64,000 bases of DNA from Fictibacillus terranigra (GTDB taxonomy: Bacteria > Bacillota > Bacilli > Bacillales > Fictibacillaceae). Location: positions 372,001 to 436,000 of the forward strand of contig NZ_JAUHLN010000002.1 of assembly GCF_030412265.1 (NCBI RefSeq), in the 5' to 3' direction. The position numbers and the translations under genes are program-made. Positions 1-64,000 of the stretch are shown piece after piece. The notes below the pieces were generated by a model. That model saw nothing but the letters and a program-made list of their open reading frames with translations. It had not been told where the DNA came from and searched no databases. Positions within the stretch are counted from its first letter, which is position 1. Every line of letters starts with the position of its first letter.

Positions 1-357
1 TTGCAGGATAAAAACTTTCTCTGCGCCCAAACGTTTCAGCATCCACCATAATCGGGCAGCATACGAGCCTCCCTGATCATCATAAGCAATTACCGTTTTG
101 TTTTCATTCATTCCTAAGCGTCCAAACACTAACGACATTTCTTTTATTGACGGGAGGGGATGGCGTCCTCCGTGCGCTGTCACAGGGTTTGACAGGTCTT
201 TTTCAAGATCAACATAAATCGCACCTTGAATGTGCCCCGAATCATACTGTTTTCTTCCGGCTTCCGGGTCGGAGAGGCTGAACCTGCAGTCACATATCAC
301 GAGCTCTGAGCGCGATAAATGAGACTCCAGCCATTCTTGTGTTACAATATTTTTCAT
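1..357 (-). CDS. sulfurtransferase (rhodanese / 3-mercaptopyruvate type), C-terminus off the window
   Basis: The reading frame is open from the ATG at 357 to the left edge (119 codons). Its N-terminus reads MKNIVTQEWLESHL and continues with a rhodanese-like domain: an YDSGHIQGAIYVDL stretch and AYDDQGGSYAARLWWMLK. These are typical of the first, non-catalytic domain of two-domain sulfurtransferases, which move sulfur from thiosulfate or mercaptopyruvate to acceptors. The catalytic CxxGxx loop would lie in the missing part. A ribosome site (GGAGTCGCCTC, read on the minus strand) lies directly upstream. It is divergent from zwf, with about 95 bp between them. Confidence 0.8.
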   Translation of the reverse strand, partial: MKNIVTQEWLESHLSRSELVICDCRFSLSDPEAGRKQYDSGHIQGAIYVDLEKDLSNPVTAHGGRHPLPSIKEMSLVFGRLGMNENKTVIAYDDQGGSYAARLWWMLKRLGAEKVFILQ

Positions 358-453
358 GAGGCGACTCCTTTCGATAAATAATTAACGTTATTTTCATGAA
401 ACATAGGGGAAACTGATGTCATACGCAATATTAGCAAAGTGAGGATTGATATT

Positions 454-1956
454 ATGAACAACCATATTCCAGAGGCCTGTATCGTACTTTTTGGTGCGAC
501 AGGGGATCTGGCTCACCGTAAACTGTACCCTGCACTCTTTCAATTGTACCAAAAGCAAAAGCTGAACGAAAAGTTTGCTGTCATCGGTGTCGGAAGAAAA
601 GCATTTTCTCATGAAAAATTTCAGGAAGATGTGAAGCTTTCGATTTCCAAGAAGAAAAACATCCAAAATGACAAAGTGGATGAGTTCATCTCCCATTTTT
701 ATTTCCTGCCAATGGATGTAACAAACGAAAAAAGCTATCAGGATTTAAAGGTCCTTGCCGATGAACTTGACGGCAAATACAGCCTTGGTGGAAACCGCAT
801 GTATTATCTTGCGATGGCGCCGCAATTTTTCGGTACCATTCCTTCCTTCTTAAAATCAGAAGGGCTGACAGAGACGGAAGGCTGGCAGCGCCTGGTCATT
901 GAAAAACCTTTTGGCCACGATCTTCAATCAGCGACTGAACTGAATGAGCAGCTGCAGAAGAGTTTCCCTGAGGAAAGCATCTACCGCATCGACCACTATT
1001 TAGGCAAAGAGATGGTCCAGAACATTCAAGTCATCCGCTTCGGAAATGCGATCTTCGAATCGATATGGAACAATAAGTACATATCCTCTGTTCAGATCAC
1101 CTCCAGCGAAACTCTTGGCGTTGAGGACCGTGCATCGTATTACGAAAAATCCGGTGCGATATTGGATATGCTTCAAAATCATATGCTTCAAATGGCAATG
1201 ATGGTCGCCATGGAGCCTCCCGGCGGACTGGATCCTAAATTGATCCGCGATGAAAAAGTTAAAGTTCTTCGAGCCCTTCGTTTCTACAATGAAGATGAGG
1301 TGGCTAAGAACGTCATCCGCGCTCAGTATAAAGAAGGCACAATGAACGGAAAAACTGTTCCTGCCTATGTGGATGAAGAGAATGTCGATCCCGCTTCAAA
1401 AACAGACACATTTGTCGCAGCCCGCGTATTTATTGATAATTTCCGCTGGGCCGGTGTCCCGTTCTACCTCCGTACCGGTAAACGGATGGCGACCAAGGCA
1501 ACCGAAATCGTCGTGCAGTTTAAGAACGGGCCGATGGCGCTTTATCATGAGCATGATGACCACTATCAGCCAAACCTTTTAAGGATTCATATTCAGCCGG
1601 ATGAAGGGTTAAGCCTCTCGCTGAACGCGAAGCCTCAAGGGGACTTCCCTGCTCTGCTTCCGATCAATATGAGCTACTGCAACAACTGCCAAAATGAATT
1701 GAACAGTCCGGAGGCCTATGAAAAGCTGATGCACGATTGCCTTCTAGGTAATTCGACTTATTTTACCCGCTGGGACGAAGTGGCTCTTTCTTGGGAATTC
1801 ATCGATGGAATCACGAACACATGGAAAAATGGAGATGTACCTCTCTACAAATACTCTTCAGGTACCATGGGGCCGCTTGAAGCGGAACAACTGTTGAACG
1901 AAGACGGTTATACGTGGTGGCCGCCCACCAACGTTAGAACAGATCGCGATAACTAG
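454..1956 (+). CDS. zwf: glucose-6-phosphate 1-dehydrogenase
   Basis: It oxidises glucose-6-phosphate to 6-phosphogluconolactone with NADP, the entry step of the oxidative pentose phosphate pathway, in the cytosol. The N-terminal dinucleotide loop GATGDLA (residues 14-20) and the substrate-binding RIDHYLGKE (about 178-186) are intact. The length of 500 residues is normal for the family. The open frame begins at a GTG at 439, but GTGAGG there works better as the ribosome site for the ATG at 454, so I chose 454. It ends at a terminator shared with the convergent MFS gene. No gnd gene is adjacent. Confidence 0.96.
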   Translation: MNNHIPEACIVLFGATGDLAHRKLYPALFQLYQKQKLNEKFAVIGVGRKAFSHEKFQEDVKLSISKKKNIQNDKVDEFISHFYFLPMDVTNEKSYQDLKVLADELDGKYSLGGNRMYYLAMAPQFFGTIPSFLKSEGLTETEGWQRLVIEKPFGHDLQSATELNEQLQKSFPEESIYRIDHYLGKEMVQNIQVIRFGNAIFESIWNNKYISSVQITSSETLGVEDRASYYEKSGAILDMLQNHMLQMAMMVAMEPPGGLDPKLIRDEKVKVLRALRFYNEDEVAKNVIRAQYKEGTMNGKTVPAYVDEENVDPASKTDTFVAARVFIDNFRWAGVPFYLRTGKRMATKATEIVVQFKNGPMALYHEHDDHYQPNLLRIHIQPDEGLSLSLNAKPQGDFPALLPINMSYCNNCQNELNSPEAYEKLMHDCLLGNSTYFTRWDEVALSWEFIDGITNTWKNGDVPLYKYSSGTMGPLEAEQLLNEDGYTWWPPTNVRTDRDN

Positions 1957-1962
1957 TAGGAA

Positions 1963-1997
1963 CAAAAAAAGCTCACGGTTTCTGCCGTGAGCTTTTT
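1963..1997. terminator. bidirectional terminator between zwf and the MFS gene
   Basis: An 8-bp stem, GCTCACGG (1971-1978) with CCGTGAGC (1985-1992), is flanked by A and T runs on both sides. It serves both convergent genes; the MFS stop codon lies in its T run. Confidence 0.9.
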
Positions 1998-3255
1998 AAT
2001 GCAATGCAGGATTTAAAGGATTGGTCGGAGCTTCTTCTTTTTTACCTTTTTCACCTTTTTCCTTTTCAGGCTTTATTGCAAAAAAGGCAAGAATTGCCGC
2101 GAGCAGGCTGACACCTGCTGATGTGTAAAACACGATGGAATGATCAGACTTCATGATGATCGCGTACACCGGAGGACCGAGAGCGACACCCACAAAGCGC
2201 ATGGAACTGTACAGGGATGTCATGGTTCCCCTCTCTTCCTTCTCGATTCCCTCTGTAATTAACGCGTCAAGACATGGCAGAGCTGATCCGATGCCAATCC
2301 CGCTGACAAAAAGAATCCCAAGCAGGAAATAAAGTCCGTCTGTAAAAGTTACGCACAGAATGGAAACGGCGAGAAGCATGATTCCCCCAAATGTGAGCCA
2401 TTTCATAAGAGTCTTGCTCTGACCGATTTTCTTTCCGGCAATATACGAAGAAATGGATAAAGCCAGAAGAGGAATGGCTAAAACGAATCCTTTTTTGATC
2501 CCGTTGATCCCGTATTCTTCTTCGAGAGTCGTTGATAAATAAAATAAGACGCCAAACAGCACGAACATGATGATTCCGCCGATGGCAAAGATGGCCATCA
2601 GCCATTTAGCATTGCTCTTGAACGTTTTCTTGAACGATCGAAAAAACTCCTTGAAAGCCGGCTGTGTCTTTTCCTCTTCTTTCTTCGGTACCTTAACTAA
2701 AAAAAACACTAGGCCGATGGAAATCAAGCAGAAAATCGGGATGAACCAGAATGGAAGATGCCAGATGAAGGTGGCCAAAGCTGCGCCGACGATCGGGCTC
2801 ATCACTTTACCGAACGTATTGCTCGTTTCGATAAGTCCAAGCCCAGAGCTCACATCCTTTTCATCTTCAAACATGTCCCCTACTAATGGGAGTACAACGG
2901 GGGCCGCCCCTGCTGATCCGATGCCCTGCAACAGCCTTCCAATAAGAATGATGTAGTACGGATCATTCATTTTCCATGAAGCCCAGCCTGTTACTAGCCC
3001 CCCGATCCCCGCTATGATCAAGCTTGGAATAATGACTTTTTTTCTGCCCAGCCGATCCGACAGATAGCCGGCGATTGGAATAAGGATGATTGCCACAATC
3101 GAATATACCGTAATGATCATTGAGACTTGAAAAGACGATATATGTAGTTTTTTTTCAATCGAAGGCAGTACAGGGATCAGCATTGAATTTCCCAGGGTCA
3201 TAACGAGCGGGATTGATGCAAGTGAAATAAGGTCCAGCTTTTTTTTCGATTCCAT
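1996..3255 (-). CDS. MFS transporter, multidrug-efflux-like
   Basis: This is an integral membrane protein of about 419 residues with twelve predicted membrane segments. It has the MFS motif A between segments 2 and 3 (GYLSDRLGRKK). The layout matches Bacillus drug-efflux permeases of the 12-segment DHA family, which are proton antiporters in the cytoplasmic membrane; the substrate cannot be read from sequence. The frame is open to 3348, but the ATG at 3255 (MESKKKLDL) follows GGAGG by 5 bases. The ATG at 3267 (MEENMESK) is an alternative. The C-terminal tail is rich in Lys and Glu. Nearby genes do not indicate a substrate. Confidence 0.85.
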   Translation of the reverse strand: MESKKKLDLISLASIPLVMTLGNSMLIPVLPSIEKKLHISSFQVSMIITVYSIVAIILIPIAGYLSDRLGRKKVIIPSLIIAGIGGLVTGWASWKMNDPYYIILIGRLLQGIGSAGAAPVVLPLVGDMFEDEKDVSSGLGLIETSNTFGKVMSPIVGAALATFIWHLPFWFIPIFCLISIGLVFFLVKVPKKEEEKTQPAFKEFFRSFKKTFKSNAKWLMAIFAIGGIIMFVLFGVLFYLSTTLEEEYGINGIKKGFVLAIPLLALSISSYIAGKKIGQSKTLMKWLTFGGIMLLAVSILCVTFTDGLYFLLGILFVSGIGIGSALPCLDALITEGIEKEERGTMTSLYSSMRFVGVALGPPVYAIIMKSDHSIVFYTSAGVSLLAAILAFFAIKPEKEKGEKGKKEEAPTNPLNPALH

Positions 3256-3417
3256 ATTCTCCTCCATATAGCATACACGCTTTCTCTTAGTATGGTTTTC
3301 AAGGCTTTTTACATACAAGAAAATCAAACCATTGACTCTAAAAGCCATTTAAAGCTAAACTTAACAACAAACCACATCCCTTAATGAAAGTAAACGGATG
3401 AAGAAAGGAAGAATAAG

Positions 3418-4587
3418 TTGGAACATTTACTGAACCCCGCGGTCAGACATATTCAGATTTCGGGAATCCGAACCTTTTATAACCTTGTCAGCGAATATCC
3501 GGACGCCATATCTTTCACCCTTGGCCTTCCTGATTTCCCCACTCCAGAGCATATTAAAGAGGCAGCCAAAAAAGCCATTGATGAAAATAAAACGGTGTAT
3601 TCTCACAATGCTGGCTATATTGACTTGAGAAAAGCAGCCGCTGCCTATCTCAGCGAAAAATATGGAATGGAGTATGAACCTGAAAATGAAGTGATTGTTA
3701 CGAACGGCGCCAGCGAAGCTATTGACATCTCCCTTCGAACGATACTGGATGAAGGTTGTGATGTGCTGCTCCCTGGACCAGTATACCCCGGTTATGCGCC
3801 TGTCATTGAATTGTGCAAAGCGAATCCGGTATATGTGGATACCACCAAAAATGGATTTAAACTGAGTGCGGAACTGATAAAAAAACATTTAACACCCAAC
3901 ACACGGTGTGTAATATTGCCGTACCCTTCCAACCCGACAGGCTGTGTTTTAACCCCGGATGAACTGAACGATATTGCAGCATTATTAAAAGATAAAGATA
4001 TCTTTGTTCTATCCGATGAAATCTACAGCGAGCTGACGTATGGGCATACACATTGCTCCATCGCTTCAATGCCGGGAATGAAGAAAAAAACGATCGTCAT
4101 TAATGGCCTTTCAAAATCCCATTCGATGACCGGTTGGCGGATCGGCCTCGTTTTCGCTCCTGCAGAAATTGCAAGACATCTGTTGAAAGTCCATCAATAC
4201 AATGCCACGTGTGCTTCCACCATATCACAGATGGCAGCCATCGAAGCATTGACAGACGGCAAGGATGATGCTCTGCCGATGAAAGAGGAATATGAAAAAC
4301 GACTGGAATATGTCATCAGGAGGCTGCAAGAGATGGGGCTGCATGCTGAAAAGCCAGGAGGAGCTTTTTACATTTTTCCAGACATCTCACCTTTTAGGAT
4401 GACTTCACTCGAATTCGCCACAAATCTTCTAGAAAAAGAACGAGTCGCCGTGGTGCCTGGTTCCGCTTTTTCAAAACTGGGAGAGGGTTATATCAGGATC
4501 TCTTATGCGGCATCCATGGACGAGCTTACTAACGGTTTAGACCGACTCGAATCCTTTATTAAGACGTTACCCAATTATAATGAATAG
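3418..4587 (+). CDS. patA: PatA-family PLP aminotransferase (N-acetyl-diaminopimelate aminotransferase type)
   Basis: A class I/II fold-type I aminotransferase of 389 residues. Lys233 in NGLSKSHSMTGWR is the PLP Schiff-base residue, and PYPSNPTG and DEIYSEL are the other cofactor motifs. It closely resembles B. subtilis PatA, which converts N-acetyl-L,L-diaminopimelate in lysine and cell-wall synthesis. It starts at TTG with GAAAGGAAG upstream. A second paralogue lies at 48578-49786 in the mobile region; this copy is the better candidate for the housekeeping gene, though both share the family motifs. It is monocistronic and ends at a strong terminator. Confidence 0.85.
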   Translation: MEHLLNPAVRHIQISGIRTFYNLVSEYPDAISFTLGLPDFPTPEHIKEAAKKAIDENKTVYSHNAGYIDLRKAAAAYLSEKYGMEYEPENEVIVTNGASEAIDISLRTILDEGCDVLLPGPVYPGYAPVIELCKANPVYVDTTKNGFKLSAELIKKHLTPNTRCVILPYPSNPTGCVLTPDELNDIAALLKDKDIFVLSDEIYSELTYGHTHCSIASMPGMKKKTIVINGLSKSHSMTGWRIGLVFAPAEIARHLLKVHQYNATCASTISQMAAIEALTDGKDDALPMKEEYEKRLEYVIRRLQEMGLHAEKPGGAFYIFPDISPFRMTSLEFATNLLEKERVAVVPGSAFSKLGEGYIRISYAASMDELTNGLDRLESFIKTLPNYNE

Positions 4588-4614
4588 TTTACATAATAAT
4601 ATTATGTGCATTAT

Positions 4615-4659
4615 AAAAAACCAGGCCTTCCAACTTTAAAAATTGGAGGCCTGGTTTTT
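4615..4659. terminator. bidirectional terminator between patA and the DUF2533 gene
   Basis: CCAGGCCTTCCAA pairs with TTGGAGGCCTGG and is flanked by an A run and a T run. The stop codon of the minus-strand gene lies inside the hairpin. Confidence 0.9.
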
Positions 4660-4908
4660 CATTTGCACAAACTCTTCTACCATTTGTTCAGTAATCAGTT
4701 TACGCTGAGGAACGATTCCTTTTTTTGCGAGATGATTCATTTGCCTGCTCACTTCATTTATTTCAGCAACATCAAAAGGCTGCCCTTTTGTACAATGATC
4801 TACGGCAATATCAATCAATTCTTCTCTTCTTTTCTCCAGCTTCAGAAATTCAGAGACGACCGCATGCTGTCTGCTGGAATGTTTGCTGATCTCATGATGT
4901 ACACTCAT
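4636..4908 (-). CDS. DUF2533 family protein (YpbS-like)
   Basis: A 90-residue charged, helical cytosolic protein (MSVHHEISKHSSRQHAVVSE..). It resembles the Bacillus DUF2533/YpbS family, whose function is unknown. The frame is open to 4938, but the ATG at 4908 is preceded by GGAGG with an 8-base spacer. In B. subtilis ypbS lies next to ypbR (dynA), and here dynA is also close (5.6-9.3 kb), which supports the assignment. Confidence 0.7.
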   Translation of the reverse strand: MSVHHEISKHSSRQHAVVSEFLKLEKRREELIDIAVDHCTKGQPFDVAEINEVSRQMNHLAKKGIVPQRKLITEQMVEEFVQMKNQASNF

Positions 4909-5079
4909 CCATTTATCCTCCTCTGACTTTACCTTCATTTAGTATAACATGGGATACTCCAACATTCACTTTTCTAAACATTCAAATGATTTATCATTTT
5001 ACAACTGACTGAAAACATAATAAACTAGATTCTGCCGGCAAATTTCAAGAAAATTACATATTAAGGGATTTTTTGTGAT

Positions 5080-5604
5080 ATGGAGAAAATTATGGGTGTT
5101 GCAGCTGCGCTTTTGCTCGTGTTCGGCGTAGGCTGCACCCAGGAAAAAGAAGCAAAAGGACAGGATCATCCTAAATCCGAAGCTTCATCTGACAAAAATA
5201 AAGAAAAACCTGCGGTATTGGATTTTGAAGTAGAGTTAGGTGCAAAGCTGCGTGGATATCATGGTCCGTTCAATGCTTATACAGCTGCACTTGATCCAGA
5301 AAAGAAAACTCCAAAAACTGATCTGGAAAAATTAGCGGCTGCAGCCAAGGAGTCCGGAGAAAAAGCAGCGAAGGAAATTCCTGAGTTGAACGTTCCTTCT
5401 TCCCTGTCCAAAGAAAATCAAAACACTTTCAAATCCGCTTTTAAAGATCTTAGCCAGTCATATAAGACAAGAACTGAAGGCATCGGAAAAGAAGAAGTTA
5501 CCGCTAAAGCTGATCAACAGTTCACTGCTTTCAATGATAAAGTCAATTCGATTCACAAAAAACTAGGCTTAATTGAAGCAAACTTTGCAAGCGAAATACA
5601 ATAA
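5080..5604 (+). CDS. small lipoprotein of unknown function
   Basis: This protein of about 174 residues has a short hydrophobic signal sequence and a lipobox (VFGVGC, Cys19), so it should be anchored to the outer face of the membrane. The mature part is Lys/Glu-rich and mostly helical with no catalytic motif I recognise. The ATG at 5080 has AAGGGA 11 bases upstream. The ATG at 5092 has a better-spaced GGAG but would remove the only lysine before the hydrophobic core, so I kept 5080. It is convergent with dynA and shares a terminator with it. Confidence 0.7.
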   Translation: MEKIMGVAAALLLVFGVGCTQEKEAKGQDHPKSEASSDKNKEKPAVLDFEVELGAKLRGYHGPFNAYTAALDPEKKTPKTDLEKLAAAAKESGEKAAKEIPELNVPSSLSKENQNTFKSAFKDLSQSYKTRTEGIGKEEVTAKADQQFTAFNDKVNSIHKKLGLIEANFASEIQ

Positions 5605-5610
5605 TCATAA

Positions 5611-5642
5611 AAAAGGAAACCGCTTTCCGGTTTCCTTTTTAT
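5611..5642. terminator. bidirectional terminator between the lipoprotein gene and dynA
   Basis: GGAAACCG pairs with CGGTTTCC, with an A run on one side and a T run on the other. Confidence 0.88.
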
Positions 5643-8600
5643 TTATAGCGAGTTCAGTTTCTGCAAGCTTTCCTTCATCTTTTCAAGGAGTTCAGGAGTA
5701 TCCAGTGCTTTTTGAAGCCCTTCGAAATACACTTCAGTCTCCGTTTTCCTCCGGTTGATTTCTAAATGCGCGAATTTCTTTAATGTGGACTCGTAATATC
5801 CGTTGAAAGTGAGGGCACTTTCATTCACAAAAGTCTCTACCGGATTTTCCATCAGGGCATACATTTTATCCATGAAGGATTTTTTTCCGCCTTCTTCGAA
5901 GAAATGGCGGGCATTTTTAAAATCCTTAAACACCGATTGAGATCCTTCAGCTTCTTTAAGCTTCGTTTCTATTTCAAGAGTTTTAAACTGAATCCCCTCG
6001 TTTTGCATGAGGTACTGTGGAGTGTTCAAGCTTTTCAGCTTCAGATCCATTTCTTCGTTCATCTCATTCAGCAGATGAAGGATAAATTTTTCAATTCGGA
6101 GCACTGTCGCCCGAGATTCCTGCTGCAGATCAAATTGAATCCGCTGATGCAGTTCCTTGAAGCTTTCAGGCAAAGCGTTTTTTTGTTCCTTTGCAGATCC
6201 TGTAATGACAGAGGAATTAAAAGCCTCGTTGAAAAATTCCGTAAACCGTAGCATCACTCTCTGTTTAACATAAAACAAAAGTTCATGAATTTCTTTTTGC
6301 AGCATTTCTTGTTTCTGCTCCAAAGAAAAGCTGTCCATCTTCTGCAGCGCGAGTCTGCACATATTCTTAAGTTCTTCCGTTCTTCGTTCGCGATCCTTTT
6401 GGCTGGCCTCTGTTTCATTGATCAACCGTTCAAGCAACACCTTCGACTGTTCATATTGGTTGATGGCTGAATTGACCATCACTGAAGCAAGATCATCTTT
6501 TAAGAATGACATAAAGGCCGTTAAGAAGCTCATGTAGCCGGTCTGCTGCAGAAGTTCATCCTTTTGCAGCTCTCCATACTTTCTGTTCAGTTTGTTGAGT
6601 TCTTCCTGAGACAGTTCATTTCTATCCTTTTGTCCCAGAAGTGAAAAATAGCTCGACATTGGAAACAGCTTTGGATGCCTGATTCCGAAGCGGCGGAGAT
6701 TGCCCCCCACATGATCGATCACATCCATAAGCTCTTCTTGCCCCTTTGCCAGATCTGAGGCGTTGATCACGAAAAACATTTTATCCAGTTCAAACGTATC
6801 TTTAACACGTCCCAGCTGGATGAGAAACTCACGGTCAGCTGCAGAGAACGCATGGTTATAATAGGTTACATACAGAATGGCATCCGATTTCTTGATAAAT
6901 TCAAATGCAACATTCGTATGTCTCGCATTGATGGAGTCAGCCCCCGGTGTATCCACCAGTGTCACTCCCATCATGGTCAGTGCACACTCATAATAAACAG
7001 TCACGCTTTCTGTAAAACAAGCTTTTTCCTCATCTGCCACAAACGCCTTAAACTCCTCAACAGATACGGACATCTCCGTGCCAAGCTGGTGTTTAATGGA
7101 GGTGAACCCTTTATGGACCGCCATTAAAAATTGAAGATGGGGACGAAGCTTATCTGAGCTTTTGCGGGTGTCGATCTCCCCTGCTTCCTGTATGGCCTCG
7201 AAAATGGACTCAGCCTGCTTCCCAAAATGAGAAAGTGATTGGTTGATCTCAGCTAGAAGATCTTGTTCTTTTTTAAAATGAATAAGAGCTGTGCCATGCT
7301 GATGATCCTGATCTGGCGGTGCAATCCGGTTGATCGTCGCTGTCGTTGGATTCGGAGAAACCGGCAGAAGATCTTCCCCGATCAGCGCGTTGGCGAATGA
7401 TGACTTTCCGGCTGAGAAAGCACCAAACAATGAGACGGTGAAATCCCGGTTCAACAGCCTCTCTGAAAACTGTTTCATCGTATCCGCCTGGTTTTTCATC
7501 ATTTCCAATCCCGACAGAACGGCGGCCGCAGAATGAAGTTTTTTGGCTTGATTCTCTAACGTGGACACATCCCCTGTCTTCTCATCGTTCACTGCTGTTT
7601 CTTCAGCCAAATCCTTTTCATGGATCTGGATCTCGGTTACTTGTCCAGTATTCCGGCTTCCCTCTCCTTCATCAGCGGGCAGTAAACAAGCCTCAGCCTC
7701 CTGTGCCGCAAGGGCATGATCGGCTTCTGCAAACGCGTCAGCCTGGTTATCACCCCTGTACAAGCTGTCTAAAAGTTCCCGTTCGGTGCGGTGCCATTTT
7801 TGTTTCACTTCTTTTGTTTTTCTATGTGCCGCCAAAAGCTTTTCCTGCTCTATGATGAGCGCCTCATACTTTTGAACCTCTGCTTCAGCGTCCCTGTCTA
7901 TCACATTCGTGATTTGGTCAAGTTCTGGCCTGTAATGTGACAAAAAAGTGCGCTTAATATCTTCCACTACATCATTGCAGTATTGCAGAACATAATTGCC
8001 GTTTAAGGAAGCCCCAGGCTTGATCAATGCTGCCAGACGTTCTGTAGAAAGTGCAGGTTCTTCTTTCATTCCAGCGGACATGGCATGAAAGTAATCTTTA
8101 AGATGCCAGCTGATCTGTGTCTTTATGTTCTCCTGAACGGATTCAAAGAAGGATTGAAGACGTGCATTCCGTTCAGCTTCCGTTTTTTTGGAGGTAAACA
8201 AAACGCCGACTTTAAAGCTGTCCTGCCGGCTCTCGATGTAGTTTTTAGCCAGTTCTCTCGTATGGAAAGGCATGAGAATGGCGTTGTCGAGAATGTCCTT
8301 GAACCGTTTGGCTACATCCGCCTTTTTTTGTCCTGCCTCATTTTCGATCGTTTCCTTTTTCACGAGAAGATGAGCCTTTTTTTGCTCTTCCTTGCTTTCG
8401 TCCGACCCTTCAGCTCGTTCAAACGCGTCACGGTTAAGGTCTTCATCGTGGTCAAGGTGCGTTTGCACCGCGGTTCTGATCAAGCGCTCAGTTTCGCTTA
8501 ACGCGTTTTCCTGAATCCATTCATCCTTCGCCAAATAGAACTTCTGAAAAAGGGTTTTAATGTCTTGCAGCTCATTGCCGTTATGGCTCCTGTCCATGAT

Positions 8601-9332
8601 CGATGTGAAAAAAATCTCTTCCGGCTCAATATCCCAGCTCTTGAATCCGCTTTTAATCTTTTCTGCGAACGCTTGAAAAGAAAGTTCTTTTTCATTGTGT
8701 TTATCGATCTGGTTTACGATAAGGTAAACTTTTTTCCCCTGTTCCTTCAGCAGCCGTATAAACGTAAAATTCAGCTGTGACAGTACATGGTTATAGTCCA
8801 TGATATAAAAGACAACATCTGCCATATGGAGGGCAGATTCCGTTGCGATCTTATGAGCATCATCGGTAGAATCGATGCCAGGGGTATCATAGATCGCAAT
8901 TCGGTCAGGCAAAAGCCCCTGATCCACATTGATTTCAATACTTTCAATCTCTTCCCCGTTTTTGGCCCATCTTTTAATTTCCGCCATATTTACAGGCGGG
9001 TTGATCTGAATGATCCCCTTGTTTCTCATTTTCACTCTTGCCGAAGGGTTCCCGCATTGTACCTTTACAACATTCGCGCTCGTAGGAATAGGACTGGAAG
9101 GGAGAATGTTTTCCCCGATCAGTTCATTGATCATGCTTGATTTACCGGCCGAAAAATGTCCGCAAAATGCAATGGCAAACTGCTGATTCTTCACTTTCTC
9201 AAAAAGCTCCAGCACCGCTTCTGCTTCGGTATGTGAACCAAGTTTCGTTAATTCCAGATAAGCTGCAGCAATCGAGGCAGCTGTACTGCTTACTTGTTGA
9301 TCTCTAGTTTCAGTCATTCGTGCTTTATCCAT
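5643..9332 (-). CDS. dynA: two-headed bacterial dynamin-like GTPase DynA
   Basis: This protein of 1229 residues contains two fused dynamin modules. The first has P-loop GHFSAGKSS (about residue 58), DTPGIDST and NQIDKH. The second has GAFSAGKSS (about residue 635) and DTPGADS. Long helical stalk regions follow each GTPase. B. subtilis DynA (YpbR) has the same duplicated layout; it binds and fuses membranes, protects against membrane stress, and helps resist phage. The frame is open to 9374, but the ATG at 9332 follows GGAGAG with a 4-base gap, and the extra N-terminal residues are not typical of the family. It is a single-gene unit. Confidence 0.93.
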   Translation of the reverse strand: MDKARMTETRDQQVSSTAASIAAAYLELTKLGSHTEAEAVLELFEKVKNQQFAIAFCGHFSAGKSSMINELIGENILPSSPIPTSANVVKVQCGNPSARVKMRNKGIIQINPPVNMAEIKRWAKNGEEIESIEINVDQGLLPDRIAIYDTPGIDSTDDAHKIATESALHMADVVFYIMDYNHVLSQLNFTFIRLLKEQGKKVYLIVNQIDKHNEKELSFQAFAEKIKSGFKSWDIEPEEIFFTSIMDRSHNGNELQDIKTLFQKFYLAKDEWIQENALSETERLIRTAVQTHLDHDEDLNRDAFERAEGSDESKEEQKKAHLLVKKETIENEAGQKKADVAKRFKDILDNAILMPFHTRELAKNYIESRQDSFKVGVLFTSKKTEAERNARLQSFFESVQENIKTQISWHLKDYFHAMSAGMKEEPALSTERLAALIKPGASLNGNYVLQYCNDVVEDIKRTFLSHYRPELDQITNVIDRDAEAEVQKYEALIIEQEKLLAAHRKTKEVKQKWHRTERELLDSLYRGDNQADAFAEADHALAAQEAEACLLPADEGEGSRNTGQVTEIQIHEKDLAEETAVNDEKTGDVSTLENQAKKLHSAAAVLSGLEMMKNQADTMKQFSERLLNRDFTVSLFGAFSAGKSSFANALIGEDLLPVSPNPTTATINRIAPPDQDHQHGTALIHFKKEQDLLAEINQSLSHFGKQAESIFEAIQEAGEIDTRKSSDKLRPHLQFLMAVHKGFTSIKHQLGTEMSVSVEEFKAFVADEEKACFTESVTVYYECALTMMGVTLVDTPGADSINARHTNVAFEFIKKSDAILYVTYYNHAFSAADREFLIQLGRVKDTFELDKMFFVINASDLAKGQEELMDVIDHVGGNLRRFGIRHPKLFPMSSYFSLLGQKDRNELSQEELNKLNRKYGELQKDELLQQTGYMSFLTAFMSFLKDDLASVMVNSAINQYEQSKVLLERLINETEASQKDRERRTEELKNMCRLALQKMDSFSLEQKQEMLQKEIHELLFYVKQRVMLRFTEFFNEAFNSSVITGSAKEQKNALPESFKELHQRIQFDLQQESRATVLRIEKFILHLLNEMNEEMDLKLKSLNTPQYLMQNEGIQFKTLEIETKLKEAEGSQSVFKDFKNARHFFEEGGKKSFMDKMYALMENPVETFVNESALTFNGYYESTLKKFAHLEINRRKTETEVYFEGLQKALDTPELLEKMKESLQKLNSL

Positions 9333-9444
9333 TGAACTCTCCAATTTTAGTCGTTGTCCTCTACACTTTACCATATTTATGTATGATTCTCTATGAAATA
9401 AGAAACGGTTTTGTGCAAAGTCAAATTTTAATCGGAGAAGATTT

Positions 9445-9990
9445 CTAGTCGCTGCTCAAAAAGTACGCCATCCACCATTCATCCTGCAATTCCTCATTGA
9501 TTTTTACTTGTCCCTTCTGAATCCCTTCTACAACAAAACCCGCTTTTTCATAAAGGCGAATGGCAATTTTGTTTTCTGAAAAAACCGTAAGAGAAATTTT
9601 ATACAGTCCGTTCGTTTTTGCCCAGCGTATCGAGTAATCCATTACTTCTTTTCCAATCCCAAGTCCTTGTCCCTTTGAGTTGATCCAAGTTCTGAACATG
9701 CCGGTATGTTTTTTCATCGTTAAGTCGCCTTTCAGGATGCGGGCGATGCCAATGACCGTTCCTTGTTTTTCAATCGCGGTGTACATGTTGCCTTTCTCCT
9801 GGCAGTCCTTGATAAAGGCTTCCTCCTCATCCAGGGTGCGTGGTCTTTCCTTTTGCAAAAATTCTCCAGCTTCCACGATTTCTTGCACCGCATCGATAAT
9901 CTGGTGCGCGTCCTCCAGCTTGACTGGCCGAAGTGTGATTTCTTCACCGTTTTTAGCTATGAATGTATAAGTTGAACCTTGAATCTCCAT
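9445..9990 (-). CDS. GNAT family N-acetyltransferase
   Basis: A 181-residue protein of the RimI/SpeG-like GNAT fold that uses acetyl-CoA. The acetyl-CoA loop GQGLGIGKEVM is visible at about residue 110, followed by LTVFSENKIAIRLYEKAGF, the motif that usually positions the acceptor. The acceptor substrate is unknown. The start at 9990 (MEIQGSTYTF) has a strong AGGAGG with a 7-base spacer; the longer open frame upstream lacks one. It lies between dynA and the terminator of cshA and is probably transcribed alone. Confidence 0.85.
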   Translation of the reverse strand: MEIQGSTYTFIAKNGEEITLRPVKLEDAHQIIDAVQEIVEAGEFLQKERPRTLDEEEAFIKDCQEKGNMYTAIEKQGTVIGIARILKGDLTMKKHTGMFRTWINSKGQGLGIGKEVMDYSIRWAKTNGLYKISLTVFSENKIAIRLYEKAGFVVEGIQKGQVKINEELQDEWWMAYFLSSD

Positions 9991-10041
9991 CGTAATCCCT
10001 CCTACCCGGTAGTATGCCAAAATCCTGACGCAGAAACACAT

Positions 10042-10087
10042 AAAAAAGGAACCCGTTCGCCATCTTGGCGTTTGCAGGTTCCTTTTT
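10042..10087 (-). terminator. terminator of cshA
   Basis: GGAACC and GGTTCC form the outer stem, with a second inner stem CGCCATCTTGGCG and a T run on the minus strand, 20 bases after the cshA stop. Confidence 0.85.
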
Positions 10088-10106
10088 AAATTTCTTCTAT
10101 AGTGGC

Positions 10107-11612
10107 TTATCTCGCTTTTTTATCTTCTCTCATGCGCTTTGGAGCACGATATGACATATCGCGGTTTCCTCCGCCGCCTTGGCGCTGCTTATCTCCGCGC
10201 CCGCCGTTTCTTCTCTTGTCCCTTGATTCATTGTTGCCGCCGCGCTGAGGGCGTCTGCGATCACCAAATCGGTTGTCCCGGCGTTTTTTGGTTGCCAAAG
10301 GCGGTTCGAACGTCAACTCAATCGGAGTGGTATCCGGTTCTTTTGTTAAAAGCTTGAGTGCAGCAGATAAAAGAGATACAGAATCATGCTCTTCAAGCAT
10401 CTCCATCGCTGTCTGTTTGTAAACTTGGATGTCGCCGTCTTCAATTACGTTCAGCAGCTTATCTAGCGCCATGCGCTGTTGGCCTTCAATTGCCTCAGTG
10501 AGTGATGGAACAGGACGTTTAACCATTTTACGCTTCGTAATTTTTTCAATGGTATATAGATGATCGATCTCACGAGGTGTGATAAACGTTACCGCATAAC
10601 CCGTTCTCCCTGCACGTCCAGTACGTCCGATACGGTGAACGTAGCTTTCAGGATCTTGTGGAATGTCAAAGTTATATACGTGAGAAACCCCGCTGATATC
10701 AAGGCCACGCGCTGCAACGTCAGTCGCGACAAGCACTTCGATCGTGTTGTTCTTGAACGCGCGGAGAACCATGTCACGTTTTGATTGCGGAAGGTCACCG
10801 TGAATACCTTCAGCTGAATAACCTCGTTTGTTCAAGGCTTCAGTCAATTCATCTACACGTCTTTTGGTACGCCCGAAAACGATAGCAAGCTCTGGCGATT
10901 GAATATCGAGCAAACGTGTAAGTGCATCGAATTTTTGTTTTTCTTTTACTTCAACATATTCTTGTTCAATGCTTTTTACCGTCATCTCACTTGCTTTTAC
11001 ACGAATGATCAGAACATCTTTCATGAAACGCTCTGCAAGCTTCTGAATTTGTTTCGGCATCGTTGCCGAGAAGAGCATCGTATGCCGCTCAGTAGGCACG
11101 TTCTCAAGGATGGTCTCTATATCCTCGATGAAGCCCATGTTCAGCATTTCATCCGCTTCGTCCAGAACAACGGTATGAACGTCTTCAAGCTTCAATGTTT
11201 TACGATTGATATGGTCGATGACACGGCCCGGGGTACCAACGATGATATGCGGGTTGTTTTTAAGCGCTTTGATCTGTCTAACGATCGATTGTCCGCCATA
11301 GATCGGCAATGTCTTAATCCCTTTAAATTGGCCGATCTTGTTTAATTCTTCCCCCACCTGTACCGCGAGCTCACGGGTCGGAGCAAGCACGATCCCCTGG
11401 ATTTTACGCGCTCTTACGTCGATCTTCTCGATCAACGGAATACCGAAAGCTGCTGTTTTACCTGTTCCGGTCTGTGCTTGTCCAATAAGATCCGTTCCTT
11501 TTAGAGCGGTTGGAATCGTATCACGCTGGATCGGTGTGGCCTCTTCAAAACCCATATTATTAATGGATTTTAGCAATTCGGGACTTAAACCTAATTCACT
11601 AAATGTTGTCAA
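10107..11612 (-). CDS. cshA: DEAD-box ATP-dependent RNA helicase CshA
   Basis: 501 residues. The Q motif (GFEEATPIQ), motif I (AQTGTGKT), Ia (PTRELA), DEAD (VLDEADEML), SAT, and motif VI ([10 protein letters not shown]) are all intact. The C-terminus is a basic Arg/Gly-rich tail that binds RNA. CshA unwinds RNA in ribosome assembly, in cold adaptation and as part of the RNA degradosome. The start is a TTG (codon at 11610-11612) with AAGGAGA upstream. A long leader with an orphan terminator-like hairpin lies upstream (11745-11777), which hints at control by attenuation. Confidence 0.95.
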
Positions 11613-12002
11613 TGTGTAACTGTCTCCTTTTTCGTCAAAACCATTTCCTTATACTTCCAAATAAATCTCCTGAAATCATCTTTTACAATCTTAAATATCA
11701 CTGGTTTAGTGTTCAAAATAAAGATCATTAAATAATGTAGGCCTTAAAAAAAGGCACATATTTAGATATAATATGCCCCTATACAGAAGTATATATAAAC
11801 AGTTTTGCCTTACAATTTATTATCGAACATAACCTTAACATGGCAGAAGAAATAATGCAACCTTTACATGCTGACCCTTCTGACGCATGCATCATATTGT
11901 ATGCCGCTACGGCACTGTTGGCGCTTCCTGATCTGCCAAGAATAATTTCCCTTTAGCATCACATGATAATGATTAGTCAATATAGATGAAGCGGAGGGCA
12001 TT
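11613..12002. other. intergenic region between cshA and the NhaC-type gene
   Basis: No convincing coding sequence. It contains a minus-strand terminator-like hairpin at 11745-11777 and a small hairpin (TGCCG CTA CGGCA) at 11902-11914. A sequence at about 11962-11977 resembles a Fur box (TGATAATGATT, roughly 12 of 15 consensus positions). The cshA promoter and leader must lie here. Confidence 0.5.
11745..11777 (-). terminator. orphan terminator-like hairpin upstream of cshA
   Basis: Read on the minus strand, GGCATAT pairs with ATGTGCC around an 11-base loop and is followed by seven T. No minus-strand gene precedes it, so it could be a leader attenuator of cshA or the end of a small RNA. Confidence 0.5.
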
Positions 12003-13412
12003 ATGAAGCAGACTTGGCTTTCAATCATACCTTTTCTTGTTGTTATTCCTATAGCTGTCAAAACGAGGCAGGTATTGCCTGGTTTATTTATCGGCTTTCT
12101 TGCAGGCTGTTACTTATTGGAGCCCACTCTTATCGGCGGTCTGAAGAAAATGATCGTTTTTGTCATTGAAGGCTTAACCGATAAAAGCAACCTGAAAATA
12201 CTGCTGTTTTTGTACGCATTTTCGGGACTGGTCGGAATTATAAAACTTTCTGGCGGAATCCGGGGATTCGTTGAAGCAGCTTCTTCCAGAATCCAGTCAA
12301 AAAAAGGGGCACTGTTCTTAACCTACATTTCAACGATCGGTACGTTCAGCGCGCCAAGCTTTCGTTTTGTAACCATCGCCCCCATCATGAGGTCCTTGTT
12401 GAAAAAAGTAAAAATGTCTACACAGGAATTGGGATTTGTCATCGAGACAACAGCGACACCCATCATCGTTCTCATTCCGATTGCCACTGCCTTCGTCGGT
12501 TACATGACGTCCATAGTGGATATGGCTTTGGAAAATGAAAAAATAAAGGGTGATGCCTATTCACTATTCATCCAAAGCATCCCCTTTAACTTCTTTTCGT
12601 TTGTTATGATCATCCTTGGGATCTATTTGAGCTTTTTCCATCACTCCAGCTCACAGCCAATGAGCGGCAGTGAATCCATCGAGAAGGAAGAGGATGACTG
12701 GCATAACTGTGATCCTGCTGTGTCAACCGAACTGCCCATCAAACCCTGGAACTTGCTCATCCCGTTGGCCATTGCGGTTTTCCTCACGCTATTCCTCACC
12801 TGGTGGGACGGGAGCAGGAAAGCTCATGGATTTCTTGACGCCTTTATTAAAGCAGATGTGCTGGATGCCATGGTCATGGCGCTTGTCATAACCATTTTGT
12901 TCTCATTCATCTACTACCGCATTCAAGGGATTAAAACGGGGCCCCTTCTCAATGGCTTCATTTCTGGAGGAAACGAGCTGATGTCGGTTATCGTTCTGCT
13001 CACGGTCGTTTGGGGGCTTTCCTCGGTTACCGATAAGCTGGGTTTCTCGCGTTTTATCACCGATCATTCAGGCTGGATCCCCTCCGCTTTTGTTACACCG
13101 GCACTGTTTATCTTCGGTGCAGCGGTCTCTTATTTTATCGGTTCGGCCTGGGGGACATGGGGCATTTTGATGCCGCTTGGAATCTCTATGTCACAAGCAG
13201 CCGGCATCTCTCTTCCTCTTGTCATCGGAGCTGTATTCGCGAGCGGTACATTCGGTGCCTTTGCATCTCCGCTCAGCGATGATACGAATACCATCGCCAG
13301 GATATTGAATCTGCCGGTGATCGATTATGCAAAATATAAACTAAAACCCGCGCTGATCGCCGCGGGAATTACCGCCGTGCTTTACGGCGCGAGCATGCTC
13401 TTTTTCTTTTAG
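12003..13412 (+). CDS. NhaC-family sodium/proton antiporter
   Basis: A 469-residue, very hydrophobic membrane protein with about eleven to twelve membrane segments. The FSAPSFRFVTIAP, GSAWGTWGILMPLG and FGAFASPLSDDTN motifs are those of NhaC-type transporters, which exchange sodium or organic acids for protons. Some relatives are malate/lactate or amino acid antiporters, so the substrate is open. The start ATG at 12003 has GCGGAGG upstream with a normal spacer. It is convergent with the UDG-fold gene with only 6 bases between stops, and no separate terminator is visible. Confidence 0.85.
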   Translation: MKQTWLSIIPFLVVIPIAVKTRQVLPGLFIGFLAGCYLLEPTLIGGLKKMIVFVIEGLTDKSNLKILLFLYAFSGLVGIIKLSGGIRGFVEAASSRIQSKKGALFLTYISTIGTFSAPSFRFVTIAPIMRSLLKKVKMSTQELGFVIETTATPIIVLIPIATAFVGYMTSIVDMALENEKIKGDAYSLFIQSIPFNFFSFVMIILGIYLSFFHHSSSQPMSGSESIEKEEDDWHNCDPAVSTELPIKPWNLLIPLAIAVFLTLFLTWWDGSRKAHGFLDAFIKADVLDAMVMALVITILFSFIYYRIQGIKTGPLLNGFISGGNELMSVIVLLTVVWGLSSVTDKLGFSRFITDHSGWIPSAFVTPALFIFGAAVSYFIGSAWGTWGILMPLGISMSQAAGISLPLVIGAVFASGTFGAFASPLSDDTNTIARILNLPVIDYAKYKLKPALIAAGITAVLYGASMLFFF

Positions 13413-13418
13413 CTCTTT

Positions 13419-14054
13419 CTATACCTCTGCTACGGCTTCAACGACCTCAGTGATCTGTCCGCGATACCGTTCCTTGGCCCAAGAATTATAGGAAGGATGA
13501 GGCACATCGTTTACGACTCTCCACTTGGAAGAATGAACATCAGCAAGCCTGAATTGCTTCTGCGCGAACCGTCCGCAAGGTACGATGACCAATGGCTGGT
13601 TGAGGAGCACTTTTAATCTCTGTTTAAAGTCTTGAAGCATCGTTTCCTGAAATGCATTCCACGTTTCGTTCCTGTAAACATCCTTTTCATTGCCTACACG
13701 TACTTTTTCGGCTGCCTGTACAAATTCAGCATGATCTTCTCTCCATTTCCTGTCTGGAATGGCTGCAGCCTGAAGGGGAAAGGAGCAAACATTTAAGATG
13801 CCGAGACGGCAGTATGGTTCTTCATCTCTGTTTTCTTTCAGGAGCAAGCCTAACGGCGTATTTTGCTGTCCGTCAAATAAAACTTTACTTACCGACCTGC
13901 CTGAAGAACCAGCCAGGGGAGTATGATGTTTGATCTCCTCTCGATGCGGTGACTCTAAAATCAAAAGGATCTTCACGTCAGGGAAAATCAAATCAGCGAC
14001 TGAAAATTGTTCTTTCGCCTGCTGGTATGCGTGTTGGATCGTTAAAAGGTCCAT
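13419..14054 (-). CDS. uracil-DNA glycosylase-fold protein, uncharacterised
   Basis: 211 residues. The stretches LLILESPHREEI, PLAGSSGRSVSK, NVCSFPLQ, VPCGRFAQ and VPHPSYNSW follow the motif order of the uracil-DNA glycosylase superfamily: a first strand with catalytic loop, then a C-terminal H-P-S loop. The classical GQDPYH water-activating motif is absent, so glycosylase activity cannot be assumed. Similar Bacillus proteins are annotated only as UDG-like. It starts at ATG 14054 after a purine-rich AGGAAGAGATC. It sits alone between convergent nhaC and the divergently placed terminator of psd. Confidence 0.65.
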   Translation of the reverse strand: MDLLTIQHAYQQAKEQFSVADLIFPDVKILLILESPHREEIKHHTPLAGSSGRSVSKVLFDGQQNTPLGLLLKENRDEEPYCRLGILNVCSFPLQAAAIPDRKWREDHAEFVQAAEKVRVGNEKDVYRNETWNAFQETMLQDFKQRLKVLLNQPLVIVPCGRFAQKQFRLADVHSSKWRVVNDVPHPSYNSWAKERYRGQITEVVEAVAEV

Positions 14055-14115
14055 GATCTCTTCCTTCCTATGATTTTTTATTCCACTGTCTCTCTATACC
14101 CGATTTCACAGAATG

Positions 14116-14140
14116 CAAAAAAGCCCGCTGCTAACGGGCT
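14116..14140 (-). terminator. terminator of psd
   Basis: AGCCCG pairs with CGGGCT, followed on the minus strand by a T run. The psd stop codon is inside the loop. Confidence 0.85.
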
Positions 14141-14958
14141 GGAATCTTCCCTATTTTTTGTCCCATCTTTACAGCTGTACCTGGCTTGATCGATGGATCG
14201 ATGTCTATTTGTCCGTTCTGAAAGAGTAAGATGACCGTGGAACCAAATTCAAAGTGTCCGATTTCTGACCCTTTCTTAAAATGTTCAGCACGTATCGCCG
14301 TTTTAAGCACCTTTCTTCTTGCCCGTTTGTACGGTTCGCTATAGACCACTTTTACACTTCCGACTATAAAAGCTCCTACCTTGACGATCGCGACTTCCCC
14401 GGCATCAGTGTCAGCGTACGTGATAAGCCTTTCGTTCTTCGTAAAAAGCCCTTTGACATGATTGACACCGATATCGTTAACAGGAAACAGCCGGCCGGGT
14501 ATATAGGTGCTCGACGTGATCTCGCCGTCGAGAGGCATATGAATGCGGTGATAATCTTTAGGACTTAGATAAATGGTGATGAAGCTCCCTTCATCAAAGT
14601 CCTTTTTAGCCTCCCCCAATAAGGAATGAACGGAATAATCAATTCCTTTAGCCTGAATGAGCGTTCCTCTTTGAATCCTTCCCATCTGGGACACGACTCC
14701 GTCAACCGGGGAGATGATGGAGGCAGGCGATTGTTCGATCGGCCGTGCATTGATTTTTAATCTTCGTGAAAAAAATTCCGTAAGATGTTTATAGTCCTGT
14801 ATGGGTTTTTCTATCTCTGATACGTTGATATCATACATTTTGGCATAGGGCTTCACATACCATCTGCTCATTTTTGATCGCCCAAAGGAACCGGCAATCC
14901 GAGAGATTCCGTTCTGCGGAAGCATGGATATAAAAAGCTTTGCGACTCGATGTTTCAC
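14131..14958 (-). CDS. psd: phosphatidylserine decarboxylase proenzyme
   Basis: It decarboxylates phosphatidylserine to phosphatidylethanolamine at the membrane. The 275-residue precursor is expected to cleave itself at the GST motif in FEFGSTVILLF (serine at about residue 239), which yields the pyruvoyl cofactor. HRIHMPLDG is the conserved histidine region. The length matches Bacillus Psd. In B. subtilis psd is in an operon with pssA; here it stands alone, so the partner synthase is elsewhere. The start ATG at 14958 follows AAGGAGACA. Confidence 0.94.
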   Translation of the reverse strand: MKHRVAKLFISMLPQNGISRIAGSFGRSKMSRWYVKPYAKMYDINVSEIEKPIQDYKHLTEFFSRRLKINARPIEQSPASIISPVDGVVSQMGRIQRGTLIQAKGIDYSVHSLLGEAKKDFDEGSFITIYLSPKDYHRIHMPLDGEITSSTYIPGRLFPVNDIGVNHVKGLFTKNERLITYADTDAGEVAIVKVGAFIVGSVKVVYSEPYKRARRKVLKTAIRAEHFKKGSEIGHFEFGSTVILLFQNGQIDIDPSIKPGTAVKMGQKIGKIPAR

Positions 14959-15133
14959 TCTATTGTCTCCTTACAAGTTACCTGTATTTCTCTCCGCTGT
15001 ACATCTTTCTTATTATAACATGTTTCAATTAAAACAAAATTCTTTATTTGGTGCGGTGCTTCCGCTATAGTAAACAATGATGAAGGACGAAACTTAACCA
15101 ACAATCAGGCTTTCAAGGAGGTTTTTCTCAAGA

Positions 15134-15421
15134 ATGAAATTGACCATTACCAAACCAGCTGTTGATTGGTATAAAAATGAAATGGAGATAAAATCAGGGG
15201 ACTTTGTGCGTTTTTATGTCAGACTCGGGGGCTGCAGTACAGTTCAGAGCGGTTTTTCACTTGGGGTTGACAAAGAGCAGCCAAAAGAATCAGGCGTTAA
15301 AGTCATGGACGATGGGATCACCTTCTACGTCGAAAGCGAAGACATGTGGTATTTTGATGGTCATGACCTGGCGATCGATTTGGACGAAGACGGAGAAACA
15401 GTTTTATTTAAATATGAATAA
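15134..15421 (+). CDS. yneR: HesB/IscA-like protein YneR
   Basis: 95 residues of the HesB-like fold, as in B. subtilis YneR. VRLGGCSTVQSGFSLG contains the single cysteine of this group; true A-type iron-sulfur carriers have three, so cluster binding is uncertain. The start ATG at 15134 has a perfect AAGGAGG. It is convergent with yneQ with a shared terminator, as in the B. subtilis yneP-Q-R block. A paralogue that has lost the cysteine is at 33537-33821. Confidence 0.85.
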   Translation: MKLTITKPAVDWYKNEMEIKSGDFVRFYVRLGGCSTVQSGFSLGVDKEQPKESGVKVMDDGITFYVESEDMWYFDGHDLAIDLDEDGETVLFKYE

Positions 15422-15428
15422 AGGCAAA

Positions 15429-15456
15429 AAAGGAATCGGCATCTACCGATTCCTTT
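15429..15456. terminator. bidirectional terminator between yneR and yneQ
   Basis: GGAATCGG pairs with CCGATTCC and is flanked by A and T runs. It overlaps the 3' end of yneQ. Confidence 0.9.
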
Positions 15457-15763
15457 TTTCCGCTTTCATCAAAAGCTTTTCCAGCTGATGGATCAACTTC
15501 TCCGACTGAAGGATCTCTCTTTGTTTCTGACCCATCAGATCAAAGTGTGGATAGCCGTGCCGATGGTGTACCCATTCCTTCTTTAAACCATATTTCTTTC
15601 CCCAATCTTCCAAGGTGTGCAGATTAGAACAGCCCACTTTTGTGACCGTCTTTACATCAGGAAACCGGGGGTCATACCAAAAATGTGTGATAAAAGCGAC
15701 CTCACCGTCCGATGCCTTTTTCTTCCACTCGTTCAGCTCTTGTCTAGTTAAACCAAATGCCAT
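15443..15763 (-). CDS. yneQ: YneQ-family protein of unknown function
   Basis: A 106-residue small basic protein (MAFGLTRQELNEWKKK..). WVHHRHGYPHFDLMGQKQRE is its most conserved-looking part. Size and position between yneR and yneP match B. subtilis YneQ. No catalytic motif is recognised. The stop of yneP lies 2 bases upstream of its start, so the two are co-transcribed. Confidence 0.8.
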   Translation of the reverse strand: MAFGLTRQELNEWKKKASDGEVAFITHFWYDPRFPDVKTVTKVGCSNLHTLEDWGKKYGLKKEWVHHRHGYPHFDLMGQKQREILQSEKLIHQLEKLLMKAEKRNR

Positions 15764-15765
15764 GT

Positions 15766-16194
15766 TTATCCCTGCTTTTGTTTTTTCTGTGCTTCATATG
15801 CCAGATGCCAATCAGGAAAATATTTTTTGATAGAAATGGGACGAAATGTTGCTTTTCTAACACAAACATGTGTCGAATAACCTGTTACACACAGCTCGTC
15901 TTCAGAATTTTTGATCTCATAACCATAGGTGACCTTCAGTCCTGAATATTCCTCGACCCACGTGAAAATTTTTGCTTGATCGCCATAGGTGAGAGGCTTT
16001 TTATAATTGGCATGGATCTCAGTCACCGGGGACAAGATCCCATCCTTCTCCATCTGCGCATAGCTAAAGCCAAGATTTTCAATAAAAGCGGTCCGGCCGA
16101 TCTCAAACCACACTAAGTAATTCGCATGATAGACGACGCCCATCTGATCCGTTTCTGCGTACCTGACATCCACTTTTGCTTCTGATATTAACAT
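15766..16194 (-). CDS. yneP: acyl-CoA thioesterase, hot-dog fold (YneP)
   Basis: 142 residues of the 4-hydroxybenzoyl-CoA thioesterase type. RYAETDQMGVVYHANYLVWF at the N-terminus holds the catalytic Asp and the conserved YHANY motif. It is expected to hydrolyse acyl-CoA thioesters in the cytosol; the acyl chain is unknown. It is the first gene of a yneP-yneQ pair and corresponds to B. subtilis yneP by order and length. Confidence 0.85.
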   Translation of the reverse strand: MLISEAKVDVRYAETDQMGVVYHANYLVWFEIGRTAFIENLGFSYAQMEKDGILSPVTEIHANYKKPLTYGDQAKIFTWVEEYSGLKVTYGYEIKNSEDELCVTGYSTHVCVRKATFRPISIKKYFPDWHLAYEAQKKQKQG

Positions 16195-16280
16195 GTTACG
16201 TCATCACCTGTCTTAATATTTCCTTTATTCGCCATTCCAATCAAGTGTACCACAGAGGAAGACCGGAGCTCTAACAAAAA

Positions 16281-16325
16281 GCAAACCCCCTATTGTAACA
16301 TGAGTTACAGCAGGGGGCTGTTTGC
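16281..16325 (-). terminator. terminator downstream of tlp
   Basis: A long hairpin, GCAAAC..CCTATTGTAAC paired with GTTACAGCAGGGGGC..GTTTGC, follows the tlp stop on the minus strand. The T run is short. Confidence 0.7.
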
Positions 16326-16327
16326 AT

Positions 16328-16549
16328 TTATTGGTTATTGCGGTAAGCTTCCTCGTCCTCAATCTCGTTCTTGAACGATTGGATGCTCTCTTCTCTTCTT
16401 TCGTTCTTGTTCTTGATCTGTTCTTGCTGCTCTGAAGTCATATCTGTATTCTGAAGAGATTCATTTGCTTCCTGAATGTTATGCTGCGTGTTTTCTGCCA
16501 TCTGCTGCAAACGTTCAACGTTGTTGCTTCTGTCGTCTGGTTTAGCCAT
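16328..16549 (-). CDS. tlp: small acid-soluble spore protein Tlp
   Basis: A 73-residue, very hydrophilic Gln/Asn/Glu-rich protein. MAKPDDRSNNVERLQQM and the NxNERRE segment are diagnostic of Tlp, a minor spore-core protein made in the forespore. In B. subtilis tlp is co-transcribed with sspN under sigma-G. Here sspN also lies upstream on the same strand, but a 169-residue gene separates them. The ribosome site is AGGAGGAAG. Confidence 0.92.
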   Translation of the reverse strand: MAKPDDRSNNVERLQQMAENTQHNIQEANESLQNTDMTSEQQEQIKNKNERREESIQSFKNEIEDEEAYRNNQ

Positions 16550-16616
16550 CGCGATCTTCCTCCTCTAAATTTGAATCAAACATAGTTTGTATCAAAGAGG
16601 AAAAAGATATTCCGCG

Positions 16617-17126
16617 CTAATTTCTATTCATGATCACAGGTGAATGGTGTTCAATACTGAGTTCACACAGTTCTTTAAAGGCACTCCAGCAATCCACCAC
16701 TTCCTGGTCTTCATAATTCTGCATCGTGATTTTAAGCCAGTTCAGCTCTTCAGCCAGCCGGACCGACGAACCGATCCAGATCTTTTTATTCTTTACTGTA
16801 ATGAAAAATGGCTCTTCAAATCGGAATGGGAGATAAAATCCCTCCGTGTTTGGATGCAGTATAATGTGCTGATATACGGTACCTTTTGTTAATTTTGCGT
16901 AAAGCAAAAGAACGCCATCACTTTTGGCGGCTGCTTTTTTTAGTTTATTTATGATCGAGTCTGACCCTATCTCAACCGTACCTATTTCTTTTCCCCAATT
17001 CAATTCTTCTCGAAAAGGAACCAGATGACCGAGACGCTGCATCTGCAATTCAAGCTCTCGGTATAAAACGTCCTGATCTTCTTTCTTGGTTGAGACGGGC
17101 AATGGTTTCACTTCAGCAGTTATCAA
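16617..17126 (-). CDS. hypothetical protein between sspN and tlp
   Basis: 169 residues, no signal peptide or membrane segment, and no family that I recognise. The N-terminus is a charged helix (EDQDVLYRELELQMQRLG). The middle has alternating strands, and the C-terminus contains WLKITMQNYEDQEVVDCWSAF. The start ATG at 17126 has GGAGGGGT upstream. It sits inside the sspN-tlp interval, where B. subtilis has no such gene, so a sporulation role is possible but only inferred from position. Confidence 0.6.
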   Translation of the reverse strand: MITAEVKPLPVSTKKEDQDVLYRELELQMQRLGHLVPFREELNWGKEIGTVEIGSDSIINKLKKAAAKSDGVLLLYAKLTKGTVYQHIILHPNTEGFYLPFRFEEPFFITVKNKKIWIGSSVRLAEELNWLKITMQNYEDQEVVDCWSAFKELCELSIEHHSPVIMNRN

Positions 17127-17257
17127 CCGTACCCCTCCTATTTCTCATCTAATAAATAATTCGCTTCGTGTCGATTTATATGGTGGTAGTGAACAAAACA
17201 AGCAGGAAATCCCAGCGCTTTCATTCAAAAAATGGCGAAGAAAGGAAAAGAAACACG

Positions 17258-17299
17258 AAAAAAGGCCGTACCGCTCAAAAATCATAAGCGATACGGCCT
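17258..17299 (-). terminator. terminator of sspN
   Basis: GGCCGTACCGCT pairs with AGCGATACGGCC (one mismatch) and is followed by a T run on the minus strand. Confidence 0.85.
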
Positions 17300-17319
17300 C
17301 CAGATTCGAACGTTTGTCC

Positions 17320-17460
17320 TCAGCCTTTTGGAGGCACGTAATCCGGATGCTCATTGCCTTTATTCGCCATTTGTTTTCCCTTGTTTCCCTTTCCTTCTCT
17401 TGGCTGTGTCCCAAGGTGGCTGGGTACAAAGGCTTGCGGATGCCTTTTTGGATTGCTCAT
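17320..17460 (-). CDS. sspN: small acid-soluble spore protein N
   Basis: A 46-residue peptide beginning MSNPKRHPQAFVPSHLGTQP and containing GKGNKGKQM. Both match the SspN family, forespore-specific proteins of the spore core. AAGGAGGAGAT precedes the start with a good spacer, and a strong terminator follows. It is encoded in the region where B. subtilis also has sspN, next to citB. Confidence 0.9.
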   Translation of the reverse strand: MSNPKRHPQAFVPSHLGTQPREGKGNKGKQMANKGNEHPDYVPPKG

Positions 17461-17499
17461 TCAATATCTCCTCCTTCTTCAATAATATTTGCTCTAAAT

Positions 17500-17528
17500 A
17501 AAAAAAAGAAACAGGTACTTCCTGTCTC
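17500..17528 (-). terminator. terminator of the FbpB-like gene
   Basis: GAGACAGG..CCTGTTTC stem with loop AAGTA, followed by a run of seven T on the minus strand. Confidence 0.8.
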
Positions 17529-17530
17529 CA

Positions 17531-17659
17531 TTAGGCTCTTTTTGTATGCTTTTCTTCGAGTTTCTTCTCGATTCTCTCCATGGCTTCCTGATCTCCCAAC
17601 AGCTGCCTTTTGTTCTCTTTCACAAGATCCTTAAACGATAGATGACGGTTTTTTCTCAT
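17531..17659 (-). CDS. FbpB-like small basic protein
   Basis: 42 residues: MRKNRHLSFKDLVKENKRQL at the start, then ..LLGDQEAMERIEKKLEEKH. This pattern matches the Fur-regulated basic protein family (FbpB/PF13040). In B. subtilis FbpB works with the small RNA FsrA in iron sparing. GGAGTG precedes the start with about 8 bases. I do not see a clear Fur box directly upstream, so iron regulation here is inference. It is a separate unit between aconitase, a common FsrA target, and sspN. Confidence 0.7.
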   Translation of the reverse strand: MRKNRHLSFKDLVKENKRQLLGDQEAMERIEKKLEEKHTKRA

Positions 17660-17745
17660 TTTCATCACTCCAATAACCATATTCTGTTATTGTTATGGAC
17701 ACAAAAATGCTCTTATATTCAAATTTCTGAAATTTTTAGCAATCA

Positions 17746-17775
17746 AAAAAAGCCCTCCCGAAGGAGAGCTTTTTC
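17746..17775 (-). terminator. terminator of citB
   Basis: AGCTCTCC..GGAGGGCT hairpin with a T run on the minus strand, directly after the citB stop. Confidence 0.85.
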
Positions 17776-17781
17776 TATGGT

Positions 17782-20511
17782 TTAGTTTTGAGGCTGTTTG
17801 TTTGAAATTTTGTTGCGAAGTACCATTGGAAGAATTCCTCCATGGCGGTAGTAATCGATTTCTACTTCGCTGTCGAAGCGTGCGATGACTTCAAACTCAG
17901 TTTTTGTACCATCTTCAGATACTGCCGTAACTTTAATTACGTCACGCGGCTTAACATTTTCGTCAACTTCAACGGTGAACGCTTCTTTGCCAGTAAGACC
18001 GAATGTCTCTGCATTTTCGCCTTCTTTAAATTGAAGTGGAAGAACTCCCATCAACACGAGGTTGCTGCGGTGGATACGCTCAAAGCTTTCCGCAAGAACG
18101 GTTTGGATGCCAAGAAGGTTTGTACCTTTAGCTGCCCAGTCACGGGAGCTGCCCATTCCATAATCCTTGCCAGCGATAACCATCAAGCCAGTGTTGTTTT
18201 CTTTGTACTTCATGGCAGCTTTATAGATGCTCATCACTTCATTTTTCGGCCAGTACGTTGTCCATCCGCCTTCTGTACCTGGTGCGATCTGGTTGCGGAT
18301 GCGAATATTGGCGAACGTTCCGCGCATCATTACTTCGTGGTTACCGCGGCGGGAACCGTAAGAGTTAAATTCGCGAGGCTCTACACCATTTCTGATCAAG
18401 TATTTCCCAGCCGGAGAATCTTTAGCAATCGCACCTGCTGGAGAGATGTGGTCAGTTGTTACTGAATCACCAAACTTAGCGATCAGGCGAAGATCTTTCA
18501 ACGGCTGGATCTCTTTTAAATCAGCAGAAAGTTCTTCGAAGAATGGCGGGTTCTGAATATAAGTGGAGCTTTCATCAAAGCTGTAAAGCTTTTCAGCAGA
18601 TGTTTTCAATTCGTTCCATCGTGCGTTCTCATCAAAGACACTTTCGTATTCTTTTTTGAACACTTCCGGTGTAACTGCTTGGTTCATCGCTTCTTTGATC
18701 TCTGCAGATGAAGGCCAAATGTCTTTGAAGTAAACGTCATTGCCCTCACTGTCTTTTCCGAAAGAATCATTTTGAAGGTCGATGTTTACAGTTCCTGCCA
18801 GCGCATATGCCACTACTAGCGGAGGAGAAGCGAGATAATTCGCTTTAACGAGCGGATGGATACGTCCTTCAAAGTTACGGTTTCCTGAAAGAACTGATGC
18901 AACGGTTAAATCGTTTTTAGCAATTCCTTGTTCTACTTCTAGAGATAGAGGACCGGAGTTACCGATACATGTTGTACAGCCGTAGCCGACGAGGTTAAAG
19001 CCTAATTGATCAAGATAAGGCATAAGTCCTGCTTTTTCCAAATACCCTGTTACTACTTTTGATCCAGGAGCAAGAGAAGTTTTCACGTATGCTGGAACTT
19101 TAAGGCCTTTTTCGATCGCCTTTTTCGCAAGCAGACCTGCACCGAGCATCACATAAGGGTTGGATGTGTTCGTACAGCTGGTGATCGCTGCGATTGCGAT
19201 AGCACCTGTCTTCATGACAGAAGTCTCTCCGCTTGGATGCTTCACTTTTACTTCTTTATTGATCTCTTCTTCTGTTAGACCAAAGCCTGCATTTCCTTGT
19301 GGAGAAACAAGCGCTTTGTTGAAGGCTTCTTTCATCCTGGAAAGCGGAATCAAATCTTGTGGACGTTTCGGACCAGAAAGGTTGGATTCGATCTGAGCTA
19401 AATCGATTTCAACTACGTCTGTAAAGATTGGGTCTTCTGAACCTGCAGTGTAGAACAATCCGTTCGCTTTGCTGTACTCTTCCACAAGCTTGATTTGTTC
19501 TTCACTTCGGCCAGTGAGGCGAAGATAGTTGAGCGCTTCTTCATCAACCGGGAAGAAACCGCAGGTCGCACCGTATTCAGGAGCCATGTTGGAAATCGTC
19601 GCACGGTCTGCGAGCGGCATTTCGGCAAGGCCAGGTCCGAAGAACTCAACAAATTTACCGACTACTTTCTTCTCGCGAAGGACTTGAGTCACTTTTAACG
19701 CAAGGTCAGTCGCTGTTGCACCGTCTGGAAGTTCACCGATAAGCTTCACACCGATTACTTCAGGCACAGGGAAATAAGAAGGCTGTCCGAGCATTCCAGC
19801 TTCGGCTTCGATACCACCAACACCCCAGCCCAGAACACCAAGACCGTTGATCATCGTAGTATGGGAATCCGTTCCGACTAGTGAGTCTGGGAAAGCTTCA
19901 AGCTCTCCTTCTACTTCGTGGCTTTGCACGACAGAAGCAAGATACTCGAGGTTAACCTGGTGAACAATCCCTGTAGCAGGCGGTACTGCACGATAGTTAT
20001 CGAACGCCGACTGAGCCCAGCTTAACAGCTTATAACGCTCTTCGTTTCGTTCAAACTCCAGGTTCATGTTTACATTTAATGAATCAGCTGTTCCATATTT
20101 ATCAACCTGTACAGAGTGGTCAACTACAAGGTCGACCGGAATGTCAGGGTTAATTTGTGCAGGATCTCCGCCCATGTCCTTCATGGCTTTTCTTAAAGAA
20201 GCCAAGTCAACGACGGCTGGTACTCCTGTAAAGTCCTGCAGGATAACACGTGAAGGCTTGAAAGGAACATCAATATTCTTAAGTTCAGGAGTTCCCCATT
20301 TGGCAAGGTTTTCAATATGTTCTTTTAAAATAACTCTTCCGTCATGCTGCCTTAAAACGGATTCAAGCAAAATTTTAACGGAATAAGGCAATCTGGAAAC
20401 GTTGCCGACACCCGCTTCTTCGAGTGCTTTCAGTCGATAGTAGTTATACGTTTTTCCATTGGCGCTAAATGTGGAACGCGCATTAAAAATGTCATTTTGT
20501 TGTTTAGTCAT
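17782..20511 (-). CDS. citB: aconitate hydratase
   Basis: 909 residues, identical in length to B. subtilis CitB. It interconverts citrate and isocitrate in the TCA cycle and, without its 4Fe-4S cluster, acts as an RNA-binding regulator. The cluster cysteines are in [10 protein letters not shown] and [12 protein letters not shown]. The frame is open to 20577, but the ATG at 20511 (MTKQQNDIF) has GGAGGAG upstream. A likely sigma-A promoter reads TTTACT-17-TATGAT on the minus strand at 20629-20657. The expected regulators (CcpC, CodY) are known only for B. subtilis. Confidence 0.97.
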
Positions 20512-20628
20512 TACTCCACTCTCCTCCTTCAAACCAATCATACACCAAACTAGAGAAAAATTGTCGAAAAATTGCACGTACCCTGCAAAATTCTCTTTTT
20601 ATCGCTCTACAATTTTTTTCCCTTATTT

Positions 20629-20657
20629 ATCATACGAAAGTGCTTTCAATAAGTAAA
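20629..20657 (-). promoter_or_regulatory. probable citB promoter
   Basis: On the minus strand TTTACT and TATGAT are separated by 17 bases, about 120 bp upstream of the citB start. The -10 box lies inside a 12-base sequence that recurs inverted at 20725-20736. Confidence 0.55.
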
Positions 20658-20780
20658 TGACAGATTTGTTATTAAACAGTATAAGAAAATGTTATGTTCA
20701 GTGCCTAACACCAAAAATTGACGTTTTCGTATGATATATAGACTTAATTTAATTTTTCTTTCAGAAAGGAGCTGAGGCAC

Positions 20781-20972
20781 ATGGCTATTCTAAAACAGCT
20801 GGCTACACTTCTTGTTGTTATCGGAGCATTGAGCTGGGGTCTGATTGGTTTATTTGATTTTAATGTAGTCACCGCCATCTTTGGAAGCGGTTCCACTTTA
20901 ACGCAGATTATCTATGTATTGGTCGGTTTAAGCGGTCTATGGCAGCTTGTCGATTGGTTAAAGAGTAAGTAG
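20781..20972 (+). CDS. DUF378 membrane protein (YuzA-like)
   Basis: 63 residues with two membrane segments and the family signature GALSWGLIGLFDFNVV..IF. It corresponds to B. subtilis YuzA-type DUF378 proteins of unknown function. AGAAAGGAGCTGAGGCAC provides the ribosome site. It is transcribed divergently from citB and ends at its own terminator. Confidence 0.85.
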   Translation: MAILKQLATLLVVIGALSWGLIGLFDFNVVTAIFGSGSTLTQIIYVLVGLSGLWQLVDWLKSK

Positions 20973-20985
20973 AGGTCTTTTTAAA

Positions 20986-21014
20986 AGAAGCACTCCAGAA
21001 ATAGGGAGTGCTTT
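20986..21014 (+). terminator. terminator of the DUF378 gene
   Basis: AGCACTCC pairs with GGGAGTGCT and is followed by nine T. Confidence 0.9.
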
Positions 21015-21060
21015 TTTTTTATTGTTCTGCGCAAACTAAAGGGACAAGGGGGTGGATCTA

Positions 21061-21237
21061 ATGGCAAAAGCTAAAGGAAAAGCAAATCATGTGCGGCCTG
21101 GAATGAATGCGGCCAAAGCACAGGGCGGAGGCGCAGGGTACAACACTGAATTTGGAAATGAACAGCTGCTCGCTTCAAACGAACCTTTAACCGAGGCTCA
21201 AAAACAAAACAACAAAAAAACAAAAAAACGAAAATGA
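21061..21237 (+). CDS. sspO: small acid-soluble spore protein O
   Basis: 58 residues beginning [20 protein letters not shown], then QGGGAGY and a Lys/Asn-rich tail. This is the SspO (CotK) family, made in the forespore. The ATG at 21061 follows AAGGGGGTG; the open frame starts three codons earlier. In B. subtilis sspO and sspP are one unit. Here a convergent coiled-coil gene lies between them. Confidence 0.92.
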
Positions 21238-21238
21238 C

Positions 21239-21493
21239 TCAGCTGTTATATTGCGAAATATAGCCTTGAAGCTCTGAACGGTACTGCTCAAGCTGCTGTC
21301 TTTGATGTTCGGAGGATACTTCAAGCGCGTTATCGATCTGCTGAAGTGCTTCTTCCGCTTCCTTCTTCAGTTCTTTAACCCTTGTGCCGTAATCGGCAGC
21401 CTGGTCCTGAATGAGCTGGTGTGCTGTGACCGCTTGGGAATATCCTTTTTCAGCATCCTGAAAAGCTTGTTGTTTATCTTTTTGATAAGGCAT
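21239..21493 (-). CDS. small coiled-coil protein, unknown
   Basis: 84 residues, almost wholly helical and Gln/Glu/Lys-rich ([20 protein letters not shown].., ..[20 protein letters not shown]). AAGGAGAACGAGTG precedes the ATG at 21493; the frame runs on to 21700 without further support. It is convergent with sspO (1 base between stops) and divergent from sspP, which suggests a sporulation link by position only. No family is recognised with certainty. Confidence 0.7.
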
Positions 21494-21574
21494 CACTCGT
21501 TCTCCTTTGCTAGATGTCATGATGTCCTTACTATGCCAAAACAAAGAAAAATTTATGCAATAATGGAGGGTCTT

Positions 21575-21715
21575 ATGACAGAACATAATGCATTTCATGA
21601 TATGCGCAAAAATGCTCCTAAAGGCGAAAATCCAGGACAGCCGGAGCCGTTGAGCGGATCCAAAAAAGTAAAGAACAGAAACCATACCCGCCAAAAGCAT
21701 GGCGGTAAAATGTAG
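21575..21715 (+). CDS. sspP: small acid-soluble spore protein P
   Basis: 46 residues. [20 protein letters not shown], then [10 protein letters not shown], is the conserved SspP (CotL) sequence. TGGAGGGTCTT precedes the ATG at 21575; the longer open frame upstream is not coding. It is followed at once by a terminator that separates it from the convergent selA. Confidence 0.93.
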
Positions 21716-21719
21716 CTAC

Positions 21720-21747
21720 CAAGCCAACCTCTGTGTTGGCTTTTGTT
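21720..21747 (+). terminator. terminator of sspP
   Basis: AAGCCAAC CTCT GTGTTGGCTT hairpin followed by a short T-rich run; it could also act on the convergent selA transcript. Confidence 0.8.
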
Positions 21748-23128
21748 ACACACTCAAAAACGCAGACACAAGATCTCTTTCATCTTTTTCATCCAATGTT
21801 CGAGGATCGATGACACAGCTGTTGTTTTTTACGTTTACAATGACAGGGATTCTCTGCCTTCTTAACTCTTTCGCGAGTGCAGAAGGCGAGAGTTTCGGGG
21901 CTGTTACTTCTATTATATAGGTCGGCAAGAGTACGTCCGGCATGGTACCGCCTCCTGGCAGAGAAGTTCCCTCTCTCACATGGCAGCAGTACATTCTTTC
22001 TAACTGTTCAGCGATCCGATCTGCCTGAGTCTTCAGTTCCTCCGGAGTTTTCAGCATGTCGCGGATGGCTGGGATCTCTTTGGATCTCTCCTCATTATGA
22101 TAAGCGAGTAACGTAGCTTCCAGTGCAGACAGAGTAAGTTTGTCCACACGAAGCACCCTTGCGAGCTGATGCTTTTTCAACGTGTTTATAAGTTCTTTTT
22201 TTCCTGCAATGATGCCGGCCTGTGGGCCGCCGAGCAATTTATCACCTGAAAATGAAATAAGGTCAATTCCCGACTGAATGGCTGGCTTGATTTCTGGTTC
22301 ATCACCGATCTTATAATTTGAAAAAGGAAAGAGCGAACCGCTTCCCATGTCTTCATAAATCAAAAGTTCGGGATGCTGCTTTTTCAGCGCCGTCAGCTCC
22401 GCTGCAGAAATGCTCTTCGTAAAACCCCTCATTGTGAAATTGCTGCTGTGGACTTTCATGATCATGGCCGTTTCACTCGAGAGGCCTTGTTCATAGTCGG
22501 ACATATGCGTCTTATTCGTCGTGCCTACTTCCATCAGATGGGCACCGCTTTCCTTCATGATGGATGACACCCGAAAGGAACCGCCGATCTCGACAAGCTC
22601 TCCCCTTGAAACAATGACTTCCTTCTCTTTGGCAAATACACTCAAGATAAAATAGACCGCTGCAGCGTTGTTGTTCACAACCATCGCTGCCTCACTGCCT
22701 GTTATGGCAGTGATCTGATGTTCAATGACTGCATGCCGTGAGCCTCTCTCACCATCTTCAAGATTAAATTCAAGGTTCGTATAAGAAGCGGCTGCTTTTG
22801 CCACACGTTCTGCTGCAGCTTGGCTCAGCCTTGCTCTCCCCAAATTCGTATGGAGAACAACACCTGTAGCATTAATGACCCTTCTCAACAGATAAGGGCC
22901 GTCTTCGGCCAGCCTGCGATTGACAGCCTCACATACCTGCGTCAATAGTTCAGATTGTTCGGTACCTCCGTTATAGCTTCCAACTTGCATGGCATGGCGA
23001 ATAGCGGCTATCTCTTCCTGAATCCATTTCGTGATGACTTCTGCAGGAACCTCAGATGTTCCTTTTTGCCAATCCTGTGCCTGTATGACAGTATTTACAG
23101 CAGGCAGTCTCCTTAATTTGTCCTTCAC
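21746..23128 (-). CDS. selA: L-seryl-tRNA(Sec) selenium transferase
   Basis: This PLP enzyme of about 460 residues converts seryl-tRNA(Sec) to selenocysteyl-tRNA(Sec) using selenophosphate. The N-terminal RRLPAVNTVI, NATGVVLHTNLGRA and the PLP lysine in SFSGDKLLGGPQ (about residue 297) are all intact. The frame is open from a TTG at 23146, but the GTG at 23128 has AAGGAG 7 bases upstream and is the better start. It is divergent from selD, with about 75 bp between them. Confidence 0.95.
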   Translation of the reverse strand: MKDKLRRLPAVNTVIQAQDWQKGTSEVPAEVITKWIQEEIAAIRHAMQVGSYNGGTEQSELLTQVCEAVNRRLAEDGPYLLRRVINATGVVLHTNLGRARLSQAAAERVAKAAASYTNLEFNLEDGERGSRHAVIEHQITAITGSEAAMVVNNNAAAVYFILSVFAKEKEVIVSRGELVEIGGSFRVSSIMKESGAHLMEVGTTNKTHMSDYEQGLSSETAMIMKVHSSNFTMRGFTKSISAAELTALKKQHPELLIYEDMGSGSLFPFSNYKIGDEPEIKPAIQSGIDLISFSGDKLLGGPQAGIIAGKKELINTLKKHQLARVLRVDKLTLSALEATLLAYHNEERSKEIPAIRDMLKTPEELKTQADRIAEQLERMYCCHVREGTSLPGGGTMPDVLLPTYIIEVTAPKLSPSALAKELRRQRIPVIVNVKNNSCVIDPRTLDEKDERDLVSAFLSV

Positions 23129-23203
23129 ATTCCTGCTCCTTTCCAAGCATTTTCTTTCAGCTTTTATTCAAAATGTTTATACTAATCTAAGGAGGTGTAA
23201 TAT

Positions 23204-24262
23204 ATGACGAGCCAGGATAAAATCCGTTTAACTCAATTTTCAACCAAAGGCGGCTGAGGCTGCAAAATCGGTCCCGAGGACCTGGCACAAGTTTTGTGCC
23301 ATTTACCAGAAAGAGAAGCCGACCCTAACCTGATCGTCGGCATGGAAACGTCCGATGATGCTGGCGTATATAAGCTGAATGAAGAAACAGCAATGATTCA
23401 AACTGTCGATTTCTTTACACCCATTGTAGATGATCCGTACAGGTTTGGACAAATTGCTGCAGCGAATGCTTTAAGTGACGTTTATGCAATGGGCGGCATA
23501 CCGAAAACCGTATTAAATATCGTCGCTTTTCCGCTGAAAAAATTAGGCCATGAAGTATTAGCGGAAATTCTAAGGGGTGCTGCCGACAAAGTGAAAGAAG
23601 CCGGAGCCTTGATTATCGGAGGTCATTCCATTGATGATCAGGAGCCGAAATTCGGTTTATCTGTCACAGGGCTTGCACACCCTGATCACATCTACCAAAA
23701 TGTAGGATCAAAGCCCGGCGACGCTCTTGTTCTTACAAAACCGATCGGAATCGGCATTCAGACGACGGCCATCAAACAGAATCGGTTAGATGAAGGACAG
23801 GTTCGGTATGTATCGGACATCATGGCTTCATTGAACAAAACCGCGGCAGAATGTTTGGCAAACTACGAACCCAATGCCGTCACCGATGTGACAGGATTCG
23901 GATTGCTCGGACATGCCAGTGAGATGGCGAGAGGAAGTGAATCGGTTTCTATCTCTATCTCTTATTCCCAAACACCGATCGTCGAAGGAACAGATGCACT
24001 CGCCGAGCTGGGAGTCGTCCCCGGCGGCACGAAAGCGAACCATCGCTGGATTAAAGACTTGATCGCATACGATGAGTCGTTGACGGAAACACAGCAATGG
24101 ATATTATGTGATGCTGTTACTTCCGGCGGTTTACTCGTCAGTCTGCCGGAGGACCAGGCTGATGCTTACCTGCGTGATCTGCACGATGCAGGATTGAAAC
24201 AAGCGGCAAAGATCGGCAGAGTGACTGAACGAAAAGAAAAATTAATCAACATTGAACCCTAA
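23204..24262 (+). CDS. selD: selenide, water dikinase with in-frame UGA (selenoprotein SelD)
   Basis: It makes selenophosphate from selenide and ATP, the selenium donor for SelA. The ATG at 23204 follows AAGGAGGTG. The frame runs through TGA at 23255-23257 (codon 18) and stays open to 24262 (352 residues). The TGA is at the catalytic Cys/Sec position: ..FSTKGG-U-GCKIGPEDL.., equivalent to the Cys of E. coli SelD. Two hairpins follow at SECIS distance. An ORF caller that treats UGA as stop would lose the first 30 codons. Later motifs (DVTGFGLLGH, VPGGTKAN) are normal. Confidence 0.95.
23258..23301 (+). promoter_or_regulatory. bacterial SECIS candidate in selD
   Basis: Hairpin 1 is GGTCC (23270-23274), loop CGA, GGACC (23278-23282); its loop starts 17 bases after the UGA. 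Hairpin 2 is TGGCACAA (23283-23290), loop GTT, TTGTGCCA (23294-23301); its loop starts 33 bases after. Both have G in the first two loop positions and fall in the 16-37 base window used for bacterial SECIS prediction. Confidence 0.7.
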
Positions 24263-24263
24263 A

Positions 24264-24291
24264 AAACTCCGGTTACTCCGGAGTTTTTTTC
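24264..24291. terminator. bidirectional terminator between selD and selB
   Basis: ACTCCGG pairs with CCGGAGT, with A and T runs. The selB stop codon lies in the loop. Confidence 0.9.
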
Positions 24292-26206
24292 CATCTTCTC
24301 TGACCATCTGCACGTTCGGTAAACCCCAACTGATCCAGCAATTCTAGAAAAGGAATAAGGAATTTCCTTGAGGTATTCAAGACCGTTTTTGCTTCCTGTA
24401 TGGAAAATGATGATGGGCAACCTTCTTTTAATGTCCTCAAATGTGTTTTAAGGGCTTTACTATGGATCAGCCTGTTTTCACCCACTTGGACGGCCTGGCC
24501 GGAGCGGCGCATATAGGACAGGATGTCCAGATGAAGACACTTGGGGAGCCCCGTTAGTGCGTAAAGCCGGTCAAAAGGCTCTGATTCCATTCCTTGTTGA
24601 TATAGTTTTTTTTCCAATTGCCGATACCGGCCTCTCCATTGTTCTGGAATTCCGGGCTTGAAATCGACTCTTGCAATCATGTTCTGTTTTTGCCGCAATC
24701 CACCTTCATGGATGAGTTGTTTTAAAACAAACTCATTCAGCAAGACAGGATATCCTTGGAACCGCTGCAGAAGTTCTGCTTTATCCATTCCTTCCCGCAA
24801 AGGAGAATGCCGGTGAAACTGATCTGCTTCTTCTACCATCTTGTTTTTAATTTCTGTGACACTTTCAACAAGTGTGTATTGTTCAGGAGAAACCTCAACG
24901 ATCTGGTTTTCAGCCAACAAACGCTGAAGATGATGAGACAGTGCGGCAGGAATTCCTGTTAATTTAGCCATCTCCTCTGCATGCAGCAATTGATAAGACC
25001 GCAGGTGGCGAAGGATCCATTCTTCAGGTGAACCCTCCTTTTTCTCTCTGAGAAAGGCAACTGTATCCTCACCAAACCGGTATTTTTCACCGTTTGGATC
25101 GATCACTTCTCCGCCGCCGACCGTCTCTTCTGGAGATGGCCTCCTCACAATGAAACGGTCCCCGCGCTTGGCAGTGACCGGGTGGATTAACCGAATCTGG
25201 CAATAGGCTTCACTCTCTTTTTCCGTAGAATCGTTTCTGTCAAAGAATACAATCCTCCCCATCACCTCTGTTGTCCCTATGTAAAATTTAATCCACTGCC
25301 GCTGCTTGATCTTCCTATGATTCCTGGAAAAACGGAGCATGATGTCCAGCGTATCCGTAACGTGATACGCTCCCGGAGAAAAAAGGACATGGCCTCTTTT
25401 AACGTCATTCAGCTTGATTCCCGCAATGTTTAATGCTGCCCTTTGTCCTGCTTGGGCATGATCCACTTGTTCGTTGTGTATTTGCAGCTGCCTTACCTTG
25501 ACAAAAGCTCCGCCCGGCTCCAGTTGCAGGGAATCACCTGCTGAGACTGAACCTTCCAAGACCGTTCCTCTTACAACCGTTCCCTGTCCGGGTATAGTGA
25601 AAGCGTGGTCGATCGGAAGCCGGAACGGACCGCGTTCGTTCTTGGCAGATACGTTTTCCGCCATTTCGAGGAGTTTCAGCCGCAATTCCTCCATCCCAGT
25701 TCGTGACAAACTGTCAGTAAATAGAACTGAACGGTCATGGAAAGAAAAGCGGTTCAACATCTCAATGATTTCATCCGATAGCATTGCCTTCCATTCTTCG
25801 TCGACCTTATCTGCCTTGGATACGGCACAGACCAGATTCGTTATCCCCAAAAATTGCAGGATTTCCAAATGCTCAACGGTTTGCGGCATCACTCCTTCAT
25901 CTGCGGCGATCACAAGGATGACCATATCGATCCCCGCTGAGCCTGCAATCATCTGGCGGATAAACCGTTCATGCCCTGGAACGTCGATGATTACGGCCCG
26001 TACACCGTTACCAAGGTGAAAAGGGGCGATGCCTGGTTCAATGGTCATGCCTCGTTCTTTTTCCTCTTTTAACGTGTCCGTGTCCATGCCGCTTAACGCC
26101 TTGGTCAACGCCGTTTTCCCATGGTCAATATGGCCGGCAACCCCTATCGTGATATGCTGTGCACCGATTACAGACACCTCCTTTTTTTCCTTTTTATATC
26201 GTATCA
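24273..26206 (-). CDS. selB: selenocysteine-specific elongation factor
   Basis: It carries Sec-tRNA to the ribosome at UGA codons that are followed by a SECIS. The GTPase motifs are GHIDHGKT, DVPGHE and SKADK. EF-Tu-like domains II-III follow, then a C-terminal winged-helix region that binds the SECIS. About 640 residues, the usual size. The start is unclear. The frame is open to 26237. The ATG at 26206 has no ribosome site, and the strong AAGGAGG at about 26178 overlaps a GTG; the first well-conserved residues (HITIGVAGHID) begin just after. Confidence 0.93.
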
Positions 26207-26306
26207 TTTTTTTGGGCAATCCGGCAGTACCTCTCAAGCTTTATTCGGGTGACGCTATCTATTCGATCACAAATGTGTTATACTTATTAAAAGTGAGGTG
26301 GCGTTT

Positions 26307-26525
26307 TTGAACGTTTATAAGCCTAAAAAAAGTAATCTGAAGTCATTAATTGCTAATAAGAACATGAAGCTTCAAGGTCTTTCAAAAAAGACCAATATCT
26401 CTGTTGACCAGTTAAAGGATTACCAATCTAAAAAAGTAATGAGTCTAAGCAATGCGATGACCATTGCCAAGGAATTGGATTGCCAGATTGAAGATCTTTA
26501 TGACTGGAAGATAGTAAAAGAGTGA
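26307..26525 (+). CDS. small XRE-type helix-turn-helix regulator
   Basis: 72 residues. LQGLSKKTNISVDQLKDYQS is a helix-turn-helix of the Cro/CI type (HTH_26-like), followed by ..LSNAMTIAKELDCQIEDLYD. The start is best placed at TTG 26307 after GAGGTG. Its targets are unknown. It is between selB (divergent) and the tRNA-Sec gene, so a link to selenium metabolism is possible but not shown. A hairpin terminator overlaps its stop. Confidence 0.75.
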   Translation: MNVYKPKKSNLKSLIANKNMKLQGLSKKTNISVDQLKDYQSKKVMSLSNAMTIAKELDCQIEDLYDWKIVKE

Positions 26526-26545
26526 AACTTTCACTCTTTTTCCTT
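26517..26545 (+). terminator. terminator of the HTH gene
   Basis: AAAGAGTGAAA and TTTCACTCTTT form a near-perfect hairpin with a T-rich tail that covers the stop codon. Confidence 0.8.
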
Positions 26546-26562
26546 TTTGTTAGTCGCATTGG

Positions 26563-26769
26563 ATGAACAATATTTCATTACGAATTAGGGAGAGAACCAA
26601 GCTGAAAAATAATCTTTTTGCCGCCGGTGAATCCGTAACGATAAAAGCTACAGATGAAACGGTAACGGTAATGCGATGCAAGTTCATTAAGAACATGAAA
26701 CGTTATTCTTATATCGTGAAGGAAAACCCTTCAACCTTTTATTTTGAAGAAGAGCTTGTTAAGAAATAA
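26563..26769 (+). CDS. small protein of unknown function
   Basis: 68 residues from the ATG at 26563, which lacks a ribosome site. The likely domain begins later (KNNLFAAGESVTIKATDETV..) with AGGGAG nine bases before a CTG codon, so initiation at CTG is possible. The rest is beta-strand-rich (MKRYSYIVKENPSTFYFEEE), like small SH3-type or YopX-like folds. No family recognised. It ends 10 bases before the tRNA-Sec gene. Confidence 0.5.
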   Translation: MNNISLRIRERTKLKNNLFAAGESVTIKATDETVTVMRCKFIKNMKRYSYIVKENPSTFYFEEELVKK

Positions 26770-26779
26770 TTCCTTACAC

Positions 26780-26876
26780 GGGGCCAGAAGTGATGCTGGT
26801 GCTCGCCTGGGTCTTCAAAACCTTTTGGGAGGCGCGTGCCGTCTCCGGTGGGTTCGATTCCCACGTGGTCCCGCCA
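26780..26876 (+). tRNA. selC: tRNA-Sec (anticodon UCA)
   Basis: 97 bases. Acceptor GGGGCCA pairs with TGGTCCC (one G-T wobble) and the CCA end is encoded. The anticodon loop CTTCAAA places TCA at 26815-26817, as in E. coli selC. A long variable arm (about 26824-26847) and a 5-bp T stem (GTGGG/CCCAC) follow. Oddities: the eighth acceptor pair expected for bacterial tRNA-Sec would be G-G, and the anticodon stem has only four good pairs. It is encoded 0.6 kb from selB. Confidence 0.93.
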
Positions 26877-26904
26877 ATGAAAAAGAAGAATGGACATAAA
26901 ATAA

Positions 26905-26939
26905 AGGGAGACGGCAGATGCCGCCTTCTTTTTTATTGT
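26905..26939 (+). terminator. terminator after tRNA-Sec (also for the PfpI gene)
   Basis: A hairpin centred on CGGCA GA TGCCG with outer pairs GGGAG/CTTC, and A and T runs on both sides. It serves the tRNA and the convergent PfpI-family gene. Confidence 0.8.
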
Positions 26940-26943
26940 TCTT

Positions 26944-27465
26944 TTATTCTGCCAGTTCATCCGCAAATGCTTTCACATAGGGCGGAAGGTCCGGGGGACG
27001 GCGGCTTGAAACTAAATGTCCATCAACGACTACAGCCTCATCCAGCCATTCAGCTCCGGCGTTCTCCATGTCATCCTTAATTCCCGGTGTACTCGTTACT
27101 TTTTTACCTTGAAGGATCTTAGCGGAAATCAGAACCCAGCCGGCATGGCAAATCTGCCCGATGGGCTTTTTATGGTTGTCCATGTGCTTGACTATCTCGA
27201 TGACGTTTGGTAAACGTCTCAGTTTGTCTGGTGCCCATCCGCCGGGTACGAGCAGAGCATCATAGTCCGAAGGATTGATCTCATCAAATGAGTAATCCGC
27301 TTCGGCTGGCACCCCGTATTTTCCCTTATAAATTTCTCCCTTTGTTTCTCCGGCCAGATCGACCTGGGCTCCTTCCTCCCGCAACCGCAGGATCGGATAC
27401 CACAATTCCAGATCTTCGAACTCATGATGTACCAAACTTAAGACCTTTTTGTTCGCTAACCTCAT
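26944..27465 (-). CDS. DJ-1/PfpI family protein
   Basis: 173 residues of the glutamine-amidotransferase-like DJ-1/PfpI fold. ALLVPGGWAPDKLR and GQICHAGWVL, with the nucleophilic Cys at about 105 before His, are characteristic. Family members act as deglycases, chaperones or proteases; the role here is open. The frame is open to 27522, but the ATG at 27465 (MRLANKKV) has GGAGG with a 7-base spacer. It is convergent with tRNA-Sec. Confidence 0.85.
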   Translation of the reverse strand: MRLANKKVLSLVHHEFEDLELWYPILRLREEGAQVDLAGETKGEIYKGKYGVPAEADYSFDEINPSDYDALLVPGGWAPDKLRRLPNVIEIVKHMDNHKKPIGQICHAGWVLISAKILQGKKVTSTPGIKDDMENAGAEWLDEAVVVDGHLVSSRRPPDLPPYVKAFADELAE

Positions 27466-27933
27466 GTACGGCACCTCCAAAATATTCGTGTAGTCTTTGT
27501 CCGATAATGTACCGTGAGCCATAAGGTGAAGTCAAGCCATCCCACTTGCTGTCATGATCAATATTTCCCAGCGGCCATAAACGGTAGGGAGGTATACCTC
27601 CTAGACTTCGCTGGACCAAGCGTTTATGCACCAATGAATATTTATGCATGCGTAGTTATCCCAGGTTTATCCACAGCTCGAGTTATTCACAGTTATCCAC
27701 AGCCAGTCCTGTTATAGTGTTTATAACCTTCTGTACCACTGGAACAACTGTTATACCCCGGTTTTTGATCTGTTATAATCTGCGGCGAATGTCGGTTTTT
27801 GTCGCACGGATTATTTCCCATACAGGTGCTGCCCTCCTCCCTCTTCAGGCATTTCCAGATGTTTTATTGATTCGACTTGTTTCTCAAGATATAATTGTTA
27901 GAGAATACATAATAATTGAACGGGGTGGACAAC
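27466..27933. other. non-coding region with a DnaA-box cluster
   Basis: About 470 bases without a supported gene. The middle holds a tight group of DnaA boxes (listed separately). The remainder gives only short unsupported frames in all directions. The promoter of the yneK-like gene must lie at its right end. Confidence 0.6.
27656..27701 (+). promoter_or_regulatory. cluster of DnaA boxes
   Basis: Two perfect TTATCCACA boxes (27667-27675 and 27693-27701) and one TTATTCACA (27683-27691) lie in the same orientation within 35 bases. A degenerate TTATCCCAG is at 27656-27664 and TTATGCACC at 27624-27632. No dnaA or dnaN gene is near, so this resembles a DnaA-titration or regulatory cluster, not the origin. 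Confidence 0.8.
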
Positions 27934-28359
27934 ATGTCTGCAGGTTTTTTTCTATTCATTGCAGCCTGGACTATATTTTTAATCTCATTGTTTGCGATCG
28001 GCGGTTATTTTATGTTCCGAAAGTTTTTGAAACGGCTGCCGAAAGAAGACGGAAAATCAATTTTGGATTGGCAGGATTACTATATCCGTGAGACGATTCA
28101 TCTATGGACTCCCCAGCAAAAGGCGTTTTTGGAGGAACTGGTCTCGCCTGTTCCCGAACTTTTCCGTGATGTTGCCCGTGAAAAGATTGCAGGAAAAATC
28201 GGCGAGCTCGCCATTCAGGAAAAAGCATCCGCGATGACACAAGATCTGATTGTACGCGGCTATATCATCGCCACACCAAAAAGAGACCATAAATGGCTCA
28301 TCAAAAAATTAAACGAAAAACATATTGACCTCTCCCCCTACAGGACCCTTCTAGGATAA
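27934..28359 (+). CDS. yneK: DUF2621 membrane-anchored protein (YneK-like)
   Basis: 141 residues: one N-terminal membrane segment (FFLFIAAWTIFLISLFAIGG), then a soluble helical region (SILDWQDYYIRETIHLWTP). It matches B. subtilis YneK in length, topology and position beside ccdC. Its function is unknown. The ATG at 27934 follows GGGGTGG; the open frame starts 6 codons upstream. It is convergent with ccdC across a shared terminator. Confidence 0.75.
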   Translation: MSAGFFLFIAAWTIFLISLFAIGGYFMFRKFLKRLPKEDGKSILDWQDYYIRETIHLWTPQQKAFLEELVSPVPELFRDVAREKIAGKIGELAIQEKASAMTQDLIVRGYIIATPKRDHKWLIKKLNEKHIDLSPYRTLLG

Positions 28360-28360
28360 A

Positions 28361-28396
28361 AAAACCCGATCACCAAATGGTGATCGAGTTTTTTTA
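28361..28396. terminator. bidirectional terminator between yneK and ccdC
   Basis: CGATCACC AAAT GGTGATCG hairpin, extended by one mismatch, with A and T runs on both sides. Confidence 0.9.
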
Positions 28397-28849
28397 TGAT
28401 TTCAGCGCTTTTTGATATCCGAAATACATCGCGATTCTCCATGGGAGAATCATCCCGAAGGCGACGATAAAAAACAAACCGCTCGTTTCTGTATAGGTGA
28501 TCTGATGGCCAAGATACGTCTTCATGGCCATCCGGATGAGGAAGAGCGAAATTAAAATCGCCACAAACGCTTTTGACCGGATGAGATAGATCTCCCCTCC
28601 CCTCTTTTCGAACTTGCTTGTTTTTATGAGAAAAATGGAAAAGAGACAGCCGACAAGAAACGCCTCTCCCGCCTCCCACCAGGCCATGCGGAATTCAGGG
28701 AACAGAAACATCAGAAAACCAGTGGACATGAAAAAAGGAGGAAGTATAATTTTCTTAAGTGAGGCAGGTTTTTTCGTCGCTTTCAAACGTACAAAAATGA
28801 CTGTGACAGCCATGACTGCTGCCAGGATACTGCTTGCAATAAAAAACAA
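28394..28849 (-). CDS. ccdC: cytochrome c biogenesis-associated membrane protein CcdC
   Basis: 151 residues with about four membrane segments. ILPPFFMSTGFLMFLFPEFR and FGMILPWRIAMYFGY agree with B. subtilis CcdC (YneJ). In B. subtilis it is encoded in the ccdA operon, but its role in cytochrome c maturation is not essential. The start is TTG at 28849, with GAAGG 8 bases before. It lies downstream of ccdA; the response regulator yneI found between them in B. subtilis is missing. Confidence 0.88.
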   Translation of the reverse strand: MFFIASSILAAVMAVTVIFVRLKATKKPASLKKIILPPFFMSTGFLMFLFPEFRMAWWEAGEAFLVGCLFSIFLIKTSKFEKRGGEIYLIRSKAFVAILISLFLIRMAMKTYLGHQITYTETSGLFFIVAFGMILPWRIAMYFGYQKALKS

Positions 28850-28915
28850 AAGCTTTTCCTTCTTTCTTGATCAGATCTATCCCCATCATCCTTTGAATCA
28901 GTAAATTATAGCACC

Positions 28916-29629
28916 TTAAAATCCCTGAAATCCGCCAAAAACCCGATTCACAAGGAACGAAGTGAACTTGGTCATCCAGTCAAAATATAACACTACCCCC
29001 ATAGCCACCATGAGAAAACCGCCGGATTTCATAATTTGAACGTTGTATTTTTTTATACTGCTCAGTTTGTCTAAGAAGAAACTCAAAAAGAAAAATGGCA
29101 CCGCAAAGCCGAGAACGTAGCAGGCCATATACAGCATACCTGCCCCGGGATTGGACACAGCCAAGGCAATCACTGTACCAAGAATGGGACCTGTGCAAGG
29201 CGTCCATCCTGCAGAAAAACCGATGCCAATCAAAATGGAACCCATATACCCTGCCGGTCTGTTCCTGAACGTTAATTTTCTGTCCTTCATTAAGAATGCC
29301 GGCTTAAACACGCCGAGGATCAGCAAGCCAAAAATGACAATAATGATTGCACCGAGTTGGCGCAGAAAATCTTTATACTGTGAAAAGAAGGTGCCGATAA
29401 ACGAAGAAGATAATCCTAAGACAATAAAAACAATTGAAAAACCGAGCAGAAAAAATGCCGTATGCAGCATTGCCTGCTTTCGTTTCATTCCTTTATCTTC
29501 CTTGATCTCCCTGACTGATATACCTGTTATGTAAGAAAGAAACGCCGGATAAAGCGGCAGGCAGCACGGGGAGATAAAAGACAGGAGACCGGCTCCAAAA
29601 GCCAGCCAGATATTCAAGTCTGCCATCAT
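28916..29629 (-). CDS. ccdA: cytochrome c biogenesis protein CcdA
   Basis: 237 residues with six membrane segments of the DsbD-core family. Conserved cysteines are in FISPCCLPLYP (segment 1) and GWTPCTGPIL (segment 4). It carries electrons from cytosolic thioredoxin across the membrane to extracellular thiol proteins, for cytochrome c maturation and spore development. GAGGAG precedes the start ATG at 29629 (a second ATG follows at 29626). It precedes ccdC, with about 65 bp between them. Confidence 0.93.
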   Translation of the reverse strand: MMADLNIWLAFGAGLLSFISPCCLPLYPAFLSYITGISVREIKEDKGMKRKQAMLHTAFFLLGFSIVFIVLGLSSSFIGTFFSQYKDFLRQLGAIIIVIFGLLILGVFKPAFLMKDRKLTFRNRPAGYMGSILIGIGFSAGWTPCTGPILGTVIALAVSNPGAGMLYMACYVLGFAVPFFFLSFFLDKLSSIKKYNVQIMKSGGFLMVAMGVVLYFDWMTKFTSFLVNRVFGGFQGF

Positions 29630-29699
29630 GTCTACTCCTCTTAATGTATTACTTTTAGTTTATAGATTTGAGACCGCTTGTTCAATGCAAAAAAAGAAA

Positions 29700-30366
29700 T
29701 TTCTGCATCTAAATCAGCTGACATCATAGGTAAGCTTTCCCTTTTGCTGAAGCGCATACATTTTATGATACAACCCTTCTGCCTGCACCATTTCCTGATG
29801 TGTTCCCCTTTCCACGATCTCTCCCTGATGCAGAACGAGGATCTGATCAGCATCCGAATGGCGGACAAACGGTGAGCGATAGCGATCGTTGTTCTTCCCG
29901 CTCTCATTTTCATTAATGCCCTTTGGATAGAATCTTCTGTCTTTGTATCAACGTTAGAGTCGCTTCATCCAATCAAAATCCTCGGTGAGAAGGCCATGCG
30001 TTCGTGCAAAAGAGATGAGCTGGCGCTGTGCGCTTGAAAAAGCCGCGCCCCTTTCCCCTATCTCCTGGCTGCAGCCTTCAGGCAGGTTCTCAATAAACTC
30101 ATCTGCCTGGACAAATTGTGCAGCTCTCCTGATGTCTTCATCGGAGATGCCATCATTAATCAGCCTGATATTATGCGCGATATTACCGGTGAACCGGAAG
30201 GAGTCCTGTAGGACTAGACCCGTCTTTTTCCTGAGTTCATTGTCCGGATAATACTGGATTGGAAAGGCGGAAGAGCAATCCCAAGTAGCTGGTAAAGGAA
30301 AAGAGCTGGCCACAATAAAACGATAAAAACGTTCAACCCATCTTCTCCCTCCTATAAAAGGAAACA
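29700..30366 (-). pseudogene. decayed ABC transporter ATPase (YheH/BmrA-type fragment)
   Basis: Only the nucleotide-binding half remains, in at least three frames. KKTGLVLQDSFRFTGNIAHN and ERGAAFSSAQRQLISFART (a degraded LSGGQ region) are in one frame. Then come a short D-E-A-T Walker B remnant and TTIAIAHRLSAIR (H-loop) in others. The membrane domain and Walker A are lost. Multidrug exporters of the heterodimeric type are the likely parent. It sits between ccdA and yneF, where B. subtilis has ynzD. Confidence 0.85.
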
Positions 30367-30500
30367 TACCTATTTTACCAAATAATGAAAATTAAAAAAA
30401 TGTTTCAGCATTTTTTCATAAAAAAATAAACTGTTCAACAGAACAGTTTATGATTTATTTGTATAAAAAAAGCACCCACGAAAATGAGCGCTCGTCCACC

Positions 30501-30713
30501 TTACTTCATCTGGTTGTTCATTGCTTTCATCATCTGGTTGATTTTCTTTTGGGACGGCTTCTGACCCATTTGCATCATCATCACCCGCAGCATGTTTTCG
30601 TTGATTGGTGGATTCTTTTGTAAGTAATTCATCATGTATTTGCGGGCAATGAAAAATCCGATGGCTACTCCTGCAAGAAGTGCCAAGATACCCACAAGGA
30701 TATAATAAAACAT
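30501..30713 (-). CDS. yneF: UPF0154 membrane protein YneF
   Basis: 70 residues: one membrane segment ([20 protein letters not shown]), then a Met/Gln/Lys-rich tail with [20 protein letters not shown], the UPF0154 signature. The position next to sirA and ccdA is that of B. subtilis yneF. Function unknown. AAGGAGGAAG precedes the start. Confidence 0.92.
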
Positions 30714-30793
30714 AGTAAAACTTCCTCCTTCGTGTTGTCTAGCACTAGTTTACTATAAAAAGCCAACGGGATACAAGATACAGTCCAAAATAT

Positions 30794-31243
30794 TTATGAC
30801 CCATAGCCTGTCCGTGCTTTTAGCGGATTGAGCCAGCCATAACGATAATATTTAAAATCCATCGCAAAAAAACAGCGTTCATACTTTCGGATGTTTTCAA
30901 AAATAGCGGTTTCCGCTTCAAAGCTGCCTACACTTTGAAGGATCATGTAACGTTCGGAAAAACTGAGCCGTGCAGAGCTTTTTTCACACTCCAAAAGAAA
31001 GGAATGGGCTTCGGCTTGAAATCCTTTCGAAGACAAGAGCATCTGTTTGATAAAGGATTGAAGAGGACTCGGCTGAAGTGGAGAGGTGATGTAATGAATC
31101 TGTTTTAGCAGAATGTCTTTTTGCACAGTAAAGGTTTTGTATTCTTCCAAAAAAAGCTGAAAGAGCTTGATTTCTTTCCCGAAATATTCCTCTGCGACAT
31201 CTTCGTTGATCTTATAGATGAAATACTCTCTCAAGACCGCCAC
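30794..31243 (-). CDS. sirA: sporulation inhibitor of replication SirA
   Basis: 149 residues. The C-terminus (FAMDFKYYRYGWLNPLKAR) and the middle (SVGSFEAETAIFENIRKYER) match B. subtilis SirA (YneE). SirA binds domain I of DnaA and blocks re-initiation of replication when Spo0A is activated at the onset of sporulation. It lies between tkt and yneF as in B. subtilis. A group of DnaA boxes is 3 kb away (27.66-27.70 kb). Confidence 0.9.
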   Translation of the reverse strand: MAVLREYFIYKINEDVAEEYFGKEIKLFQLFLEEYKTFTVQKDILLKQIHYITSPLQPSPLQSFIKQMLLSSKGFQAEAHSFLLECEKSSARLSFSERYMILQSVGSFEAETAIFENIRKYERCFFAMDFKYYRYGWLNPLKARTGYGS

Positions 31244-31333
31244 CCCTCTCCTTTTTTACATCAAGTATAAAGGATTCTTTACAAAATACTTGTCTTATGC
31301 TGGAGCATGCGTCCACTTCTTTTGTCGAAAACA

Positions 31334-31364
31334 GAAAAACCCGGAGAGCATCTCCGGGTTTCAA
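31334..31364 (-). terminator. terminator of tkt
   Basis: AACCCGGAGA GCA TCTCCGGGTT hairpin with a T-rich run on the minus strand. Confidence 0.85.
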
Positions 31365-31368
31365 TCCA

Positions 31369-33366
31369 TTATTTATTTAATAAAGCTTTTACTTTGTTTG
31401 AAACATTTTCTACGGTGAAGCCATACTCAGCAATGATTTTATTCCCGGGTGCTGAAGCTCCGAACTTGTCGATTGCAAGGGTATCGCCATCTAAACCTAC
31501 ATATTTGTGAAGCCCTTGAGAGGCTGCCATTTCAATCCCGAGTCTCGCTCTTACAGATGAAGGAAGAACGCTCTCTTTGTATTCTGCAGATTGCTGCTCG
31601 AAACGATCCCAAGAGGGCATAGAAACAACGGAAGTTTCAATTCCATCTTGTTTCAATTGTTTTTGTGCTTCAATGGCCAGACTCACTTCAGACCCAGAAG
31701 CGAGCAATAGTGCTTGAGGAGTCCCTTCAGCTTCAGAAATCACATAAGCACCTTTTTTAACGTTCTCATAAGCACTTTCTTTCGTTCCGTTCAGGATCGG
31801 AAGATTTTGTCTCGTAAGAACAAGCGCTGTTGGCTGATCCACGCTTTCAAGTGCAAGCTTCCATGCAGCAACTGACTCATAAGCATCTGCAGGACGAATG
31901 ACAGAAAGACCAGGCATTGCACGCAATGATGCAAGCTGTTCGACCGGTTCATGGGTAGGGCCGTCTTCACCTACAGCTACACTGTCATGTGTAAACACAT
32001 ACGTTACAGGCAGCTTCATGATGGAAGCAAGACGGATGGCCGGACGCAAGTAATCAGAGAAAACGAAGAACGTTGCACCGAATACTTTTAGTCCTCCATG
32101 AAGGGCCATACCATTGACAGCTGCACCCATCGCAAATTCTCTTACTCCAAACCAGATGTTTCGTCCGCTATAATCTTCACGGCTGAAGTTTGTTTCACCG
32201 GTAAGCATCGTGTTGTTGGAACCTGCAAGGTCAGCAGATCCTCCGAATAGCCATGGAATGTTTTGCGCAAATGCATTCAATGCTTTACCAGAAGAAGCCC
32301 TCGTCGCGATCGGTTTATCGAATTCCGGAAGGTTTGTGTCAAAGTTTTCAGGAAGCTTGTTGTCAATTGACATTTTCAGCTGTGCAGCAGCTTCGCTGTG
32401 CTCTTTTTCATATCGGGCAAACAATTCGTTCCATTCTTCTTCTTTCTTTTTGCTCTCTTCTTTAATGGAAGCAAAATGTTCTCTTACTTCTTTAGGCACG
32501 AAGAAGTCTTCTTCAAATACCCAGTTATACGCTTCTTTAGTCAACTTTACTTCATCAGATCCAAGAGGCGCACCGTGTGATGCGGACTTACCGGACTTGT
32601 TAGGAGAACCATAACCGATCACGGTTTTAACTTCGATCAGTGTCGGATGTGCTGTATCTTTCTTTGCTTGAGCAATTGCATTCTCGATCTCTTCCAGGTT
32701 TGTTCCGTCTTCTACTCTAAGTACTTGCCATCCATAAGCTTTAAAACGGTCTTCCACACTCTCGGAGAAAGAAAGATGCAGATCCCCGTCCAGTGAGATG
32801 TCATTTGAATCGTATAGGACTACGAGTTTGCCCAGACCAAGATGGCCAGCCAAAGAAGCAGCCTCAGCGGATACACCTTCCATCAAATCTCCGTCTCCAC
32901 AGATGGAAAACGTATGGTGGTCAACAACCTCAAAGCCGTCTTTGTTGTATGTTGCAGCAAGGTGGCGTTCTGCCATTGCCATACCTACAGCCATCGCGAT
33001 CCCTTGTCCAAGCGGTCCCGTTGTTGCATCCACTCCAGCTGTATGCTTGTACTCAGGATGCCCAGGAGTTTTGCTTCCCCACTGACGGAATTGCTTTAAG
33101 TCTTCCATGGAAAGGTCATAGCCTGAAAGGTGAAGCAAGCTGTATAGGAGCATGGATCCGTGCCCTGCAGATAACACGAAACGGTCACGGTTAAACCATT
33201 CAGGATTTTCTGGATTGTGGTTCATGAATTTCGTCCAAAGACTGTAAGCCATCGGCGCGGCACCCATCGGCATGCCCGGGTGTCCCGATTTGGCTTTCTC
33301 AATGCTATCTATAGCCAAAGTACGGATAGTGTTGATAGATAATTGGTCAATTGAAGCAGTAGACAT
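31369..33366 (-). CDS. tkt: transketolase
   Basis: 665 residues, the usual length. It transfers two-carbon units between sugar phosphates with thiamine diphosphate and links the pentose phosphate pathway to glycolysis. The ThDP motif starts at GDGDLMEG, and [17 protein letters not shown] and [11 protein letters not shown] are other signatures. The order lexA-yneA-yneB-ynzC-(extra gene)-tkt is as in B. subtilis apart from the inserted HesB-like gene. Its own promoter is expected in the 170 bp upstream. Confidence 0.97.
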
Positions 33367-33488
33367 TATTTAATCATCCCTTCATCTACATATGTAAAAG
33401 ATTTCTCGATACCATCATAAACATATTGAACATTTTATACAAGCACAATGCCCATCAATAGTGTCCCATAAAATGAATCTTTGATACA

Positions 33489-33534
33489 AACAAAGAAACC
33501 TGTATTATAACTTTTTTGTTATAATACAGGTTTA
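33489..33534 (-). terminator. terminator-like hairpin after the HesB-like gene
   Basis: A near-perfect 16-bp stem, AAACCTGTATTATAAC with GTTATAATACAGGTTT, and a TTTCTTT tail on the minus strand. Confidence 0.75.
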
Positions 33535-33536
33535 CA

Positions 33537-33821
33537 TTAGTTTAACGCCGGAAACTCACAATAGAAGATATCTTCTCCTTCGTCATAATCCAGTTTCATA
33601 TCATCTACCAGCCACTGGTCATCCGGCTTCACAAAAAATTTCAATCCGCTTACTTCCTGTATTCGATCCCCATCTCCAGGCTGTGCAGGGCTGATTCCCA
33701 AGGCGTATCCTCCATTGCTTGCACTGCCGGCGTACCGTGCGTATAACCGGAGTGCCTCACCCTCATTCAAGTCGATCTCACTATATAATCTGATAACAGA
33801 ATCCGTTAGTGAAAAGGCCAA
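33537..33821 (-). CDS. HesB/IscA-like protein without the cysteine
   Basis: 94 residues with the same fold and length as YneR at 15.1 kb: LRLYARYAGSASNGGYALGI aligns with the YneR segment around its cysteine, but Ser/Ala replace it. With no cysteine left it cannot bind a cluster in the usual way. The start is best placed at TTG 33821, with AAGGGGAG upstream; the frame is open to 33887. It lies between tkt and ynzC and is probably its own unit, since terminators flank it. Confidence 0.75.
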   Translation of the reverse strand: MAFSLTDSVIRLYSEIDLNEGEALRLYARYAGSASNGGYALGISPAQPGDGDRIQEVSGLKFFVKPDDQWLVDDMKLDYDEGEDIFYCEFPALN

Positions 33822-33889
33822 TTTGTTCTCCCCTTTCATCGTTGTTATATAACAGTATATACGATATTCAGAATTTTGCAACAACAAAA

Positions 33890-33924
33890 AAGCCTGATTT
33901 CATATTACAGAAATCAGGCTCTTC
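33890..33924 (-). terminator. terminator of the ynzC unit
   Basis: AGCCTGATTTC pairs with GAAATCAGGCT and is followed by a T run on the minus strand. Confidence 0.88.
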
Positions 33925-33926
33925 TC

Positions 33927-34166
33927 TTAATGTTTGATATTATTCTGGCTTTTTTTGCTTTCTTTCAGCTTTTGCGGGGTCACATCATTGCCTTCAGGGT
34001 CAATAATTTTAAGTGAGTGCAATCTATTTTGAAAAGAAGATCTGACGTTTTTCAGATACTCCTCCCTTAGTTGCTTTTGTTCTTGGGCTTCTTCTGTCGA
34101 CAAACCTTCTTGCTTTGACTTTTTAGCAAGAAAATTTATACGTTCCAGTTTATCTGGTGTAAGCAT
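33927..34166 (-). CDS. ynzC: UPF0291/DUF896 protein YnzC
   Basis: 79 residues forming a helical hairpin. ERINFLAKKSKQEGLSTEEA and LREEYLKNVRSSFQ define DUF896. B. subtilis YnzC is the last gene of the SOS-induced yneA-yneB-ynzC operon; the same order is kept here. Function unknown. AAAGGAGAGGTGCTCC precedes the start. Confidence 0.93.
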   Translation of the reverse strand: MLTPDKLERINFLAKKSKQEGLSTEEAQEQKQLREEYLKNVRSSFQNRLHSLKIIDPEGNDVTPQKLKESKKSQNNIKH

Positions 34167-34210
34167 GGAGCACCTCTCCTTTTTCTTCGATATGCCTATC
34201 GTAACGAATA

Positions 34211-35159
<949 letters not shown>

Positions 35160-35168
35160 TCCCCCTTG

Positions 35169-35246
35169 CGAATGTGTGTTCTTATTAATTGTTATTATAA
35201 TAGGAACACCTGTTCTTTACAAGAGTTTTTTTCGAACTTATGTTTG
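35169..35246. promoter_or_regulatory. three LexA (SOS) boxes between yneA and lexA
   Basis: CGAATGTGTGTTCT (35169-35182), GGAACACCTGTTCT (35203-35216, perfect GAAC-N4-GTTC) and CGAACTTATGTTTG (35233-35246). The second lies in the yneA promoter spacer, and the third overlaps the -35 box of the lexA promoter. Confidence 0.88.
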
Positions 35247-35272
35247 TATATCTTGTTCCTGCATGCTATACT
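35244..35272 (+). promoter_or_regulatory. lexA promoter
   Basis: TTGTAT and TATACT separated by 17 bases, 35 bp upstream of the lexA start, with an SOS box overlapping the -35 box. Confidence 0.8.
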
Positions 35273-35306
35273 TTTTTCAAGAGTATTCAGTGAATGAGGT
35301 GTAATC

Positions 35307-35927
35307 ATGACAAAACTTTCCAGAAGGCAGATTGATATACTGGAATTTATTAAAGAAGAAGTGAATGCAAAGGGTTATCCCCCATCAGTACGGGAAATCG
35401 GAGAAGCGGTTGGACTGGCATCCAGCTCCACTGTCCACGGCCATCTATCCAGACTTGAAAAAAAAGGGCTCATCAGGCGAGACCCTACCAAACCGAGAGC
35501 GATTGAAGTACTAGGCCTCGACTCCGAACAGATCATAACGAAAACGCGTTCCGTGAATGTACCGATCATCGGTAAAGTTACCGCAGGTTCCCCGATAACA
35601 GCCATTGAAAATGTGGATGAGTATTTTTCATTGCCCGAACATGTAGTTGGCGACGATAATGTTTTTATGTTAACTGTCGAAGGAGACAGTATGATCGAAG
35701 CCGGTATCTATGACCGGGACCTCGTCGTCGTCAAACAGCAGCCCACTGCTGAAAACGGTGACATTATCGTAGCGATGACGGAAGAAAACGAAGCAACCGT
35801 TAAACGGTTCTTTAAAGAAAAAGATCACATCCGCCTTCAACCGGAGAATTCAGCGCTTGCTCCGATTCTGCTTCCAAACGTCACCATCCTGGGAAAAGTA
35901 ATTGGGGTCTACCGTACCCTTCAATAA
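35307..35927 (+). CDS. lexA: SOS repressor LexA
   Basis: 206 residues. The N-terminal winged helix ([20 protein letters not shown]) binds the SOS boxes. The self-cleavage site is Ala93-Gly94 (VTAGSP), with catalytic Ser128 (GDSMIEAG) and Lys166 (ATVKRFF). RecA filaments trigger cleavage and derepress yneA-yneB-ynzC. It is autoregulated through its own boxes. GAGGTG precedes the ATG. It is the last gene of the syntenic backbone before the AT-rich mosaic region. Confidence 0.97.
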
Positions 35928-35937
35928 GAAACAACTT

Positions 35938-35973
35938 AAGCACCACTGGCGATCTCGCCTGCGGTGCTCATTT
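35938..35973 (+). terminator. terminator of lexA
   Basis: AAGCACC..GGCGA pairs with TCGCC..GGTGCT around a small loop, followed by a T-rich run. Confidence 0.8.
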
Positions 35974-36858
35974 TGTTCACCCGTTTTCTTTTCACTTACC
36001 GTTCCGGTTACATCTAAAGGGCAGCTAAGAACCAGATCTTTCGGAAATACTTTGAGCTTATTGCTAACAAAAACCTCTAAAATATAGATGGTGCTCTATC
36101 ATCTCTCTATTCTCTCGCAAGGGGCTATGTTCACTAGAAAAAAGTAAGATTATTGCGATTCTCGGAAGTGCCGGCGGTTTCGATCCGCTCACTTATCGAC
36201 TTCTCCGCAAGTCCATACCCGTCCATAGTCTGCCTGCGGTGTCCTATAAGCGTGAAGGACAGACTACCTGCTAATAGTCCAGTCATTATGCCTCTTTTAC
36301 GAAAGAGGCTCCAACATTCTTGCCATCCGGCCAATCATTTGGTGAATGGGAGAATTGGTTGGAGATCCTGTGATTGGTGCCTCCATGTTAATCGAAAAAA
36401 AAACGATTTTAATTAAAGAATCGCGCCGAGCCGTTAAAGAAGGAATCATTATCGCTCTCCAGGCTTCAATGACAGAAACCATGTTCTAACGATTACCTTC
36501 GGATGAAAAGCAGCACATTTGAACTTTCAAAAACAATCCGAAAATTATTTCTTAAAAGACAACTTTCGGCATGAACGACATCTTCCCCTCTTCGCAGAAA
36601 CTCCCTGCATGGCCCTGCACTTCCGATGACCGCAAAATCAACAATTCGAAATCGTCTTGTTGTTGAAGCGCTCTCGAACACAATAACGACTACATCCCTT
36701 GTTCGAGGTGACAATAGTTTACCTCCTTGTAGATAGTTGATACTCTATAGGATGCAATGACCTATCGATGCGCAATGGACAAAGATGGAGTTTAATCAAT
36801 TTTTGTCCTGTTCCCTCTTTCCTAAGGCAAATATTCATCAAGTCTTACACAGTACTCA
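35974..36858. other. degenerate region after lexA
   Basis: About 0.9 kb without an intact gene. On the plus strand at about 36340-36489 one frame reads GELVGDPVIGASMLIEKKTI.. and ends ..ALQASMTETMF, stop. It looks like the end of a former protein gene that I cannot identify. The frames at 36134-36334 and 36493-36714 have neither start signals nor recognisable content. This marks the junction between conserved backbone and the mosaic region. Confidence 0.5.
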
Positions 36859-37027
36859 CTATTTTTGGATGCTCTCAAAAAAGACCATACGATTTCCGAA
36901 TGGGTCATTCATGCACAGCTCTTGAGTGTTCCATGGCGTAGTTTGGATTCCAGGACGAGCATACTTGTATTTCTTCGCAAGCAGATGAGAAGTAATAACC
37001 TGATATTTTCGACTTCGATTCTGAGTG
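36859..37027 (-). pseudogene. glyoxalase/bleomycin-resistance (VOC) protein remnant
   Basis: The C-terminal end of a VOC-fold protein is readable on the minus strand: LLAKKYKYARPGIQTTPWNT.. then ELCMNDPFGNRMVFFESIQK, stop. Upstream, KAALRIEVENI is in another frame, so there is a frameshift and the N-terminal half is gone. Confidence 0.75.
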
Positions 37028-37033
37028 CAGCTT

Positions 37034-37411
37034 TTAAATAGTTATAGTCGATTTAAAAACAATACACAAGATTAGCGTTAGCCAGATCATGATGATGAGA
37101 ATAGCAACAAACCAATTTTTAGGTCTGTTATCTTCGTTAAAATCATTTGTTTTAATTTCACATTCGTTAAGGACATCTTCGGGAATCATCTTTAAGGCTA
37201 ACATTATTCCCAACGGTACTATAATTACATCATCTAAATAACCTAAAACCGGAATAAAATCAGGTATTAAATCAATCGGACTGAATGCATAAGCTACTAC
37301 ACATGCAGTAAATACTTTAGCATACCAAGGTACTCTATTATCCCTGCAGGCCAAATATAGAGTTAATAGTTGTTGTTTTAGCTTTCTTGCCCAAGCCTTT
37401 ATTGTCTTCAT
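37034..37411 (-). CDS. DUF1232 membrane protein (YkvA-like)
   Basis: 125 residues. The DUF1232 core AYAFSPIDLIPDFIPVLGYL then DDVIIVP is at about residues 42-67. There are two membrane segments, one in the core and one at the C-terminus (FVAILIIMIWLTLILCIVF). The family's function is unknown. GGAGGGCAA precedes the ATG. It is an intact gene in an otherwise decayed stretch. Confidence 0.85.
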   Translation of the reverse strand: MKTIKAWARKLKQQLLTLYLACRDNRVPWYAKVFTACVVAYAFSPIDLIPDFIPVLGYLDDVIIVPLGIMLALKMIPEDVLNECEIKTNDFNEDNRPKNWFVAILIIMIWLTLILCIVFKSTITI

Positions 37412-37786
37412 TTGCCCTCCTTATAAAATCGACAGGCGGGATTTGATAAGAATTTCATCTAAATTGTCAGGCTGGAATTCGTCTGATGAATCTTCATCTC
37501 AACCGGTTATCAAAAGAGTTGTTTGAAATGGCGGTCAGTGGGCTAATCCCACGAATGACTGGATTACTAAAACTAAATATATCATACTATGGAATGAACT
37601 GCTTCAGCTGCAATATTTTAATCGGCAGCTTAGTTTATCAATTCATTTAACAAATTTATAAGTGGATAAATCAAAAAAGAAGGCCTGAAGCATTTAACTG
37701 CTGCCAGGCCTTTTTTGATGCTATAGAAGAAAAAGGACATTTAAATATACCCAAACGCTCTAAAAAGCAATTAGAAAGCAAGTTAC
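37412..37786. other. non-coding stretch with a plus-strand terminator
   Basis: No supported gene. A plus-strand hairpin (AAGGCCTG..CAGGCCTT then six T, 37680-37717) suggests the end of a lost or very small transcript. A 54-codon frame from about 37485 (MNLHLNRLSKELFEMAVSG..) has no ribosome site. Confidence 0.5.
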
Positions 37787-38005
37787 TTATACCTCATTTT
37801 CTCTTTGCTGATCAGTGGAGAAAGATGCCGTTTCACCCTCATTGCCCGGTTCTTTTTGAAAACCCTTATCGAGCTGACCAGCATTTTCAATATCTCCCGA
37901 AGCCCGGTATCCTGCTACTTCCTCATTGCTGGTTGTTCCATATAGACCCATGCCACCGAGCTGTGCTCGTACGTTTTCCTCAATTTTATCTTTTTTATCG
38001 GCCAT
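37787..38005 (-). CDS. small hydrophilic protein, unknown
   Basis: 72 residues, MADKKDKIEENVRAQLGG then ..GLYGTTSNEEVAGYRASGDI.., with an acidic and Gly/Gln-rich tail. It resembles small Bacillus proteins of spores or stress responses, but I cannot name the family. GGAGGTGAACAAA precedes the ATG at 38005, a strong signal; the frame is open to 38014. Confidence 0.65.
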   Translation of the reverse strand: MADKKDKIEENVRAQLGGMGLYGTTSNEEVAGYRASGDIENAGQLDKGFQKEPGNEGETASFSTDQQRENEV

Positions 38006-38186
38006 TTTGTTCACCTCCGCTTGTTGTTAATGTAACCAACAATTAGTAAGGTATGTAAGAAATAATAAGGTTTCGGCTCAAATTATGATCCCTTTTCATG
38101 CACTGATTAGAATACGAATGAAACCACTTTATTGAAGTATAGTTTTATTTTTTTTTGTAACTATATTAAATGGAGGTGGTTTGAAA

Positions 38187-38336
38187 ATGAAAAAAAATGG
38201 AGATTCTCCAAATACAATCAAATATAGTATATGGAATACACGGACGGATGAAAATCAACCTGGAAATAAAGAAAAGTATACTGAGTCAATGGACAGATCT
38301 AACCTAGAATCAAAAACAGCTGACAATCAAGAATAA
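38187..38336 (+). CDS. small hydrophilic peptide, unknown
   Basis: 49 residues (MKKNGDSPNTIKYSIWNTRT ..), highly polar with no membrane segment. A good ribosome site (TGGAGGTGG, 7-base spacer) and an AT-rich promoter-like upstream support a real gene. No family recognised. It is divergent from the small gene at 37787-38005. Confidence 0.55.
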   Translation: MKKNGDSPNTIKYSIWNTRTDENQPGNKEKYTESMDRSNLESKTADNQE

Positions 38337-39096
38337 CAATCACGCCCGGCTCGTGGGACGTACTGTTGAATAAGCCGATCTTGTTTAAGCAATGTATCGG
38401 ATAAAATAAAAATGAAGTTAGTGTAAAACACAAAAACAATCACCCCGGTATCAGGGGTTTTGAATCTTAATTGTTCACGTTCCCAAGGATGAACTAGTGT
38501 GCGGAACATATCCTGTATTCACAAGTTCTGTCGAACGATTAAGAAATTCCTTATTAATAAGGATTTACTTTATCATTCATTGATTATAAGGGATAAAGCA
38601 GTCAAGAAGATGACCCACCACTTTCCCAGTGGTTGTTATAGTGAAGTGCTTATATGAGGGACAGCATGGAAAAACAAAATAGAAAGATCTTAAAATAGGT
38701 AACGGGGAGCCATCCCTCTACCTATTGTTTTCGAAAGTTTTCCCCAACATTCTGGCCCTTTAATGAAAATAAGCGCTAGTCCTTGTTGCAGGAAAGCGCC
38801 CGATCGGAAGGATTGTAGAATAAGACCCTATAAAGTAACATCCCCATTATGTTTCAAGCAATGAAAATGCTAAAAGCACTGCGATTTGCAGTGCTTTTTT
38901 TATTGCTAATTAATATGCTATTGCTGTTGTTTTTTTACTTTTTGTACTCCAAAAGAGAATCCGTTACCTAGATGCCCCCCATCTTTTTTGAAACGATTGT
39001 TGATAATATAACCCTTAACCAGGTACCCAGGTATGTATTCTTTAGGGTTAGATAAAAATAGAAAATATCAAATCCTTACAGATATTGGAGGAAAAT
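38337..39096. other. non-coding region with a glnA 3'-end remnant
   Basis: About 760 bases. Minus strand 38460-38515 reads MFRTLVHPWEREQ, a degraded copy of the glutamine synthetase C-terminus (see repeats). A plus-strand terminator (AAAGCACTGC..GCAGTGCTTT, 38872-38902) has no gene before it. The rest shows nothing convincing. Confidence 0.55.
38430..38515 (-). repeat. glnA 3'-end copy A (degenerate)
   Basis: Minus strand reads MFRTLVHPWEREQ, then diverges into a terminator-like ACCCCTGATACCGGGGTG. It is the oldest-looking of four copies of this unit (others at 39.8, 47.2 and 58.8 kb). Confidence 0.7.
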
Positions 39097-39603
39097 ATGA
39101 TTTATATTTATAATGATTATGGCGGAACACATACTACTTCTTTAGCTGCTGCATATCACTTGAAAGAATTACAAAGCAATAAGCCCCTTACAACCGAAGA
39201 TATCTTAAGTGTCCGTTATTTTAATAAACTTAATACATCAGACATGGGTACAATTATATTTCATGGTTTGGATGAAGAAGGAGATTCAGTTTATACAATT
39301 GGTCGAGGAAATTCAAAAGTGTTAGTTCCGAGCCTAGAAAATTTAAGCTTATTGTTACAGGAAAAATTTAATCAAGATGAAAAGATAATCTTTTCAAATA
39401 CATCCCCAACTGTACCCTTTGCCATGACAATTGGAGGTTTATTATCCAGAAGGCTAAAAATGGATTCACTGGGTGTTCCTTTACTTGTTAAAGGTGCTAA
39501 GCAGGCAAAAGGCGAAATTATTAGATTAGTTCAACATACAAAAGAAAAAGCTCGTTCTACCCACGAAAAGGTACTCGTGTTAGAAAACACCCATATTCAA
39601 TAG
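39097..39603 (+). CDS. DUF3189 family protein
   Basis: 168 residues. MIYIYNDYGGTHTTSLAAAY at the N-terminus is the signature of DUF3189, a P-loop-like family of unknown function in Firmicutes. TTGGAGGAAAAT precedes the ATG at 39097; the open frame begins four codons earlier. It stands alone between remnants. Confidence 0.8.
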   Translation: MIYIYNDYGGTHTTSLAAAYHLKELQSNKPLTTEDILSVRYFNKLNTSDMGTIIFHGLDEEGDSVYTIGRGNSKVLVPSLENLSLLLQEKFNQDEKIIFSNTSPTVPFAMTIGGLLSRRLKMDSLGVPLLVKGAKQAKGEIIRLVQHTKEKARSTHEKVLVLENTHIQ

Positions 39604-40122
39604 TTTTTTTGGGTGCAAGGTTTAAAGTTTACGGCCTGCCTGTGGAATGCTTTCCAACAAACCTTTGCTCTATGCCACATGACTGACCGGTGTGGAACTT
39701 GTGGCAATAAACGTTATAATCTGTTAAATATTCCGATTCGGAGCACATGTATCTCTCCTCAATAAGAAGCGGTTCCATCTTCGGCAGTAGGCGCATCGCC
39801 GCTTGCACTGAACAAATTAAGAACAGCATAAAAAACCCCTCCATACCAATGGTATCAAAGGGTTTCTTTATTTTAATAAATGCACATAGATTGGTCGAGA
39901 TTTTGGTCCATCATATTACCTTACATTCTGATAATCCGTACATGTTCAATTGACCTTAAACGTTCTAGGACCACCTTTAGTTTTCGGCGTCCAAAATTAA
40001 TGGATCTCCATCAGTAAGTAGGACGTTATAAATTTCAGGTGTTCTTTCAGGATAATCCAATCTTCACTTACATCAGACATGGCATCTTTTATATCTCAGC
40101 GAAATAGGCCATATTGTGAGAA
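39604..40122. other. non-coding region with a glnA-type terminator remnant
   Basis: No supported gene. The 71-codon minus frame at 39629-39844 lacks a ribosome site and a recognisable product. The glnA-type terminator remnant (39820-39866) and GGTC-type repeats (39890-39912) lie here. Confidence 0.5.
39820..39866 (-). repeat. glnA terminator remnant (copy D)
   Basis: AAAAACCCCTCCATACC..GGTATCAAAGGGTTTC matches about 35 of 40 bases of the terminator in copies B and C. The coding part is not recognisable. Confidence 0.6.
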
Positions 40123-41004
40123 TCATGTGAAATGTTCGTTTAACCATAAGGTCGATGCTGCTATAAATTTTTCGGCAGCTGGCGGAAGATTTTTGAAGGA
40201 TATCGAACCGATGCCGATGGACGAAATTGCTCGATCATCTGAAAGGGGTATTTTCCTTACTCCATCAGGAAGATTATGTAAAGCAATGTCTGGCAGGATC
40301 GCTACACCAAGGGAGTTTTTTGCCATAGAGATAACAGCCTGTTCATCATCTAAACGAAAAGCAATTTCAGGAGAAAGTTTATTTGATTTCAACATATCAT
40401 GGATGATTTTAAGGGTAGAATTTTGGAGAATCAGCTTCTCTTCATTCAGTGCATTTGGCTTTATAGAATTTTCGGCACCAAGATGGTGGGTTTCCGGCAC
40501 AACACAGCAAAACGCTTCTCGCTTTAAATGGAGAACCTCCAAATCGGCAGCAGGCAGCATTAAAAAACCGAAATCAACAATCCCCTGAGAAATCCACAGA
40601 GAGATTTCCTCCTGTTTCCCCTCCACAATGTCTACTTTTATATGCGGATATAGATCCATGAATTTTTTCAATATTCCAGGAAGCCATACAGCAGAAATAG
40701 ATGAAAATGTGCCGATCCTAACAGTCCCTATTTCTAGTCCAATTATTTCCCCGGCCTCCTGAAGCATCTTTTCATTTAAATATAGAATTTCCCTAATATA
40801 TAACAACATTCGCTCACCGTTTACAGTTAGCCTGATGCCTGCTTTATTACGGGTCAATAAGGAAAACCCCAGCTCTTTTTCCAAGCTGGAAATGGCATGA
40901 CTTACCCCTGATTGAGATATATTTAATGATTCACTTGCTTTTGTTAAGCTGCCAAGTTCTACTACTGTATGAAATATTTCATATTTGCCTATCGACAAAT
41001 TCAT
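40123..41004 (-). CDS. LysR-family transcriptional regulator
   Basis: 293 residues. The N-terminal helix-turn-helix (GSLTKASESLNISQSGVSHA..) and the LysR substrate-binding domain are complete. Neither effector nor targets are indicated; LysR genes usually control a divergent neighbour, but here only a ClpP remnant lies beyond. The start is at ATG 41004, very close to GAGGG; TTG three codons in would be better spaced. Confidence 0.9.
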   Translation of the reverse strand: MNLSIGKYEIFHTVVELGSLTKASESLNISQSGVSHAISSLEKELGFSLLTRNKAGIRLTVNGERMLLYIREILYLNEKMLQEAGEIIGLEIGTVRIGTFSSISAVWLPGILKKFMDLYPHIKVDIVEGKQEEISLWISQGIVDFGFLMLPAADLEVLHLKREAFCCVVPETHHLGAENSIKPNALNEEKLILQNSTLKIIHDMLKSNKLSPEIAFRLDDEQAVISMAKNSLGVAILPDIALHNLPDGVRKIPLSDDRAISSIGIGSISFKNLPPAAEKFIAASTLWLNEHFT

Positions 41005-41433
41005 CCCTCTTTATATTAATTTTACTCATAATATAACATAAAAAATGAATTTTATTCATCATATTCCGACAAAAAAGGAGACTGTTTGGCAGTCTCCCTC
41101 TTGAACTATAATCATATACTCTTCAGCACTCATAAAGTAATCCCGGTCAGTATCTTTAGCCACTGCTGTGATTCTTTCCATTAAAGGGTCAGATTGTTGA
41201 TTACTATAAATCCAATCATTTCGACATAGAACTCTCTCTGTACAGCTTTGAAAAAAATAAAAAGGAATGAAATTTTATATCATATCCCTTCTATAAAAAT
41301 AGGAAGATTTTTGGTATTGAAATAACGTTGTATCAGGAAATTTTAAAAAGTCGAGAGGCTTTCAAGAGAAACAAAGACATAAGTTGCCACGAAAGGTATA
41401 GGACTAAACAAATTAATGAGAAAGGATTAAGCA
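41005..41433. other. intergenic region with a clpP remnant
   Basis: Contains a hairpin (GGAGACTG TTTGG CAGTCTCC, 41077-41098), the ClpP fragment on the minus strand, and the promoter region of the acyltransferase gene. No intact gene. Confidence 0.5.
41104..41217 (-). pseudogene. ClpP protease C-terminal remnant
   Basis: The minus strand reads DPLMERITAVAKDTDRDYFM then SAEEYMI. This is the C-terminal ClpP pattern (ER..KDTDRD.FMSAEEA..YG) with a small deletion. The catalytic Ser/His part is absent. A terminator hairpin follows. Confidence 0.7.
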
Positions 41434-42447
41434 ATGAGGATTTTATATTTAGATGCATTAAGAGTGTTTGCAACTATAGCAGTTGTTGTTTTGCACACAG
41501 CAGCCCCGTTTTTATATGAAATGAACAATATCGGTGAGCATCAATGGATGGTAATGAATGTTTTTGATTCATTCACGAGATGGTGCGTGCCAATCTTTAT
41601 CATTATTAGCGGGGCGTTGTTATTAAACGGAAAATCTGAGCCACTTAATACCTTTTTTAAAAAAAGGTCGTCCAAAGTGGTTATACCATTTATCGGCTGG
41701 AGCGTCTTTTATTATGTGTATCAGGTTTATCAAAATAAAGCGGAGTTATCCGGGACATCGTTTATTATAGCGTTTCTGGAGAACGACGTTTTTTATCATC
41801 TCTGGTTTCTTTATATGCTGCTCGGTCTTTATTTAATTGTCCCTATCCTGAAAATTTATGTACAAAACGCCAGCAATAAAAATCTTGCTTATTTTATTGT
41901 ATTATGGTTTATTGGTGCAAGTGGTTATGCCGCTGTCAAAAAGTTTTTAGGGATATCCATAGGAATTGATATTCCAGTGGTTGTCGGTTACGTTGGTTAT
42001 TTTGTACTTGGTTATTATTTAACCAAAGTAAATGTGAACAATCTATTCCGTAAATCGCTCTATATTATGGCGATTGTTGCGTTAATTGGGACCGTAGCCG
42101 GAACTTTCTATGTAACCCATCTTAGAAACGGCCAGTTTTTTGATTACTTTTATAGTTACCTTGCTCCCAATATTATCGTTTTGTCGATAGCACTTTTCAT
42201 ATTTTTTAAGCATAATTATGTAAAGATGGATCAGGCGATTCCTAGCCCCATCATTAAAGAAATCAGCAAAGCAAGTCTTGGCATTTACCTACTGCATCCT
42301 TTTATTCTTAAAATTTTACCGATTGATGCGATGTTTATACACCCTTTAGTTGGAATGTTGTTTACAAGCATGCTTGCCTTGGCTATTTCCTATTGCATTG
42401 TACGGATTTTGCAGTCCATTCCACATGTTAAAGCGCTGGTTCCATAA
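41434..42447 (+). CDS. acyltransferase 3 family membrane protein
   Basis: 337 residues with about ten membrane segments. The N-terminal YLDALRVFATIAVVVLHTAA carries the conserved Arg and His of acyltransferase-3 (OafA/YrhL-type) proteins, and ASLGIYLLHPF is the C-terminal signature. Relatives acetylate cell-surface sugars; the substrate here is unknown. GAAAGGATTAAGC precedes the ATG. A terminator lies at 42548-42583. The gene belongs to the AT-rich mobile region. Confidence 0.88.
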   Translation: MRILYLDALRVFATIAVVVLHTAAPFLYEMNNIGEHQWMVMNVFDSFTRWCVPIFIIISGALLLNGKSEPLNTFFKKRSSKVVIPFIGWSVFYYVYQVYQNKAELSGTSFIIAFLENDVFYHLWFLYMLLGLYLIVPILKIYVQNASNKNLAYFIVLWFIGASGYAAVKKFLGISIGIDIPVVVGYVGYFVLGYYLTKVNVNNLFRKSLYIMAIVALIGTVAGTFYVTHLRNGQFFDYFYSYLAPNIIVLSIALFIFFKHNYVKMDQAIPSPIIKEISKASLGIYLLHPFILKILPIDAMFIHPLVGMLFTSMLALAISYCIVRILQSIPHVKALVP

Positions 42448-42994
42448 ACGCGCGAGGCTTAAGACAAAAAAAACTTCCAAAGTGATACTATTATAAGTAC
42501 AGAATGGCTCGCAGCGTATACAATGAAAGTGAATAATTGGAATCACTATAAAGGCTATCCTTTCGAAGAGGTAGCCTTTTCTACATTTGTAATGCCAAAA
42601 CCCCTGTAAGACAGTACAAAATTTTTCGATCCTTTGAGTATTTGAGTCCAAACCTGTCACAGGTATCCTAAATCATCCGACTTTGGTTTAAAATAGGGCC
42701 ATGGAAAGATCAGCGACTTTTGGGTTTTCCTACCAAAGACATTTAAGAAGCCATCTACAACTCCTTCCCCCATATTCTGACCCATCTTACATTGACCTCC
42801 ATAATGATTGAGAGCTGTAAAAGAGGCTCTGGCATAATCAGCAAGATGGGTCATCAGGATTTGCCAACGGATAAAAGTTAAAAAACCGCCCATCTGCTGA
42901 TGGAGCGGTTCATTTTACTTTTAATTATTTTCGTTCTTTTGTTGAACCTGAGGTGCAAATTTATATCCATTAAAGGAATATGTGATAAATTCAT
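42448..42994. other. intergenic region with two terminators
   Basis: A plus-strand terminator (AAAGGCTA..TAGCCTTTT, about 42548-42583) follows the acyltransferase gene. A second hairpin, AACCGCCCATC TGCT GATGGAGCGGTT (42884-42912), has A and T runs. The minus frame at 42657-42893 has no ribosome site or recognisable product. Confidence 0.5.
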
Positions 42995-43195
42995 CTAGTC
43001 TTTGTAATTCCGTGTCATATTCTTATACCAGTCACCATCAGGATAAACAACTGCCGCTGGACCATCTTGGCATCGGCCATTACATAGTGTCAGTGTGGTA
43101 TGAATTTCGTTTGTTAACCCCAGCCCTTTTGATTCACTTCTAATCGCTTTCGTGGTTTCTTCAGCCCCGTTGCATAATAATACTTGTTTAGTCAC
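42995..43195 (-). CDS. short thioredoxin-like [2Fe-2S] ferredoxin
   Basis: 66 residues. MTKQVLLCNGAEETTKAIRS and LTLCNGRCQDGPAAVVYPDG match (2Fe-2S) ferredoxin-domain proteins. The usual CxGxxC segment near the N-terminus appears shortened, and the C-terminus ends early, so only three cysteines remain; cluster binding is doubtful. It starts at a GTG that overlaps the previous stop and is thus coupled to the copper operon. It may be decaying. Confidence 0.6.
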   Translation of the reverse strand: MTKQVLLCNGAEETTKAIRSESKGLGLTNEIHTTLTLCNGRCQDGPAAVVYPDGDWYKNMTRNYKD

Positions 43196-44037
43196 ACCTG
43201 ACCGTGAATGTTTTCCTTCACTTCAATAACAAAAGGATATACATTGACCTTGCCATTGAATTTAAATTCCGCCCAGATTTTATACACGCCTGGTTGATCA
43301 AATTGGGTCTCAAATTTTGTTTCCTTCTCTGAAACAGGATGTACATGAACGTATTTATCTCCTTTTTCATCTAAGATGACCACATGGCCAAGCGCCCCTA
43401 AATAAGGTTGTGGGGTGCCTTTATTAAACGAGAAGCTCAATGTGACGGGTTCTTTTGCTTTAAACGTGTCTGGTGTCATGGTGACCGTATGATCGCCTAT
43501 TGTTTTCGCAAAGGTTGTTTCTGGTTTTAAGGTTGCATCTTTATCATGCGCATGATTCGTTCCTACTTCTATCGGTAATGGCTTCACCATGTATTCTTTA
43601 TTTTTCGGTTTAATGTCGATAAACGCTTTGTAAGTACCGTCCGACAGTTTCTTCGCCACCTGGAATTGCCCTTTTCCTATTTTCTCTGGATGCAAATGGT
43701 AATACTGTTTTAAATCCTCACTAACGATAATCAAATGCATGTTTTTCTCATGGTTCACTTCTAGTTGGTCAACGGGTTCCCCGACCTTATCTTTTAACTC
43801 AATACGCATCTTTCCATCTGCATGAACAATCATAGGGTCTACTTCACTTTCTGTTTGCATCCCATCGTTATGTTCTTCATGGCTTCCATGTTCACCCGGT
43901 TCTTTTGAAGAATTGTGTTCGGTATGATTGTCTGTTGGATTACCAGCTAATGATGCGTAAACAGAATATCCTCCGATCACTAGTGCAAGGATGATAACAG
44001 CCGATAATGCCCAACGTATGACGAAATTATTTTGCAC
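43192..44037 (-). CDS. membrane-anchored His-rich protein of the copper operon (FixH/YtkA-like domains)
   Basis: 281 residues. One N-terminal membrane segment (WALSAVIILALVIGGYSVYA) is followed by a His/Glu-rich linker (about residues 36-60, possible metal ligands) and two beta-sandwich-like domains with HLIIVSEDLKQYYHLHPE and YLGALGHVVILDEKGDKYVH. The paired His motifs suggest extracellular copper handling; this is inferred from content and operon position. The start is GTG with AAGGGGG 9 bases upstream. copA ends 15 bases before it. Confidence 0.75.
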   Translation of the reverse strand: MQNNFVIRWALSAVIILALVIGGYSVYASLAGNPTDNHTEHNSSKEPGEHGSHEEHNDGMQTESEVDPMIVHADGKMRIELKDKVGEPVDQLEVNHEKNMHLIIVSEDLKQYYHLHPEKIGKGQFQVAKKLSDGTYKAFIDIKPKNKEYMVKPLPIEVGTNHAHDKDATLKPETTFAKTIGDHTVTMTPDTFKAKEPVTLSFSFNKGTPQPYLGALGHVVILDEKGDKYVHVHPVSEKETKFETQFDQPGVYKIWAEFKFNGKVNVYPFVIEVKENIHGQV

Positions 44038-44052
44038 TGCTGAAAGCCCCCT

Positions 44053-46473
44053 TTACAATTTCACTTTTTGTAATCTTAATGCGTTTAGTACAACCGAAAC
44101 GGAGCTAAAGGCCATCGCTGCTCCCGCAAGCCATGGTGCTAAAAATCCAAGAGCTGCAACAGGTATACCCAACACGTTGTAGCCAAACGCCCAGAACAGA
44201 TTTTGTTTGATGTTTCGAATCGTTTTCTTACTCATATAAATGGCATCCGCTATACTGTTCAGATCGCCCCTTATTAACGTGACATCGGCAGCTTCCATCG
44301 CCACATCGGTCCCGGTTCCGATGGCCATTCCGATATCTGCAAGGGCAAGAGCCGGCGCATCATTAATGCCGTCTCCTACCATAGCCACCGTTTTGCCTTG
44401 TTGCTGCAGCTTTTTCACTTCTTCCGCTTTTCCTTCCGGTAAAATTTCAGCAATGACATGGTGTATTCCCACCTCTTGTGCAATAGCGTCCGCTGTCTGT
44501 TGATTGTCACCAGTAATCATGATGACCTTGAGACCCATACTCTTCAAACGAGAAACAGCTCGCTGAGAAGTATCTTTGATGGTATCAGCTACAGCGATAA
44601 TCCCCGCATAGTTGTTTTCAATTGCAATCATCATCGCCGTTTTTCCATTCCGCTCGAGTTCTTCCATGGCCGTATCTGCGTCGTGAATGGTGATGTTGTT
44701 TTCTTTCATCAATTTACGTGTACCGATGAATATCTTTTTATCGTCAACAACAGCTTGAATGCCATATCCTGGGATCGCATCGAATTCACTGGATGAAGGC
44801 AGTTGTATTCCTTTCTCCTGAATTCCTTGTACGATGGCTTGAGCCAGAGGATGTTCTGAATTTTTCTCTGCAGCACCCACTAATTTTAGGACTTCTTCTT
44901 CTGTAAACGGCTGCATTAGGATAACATCGGTTAATTCTGGTGTCCCATTGGTCACGGTTCCTGTTTTATCTAATATGATCGTATCAATCCTGTGAGTTGT
45001 TTCTAAATGTTCCCCGCCCTTAAACAATATCCCATATTCGGCCGAACGACCTGATCCGGCCATTATGGATGTTGGCGTAGCTAAACCCAAGGCACAAGGA
45101 CAAGCAATAACGAGTACGGCTATAAGTTTTTCAAGAGCTGCAGCAAAATCCCCTGGGCTTACCCATAGGTACCAAATCAAGAAAGTTAAAACAGCAATTC
45201 CCACCACGATGGGTACGAAAACCCCTGAGATCTTATCCGCTAAGCGTTGAATCGGCGCTTTTGACCCCTGAGCCTCTTCTACCACCTTGATAATTTGGGC
45301 CAATGCTGTATCGCGGCCCACTTTGATAGCTTTGATTTTTAAGAAACCGTTCTTATTGATAGTGGCCCCATTCACGGAATCTCCCACCGTTTTATCGATC
45401 GGTACACTTTCACCTGTGAGCATTGATTCATCCAAAGCTGAACGTCCCTCAATAATTTCACCATCCACAGGAACTTTTTCGCCGGGTTTGATATAAACCA
45501 CATCACCCACTTCTACTTCTTCAATGGGAATTTCTTTTTCTTCCCCGTTTCGAACGACAATCGCTGTTTTAGCCTGTAAACCCATTAACTTTTTGATGGC
45601 TTCAGACGATCGTCCTTTTGCTTTTGCTTCAAAGAGCTTTCCGAGTAAAATTAGCGTGATTAACACAGCAGAAGTTTCAAAATAGAGCTCAACCATTACT
45701 CCATTGGAACCCATTGAGAGAACGGAGAGATACAGACTATAAAAATAGGCGGCTGAAGTGCCTAATGCTACAAGCACATCCATATTGGCACTTTTATTTC
45801 TTAACGCTTTATACGCTCCAATATAAAATTGTTTACCGACAACAAATTGTACAGGAGTTGCCAGTGCCAGCTGGACCCATGGATTCATAAACATCTCAGG
45901 CATGTAGATAAAGGATGTAAATTCAAAGTGAGAGACCATCGCCCAAAGTAAAGGGATCGATAATATAAGAGAGAATATGAACTTCCCTTTTTGTTTTTCA
46001 ATCTCTAGTGCACGATGATCCCCTTGTTCCTGATCATTTTCCTTTTTAAGGCTTGCATCGTAACCTAAATTTTGAACCTTTTTCACCATGTCAGCAATCG
46101 ACACTTCACCCGGATTGTATTCAACCGCTGCGGTTTCCAAAGCTAAATTCACATTCGCTCTGTTTACACCGGGAAGCTTATTTAATCCTTTCTCGATTCG
46201 GGTGGAGCATGCTGCGCACGTCATTCCAGAGATATTAAATTCTGTTTTCTCTGAGACCGTCCCGTAACCTAAATCCTCTATCTTTTTTTGCAAGTCGGAT
46301 ACTGTAATAACCGTTGGATCATAAGAGACGGTCGATTTTTCTAGTGCAAGATTCACATTAGCTTGGTTAACACCCTCTAGTTTATTCAACCCTTTTTCAA
46401 TACGAATCGCACAAGCAGCACAGGTCATACCCGTGATTTGCAAGTTGGTTTCTTTTGATTTTGCAGATTCCAT
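44053..46473 (-). CDS. copA: copper-exporting P-type ATPase CopA
   Basis: 806 residues. Two N-terminal metal-binding domains each have GMTCAAC. Then eight membrane segments with the CPC motif ([15 protein letters not shown]), the phosphorylation site DKTGT and the hinge [10 protein letters not shown]. It pumps Cu(I) out of the cytosol and receives it from CopZ. The ATG at 46473 has TAGGAGGTAAAGGA upstream; the frame is open to 46539. A CsoR-type palindrome lies just upstream (46487-46507). Confidence 0.96.
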
Positions 46474-46486
46474 TCCTTTACCTCCT

Positions 46487-46507
46487 ATATACCTATATAG
46501 GGTATAT
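46487..46507. promoter_or_regulatory. putative CsoR operator before copA
   Basis: The palindrome ATATACC TATATAG GGTATAT lies between copZ and copA. It resembles CsoR sites (TACC..GGTA type). Confidence 0.6.
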
Positions 46508-46550
46508 TTAGATTCAAAAGATAGCGTGCTAAACAGCACGCAAGTTTATC

Positions 46551-46757
46551 TTAGGCCACATCGTATCCTTGGTCATCGATTGTTTCTTTAATTTTTTCTA
46601 AGGAAACTTTATTTGAATCGAACGTAACATCTACTTTTCCTTCGCTTAAGTTAACCTTTACTTCGGTTACACCAGCCAGTTTACCCACGTTTCCTTCAAT
46701 AGCATTCACACAATGATTGCAAGACATCCCTTTAACCTTCAACGTTTTCTTTTCCAT
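46551..46757 (-). CDS. copZ: copper chaperone CopZ
   Basis: 68 residues, one ferredoxin-like HMA fold with the copper motif GMSCNHC. It carries Cu(I) to CopA. It is the second gene of csoR-copZ-copA, with 19 bp after csoR. Confidence 0.95.
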   Translation of the reverse strand: MEKKTLKVKGMSCNHCVNAIEGNVGKLAGVTEVKVNLSEGKVDVTFDSNKVSLEKIKETIDDQGYDVA

Positions 46758-46776
46758 TTTATTTACCTCACTTTTC

Positions 46777-47106
46777 TTATTTCATTAATTTTTTAACCGT
46801 GACAAGAAACTCATCCAGCACTGCATCATCGCCTTCTTGAATTCGCTCTAACACACAACTTTTCAGATGACCTTCTAGCAATATTTTTCCGACACTATTT
46901 AGCGCAGATTGTATAGCAGATAATTGAGTAAGTACGTCATCACAATAGGTGTCACGCTCAATTAACCCTTTTACGCCGCGAATCTGTCCTTCAATACGAT
47001 TTAAGCGTGTTGTTAAATTATTTTTTACTTTATCAGAATGATGACTTTTACGTTCTTCATGGGCACAACAGCTTTCTTCTAGTTCTTCTGAAGTGTTAAG
47101 TTCCAT
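46777..47106 (-). CDS. csoR: copper-sensing repressor CsoR
   Basis: 109 residues. The Cu(I) ligands Cys-His-Cys are present (DTYCDDVL and LLEGHLKSCV), and RLNRIEGQIRGVKGLIE is the DNA-binding helix region. CsoR leaves its operator when it binds Cu(I) and so induces the operon. The N-terminus has extra Cys and His (EESCCAHEERKSHH). AAGGAGGTGACACCCC precedes the ATG. Confidence 0.93.
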   Translation of the reverse strand: MELNTSEELEESCCAHEERKSHHSDKVKNNLTTRLNRIEGQIRGVKGLIERDTYCDDVLTQLSAIQSALNSVGKILLEGHLKSCVLERIQEGDDAVLDEFLVTVKKLMK

Positions 47107-47135
47107 GGGGTGTCACCTCCTTTTTTACATAATAC

Positions 47136-47154
47136 TATACCCCCCTACCCTATG
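47136..47154. promoter_or_regulatory. putative CsoR operator before csoR
   Basis: TATACCCCCCTACCCTATG overlaps the expected csoR promoter. The GC tract bounded by TAT/ATA is like known CsoR sites, though the symmetry is poor. Confidence 0.5.
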
Positions 47155-47208
47155 TAAAGCCCAGCAGTTTCACTCAAAGTGCCATTGGCACGCAAAGTAA
47201 AACATATG

Positions 47209-47316
47209 AAAACAAAAACCCCTTAACACCAATGGTGTCAAGGGGTTTTTTTAGTCTTAATACATGGACATATATTGTTCACGTTCCCAAGGGTGAACTT
47301 GTGTGCGGAACATATA
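47209..47316 (-). repeat. glnA 3'-end copy B (probable attachment site)
   Basis: Minus strand encodes MFRTQVHPWEREQYMSMY then stop: the C-terminus of glutamine synthetase. Its terminator follows (CCCCTTGACACCATTGGTG..GGGG). Positions 47209-47248 are identical to 58760-58799 of copy C. Confidence 0.85.
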
Positions 47317-47859
47317 CTGCGTGTCTTTCTATGCTTGATGATGACTAAAACCCGCATGAAATCAACACTATTGCAAAGTAAGCACATATTTAAATACATT
47401 AAAGTTGAAGCTCAGGTGGTCAAAAAGTGGTCAGTTTGGTGGTCAATTTTTCATCCTTTAACTGAACCATTCCACCACTTTCATATAATACAGCTCCTTT
47501 TCAACAGAGAAATAGTGCATAGTAGTATATTTTTGACCCAATAATCATGTTTCACAGAACCTGAAACCAATATTTTTACCATCTCTTCTCTCAATAGAAA
47601 TTCTCCATAATTAATGCCTCCATTTGTTGCGAGTAAAATAATAGGTAAATAGGAAGCTAATCAATATAAACGGAAAGATAAAGAATCCTAGAGTAGCCTA
47701 TATGTTTTCACTAATTGAAATTCTTCAGTAACCTTGTTTTCATTTACCACATAAACATAAACCAAATGCTCAATCTCAGTGTAATCATCGTAACGAATGG
47801 CTTGCAAAATGTCTGCTGGTGAATTTGTCACAATAATAAACCTTACAGCATCGTTGGCC

Positions 47860-47935
47860 AATACGATGAATCCGACCCATCCGTTGTTCCAGCCGATTTG
47901 GATTCCAAGGAATATCTTAATTAATCATTTGGTTG
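47860..47935 (-). pseudogene. SNF2-type helicase remnant
   Basis: Minus strand reads QMIN[16 protein letters not shown] then [10 protein letters not shown], the motif V-VI region of SNF2-family helicases with a TAA where Tyr is usual. Neighbouring frames are broken. The rest of the gene is gone. Confidence 0.7.
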
Positions 47936-48577
47936 CAAATAGATCATCTATGTCTATGTTGCGATTCACCGCTGTTTAAACGGGAGAAGATATCGTGATC
48001 GACTTAGCTAAAAACATTGAATGTTCCTTTCCTTGCCAAATTATGATGAAACACAAAATTTTTGTATTCGGTATCAGCACTATTGCCTTTTGTTTCAACG
48101 TCAGCAATCAACGCTAGTACATTTTCGGATTTTAATCACTTTCTCATCCTGTACAAACCAATAGTACTTGATATACCTGACATTAAAAAAGACACCCGCT
48201 AAGGAATCCTTATGTATTCATTCATTTGGATCACATCAGTTATTTAAGAAGAGTAAAAGATAAATAACAAAGAAATTTTTACTTTGGAATGTCTAATAAC
48301 GATTCCAATTCCCAAGCATAACACAGTAAAAAGAGCAAAGCCTACACCTTGTAATTTCCCTATTTACTTGCTGCCCCCTTTTTTTCTCTAAGTAAATATC
48401 CGCCCGTAAAACGGGAAACTCCTCCAGCTGCCAAAGAGGAAGAAGGGAAGAAAAAAGGTTGTTAACATCGCTTTAAAAGCGATTTATCAAGTATTTGCTT
48501 GTTTAATCCTCCCTACACTCAAAACAGGAGATGTTTACATTTTTATGGTTAATGAAAACAGCTCCTGTTGGTTGTTC

Positions 48578-49786
48578 CTATTCGATACGGTTTTTAGGAA
48601 CTAGCCCTTTCGGAATATTAGCCCTATTGATTTTTTTATTTTTAACAAACCTTTCTATCCTATTTAATCCTTCTTCTAACTGTTGAAGAGAATTGGCAAA
48701 AGAGATTCGGATGAAACCTTCTCCGAAAGGTGTAAATGCATCACCAGGCACCACCCCCACTCCCTCAGATCGAAGCAACTGCATGGCGAAATCAAACGAT
48801 TTCATGTTCCACTTTTTAATAGAAGGAAAGAGGTAAAAGGCACCGTCTGGTTTAACGACATCAAACCCCATATTAACCAGCCGCTCATACATGTAATCTC
48901 TCCGCTTTTTGTATTCCTTTCTCATTTCCAATGGATCGTTCGTTCCATTAGTTAACGCTTCAATGGCAGCGTATTGACTAATAGAACTAGCACAAACGGA
49001 ATTATACATATGAACTTTCAACATTTCCTCCGCCAGGTACGAGGGTGCACAGACGTAGCCGATTCGCCAACCGGTCATGGAATGAGATTTGGATATACCG
49101 TTCACTACAATGGTTTTGGCACGTAAACTAGAATACGAAGCAATGGAATGATGGCTTCCGTCATAAACCAGTTCGCTGTAGATTTCATCTGAAATGACAA
49201 AAATTTCTTTTTCGATAAGAAGCCTCGCGATCTTTTCGAGCTCTCCCTCACCTATTAATTTCCCTGTGGGGTTTGATGGATAGGTTAACACGATACATCG
49301 GGTTTTCTTTGTTATATGTTTTTCTATCATCTCTGCAGTCAGTAAAAATCCGTTTCTACTCGTATCTAGATAAACGGGTACGGCCCCACAAAGTTCGATT
49401 AACGGCTCATATCCTGGATAACTCGGCGCAGGCAAGATGACTTCACAGCCTTCTTCTAGTATGGTACGGAAAGCCGTATCGATCGCCTCACTCGCTCCAT
49501 TCGTTATAATGATCTCGTTTTCAGGGTTGTAGGCTAGCCTGTACTTATCATACATCATATTACTTACGGCTGTTCTCAGCTCAAGCAATCCGGCGTTCAA
49601 TGTATAATCCGTTTTATTTTCGATAATGGCGGATATTCCTATGTTCTTAATATGGTCTGGTGTATGAAAGTCTGGCTGTCCAAGCGTTAAATTAATGGCT
49701 TCGGGGTAATCCACTAACATGTTCGAAAATTTTCGTATACCTGTGACCTCTAACTTTTTTACCCTTTTATTCACCAGATGTTTCAT
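48578..49786 (-). CDS. PatA-like PLP aminotransferase, island copy
   Basis: 402 residues, paralogue of the patA product at 3.4 kb. NGISKSHSMTGWR has the PLP lysine, and TYPSNPTG and DEIYSEL are present. It is the last gene of a minus-strand operon with livJHMGF and a GntR regulator. This suggests a catabolic role on an imported amino acid, not lysine synthesis; that is inference. The C-terminus has an extra basic tail (KNKKINRANIPKGL). GGAGGTTCGGC precedes the ATG. Confidence 0.82.
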   Translation of the reverse strand: MKHLVNKRVKKLEVTGIRKFSNMLVDYPEAINLTLGQPDFHTPDHIKNIGISAIIENKTDYTLNAGLLELRTAVSNMMYDKYRLAYNPENEIIITNGASEAIDTAFRTILEEGCEVILPAPSYPGYEPLIELCGAVPVYLDTSRNGFLLTAEMIEKHITKKTRCIVLTYPSNPTGKLIGEGELEKIARLLIEKEIFVISDEIYSELVYDGSHHSIASYSSLRAKTIVVNGISKSHSMTGWRIGYVCAPSYLAEEMLKVHMYNSVCASSISQYAAIEALTNGTNDPLEMRKEYKKRRDYMYERLVNMGFDVVKPDGAFYLFPSIKKWNMKSFDFAMQLLRSEGVGVVPGDAFTPFGEGFIRISFANSLQQLEEGLNRIERFVKNKKINRANIPKGLVPKNRIE

Positions 49787-49805
49787 GCCGAACCTCCAAC
49801 TTAAC

Positions 49806-50477
49806 TCAGTGTAAAGAGGAAGCTTGATACCCTCTTATCCTGTTTTCAACGTTCTGGATATGTGTTTTCATCGCTCTACCCGCTTCCTCTGGATTTCCTT
49901 TTTGAAGAGCCTTTAAAATGGATACATGTTCTTCGTATGCCGTTTTGGAACCATACTCCAATGTTTTTGACAGTATTAGATACCGGCGATGGAGGTTATT
50001 GTTCAGTTGTTCAATAAATTGCTGGAGTTTTTGATTTGGATTCAGCTTCGCTAATGAAAGGTGAAATTCGGCATCTAGCTGAATAAATTGGTACAAATCG
50101 TTATCTTCAATGGCTTTTTTCTGTTCTTCCACCAATTCAACAAGCTCGCTCATCTTCTCCTCCGAGATTGGTATTCTCACAATCTGTTCAACATTGAAGG
50201 GCTCCAACAGCACACGCAGCTGCAGAAAGTTTTCGATATCATTGGGGGTGTACTCCGCCACTCGAGCGATCTTTCCGGAGCGCAAATCTACTAAACCTTC
50301 ATATGATAGTTTTTCAATGGCTTTTTTTAGAGGAGTCCTGCTAATACCTAACATCGAAGCGATCGCTTCCTCGGGTAAATGTTCACCTGGAGAAAACCTC
50401 CCTTCGATGATGGCCTGCTTGATTTCACGATATGCCTGTTCTGCCAATGTTTCTGATTGAGTTAATTTTTTCAGCAT
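49806..50477 (-). CDS. GntR-family regulator, FadR/FCD type
   Basis: 223 residues. The winged helix (FSPGEHLPEEAIASMLGISR) and an FCD helical effector domain with metal-ligand-like His and Asp residues (DAEFHLSL.., ..EEHVSILKAL) are present. Such proteins bind carboxylic acids and repress neighbouring genes. The perfect inverted repeat at 55091-55118 is the likely operator. It lies between livF and the aminotransferase gene in one operon. Confidence 0.88.
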   Translation of the reverse strand: MLKKLTQSETLAEQAYREIKQAIIEGRFSPGEHLPEEAIASMLGISRTPLKKAIEKLSYEGLVDLRSGKIARVAEYTPNDIENFLQLRVLLEPFNVEQIVRIPISEEKMSELVELVEEQKKAIEDNDLYQFIQLDAEFHLSLAKLNPNQKLQQFIEQLNNNLHRRYLILSKTLEYGSKTAYEEHVSILKALQKGNPEEAGRAMKTHIQNVENRIRGYQASSLH

Positions 50478-50532
50478 ATTGTCTCACTCCTGTCCTTCCC
50501 TGCTTATCGTCAGTCGACTTCAACACTTGTAA

Positions 50533-51240
50533 TTACCCTGCACCTAGATAAACCTCTTTGATTTTCTCTAATTCGTTATCATTCATTTCTTGGGATTCAT
50601 AAACCATTCTTCCCATATCCATGACATAAAGCCGATCAATTACATTTAAAGCTGCCACAGCATTTTGCTCCACCAATAATATCGTAGTCCCGTCTTGTGC
50701 AATTTTCTTTACCGCGTTAAATACGGATCTGACAATGATAGGAGCTAAGCCCATCGACGGTTCATCTAGGATCAACAAGCTGGGTTTTGTCACGAGTGCT
50801 CGCGCGATCGCCAGCATCTGCTGCTCTCCCCCGCTTAACGTTCCACCGAGTTGATTCCATCGTTCCTTAAGCTTAGGAAATAACGCTAAGGCATAATCCA
50901 GCTGTTCTTGCGGGTTGACTCTTTTTTTTACATTGTCCAAACCGACGTGAAGATTCTCGGCCACTGTCATCTTAGAGAAAATGTTCCTTCCCTGAGGAAC
51001 ATGGGCAATCCCAAGATTGAGCAGTTTAGATGGCGGGACATGCGTTAAGTTTTTTCCCTGATAGTTTATCGTTCCGGCGCGTGTTTTTATTAAATTGGAA
51101 ATGGTTTTTAATAAGGTGGTTTTACCCACCCCATTAGCTCCTAAAATCCCCACGATTTCCCCTGAGTTTACATTCAAGCTAACACCCTGCAACACAGTAA
51201 TATCGCCATAACCGCTCCGTAATCCTTGGATCTCAAGCAT
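50533..51240 (-). CDS. livF: branched-chain amino acid-type ABC transporter ATPase LivF
   Basis: 235 residues. Walker A GANGVGKTT, signature LSGGEQQ and Walker B LLILDEPSMGLAP are intact. It powers uptake with LivG on the cytoplasmic face. It overlaps livG by 8 bases. Members of this group import branched-chain amino acids, amides, urea or aromatic acids, so the substrate is not certain. Confidence 0.9.
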   Translation of the reverse strand: MLEIQGLRSGYGDITVLQGVSLNVNSGEIVGILGANGVGKTTLLKTISNLIKTRAGTINYQGKNLTHVPPSKLLNLGIAHVPQGRNIFSKMTVAENLHVGLDNVKKRVNPQEQLDYALALFPKLKERWNQLGGTLSGGEQQMLAIARALVTKPSLLILDEPSMGLAPIIVRSVFNAVKKIAQDGTTILLVEQNAVAALNVIDRLYVMDMGRMVYESQEMNDNELEKIKEVYLGAG

Positions 51241-52006
51241 GGTCTTCCCCTCCTAAATAAGCCCGAATGACCAACTCATCTTCAGAAATCTCCTTCGGTG
51301 TGCCATCTGCAATTTTTTGTCCGTGGTCGAGCACGATGATTCGATCAGCTAATGACATAATGACCTTCATATTGTGTTCAACGAGAACAACAGAGATCCC
51401 ACGATTTCGAATGGAGAGAATAAGTTCGCATAATTGATCGGATTCCTGCGGACTAAATCCTGCGCCCGGTTCATCGAGCAAAAGAACTTTCGGGCGGGTC
51501 ATAAGAGCCCTCGCAATCTCAACCCTTCTTCTCTCCTCCAAGGAAAGGGCACTTATTTCTTCCTGCGCTTTATGCCCAATCCCCAGCAGCTGCAGAAGTT
51601 CCATTGCTTTATTGGTGATTTGCTGTTCCGTTTTTCTCCATCGAACCGTCCTACCCAAAACGTCAAGTAATCCCCGTTTCGTATATAAATGGCCTCCGAT
51701 TAATAAATTTTCGATCACTGTCAATTCGTTGAGAAGACGAATGGTTTGAAAACTGCGGCCGATCCCCATTTTCACCATTTGCCAGGCGTCCTTCTTGGAA
51801 ACATATCCGTTATCTATTTGGATCTGTCCCGCCGATGGCCGCTGCAGGCCAGTCAATACATTCAACAATGTGGACTTCCCTGCTCCGTTGGGACCGATAA
51901 TTCCTAGAATCTCACCCGCTTTTACGTCCACATCCACTTTTTTAACCGCCCAGAGTCCACCAAATTTTACAGATACCTGTTCAGCTTTGACTAAAATCTT
52001 GCTCAT
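51233..52006 (-). CDS. livG: branched-chain amino acid-type ABC transporter ATPase LivG
   Basis: 257 residues. Walker A GPNGAGKST, the signature SLEERRR (a family variant of LSGGQ) and Walker B LLLDEPGAGFSP. It pairs with LivF. AGGAGGGAATTGG precedes the ATG; it overlaps livM by 26 bases, a sign of tight coupling. Confidence 0.9.
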   Translation of the reverse strand: MSKILVKAEQVSVKFGGLWAVKKVDVDVKAGEILGIIGPNGAGKSTLLNVLTGLQRPSAGQIQIDNGYVSKKDAWQMVKMGIGRSFQTIRLLNELTVIENLLIGGHLYTKRGLLDVLGRTVRWRKTEQQITNKAMELLQLLGIGHKAQEEISALSLEERRRVEIARALMTRPKVLLLDEPGAGFSPQESDQLCELILSIRNRGISVVLVEHNMKVIMSLADRIIVLDHGQKIADGTPKEISEDELVIRAYLGGEDHA

Positions 52007-52988
52007 CCAATTCCCTCCTACGGTCCTTTAACTTTAGTTGGGACGCAATACCCCTTTTTCTCAATTTCTTACTGATAAAGGGATAGATTCCTTCTGGAAG
52101 GAAAACGATAACAGTTACAAGAATCGCTCTGTATATGATGAGGCGAAGTTCGTTTAAAGCCCTCAGAGATTCACTAAGAACGGTCAATACCCCTGCTCCC
52201 ACTAATGGACCAAACAACGTACCTGGCCCCCCGAGAATGGCCGTCGTGATAATGGTAATGGATTGGTTTAAATCAAACGTTTCCGGACTGATAAAGGTCA
52301 TGAATCCCGCATAAAGACCGCCTGCTATCCCAGCAATCCCCCCACTTAAGGAAAACGCCATGAGTTTATAACCGTAAACATTGATCCCGCTCACTTGTGC
52401 AGATATTTCATCGTGCCGAATACATTTCCACGCTCTCCCGATGGCTGAATTAACCACGAGATGAACCATTAACACAACCACCATTAAACAAAAAAGGGAA
52501 AAACCTAAAAAGTAGTTCTCATACTGTAATGAAATACCGAACAACTCCGGTGGAGCTATTCCTCTTATTCCGTTGGGTCCACCCGTTAACGATGTCCAGT
52601 TGTTAAAAATCACATTGACAATAATCCCAAAACCAAGTGTTGCTATCCCCAGGAAGTGCCCTTTAAGCTGCGTGGTAGGCAATCCTAGAATTAACCCGGT
52701 AAGACTTGTCAAAATGAAAGCAGCTAACAAGGCCAGCCAAAAGGACCAGTGCCATTGTGTGGTCAAAAGGCCGACCGTGTAAGCACCTATGCCATAAAAC
52801 CCAGCTTGTCCGAGTGAGACCTGACCTGTATAACCCACCAGAAGGTTCACACTTACCGCTAGCATGGCCGCAATGACTGCAAAAACCGCTACGCGCAAAA
52901 TATAAAGGTTTTGCAAATACAAGCTAGATAGGATACAGATCATTCCTACAAGAATACACGTCCAAAACAGGATCCGGTTTCGATTCAT
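51981..52988 (-). CDS. livM: ABC transporter permease LivM
   Basis: 335 residues, about nine to ten membrane segments. VGYTGQVSLGQAGFYGIGAY and GLPTTQLKGHFLGIATLGFG are the LivM signatures. Its ATG overlaps the livH stop (ATGA). The C-terminal tail is long, basic and charged. It forms the channel with LivH. Confidence 0.9.
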   Translation of the reverse strand: MNRNRILFWTCILVGMICILSSLYLQNLYILRVAVFAVIAAMLAVSVNLLVGYTGQVSLGQAGFYGIGAYTVGLLTTQWHWSFWLALLAAFILTSLTGLILGLPTTQLKGHFLGIATLGFGIIVNVIFNNWTSLTGGPNGIRGIAPPELFGISLQYENYFLGFSLFCLMVVVLMVHLVVNSAIGRAWKCIRHDEISAQVSGINVYGYKLMAFSLSGGIAGIAGGLYAGFMTFISPETFDLNQSITIITTAILGGPGTLFGPLVGAGVLTVLSESLRALNELRLIIYRAILVTVIVFLPEGIYPFISKKLRKRGIASQLKLKDRRRELDEQDFSQS

Positions 52989-53857
52989 ACCTTCTCCCCC
53001 TGCACTTTGGTAAGAATCCCTTGAGGTTTTAAAATTAGGACTACAAATAAAACCGTAAACACGATGGCATCCTGAAAACCGGTCGAAATGTAGCCCCCGG
53101 CAAAGCTCTCAATCAGCCCTACAATAACTCCTCCGGCGATCGCACCTGAGACATTTCCCATCCCTCCAAGAACCACTACCACGAATGCCTTTAAAGTAAG
53201 GGAAATTCCCATGGTGGGATACACATTATAAACAGGAGCAAGCAATGCGCCGGCGATGCCCGTCAACGCCACTCCCAATATGAAGGTCATGAAGGATATT
53301 CGTTTCGTTGGGACCCCATAAAGTGTCGCTGTATCAGGATCAAGAGAAGCGGCTTGAACGGAACGCCCGAATTTTGTATGTTTTAACAATAGGAACGTTG
53401 CCAAACACAGAATAAAGCTAATAACCACAATTAAAACCCGCTGCTGCGAAATAAAGATGCCTCCCAGGTTAAAGCTTTCTCCAGATAAAGGGCTTTTTAC
53501 GACCTGAGGGTTAGGGGAGAATAGATATTGGGCAAGATTGACCAGGAAAAGAGAAACCCCTAATGAACTAAGCATCATATTAATATGATTGCTTTGCCGC
53601 AGTGGATAAAACGCTAAAAGATGTACGAGCAGTCCTATGATTCCTGCCACTGCAAAACCGATGACTACGGCCAGCGGATAGGACACACCTTCTTGAACAA
53701 GGAAAAAAGCGCTAAATCCTCCTATCATCGCAAATTCCCCTTGCGCAAAATTGGCTAATCCCATCACTCCATAAATCAATGTTAATCCCAATGCAACCAG
53801 TGAATACAAGGCTCCTAAAACGAGCCCATTAACAAGAGTCTGCGCAAATTCAACCAT
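52985..53857 (-). CDS. livH: ABC transporter permease LivH
   Basis: 290 residues, about eight membrane segments. GALYSLVALGLTLIYGVMGL then ANFAQGE is the LivH signature. The frame is open to 54019 inside livJ, but the ATG at 53857 has AGGAGG just upstream and fits the family start. It begins 22 bases after livJ. Confidence 0.9.
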   Translation of the reverse strand: MVEFAQTLVNGLVLGALYSLVALGLTLIYGVMGLANFAQGEFAMIGGFSAFFLVQEGVSYPLAVVIGFAVAGIIGLLVHLLAFYPLRQSNHINMMLSSLGVSLFLVNLAQYLFSPNPQVVKSPLSGESFNLGGIFISQQRVLIVVISFILCLATFLLLKHTKFGRSVQAASLDPDTATLYGVPTKRISFMTFILGVALTGIAGALLAPVYNVYPTMGISLTLKAFVVVVLGGMGNVSGAIAGGVIVGLIESFAGGYISTGFQDAIVFTVLFVVLILKPQGILTKVQGEKV

Positions 53858-53879
53858 CCTTGCCTCCTGTAAAAGTAAT

Positions 53880-55070
53880 TTATTCTGGACGGAAAATAAC
53901 CGTTTGTGCACCATCTTTGATTTGTGCCATCCAAACTTTTGTGGTGGCTTGTCCGTCTTCCTGGAACGAGATGCTTCCCATGACACCCTGATAATTACTG
54001 ATGGAGTGAAGTGCGTCATTCACTTTTTTGTTATCTAATGTCTTTGCCTTTTTAACTCCTTCTGCATATAGGTTTACCGCATCATAAGTTGCAGCGGAAT
54101 AATAAGCATCGGGTTTGTCACCAAATTTGGTTTTATAAGCATTTACAAACGTCTCAATCTTTTTGTCCCCTTTAATGGGCGTGAAATACTCGGTATGAAT
54201 CATACCGTCTGCCGCTTTTCCGGCTAACTTAATAGGCGCCGCTCCACTAAAACCACCAAAGCTATACCACTGGGTTTTCATACCCAAATCCTGGGCCTGT
54301 TTTAAAACAAGAGCACCTTCGGCGACAAGTCCACTGATGACAATCCCGTCTGGTTTCTCGCCCTTAATTTTTGTCAATTGGTCGTTAAATTCCTTTTGCC
54401 CAACGTTGTAATATTCAACGTTAACGATTTCCCCGCCACCTTTTTCAAAGAAGCTTTTAAAATCTTCAGACAGCCCTCTTCCGTAATCTGTATTTTCAGC
54501 AATGATGGCAAGCTTTTTATGCGGCTGTTTCTTTAATATGTAGTCTACGAACATCTTGGCCTGCATGGAGTTGTTGGCTACATTTCGGTAGACGTTGGTA
54601 TAGTCTGATTCTGTTATGGAGTTTGCAACCGCCACAGGGACAAAACTAGGAATGTCTTGTTTGGAGGTAATTCCGATATCCGTTAAGGTATCCGAACTCT
54701 TCAGGGTTCCAATCCATGCATTAATGCGATCCTCTGTCACTAACCGTTGGGTCACCTTTACGGATTCACTTGGATTGGCCTGATCATCCTGGATAATGAG
54801 CTTTATTTTTTTCCCCAAAATGCCTCCCTTCTTATTAATCTCATCCACTGCTAACTTGGCCCCATTTTCCATTTGTTTCCCGTACAATGCCCCGCCGCCA
54901 GAAAGCTGTGAAACGAAGCCAATTTTAATCTCCTCTTTTGAACCGGATGATTTACTCGATGATGCTTGATCCGCGCCTTTTGGTGGAGCACAGGCATTGA
55001 GTAAACTCAATACTAAGATTGCTGTTCCACACATTCCCACCGTTTTCAATCGCCATTTGTTCAAGTTCAT
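53880..55070 (-). CDS. livJ: substrate-binding lipoprotein LivJ-type
   Basis: 396 residues. The signal peptide ends in a lipobox (LSLLNAC, Cys27), then a low-complexity Ser/Lys linker and a periplasmic-binding-protein type I domain (IKIGFVSQLSGGGALYGKQM, ..IDQQ-type lobes). It captures the substrate outside the membrane. The ATG at 55070 lies only one base after AGGAGG, so TTG at codon 3 (55064, 7-base spacer) may be the real start. It is the first gene of the operon, and the inverted repeat is 21 bases upstream. Confidence 0.9.
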   Translation of the reverse strand: MNLNKWRLKTVGMCGTAILVLSLLNACAPPKGADQASSSKSSGSKEEIKIGFVSQLSGGGALYGKQMENGAKLAVDEINKKGGILGKKIKLIIQDDQANPSESVKVTQRLVTEDRINAWIGTLKSSDTLTDIGITSKQDIPSFVPVAVANSITESDYTNVYRNVANNSMQAKMFVDYILKKQPHKKLAIIAENTDYGRGLSEDFKSFFEKGGGEIVNVEYYNVGQKEFNDQLTKIKGEKPDGIVISGLVAEGALVLKQAQDLGMKTQWYSFGGFSGAAPIKLAGKAADGMIHTEYFTPIKGDKKIETFVNAYKTKFGDKPDAYYSAATYDAVNLYAEGVKKAKTLDNKKVNDALHSISNYQGVMGSISFQEDGQATTKVWMAQIKDGAQTVIFRPE

Positions 55071-55090
55071 TCCTCCTCATCCATTTTAAG

Positions 55091-55118
55091 TTCTGTATAC
55101 CAAATCCTGTATACAGAA
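55091..55118. promoter_or_regulatory. perfect inverted repeat, probable GntR operator
   Basis: TTCTGTATAC (55091-55100) and GTATACAGAA (55109-55118) are separated by 8 bases. Each half contains GTATAC. It lies between the divergent livJ and GlcD-type genes. Confidence 0.75.
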
Positions 55119-55211
55119 AATTATATAGTGTGCTACTATAGGTGTAAACAGAATTTTCAGTATATTCACAAATTTACTTTTGCGTATCAATCCACTAAAG
55201 GAGGGCTGGGA

Positions 55212-56603
55212 ATGATTCTTGCAGAGGAGCTAACCAAGATTCTTTCTTCTGATCAAGTCACACAGAACCTGACGATTCTTCAACAACATAGCCAAGATGA
55301 GTCTTTCCATGAACCGCATCTTCCGGATGTTGTGGTTTTCCCCAAAAGCTCTAACGACGTTAGCCGAATTCTATCGTTTGCAAATGAACACAGAATTCCT
55401 GTTGTTCCATTTGGAGCAGGGTCTGGACTGGAAGGGCACGCCATCCCCGTTCAGGGAGGAATCACCCTGGATTTTGCTTTAATGAATCGAATCTTAGAGA
55501 TTTATCCTTCTGATTTTTGTGTGAAAGTACAACCGGGAGTGACCCGGTTGCAGTTAAATAAAGAACTGAAAAAATATGGCTTATTCTTTTCTGTAGATCC
55601 TGGAGCTGATGCAACCTTAGGAGGAATGGCTGCCACAAACGCGAGCGGTACAACGGCCGTACGCTATGGGATCATGCGTGACCAGGTACGAGATCTAGAG
55701 GTTGTTTTAGCGGATGGGCGTACAATTCATACTGGAGGCCAAGCTGTAAAATCTTCGTCTGGTTACCATTTGAATGGGCTGTTTACGGGATCAGAGGGAA
55801 CGTTAGGCGTATTTACGGAACTCACATTGAAAGTTTATGGTATTCCAGAATGTGTGATGGCGGCCAGAGCCGCCTTTCCTACTGTAAAACAAGCCCTAAA
55901 TACTGCAACCTCCATATTAACTGCTGGCATTCCCATTGCTAAAATGGAATTGGTCGATTCACGCTCCATCTTACAGATGAATCGATTTCAAGAGACAGAC
56001 TATCCAGTCATGCCCACTCTTTTCTTAGAATTTCATGGTAACGACAACGGATTAGAGCAGGAAACAGCGTTTACCAGACTTATAGCGGAAGAACAAGCAT
56101 GTGTGGATTTTATTTACGAGTCAGACTCTAAAGAAAGAAAAAAACTGTGGAAGGCACGACATCACCTATCCTATGCATTTCGGCATGGATCTCCTGGGAA
56201 GCATATTGAAGGAACGGATGTCTGTGTTCCTCTCTCATGCCTTGCAGATTCCATTGAACATGCCAGAAAGAAAATGGAAGAGGCCGATATAGATGGTGCA
56301 GTTATTGGCCACATCGGAGATGGAAATTACCATACGCTTCTAGTTATCGATCCTGATGACCCCAATGATAGGAAGAAAGCACATGAGATCAACAAGGCTA
56401 TCGTAGAATTCGCCTTACAACATGGAGGCACATGTACAGGGGAACACGGTGTAGGTCTAGGAAAAATAAGGTATCAGCGGACAGAGCATGGAAATGCTCT
56501 CGATGTAATGATGGACCTAAAAAGATTACTAGATCCAAACCATATCTTGAATCCAGGAAAACTGTTTCCAATGAGTTCGCCATCTACACTTAATATTAAT
56601 TGA
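55212..56603 (+). CDS. FAD-linked oxidase, GlcD / D-lactate dehydrogenase type
   Basis: 463 residues. The FAD-binding PCMH domain (VPFGAGSGLEG, DPGADATLGGMAATNASGTT) and the C-terminal domain with metal or substrate motifs HIGDGNYH and GEHGVGLGK are complete. It oxidises a D-2-hydroxy acid (lactate, glycolate or similar) to the keto acid. AAAGGAGGGCTGG precedes the ATG at 55212; the frame is open to 55128. Its gene is divergent from the liv operon and shares the operator. Confidence 0.88.
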   Translation: MILAEELTKILSSDQVTQNLTILQQHSQDESFHEPHLPDVVVFPKSSNDVSRILSFANEHRIPVVPFGAGSGLEGHAIPVQGGITLDFALMNRILEIYPSDFCVKVQPGVTRLQLNKELKKYGLFFSVDPGADATLGGMAATNASGTTAVRYGIMRDQVRDLEVVLADGRTIHTGGQAVKSSSGYHLNGLFTGSEGTLGVFTELTLKVYGIPECVMAARAAFPTVKQALNTATSILTAGIPIAKMELVDSRSILQMNRFQETDYPVMPTLFLEFHGNDNGLEQETAFTRLIAEEQACVDFIYESDSKERKKLWKARHHLSYAFRHGSPGKHIEGTDVCVPLSCLADSIEHARKKMEEADIDGAVIGHIGDGNYHTLLVIDPDDPNDRKKAHEINKAIVEFALQHGGTCTGEHGVGLGKIRYQRTEHGNALDVMMDLKRLLDPNHILNPGKLFPMSSPSTLNIN

Positions 56604-56839
56604 ACAGGAGAAAGAGTGCATGTTAATGATTAGTGGAAAACAGGTTTTTTGGCCTGCTTGTTTTCAAAATAATGCGAATAATAAAGGAAGAAACCAGATT
56701 AATGGTCGCTATCTTTAGAAAAGACAAAACTAAAACGATATTCTATTTGAAATTGCTATATCTACAAATGAAATATTATATGTGCATACACATAAAAAAA
56801 ATTAAAACCATTTTAATTGAAGAAACCAATCTAGAAAGA

Positions 56840-57056
56840 ATGACAACGGTGGATTCTACAGCTGAGGAACTTTCTGATAAATATGGCCTGAAAGATGCAC
56901 CTACAGAAAATATACCCGAAGATGTTACAGGTATTAAATTTGATTCAGAAGAAGAACTTGCAATTTTCCTAGAGAACGTCTACCCAACAACTTCAACAAA
57001 TTCAGCAACTTGCTCAACAGTGTGCACAACAGCTTCAACAACAACACAATTTTTAA
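56840..57056 (+). pseudogene. possible frameshifted small gene with a Gln-rich tail
   Basis: MTTVDSTAEELSDKYGLKDA then ..TGIKFDSEEELAIFLENV is acidic and open from 56840. A one-base shift after about 56980 continues as TQQLQQIQQLAQQCAQQLQQ and stops 11 bases before a terminator. The unshifted frame instead reads through the terminator, which argues for a lesion. No family recognised and no ribosome site seen. Confidence 0.4.
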
Positions 57057-57066
57057 TCTTCAGATT

Positions 57067-57098
57067 AAACCACACGTTAAGGTGTGGTTTTTTTTGGA
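57067..57098 (+). terminator. terminator after the Gln-rich frame
   Basis: AAACCACA CGTTA AGGTGTGGTTT hairpin followed by eight T. Confidence 0.85.
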
Positions 57099-57127
57099 AA
57101 TAAGAAGAAGTGTTCCCAAAAATGATG

Positions 57128-57307
57128 CTAATTAAGGATTTGCAGGGTTTGCTGATGTAATAGTCCTTTTATTTGTTTCATTTGTTCAGCTGTCATTGAA
57201 CGGGGTCTTGTCTTCAATTCGGAAGTAAACAAGTGGGCTAATTCCTCTTTATAGGTCAGCCGCCTTGCTTCCCCCTCTTAAACTATCGCCATCTCCTGCT
57301 TCTGCAT
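57128..57307 (-). pseudogene. small gene with in-frame TAA, unknown
   Basis: GAGGGG precedes the ATG at 57307 (MQKQEMAIV), then TAA at codon 10, after which the frame stays open (EGEARRLTYKEELAHLFTSE .. MTAEQMKQIKGLLHQ) to 57128. The continuity suggests a recent nonsense mutation. I do not recognise the family. Confidence 0.4.
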
Positions 57308-57503
57308 ATACATTCCCCTCTTCAGGAGCAAGACTAGGATATCACTTTAGCTACCTAAAATGGAATCCCGCCTGTCCAAAAGATTAATTTGGAAAAAGGT
57401 AAGCCTAAAATACTTCCCACCTAGAATCAATAGAGGAATTTGAAGTTCTTGAACAGAATAATTATGAGGTAATAAATTTGTACACATACGAGGAGATAAA
57501 ACT

Positions 57504-57956
57504 ATGGCAAAAAACAAATTACTAAGAATGGACAATGTCGGGATCGTTGTAAAATCCCTTGATGACGCAATCCCTTTCTTCGAGGAGATTGGCTTGAAGC
57601 TCGAAGGGCGAGCCACTGTAGAAGGTGAATGGGCTGGTCGCGTAACCGGACTGGGTTCTCAGTGTGTAGAGATTGCTATGATGGTTACCCCAGATGGCCA
57701 CAGCCGACTTGAACTTTCGCGATTTCTCACCCCACCTACTATATCAGATCACCGGACTGCTCCTGTAAACGCCCTCGGTTATCTACGCGTCATGTTCACC
57801 GTTGAAGACATTGACGAAATGGTATCTAGACTTACTAAGTATGGTGCTCAGCTCGTTGGCGAAGTGGTTCAGTACGAGGACTCGTATCGGCTCTGCTACA
57901 TTCGTGGAACCGAAGGACTTTTAATCGGTTTGGCGGAACAACTCGGTAACAAATAA
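57504..57956 (+). CDS. VOC (glyoxalase/bleomycin resistance) family protein
   Basis: 150 residues with two beta-alpha-beta-beta-beta modules. NVGIVVKSLDDAIPFFEEIG opens the first and YLRVMFTVEDIDEMVSRLTK the second. Members are metal-dependent enzymes or drug-binding proteins; the substrate is unknown. GAGGAGATAAAACT precedes the ATG. The codon style looks less AT-rich than its surroundings, a possible sign of separate transfer. Confidence 0.8.
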   Translation: MAKNKLLRMDNVGIVVKSLDDAIPFFEEIGLKLEGRATVEGEWAGRVTGLGSQCVEIAMMVTPDGHSRLELSRFLTPPTISDHRTAPVNALGYLRVMFTVEDIDEMVSRLTKYGAQLVGEVVQYEDSYRLCYIRGTEGLLIGLAEQLGNK

Positions 57957-58026
57957 GTAACTGACGTTTTATAAGTAAGCATATAACAGCCCCCACCTAT
58001 TAACAAGATGAGGACTGAAGTATACT

Positions 58027-58417
58027 AGTTTTTATTTGGAACTCTACAATGAACGAGTAGTGTCGTCGACCAGGGAAGTAAACGGTCTATGATGTCTGGA
58101 TCCTGTGTTTCTACATAAGGAAGTTGTTCAAACAGATAACTGAGATAAGGGAAAGGGTTTAGCCCATTTTCTTTAGCGGATTCAATTATTGCACTAACTT
58201 TAGCACCAACGTGATGTATTGGCGAAGAGCCAATTTTTCCGACCAATTACAAAGGGTTTAATCAAACGTTCACTGCGATTATTATCTATTTCCAAACGCC
58301 CATCCAACAAAAACGCCTCTAGCTTATCCCACTGGTTGCGGCAATACGTAATCTCCTGTCCAACAGCGCTTTTTGGCAGAACACGCTTCTGCTGCGTAGA
58401 TAGCCATTTTGTAGAAA
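58027..58417 (-). mobile_element. IS66 transposase remnant
   Basis: In two frames the minus strand reads WDKLEAFLLDGRLEIDNNRS, ERLIKPFVIGRKNWLFANT and SAIIESAKENGLNPFPYLSY then ..LPWSTTLLVHCRVP. This is the C-terminal part of the IS66 transposase (TnpC). A frameshift separates the parts, and no inverted ends are visible. Confidence 0.8.
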
Positions 58418-58430
58418 CGATGGGAACTAT

Positions 58431-58688
58431 ATGCCAAAATCGAGTTTATTTAATTCCTTTTCACGTATATTGAAGAGAGCGAGTATTGATCCCCTCCCTA
58501 TTCACTCAACGAGACATACACACGCCTTCCTCTTACTGGAAGCCGGAGCAGATATGAAATACGTACAGGAACGATTAGGCCATGGTAGTATTCAGGTTAC
58601 TTCAGTTGTATATGCACATATATCTAAGAAAATCGAACAAGACACTATGGGTAAGTTCGAGGATCACATGAAACGTGTTCTCGAATAA
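58431..58688 (+). pseudogene. tyrosine recombinase (integrase) C-terminal fragment
   Basis: 85 codons with the catalytic HxxR (PIHSTRHTHAFLLLEAGAD), the LGH motif (VQERLGHGSIQVTS) and the tyrosine nucleophile (VVYAHIS). The N-terminal part, including the first catalytic Arg, is lost where the IS66 remnant abuts. It ends 71 bases before glnA copy C, the normal place for an integrase beside its attachment site. Confidence 0.8.
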
Positions 58689-58702
58689 TTTTTTTGAATT
58701 TA

Positions 58703-58760
58703 TTGTGGGTGTTTTGTGGATGAAGATCTTTATCAAGGTATGAATTAAATTTCACCCACA
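58703..58760. repeat. inverted repeat between the integrase end and the attachment core
   Basis: TGTGGGTG (about 58704-58711) and CACCCACA (58753-58760) are inverted around the integrase-to-core gap. It could be a binding site or a weak terminator. Confidence 0.5.
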
Positions 58761-58862
58761 AAACAAAAACCCCTTAACACCAATGGTGTCAAGGGGTTTG
58801 GCTTTTAATACATGCTCATGTATTGTTCACGTTCCCAAGGATGAACTTGTGTACGGAACATA
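58760..58862 (-). repeat. glnA 3'-end copy C (probable attachment site)
   Basis: Minus strand again encodes MFRTQVHPWEREQYMSMY then stop, followed by the terminator. It shares 40 identical bases with copy B; silent third-position differences lie in the coding part. Confidence 0.85.
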
Positions 58863-59114
58863 TCCCTCCCCTTTTTTTATTTCAAAATATGTAAAAAATG
58901 CTGTTATATCAGCTTTTTTAATTTATTGCTTTTCAAGATATTTATTATCATTTTAAATTATTTTGGTCCAATTTTGGTCGGAATTTTGGTCCAACTTAAC
59001 TAAGGGATCAGATCTATAAATTATTTTTCTTGTTGATCCTTCACAATTGCACCCTTTTGTTGAATAAGAATGGGGTTGTTATCACAATCACCTTTATGTA
59101 CATTACTTTTCAAA
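58863..59114. other. non-coding stretch with GGTC repeats
   Basis: AT-rich, with TTTTGGTCC-type repeats at about 58965-58996 (TTTTGGTCCAATTTTGGTCG, then GAATTTTGGTCC). No gene seen. Confidence 0.5.
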
Positions 59115-59509
59115 GACTCCATACCCCCAAAACTTGGAGAATTATAAATCCTGTTTTATACACAATTCCATACTCTAAGTATATCATTAAAAGTGTTAAA
59201 GCCTCTCCCCAACCACTGTACATCCAATACAGGCTCTTAAATTTTTTCTGAATTTGTATAGCCCGTCTCATTAAGAACTACTAATGTACCGTCTTTATAA
59301 GGCTCAAGTTTAAAAGTTACTGTTGAATTTTGTTCTCCTGGTGACCATTGAAAGACAAATTTTTTGTCTGGAGTTGCCTCAGGTATTTTTCCCCCATCTT
59401 CAATATTTACATTTTCACTACCGAAATTTGTCCACCTCAATCGTATTTCACCAGTTCCATCTGGGTTTATCTCTAAAGATGTGTCATCTGTAAACCAAGC
59501 ATTCCAACC
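59115..59509 (-). pseudogene. SRPBCC/AHSA1 family remnant
   Basis: Minus strand reads GWNAWFTDDTSLEINPDGTG then ..MRWTNFGSENVNIEDG.., VFQWSPGEQNSTVTFKLEPY, ending SEKI-stop. In another frame, SGWGEALTLLMIYLEYGI continues the C-terminus. The N-terminal start and the frame are lost, so the AHSA1-type lipid or ligand-binding protein is not functional. Confidence 0.75.
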
Positions 59510-59742
59510 TTAGGATGTTGAAAATATAAACCTCTATTTCAATCGTTGTGTTTATTTGTATTACTTGAAAAGTCTATAGATAACATCTAATGAAAAAATT
59601 AATAATGTTATTTCAAAAGAAAAATGGCGACGATTACGTTGCGATTTTTGGTGTTATTTACTACGTTTTCATCGAAAAGCAAACCAGATGATTTCATAGA
59701 TAGGTTCGAAAAGAACAATACTCACTATCTAAAAAGAATTTT
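59510..59742. other. AT-rich stretch without a supported gene
   Basis: A 33-codon plus frame at about 59590 (MKKLIMLFQKKNGDDYVAIF..) has no ribosome site. This stretch lies between the AHSA1 remnant and the right-end operon. Confidence 0.4.
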
Positions 59743-59877
59743 TCATATGACGCTGTAAGCTTTGTGAATCACTAGCTCTAGATTTTCGAGTCTATTTTGA
59801 TATTGCTTCTTTTCTCCGATTTGCCTTTCCCCGTCCATTAACTCGTGTCTTTTTTGAAGATATTCCACATACTCCAT
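59743..59877 (-). CDS. small charged coiled-coil peptide, third gene of the right-end operon
   Basis: 44 residues, MEYVEYLQKRHELMDGERQI then GEKKQYQNRLENLELVIHKA.., one amphipathic helix. GGGGAG precedes the ATG, and it starts 24 bases after the PLD-type gene, so it is probably co-transcribed. No family recognised. If it is real it could be a partner or regulator of the two large proteins upstream. Confidence 0.5.
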   Translation of the reverse strand: MEYVEYLQKRHELMDGERQIGEKKQYQNRLENLELVIHKAYSVI

Positions 59878-59901
59878 TTCAATGTTCTCCCCAACGCATG
59901 T

Positions 59902-62544
59902 TTATTTCGTTCTAAACCCTTCGCAAATGATGCTTGTATCTCCTCTTTCAGCTGCTGAGATCAGCTGGTGTTTATAAACATTATTTTTCTGCTCGATGTA
60001 TGGTTCGCGGTCCCGTTGTTTATACACATATTTCCTCTTTAACACTCGTTTTTTCTGATTGTAATAGAGAACAAATCGCTGAACCGGCATTTCGGGATTC
60101 ACATTGAACCAACGAATTTTAAAAGCTGAGGTCTCCTCCCACTCCTCTACTGCAAGCATTTCCGCTAATATATTTAGTTGTTTATGGTGAAATTCAGGTG
60201 TAAGTTTAACTTCTCTTTCAAGGCAAAGATCTGGTTCATCCACCAATGGAATTTTCTTGACCGTGATATCCATACTTCTAATTTTACTAACAAGCTGTTC
60301 AAAACTAAGTAATGGAAACATTTTATGAAAGGATTGCTCGTACGCTTCTTTATCCATATCTATTCCAAACTTTCGTTGCAGTAAAAGGCTGATTTGTATC
60401 GAGTAATTGTGAATATTCTTACCAATCGGATGAATTTGTTTATGTATATTCTTTAATAACTGCCCTAATTTCTTCTTTTCGTTTCTTAGAATATGGTAGT
60501 TATCCTCTGTCTTTTCGAGTATATATCCTTCGGCAGCAATGGTCCCTAAAGTGTGGATAAGCAGCATTTGCATGTCTTCTCTCGACATATCTAATATATT
60601 GTTTTGGCTATAATGTTCGAGCGCTTTTACCACTTCAAAACATTCCAATACCAGCTCGTTTTTTGTGAGAAAGTGTTCCCCTAACTTCTGCTCTAACAGA
60701 TTTAAAAATCCCAGGTAGATCGTCATATTTTTAATCATGATGTCAGGTTCAATGTTTTCTAAGTAACGTTCAGAGTTTATTCCCTTATTGTATTTGGTCA
60801 TAAAGTTCTTCATGCGTTTTTGGAGCTTTTCGCGTAAATCTTTTGGTATATCTACAGTCTGTAGTTTTTCAAGGTTAGAATCAAACTTCTCACTTGTACT
60901 TTTAATCGTTTCAGCTGATTCTTCGTAAAAGCCTTTTAACAATATCCGGATCAAATTTCCGATTACATCTACATTTCCAATTGAACCATAAGCAACGTCG
61001 GTTTCTTCTAATGTATAGTAATCATCTGGATTGCTGCTGACGTATTCCTCAACTTGACTTAATTCTGCCTGTGCATGAATAGACTTCATTCGGGTGTTTG
61101 TTTGTTCAGTTTCGTCTATATCCCGCTCTGTTAATATCAAACGATTCTGCAAGTCATCCAAAAGCGCGACAATATTATGATAGTCTTCTAAATAGGGGTC
61201 ATTAGGCAGTTGAAAATGAACAGATTTCTTCATATTATGAAACGTGTTTTGTAAAGAAACCGTATCGTGATACCAGCCCATAAAAGAGATAGATCGTTCT
61301 TTCGTATATCCTATTAATGAAAGAACTGGACTTAACGGCTCAGTTTTCGTATTAAAGACATAGGTAAATACATTCCCATTTGTTTCAGCTAAAACACCTT
61401 CTATTGAGTCCTCCAATAAAATGGACTTCAGCAAAAGATCTGTTTTTAACGTAATAAACAGCTGCTGATCTCGCAGGATTCCATCAATAAAATAAATTCG
61501 GAATGGTTCTTTTTCTATTTCTCCCTGTACATCCTCTTCTATTGTTCGAAAATCCTCTGGCAAGGGGATTGGAAGAGGGGTAAGTGTTATGCACTTCTCA
61601 AAAATATGATCAAACTCTCCCTTTTCACCTACCTCAACCACAATTGCCTCTGAGTTTCCGTCAAATTGGGAATTTAACAAGAAAGCTTGTCGGCTGCAGT
61701 TTCCGCTGCCGTAGATAATCACTTCCGTACTCTCTCCTATAAAACGGAACACTTTTCCATGGTATCGCTTATGAGATTCCTCTAAAAAATCAGCCTGATA
61801 CAGTGAAATATTGGATTCAAGAAGCAGATGACGTGGAAAATTCGTGTGTTTATTCTGCAAATAAATTTTGATTTGTTCTGGCTGATATCTTTCGTTCCAC
61901 TCCTTAATCAGGGATAAGGATTGATCAAAATAAGGAACAAAACATTCAATTTCTTTAATCCCGTTTGGAATAAATTGATTTAATTGTTCCTGCATCGATT
62001 GTTCTTGATTGGTGAGTAGAGAACTTTCTCGAGCCGTATCTTGCATTAGGTATGAAAATTCCTTTGTTTTTGAAAATAATTCTTGCCACATCTTGTTGTT
62101 ATGTTCTTTGTTGAATGATTGAAACAATTGAAAAGCTGCTTGAATTTCAGCAAGGTATTCATATTCTCTTCCAACTGTATCGATAGTAAACCTATTAAAA
62201 ACTTCATGATTCGTAATGAAGCCAGCAGGTGTTAAATTGCCGCTCCCAATGAGTACTTTTGCTTTATGCTCACCCAATAGCAAATACACTTTTGGATGAA
62301 AGGCATGGTTCGTTTCCATACCTTTTATGATGTAGCTTTTCCCTAATTCTGAAATATTCGGTTTCGTAATCGACTCAAATAGACACTTTTGATCAACGAA
62401 TAAGCCTAAGTATGTACAGTTTTGCTCAATGAAATGACGGAGAATCATTTTTTCAAAGAATAAGAGGTCGGTAGAATAAGATGTAACTAATGCCACTTTA
62501 TATCCTGGCTCCTTTAACTCCTCTATTAAATCAATTCTTTTCAT
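59902..62544 (-). CDS. phospholipase D/HKD-fold protein, probable defence nuclease
   Basis: 880 residues. Two half-sites of the PLD superfamily are visible: HPKVYLLLGEHKAKVLIGSGN-like near residues 80-102 (written here as HPKVYLL..GSGN) and YHGKVFRF..YGSGN at about 262-284. In both, the HxK and the later GSxN are kept, while the Asp of classical HKD is absent, as in some restriction-type nucleases. The rest (about 330-880) is helical without known motifs. GGGAGGG precedes the ATG at 62544, which overlaps the previous gene by 14 bases. No helicase is fused. Confidence 0.7.
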   Translation of the reverse strand: MKRIDLIEELKEPGYKVALVTSYSTDLLFFEKMILRHFIEQNCTYLGLFVDQKCLFESITKPNISELGKSYIIKGMETNHAFHPKVYLLLGEHKAKVLIGSGNLTPAGFITNHEVFNRFTIDTVGREYEYLAEIQAAFQLFQSFNKEHNNKMWQELFSKTKEFSYLMQDTARESSLLTNQEQSMQEQLNQFIPNGIKEIECFVPYFDQSLSLIKEWNERYQPEQIKIYLQNKHTNFPRHLLLESNISLYQADFLEESHKRYHGKVFRFIGESTEVIIYGSGNCSRQAFLLNSQFDGNSEAIVVEVGEKGEFDHIFEKCITLTPLPIPLPEDFRTIEEDVQGEIEKEPFRIYFIDGILRDQQLFITLKTDLLLKSILLEDSIEGVLAETNGNVFTYVFNTKTEPLSPVLSLIGYTKERSISFMGWYHDTVSLQNTFHNMKKSVHFQLPNDPYLEDYHNIVALLDDLQNRLILTERDIDETEQTNTRMKSIHAQAELSQVEEYVSSNPDDYYTLEETDVAYGSIGNVDVIGNLIRILLKGFYEESAETIKSTSEKFDSNLEKLQTVDIPKDLREKLQKRMKNFMTKYNKGINSERYLENIEPDIMIKNMTIYLGFLNLLEQKLGEHFLTKNELVLECFEVVKALEHYSQNNILDMSREDMQMLLIHTLGTIAAEGYILEKTEDNYHILRNEKKKLGQLLKNIHKQIHPIGKNIHNYSIQISLLLQRKFGIDMDKEAYEQSFHKMFPLLSFEQLVSKIRSMDITVKKIPLVDEPDLCLEREVKLTPEFHHKQLNILAEMLAVEEWEETSAFKIRWFNVNPEMPVQRFVLYYNQKKRVLKRKYVYKQRDREPYIEQKNNVYKHQLISAAERGDTSIICEGFRTK

Positions 62545-64000
62545 CAAGCTTCACCCTCCCTGCCGCTGTGACTTGATATACTCCTTTTTCTGCCTCAACC
62601 ATTCCTAAATCGACTAATATGGATAACCCTTGCATGACTCGAAAAACATTAAATGAAGGCTGATCATCACTAAGAAAATATAGCTTGCCATCATTTTCCA
62701 CGAAATGATAGGTTTCATTTCCGGTGGTAATCATCTTATTTAAAGCAACCTTCTGATGCTGCTCCAAAATATAAAAGCGTAATATATAGCTAAGGAATTC
62801 TTTTAAAGGTTTATCCCGATAAGATTGAACAAAGTCCATCCATATTGTAAAGGAAATGTCGTCTCTTCCTCCTAGCTTTAACAGCTCCTGGTGAGAAGTG
62901 TCAAAATCATCTCGATTTAGGAGACGATTGTATACATACAACATCATAAGCATAGGCTGCCATATATGATTCTCTGCATTAATTTCTTTTTTTCTCAGTT
63001 TTCCAAAAGTGGCTTTCCTGAAATCCTGATTCAAAGGGATGGATTCGTTTAAACTTTTTATATCCTCTGAAAGATCATGTCTATTGTTCTCTAGCTCTTC
63101 TACAACAGCAGCAATTAATTCACTCATCGAAACAACTTTTTTAGACATTTGATGAAGCAAATACGACCACATCGTATCCAGGCTATAGGTGAAAAGTTGG
63201 CGTACTTGATAAATTTCCCAACCTTTTGCCACATTTTGAAGATGACTAGGAACCGTAGTCTGGTTGTCATACAATCCATCTAACATCATGTCCTGCAAAT
63301 AAGAGAATGTGATCTTACTCCCCCTCGATTGATGAATAATATGCATATAGTACAGCAAAGATTGCTTACGCAGTATTTGCCTGGAGTTTCGAGGTTCTTC
63401 AGGCATAAATATATTTGAAACAATCGGATAGTCTTTTGAATTAGGATCTTTTAACCGGTCAAGTGCAGCCACTCTTCCAAAATCAAGCAATACTCCTCTT
63501 GGTACAGGAGTATCTTCTAGCCGATTATCACGATAATAGGCAGTATGCTTAATCGTCTGTTCAAAAGCTTCAGCAAGCATTTTACCAACTGGTGTCAGAC
63601 GATCAATATGTACACCTTTAGCCTCCTCCCCTATCTTCGTTATCCCTAGGATCTTCATAACATTCCGGTATGTACCGTAGCCACCAAAGCTGTCTTGTAC
63701 ATAATTTGATTTCTGCTCAAAGGCATCTTGTGGTTTTCTCCATTCTTCTATAGCTTTTTGTATACCGATTACATCATGAGTAATGGCACCCCGCTCAAGA
63801 GCTTCCGCATAATTAGCTAAAATAAAATACCATTCTTGTTTTTTTAAAAAGCTCTTAAAGTTTTTTATGGTTTTTTCTTCGGGTACATTTTGAATAAAAT
63901 CGTATAACACCCAAGCAAAAAAAGACCAGTACCTTGCCCTAGGAGTGATACTTGTAACCCCTGATTGAAGGTAATCTGCAATCAAAATACCCACATTCCG
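62531..64000 (-). CDS. DUF6361-like protein, N-terminus beyond the window
   Basis: 489 codons are visible and the frame is open to the right edge; the GTG at 63994 is probably internal. SITPRARYWSFFAWVLYDFI near the N-terminus is similar to the T-R-A-R-Y motif of DUF6361-type proteins, which occur in defence clusters. The middle is helical. The C-terminus (VFRVMQGLSILVDLGMVEAE..) looks like a winged helix. It overlaps the PLD gene, so the two products probably act together. Confidence 0.6.
   Translation of the reverse strand, partial: RNVGILIADYLQSGVTSITPRARYWSFFAWVLYDFIQNVPEEKTIKNFKSFLKKQEWYFILANYAEALERGAITHDVIGIQKAIEEWRKPQDAFEQKSNYVQDSFGGYGTYRNVMKILGITKIGEEAKGVHIDRLTPVGKMLAEAFEQTIKHTAYYRDNRLEDTPVPRGVLLDFGRVAALDRLKDPNSKDYPIVSNIFMPEEPRNSRQILRKQSLLYYMHIIHQSRGSKITFSYLQDMMLDGLYDNQTTVPSHLQNVAKGWEIYQVRQLFTYSLDTMWSYLLHQMSKKVVSMSELIAAVVEELENNRHDLSEDIKSLNESIPLNQDFRKATFGKLRKKEINAENHIWQPMLMMLYVYNRLLNRDDFDTSHQELLKLGGRDDISFTIWMDFVQSYRDKPLKEFLSYILRFYILEQHQKVALNKMITTGNETYHFVENDGKLYFLSDDQPSFNVFRVMQGLSILVDLGMVEAEKGVYQVTAAGRVKLDEKN

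Follow-up and report, generated by a model that had tools for sequence, protein, structure and literature searches.

The window, i.e. the whole 64,000-nucleotide stretch of Fictibacillus terranigra DNA that was analysed, ends with three open reading frames on the minus strand, the arrangement of which agrees with an earlier note on this DNA. Gene A (62531..64000, continuing for 84 bases beyond the window end to C9:436084) encodes a ZacA-like, probable DNA-binding or recognition protein of 517 residues in all and starts with an ATG that has AAGGAG upstream. Gene B (59902..62544) encodes a probable nuclease of 880 residues with an N-terminal double PLD domain (residues ~1-330), followed by some 550 poorly conserved residues of unknown fold. 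For B we adopted the ATG at 62544, the codon next to an alternative TTG start at 62547. Counted from this ATG, the end of A and the start of B share 14 bases (62531..62544, minus strand), and translation of the two genes may be coupled through this overlap. The third frame (44 aa) starts 24 bases after B. Its peptide had been proposed as a further component, but it is not conserved and had only chance-level matches in the loci searched, with no homologue, and it was rejected as such. The suggestion that more operon genes may lie upstream beyond the window was not borne out either: upstream of A, there is ~0.67 kb without a listed gene, followed by a gene on the plus strand.

The pair is located in an integration region at glnA, as the earlier note had recognised; this is supported by repeats of the glnA 3' tail near 38.47, 47.21 and 58.76 kb and by integrase remnants. 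The segment carrying the pair is of low G+C content, spans 17.4 kb between glnA 3'-end copies, and has the copy at 58756..58866 (minus strand) as its left boundary and glnA itself (~C9:448241-448347, outside the window) as its right boundary. The C-terminal remnant of a tyrosine integrase (~75 residues; 58464..58685, plus strand) is found beside the left boundary, and a second integrase C-terminal remnant is found at C9:447953-448171. Since an insertion would use the intact glnA site, the newest element should adjoin glnA, and it is plausible that the segment with the pair is the most recently gained. A decayed helicase fragment (47854-47937), 12 kb from the pair, belongs to another island segment, between the 47.2- and 58.8-kb copies of the glnA tail.

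Conserved features of the two proteins

Two PLD phosphodiesterase half-sites, each with a full set of H, K, N and E, are present on the single chain of protein B. The first (62203..62298, minus strand) comprises H83, K85, N103, T105, N112 and E114 in the numbering from the ATG; all of these residues are invariant in the 40 aligned B proteins except N112, which is present in 97%. The second (61648..61761, minus strand) comprises H262, K264, G279, S280, N282, N297 and E299, and here only N282 (97%) is not invariant. H, K, N and E are thus present in both half-sites of all 40 proteins, and the Asp of the HKD motif is absent. Two HxK...GSxN half-sites lacking this Asp had indeed been noted before, without mention of the invariant Glu in each half. 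In profile searches B scored 33.8 bits with PLDc_2, above the gathering score of 27, and 19.4 bits with RE_NgoFVII, under the cut-off of 23.8.

Protein A has conserved residues from end to end, including an N-terminal G22-D24-L26 and a TxRxRY motif. The previously described TPRARY motif is present, and in the alignment its second Arg (R51) is invariant in all 39 A proteins and T47 is kept in 90%. The label 'DUF6361-like' fared less well: this Pfam family scored 11.4 bits with A, under its gathering score of 25, and matched only one of the 39 A proteins at E 0.001. DUF6361 is a weak lead, and judging by the scores ZacA of the Azaca system appears to fit better (21 bits). A structure model was made for the Halobacillus homologue, which is 53% identical to A of the window, and the C-terminal end of A is probably a winged helix. 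Foldseek returned nothing at E 0.001 with this model, and comparison of the A sequence with solved structures yielded short, weak matches only. Superposition with a FokI/N.BspD6I-like recognition fold gave an rmsd of 5.9, with no significant Foldseek match to the model; neither N.BspD6I nor the recognition part of FokI was among the solved structures matched by the A profile, and both differ from B in nuclease class. A comparison of A with B revealed no homology between them.

Distribution and genomic context of the pair

A first genome scan with a single protein of the window as query gave no useful result. In all, 39 A-B loci were aligned (the window, 16 plasmids, 16 genomes and 6 viral contigs), and these occur in Bacillota, Bacteroidota, Pseudomonadota, Actinomycetota and haloarchaea, among others. 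The gene order is A-B in 36 loci and B-A in three. A and B are kept together and nearly always overlap, namely by 4-23 bases in 33 of the 34 other A-B pairs with an intact B; it should be noted that start codons in unannotated loci were chosen by us as those nearest to the profile match, so that single overlap lengths could shift. The B alignment includes two loci without an A (L048 and L055) and omits L051, in which B is split in two frames and of which A was included. Outside the alignments are short PLD proteins without A (L010, L034, L054, L056, L057 and L058), fragments in genome G032 (L009 and L011) and contig-edge pieces of both genes (L036). Four of the 20 plasmid records (H4, H5, H10 and H19) were omitted, and L024, which is nearly identical to L019, was not used among the neighbours.

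No third gene is common to the 39 loci. Clusters of neighbours across loci consisted only of restriction genes, helicases, integrases and small lineage-specific sets. In 13 of the 39 loci, i.e. a third, the fetched flanks contain a restriction, DISARM-, Zorya-, Lamassu- or Dpd-type gene, and a DrmD-type helicase is located near two of the pairs (L021 and L045); no such defence genes are present in the fetched flanks of the window pair. Among neighbours scanned singly, which were picked non-randomly by size or position, 11 of 19 matched. As a control, 90 proteins were taken from 13 pair-bearing genomes, including that of the window, with 12 of the 13 regions contributing. This set was unmatched for length or mobility, nine of the 13 regions lie near contig starts and three are very short, and PADLOC counts in this set refer to families matched rather than to proteins.

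Comparison with known systems

Azaca resembles the pair in having tandem genes for ZacA- and ZacB-related proteins, including a PLD-type protein, and in the defence context that homologous pairs show in other genomes. The ZacB profile (PDLC03829) matched B of the window with an E-value of 1.1e-9 (35.8 bits; best stretch, positions 294-391 of 586, in the PLD part) and all 40 B proteins at 0.001. However, this stretch aligns to residues 80-175 of B, and the architecture therefore differs; the second half-site and the long C-terminal part of B lie outside the match. The match of ZacA to A was weak (21.2 bits over 83 of 396 positions), and the ZacA profile matched 12 of the 39 A proteins at 0.001. 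No gene for the helicase ZacC is found beside the window pair, and the genome has four ZacC matches in all, which concern helicases located elsewhere and the decayed fragment described above. Membership of the pair in Azaca was ruled out on the absence of ZacC. Of 12 genomes with homologous pairs, six had ZacC matches, all of at most 47 bits; the position relative to the pair is unsettled for the L051 genome, and the match in the L045 genome, ~4 kb from the pair, is to a protein that scores 650 bits with DrmD. Only in L055 does a ZacC-like helicase directly follow the PLD gene; there the B-like gene and the helicase frame overlap, and the latter scores 77 bits with ZacC. This shows that an Azaca-like locus lies within reach of the B profile. 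Against solved structures, the L055 PLD protein gave unrelated weak matches only. A search of 348 genomes of the class, in which no positive control gave a signal, found no true ZacA, and since it yielded no confirmed Azaca, L055 is the nearest comparator. Those parts of the literature that were accessible in our searches give no mechanism for Azaca.

The PADLOC phage defence candidate PDC-M27 was also considered, as PDC-M27B matched 34 of the 40 B proteins. It was ruled out on the missing PDC-M27A: none of the 39 A proteins was matched at 0.001, and a search of 14 pair-bearing genomes or records (that of the window not among them, and again no positive control giving a signal) did not recover it. 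DrmC of DISARM matched B of the window weakly (20.6 bits), and one DrmC model matched 21 of the 40 B proteins. Reading of the frames around the window pair revealed no DISARM core, helicase or methylase and no Dpd deazapurine synthesis genes or helicases. Both memberships were ruled out for lack of partners, in line with the doubt voiced in the earlier note.

PLD domains with HxK motifs are found in restriction nucleases of the BfiI, SauUSI and NgoAVII type, where the paired HxK centre cleaves DNA; SauUSI has H(X)K(X)4E and lacks the Asp of HKD (PMC7913695). B differs from BfiI and SauUSI, which pair two protomers, in that a single chain holds both half-sites, and from SauUSI and NgoAVII, which possess an ATPase, in lacking one.

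A candidate two-gene defence module

Because the pair is conserved across distant bacteria and some archaea, often beside anti-virus genes, it is probably an undescribed small immune system. This view was already put forward in the earlier note; it gains from the conserved pairing, the mobility and the defence neighbours elsewhere, but Azaca, the nearest relative, had been missed. Neither of the findings named there as speaking against this view was made: no partner gene common to the loci ties the pair to a known system, and homologous pairs in other genomes are associated with defence genes. On balance, we lean towards A and B being a mobile, Azaca-related two-gene defence module that works without a helicase, and for which we infer a role in phage defence. 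The two half-sites of B would form one active site that, like that of the PLD nuclease BfiI, may cleave nucleic acid through a phosphohistidine intermediate and without ATP. A, as a helical winged-helix protein, could recognise the DNA of an invader or an intermediate of infection and then recruit or unleash B, and the C-terminal 550 residues of B may keep it inactive or link it to A. Together, A and B would behave as a restriction nuclease split over two proteins, with neither a methylase nor a helicase. More tentatively, and with some doubt, the pair might represent a new kind of restriction-like immunity. In this view, DNA is cut by a split nuclease that needs neither ATP nor a methylase: the winged-helix subunit A recognises foreign DNA or an intermediate of replication and thereby licenses B, a single chain with a double PLD domain. 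Plasmids and integrative elements would have carried the system through bacteria and haloarchaea, and Azaca, which has a helicase, would be derived from it or a sister to it.

Other explanations have to be weighed against the defence module. B could be a nuclease toxic to the cell that A silences until infection, as in an abortive-infection or toxin-antitoxin-like pair; the genes overlap, co-vary and reside on mobile elements, and the winged helix of A could autoregulate. However, usual toxin-antitoxin partners are far smaller than A and B, and the spread of conserved residues over all of A (including G22-D24-L26 and TxRxRY) seems more than an antitoxin needs, so that we consider this unlikely. 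The pair might also serve in conflicts between mobile elements (plasmid exclusion or maintenance) instead of phage defence; in favour of this are the sixteen plasmid regions, the integrative element that carries it in Halobacillus, the viral contigs and a search of 50,697 phage records in which B found no match. This appears somewhat less likely still, given the classical anti-phage systems among the neighbours in other genomes, and it overlaps with phage defence.

The PLDc_2 family is broad and takes in lipid enzymes, and B might thus attack membrane lipids like membrane-damaging PLD effectors. Its sequence neighbours are, however, ZacB, DrmC, Tdp1 and 7clg, and hydropathy revealed no transmembrane-like stretch (best 19-residue mean 1.18), which makes this very improbable. 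Least probable is that the pair is a decayed Azaca whose helicase was lost in this strain, in spite of the ZacA and ZacB similarity and the decayed helicase fragment 12 kb away: that fragment lies in another island segment, both A and B are intact, and a two-gene form without a common third gene exists elsewhere, in 39 loci across phyla.

If the pair is defensive, a compact two-gene system without ATPase is spread over five or more phyla, archaea among them, and a ZacA/ZacB-like core can function without a helicase. The division of labour in Azaca then becomes testable in terms of the roles of A and B alone and of what ZacC adds. In 13 of 20 matched plasmid records, 'hypothetical protein' is the only annotation that the PLD gene carries.

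Gene organisation and inheritance of the A-B pair

The window spans C9:372001-436000. Gene B (59902-62544, minus strand), which encodes a double-PLD protein of 880 aa, is preceded by the ZacA-like gene A (517 aa), the start of which lies 84 bases past the window edge. The 14-base overlap that had been described in the earlier note was confirmed, joining the end of A to the start of B. Plausible ribosome-binding sites precede A, B and also the 44-aa ORF that follows B (59743-59877, minus strand), which had been proposed as a third component. In the searched loci, closest relative included, this ORF had matches at chance level only and, despite its ribosome-binding site, we therefore left it out of the system. 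Nor did the suggestion hold that operon genes may lie beyond the window edge: the first listed gene upstream of A is located about 0.67 kb away on the opposite strand, and the edge has thus cost no component.

The A-B pair is a real module. Among 72,556 plasmid records searched with tblastn, B matched 20 and A matched 9, with B adjacent in all 9. When 16 of the 20 B-positive plasmid regions were fetched, the A profile identified an A gene beside B in every one. The genome search returned 22 loci, of which 15 showed the order A-B (with a broken B in one, L051) and one the order B-A. A further locus, L048, is cut by a contig edge, and its first bases appear by eye to be the end of an A gene; one locus (L055) is Azaca-like, and four encode shorter PLD proteins without A. 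The order A-B was also present in 6 of 7 loci on viral contigs. Leaving aside the window's own pair, 33 of the 34 A-B pairs with an intact B overlap by 4-23 bases, the remaining one having a 20-base gap. The order B-A was seen in three pairs (L026, L027 and L053), which represent a divergent form from alphaproteobacteria. No third gene common to the loci was found.

In alignments of 39 A and 40 B proteins, the pairwise identities of A and B were strongly correlated. Several well-supported clades are common to the A and B trees; support is low at the deep branches, which are flagged with long-branch warnings. The window pair clusters in either tree with that of Halobacillus karajensis, whose A and B homologues are 53% and 45% identical to the window proteins; as judged from the ORFs read, the Halobacillus pair lies downstream of groEL with a tyrosine integrase nearby.

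Relation to Azaca

PMC10952713 credits Azaca to Millman et al. 2022 and ascribes a PLD-like domain to it. Its helicase is ZacC, according to PMC12278908, and the system is listed in one hotspot in a Pseudomonas island survey (PMC12629846). The window pair matches ZacB, and ZacA weakly, but has no ZacC. We therefore rejected its assignment to Azaca and regard it as a helicase-free relative. A bin with the title delta proteobacterium contains L055:557-6127, where the end of one frame overlaps the next: the first is a B-like PLD gene, the second a helicase frame of 1205 codons that matches ZacC with 77 bits. This makes L055 an Azaca-like locus at the edge of the pair's family, which it bridges to Azaca.

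No paper was found for 'DUF6361' or 'PDC-M27'. Among the listed papers on Azaca genes and two-gene PLD defence, the pair appeared in no title or abstract opening; it may be listed in large prediction screens. PLD enzymes are mentioned in a preprint on the YprA helicase (PMC12458937) and in a BREX survey (PMC12839542), and the A-B pair is absent from the PLD passages of both.

Defence neighbours and possible mechanism

A recognisable defence gene is present within the fetched flanks of 13 of 39 loci. Type I restriction genes were identified by annotation and clusters, and for four loci by profiles, in L012, L013, L016, L039, L042 and L044, and type III restriction in L028 and, weakly, L051. Other loci contain DrmD (L021 and L045, the DrmD-type helicase of the latter also matching ZacC with 34 bits), LmuB (L050) or a DpdF/GajB-like helicase (L052). 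L020 has a Zorya-like set of annotated OmpA, EH signature and SNF2 proteins, for which the ZorD matches come from a pooled neighbour scan rather than from individual proteins. Individual PADLOC scans of 19 neighbours gave a model match for 11 and none for the other 8. In bulk, 115 neighbours located at most two genes from the pair in 38 of the 39 loci matched 361 PADLOC families, versus 7 for 90 control proteins, the former figure being inflated by cross-matching helicase models. GIY-YIG proteins accompany the pair in L016 and L021 (annotation), L045 (clustering with that of L016), and L039, L040 and L049 (ORFs read). Such a nuclease-like gene, recurring beside the pair in unrelated hosts, is possibly an optional partner. 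The segment that carries the window pair lacks any recognised defence neighbour, and this is the main gap in the argument from defence context.

Co-inheritance, gene overlap, mobility and defence neighbours elsewhere are established for the pair. B has two complete PLD half-sites and would cut nucleic acid without needing ATP. A, with a probable winged helix, would recognise a target or trigger, and the C-terminal half of B might bind A or restrain B. Taken as a whole, we consider this reading modestly favoured. We are more confident that the pair functions as a defence module, whatever its type, than that A has a DNA-recognition role.

The glnA island and distribution of the pair

Copies of the glnA 3' end are repeated at window positions 38470-38513, 47209-47315 and 58756-58866, the gene's own 3' end being located at C9:448241-448347 (about 76.29 kb in window coordinates) of this 4.97-Mb genome. 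These copies mark tandem insertions at a single site. Integrase C-terminal remnants adjoin the segment ends at 58.5 and 76.0 kb, and together with the glnA tails they place the pair in a segment of about 17.4 kb adjoining glnA. Its G+C content is 36.4%, whereas glnA has 44.9% and the leftmost 30 kb of the window 44.2%. Six of the seven Fictibacillus genomes, F. terranigra among them, have extra glnA tails, which identifies glnA as a repeated insertion site and island hotspot in this genus.

The A profile had no match in any of six congeners. With the single protein B as query, only B itself was found among 398 genomes of the phylum, its own included, and in the same genomes the A profile added only G468, where pieces of A and B both lie at a contig edge. 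A genome of the same family, G032, contains two separate B fragments (56% and 46% identical; G032:C3:48464-48919 and G032:C22:1264-1401) from a broken or split copy, and no match to A.

Several other genes were noted in the island. A multicopper-oxidase-like gene (L002:11679-13208, plus strand; ORFs read) is located in the pair's own segment. One stretch (43192-47106, minus strand; ORFs read) carries copper P-type ATPase-like, small metal-binding and repressor-like genes, and a decayed helicase C-terminal fragment with a weak ZacC match (47854-47937, minus strand) lies in the neighbouring segment. An ORF at 56633-57103 (plus strand) has a Thr/Ser/Cys-rich end (TTSTNSATCSTVCTTASTTT) that, by eye, resembles a lanthipeptide precursor core.
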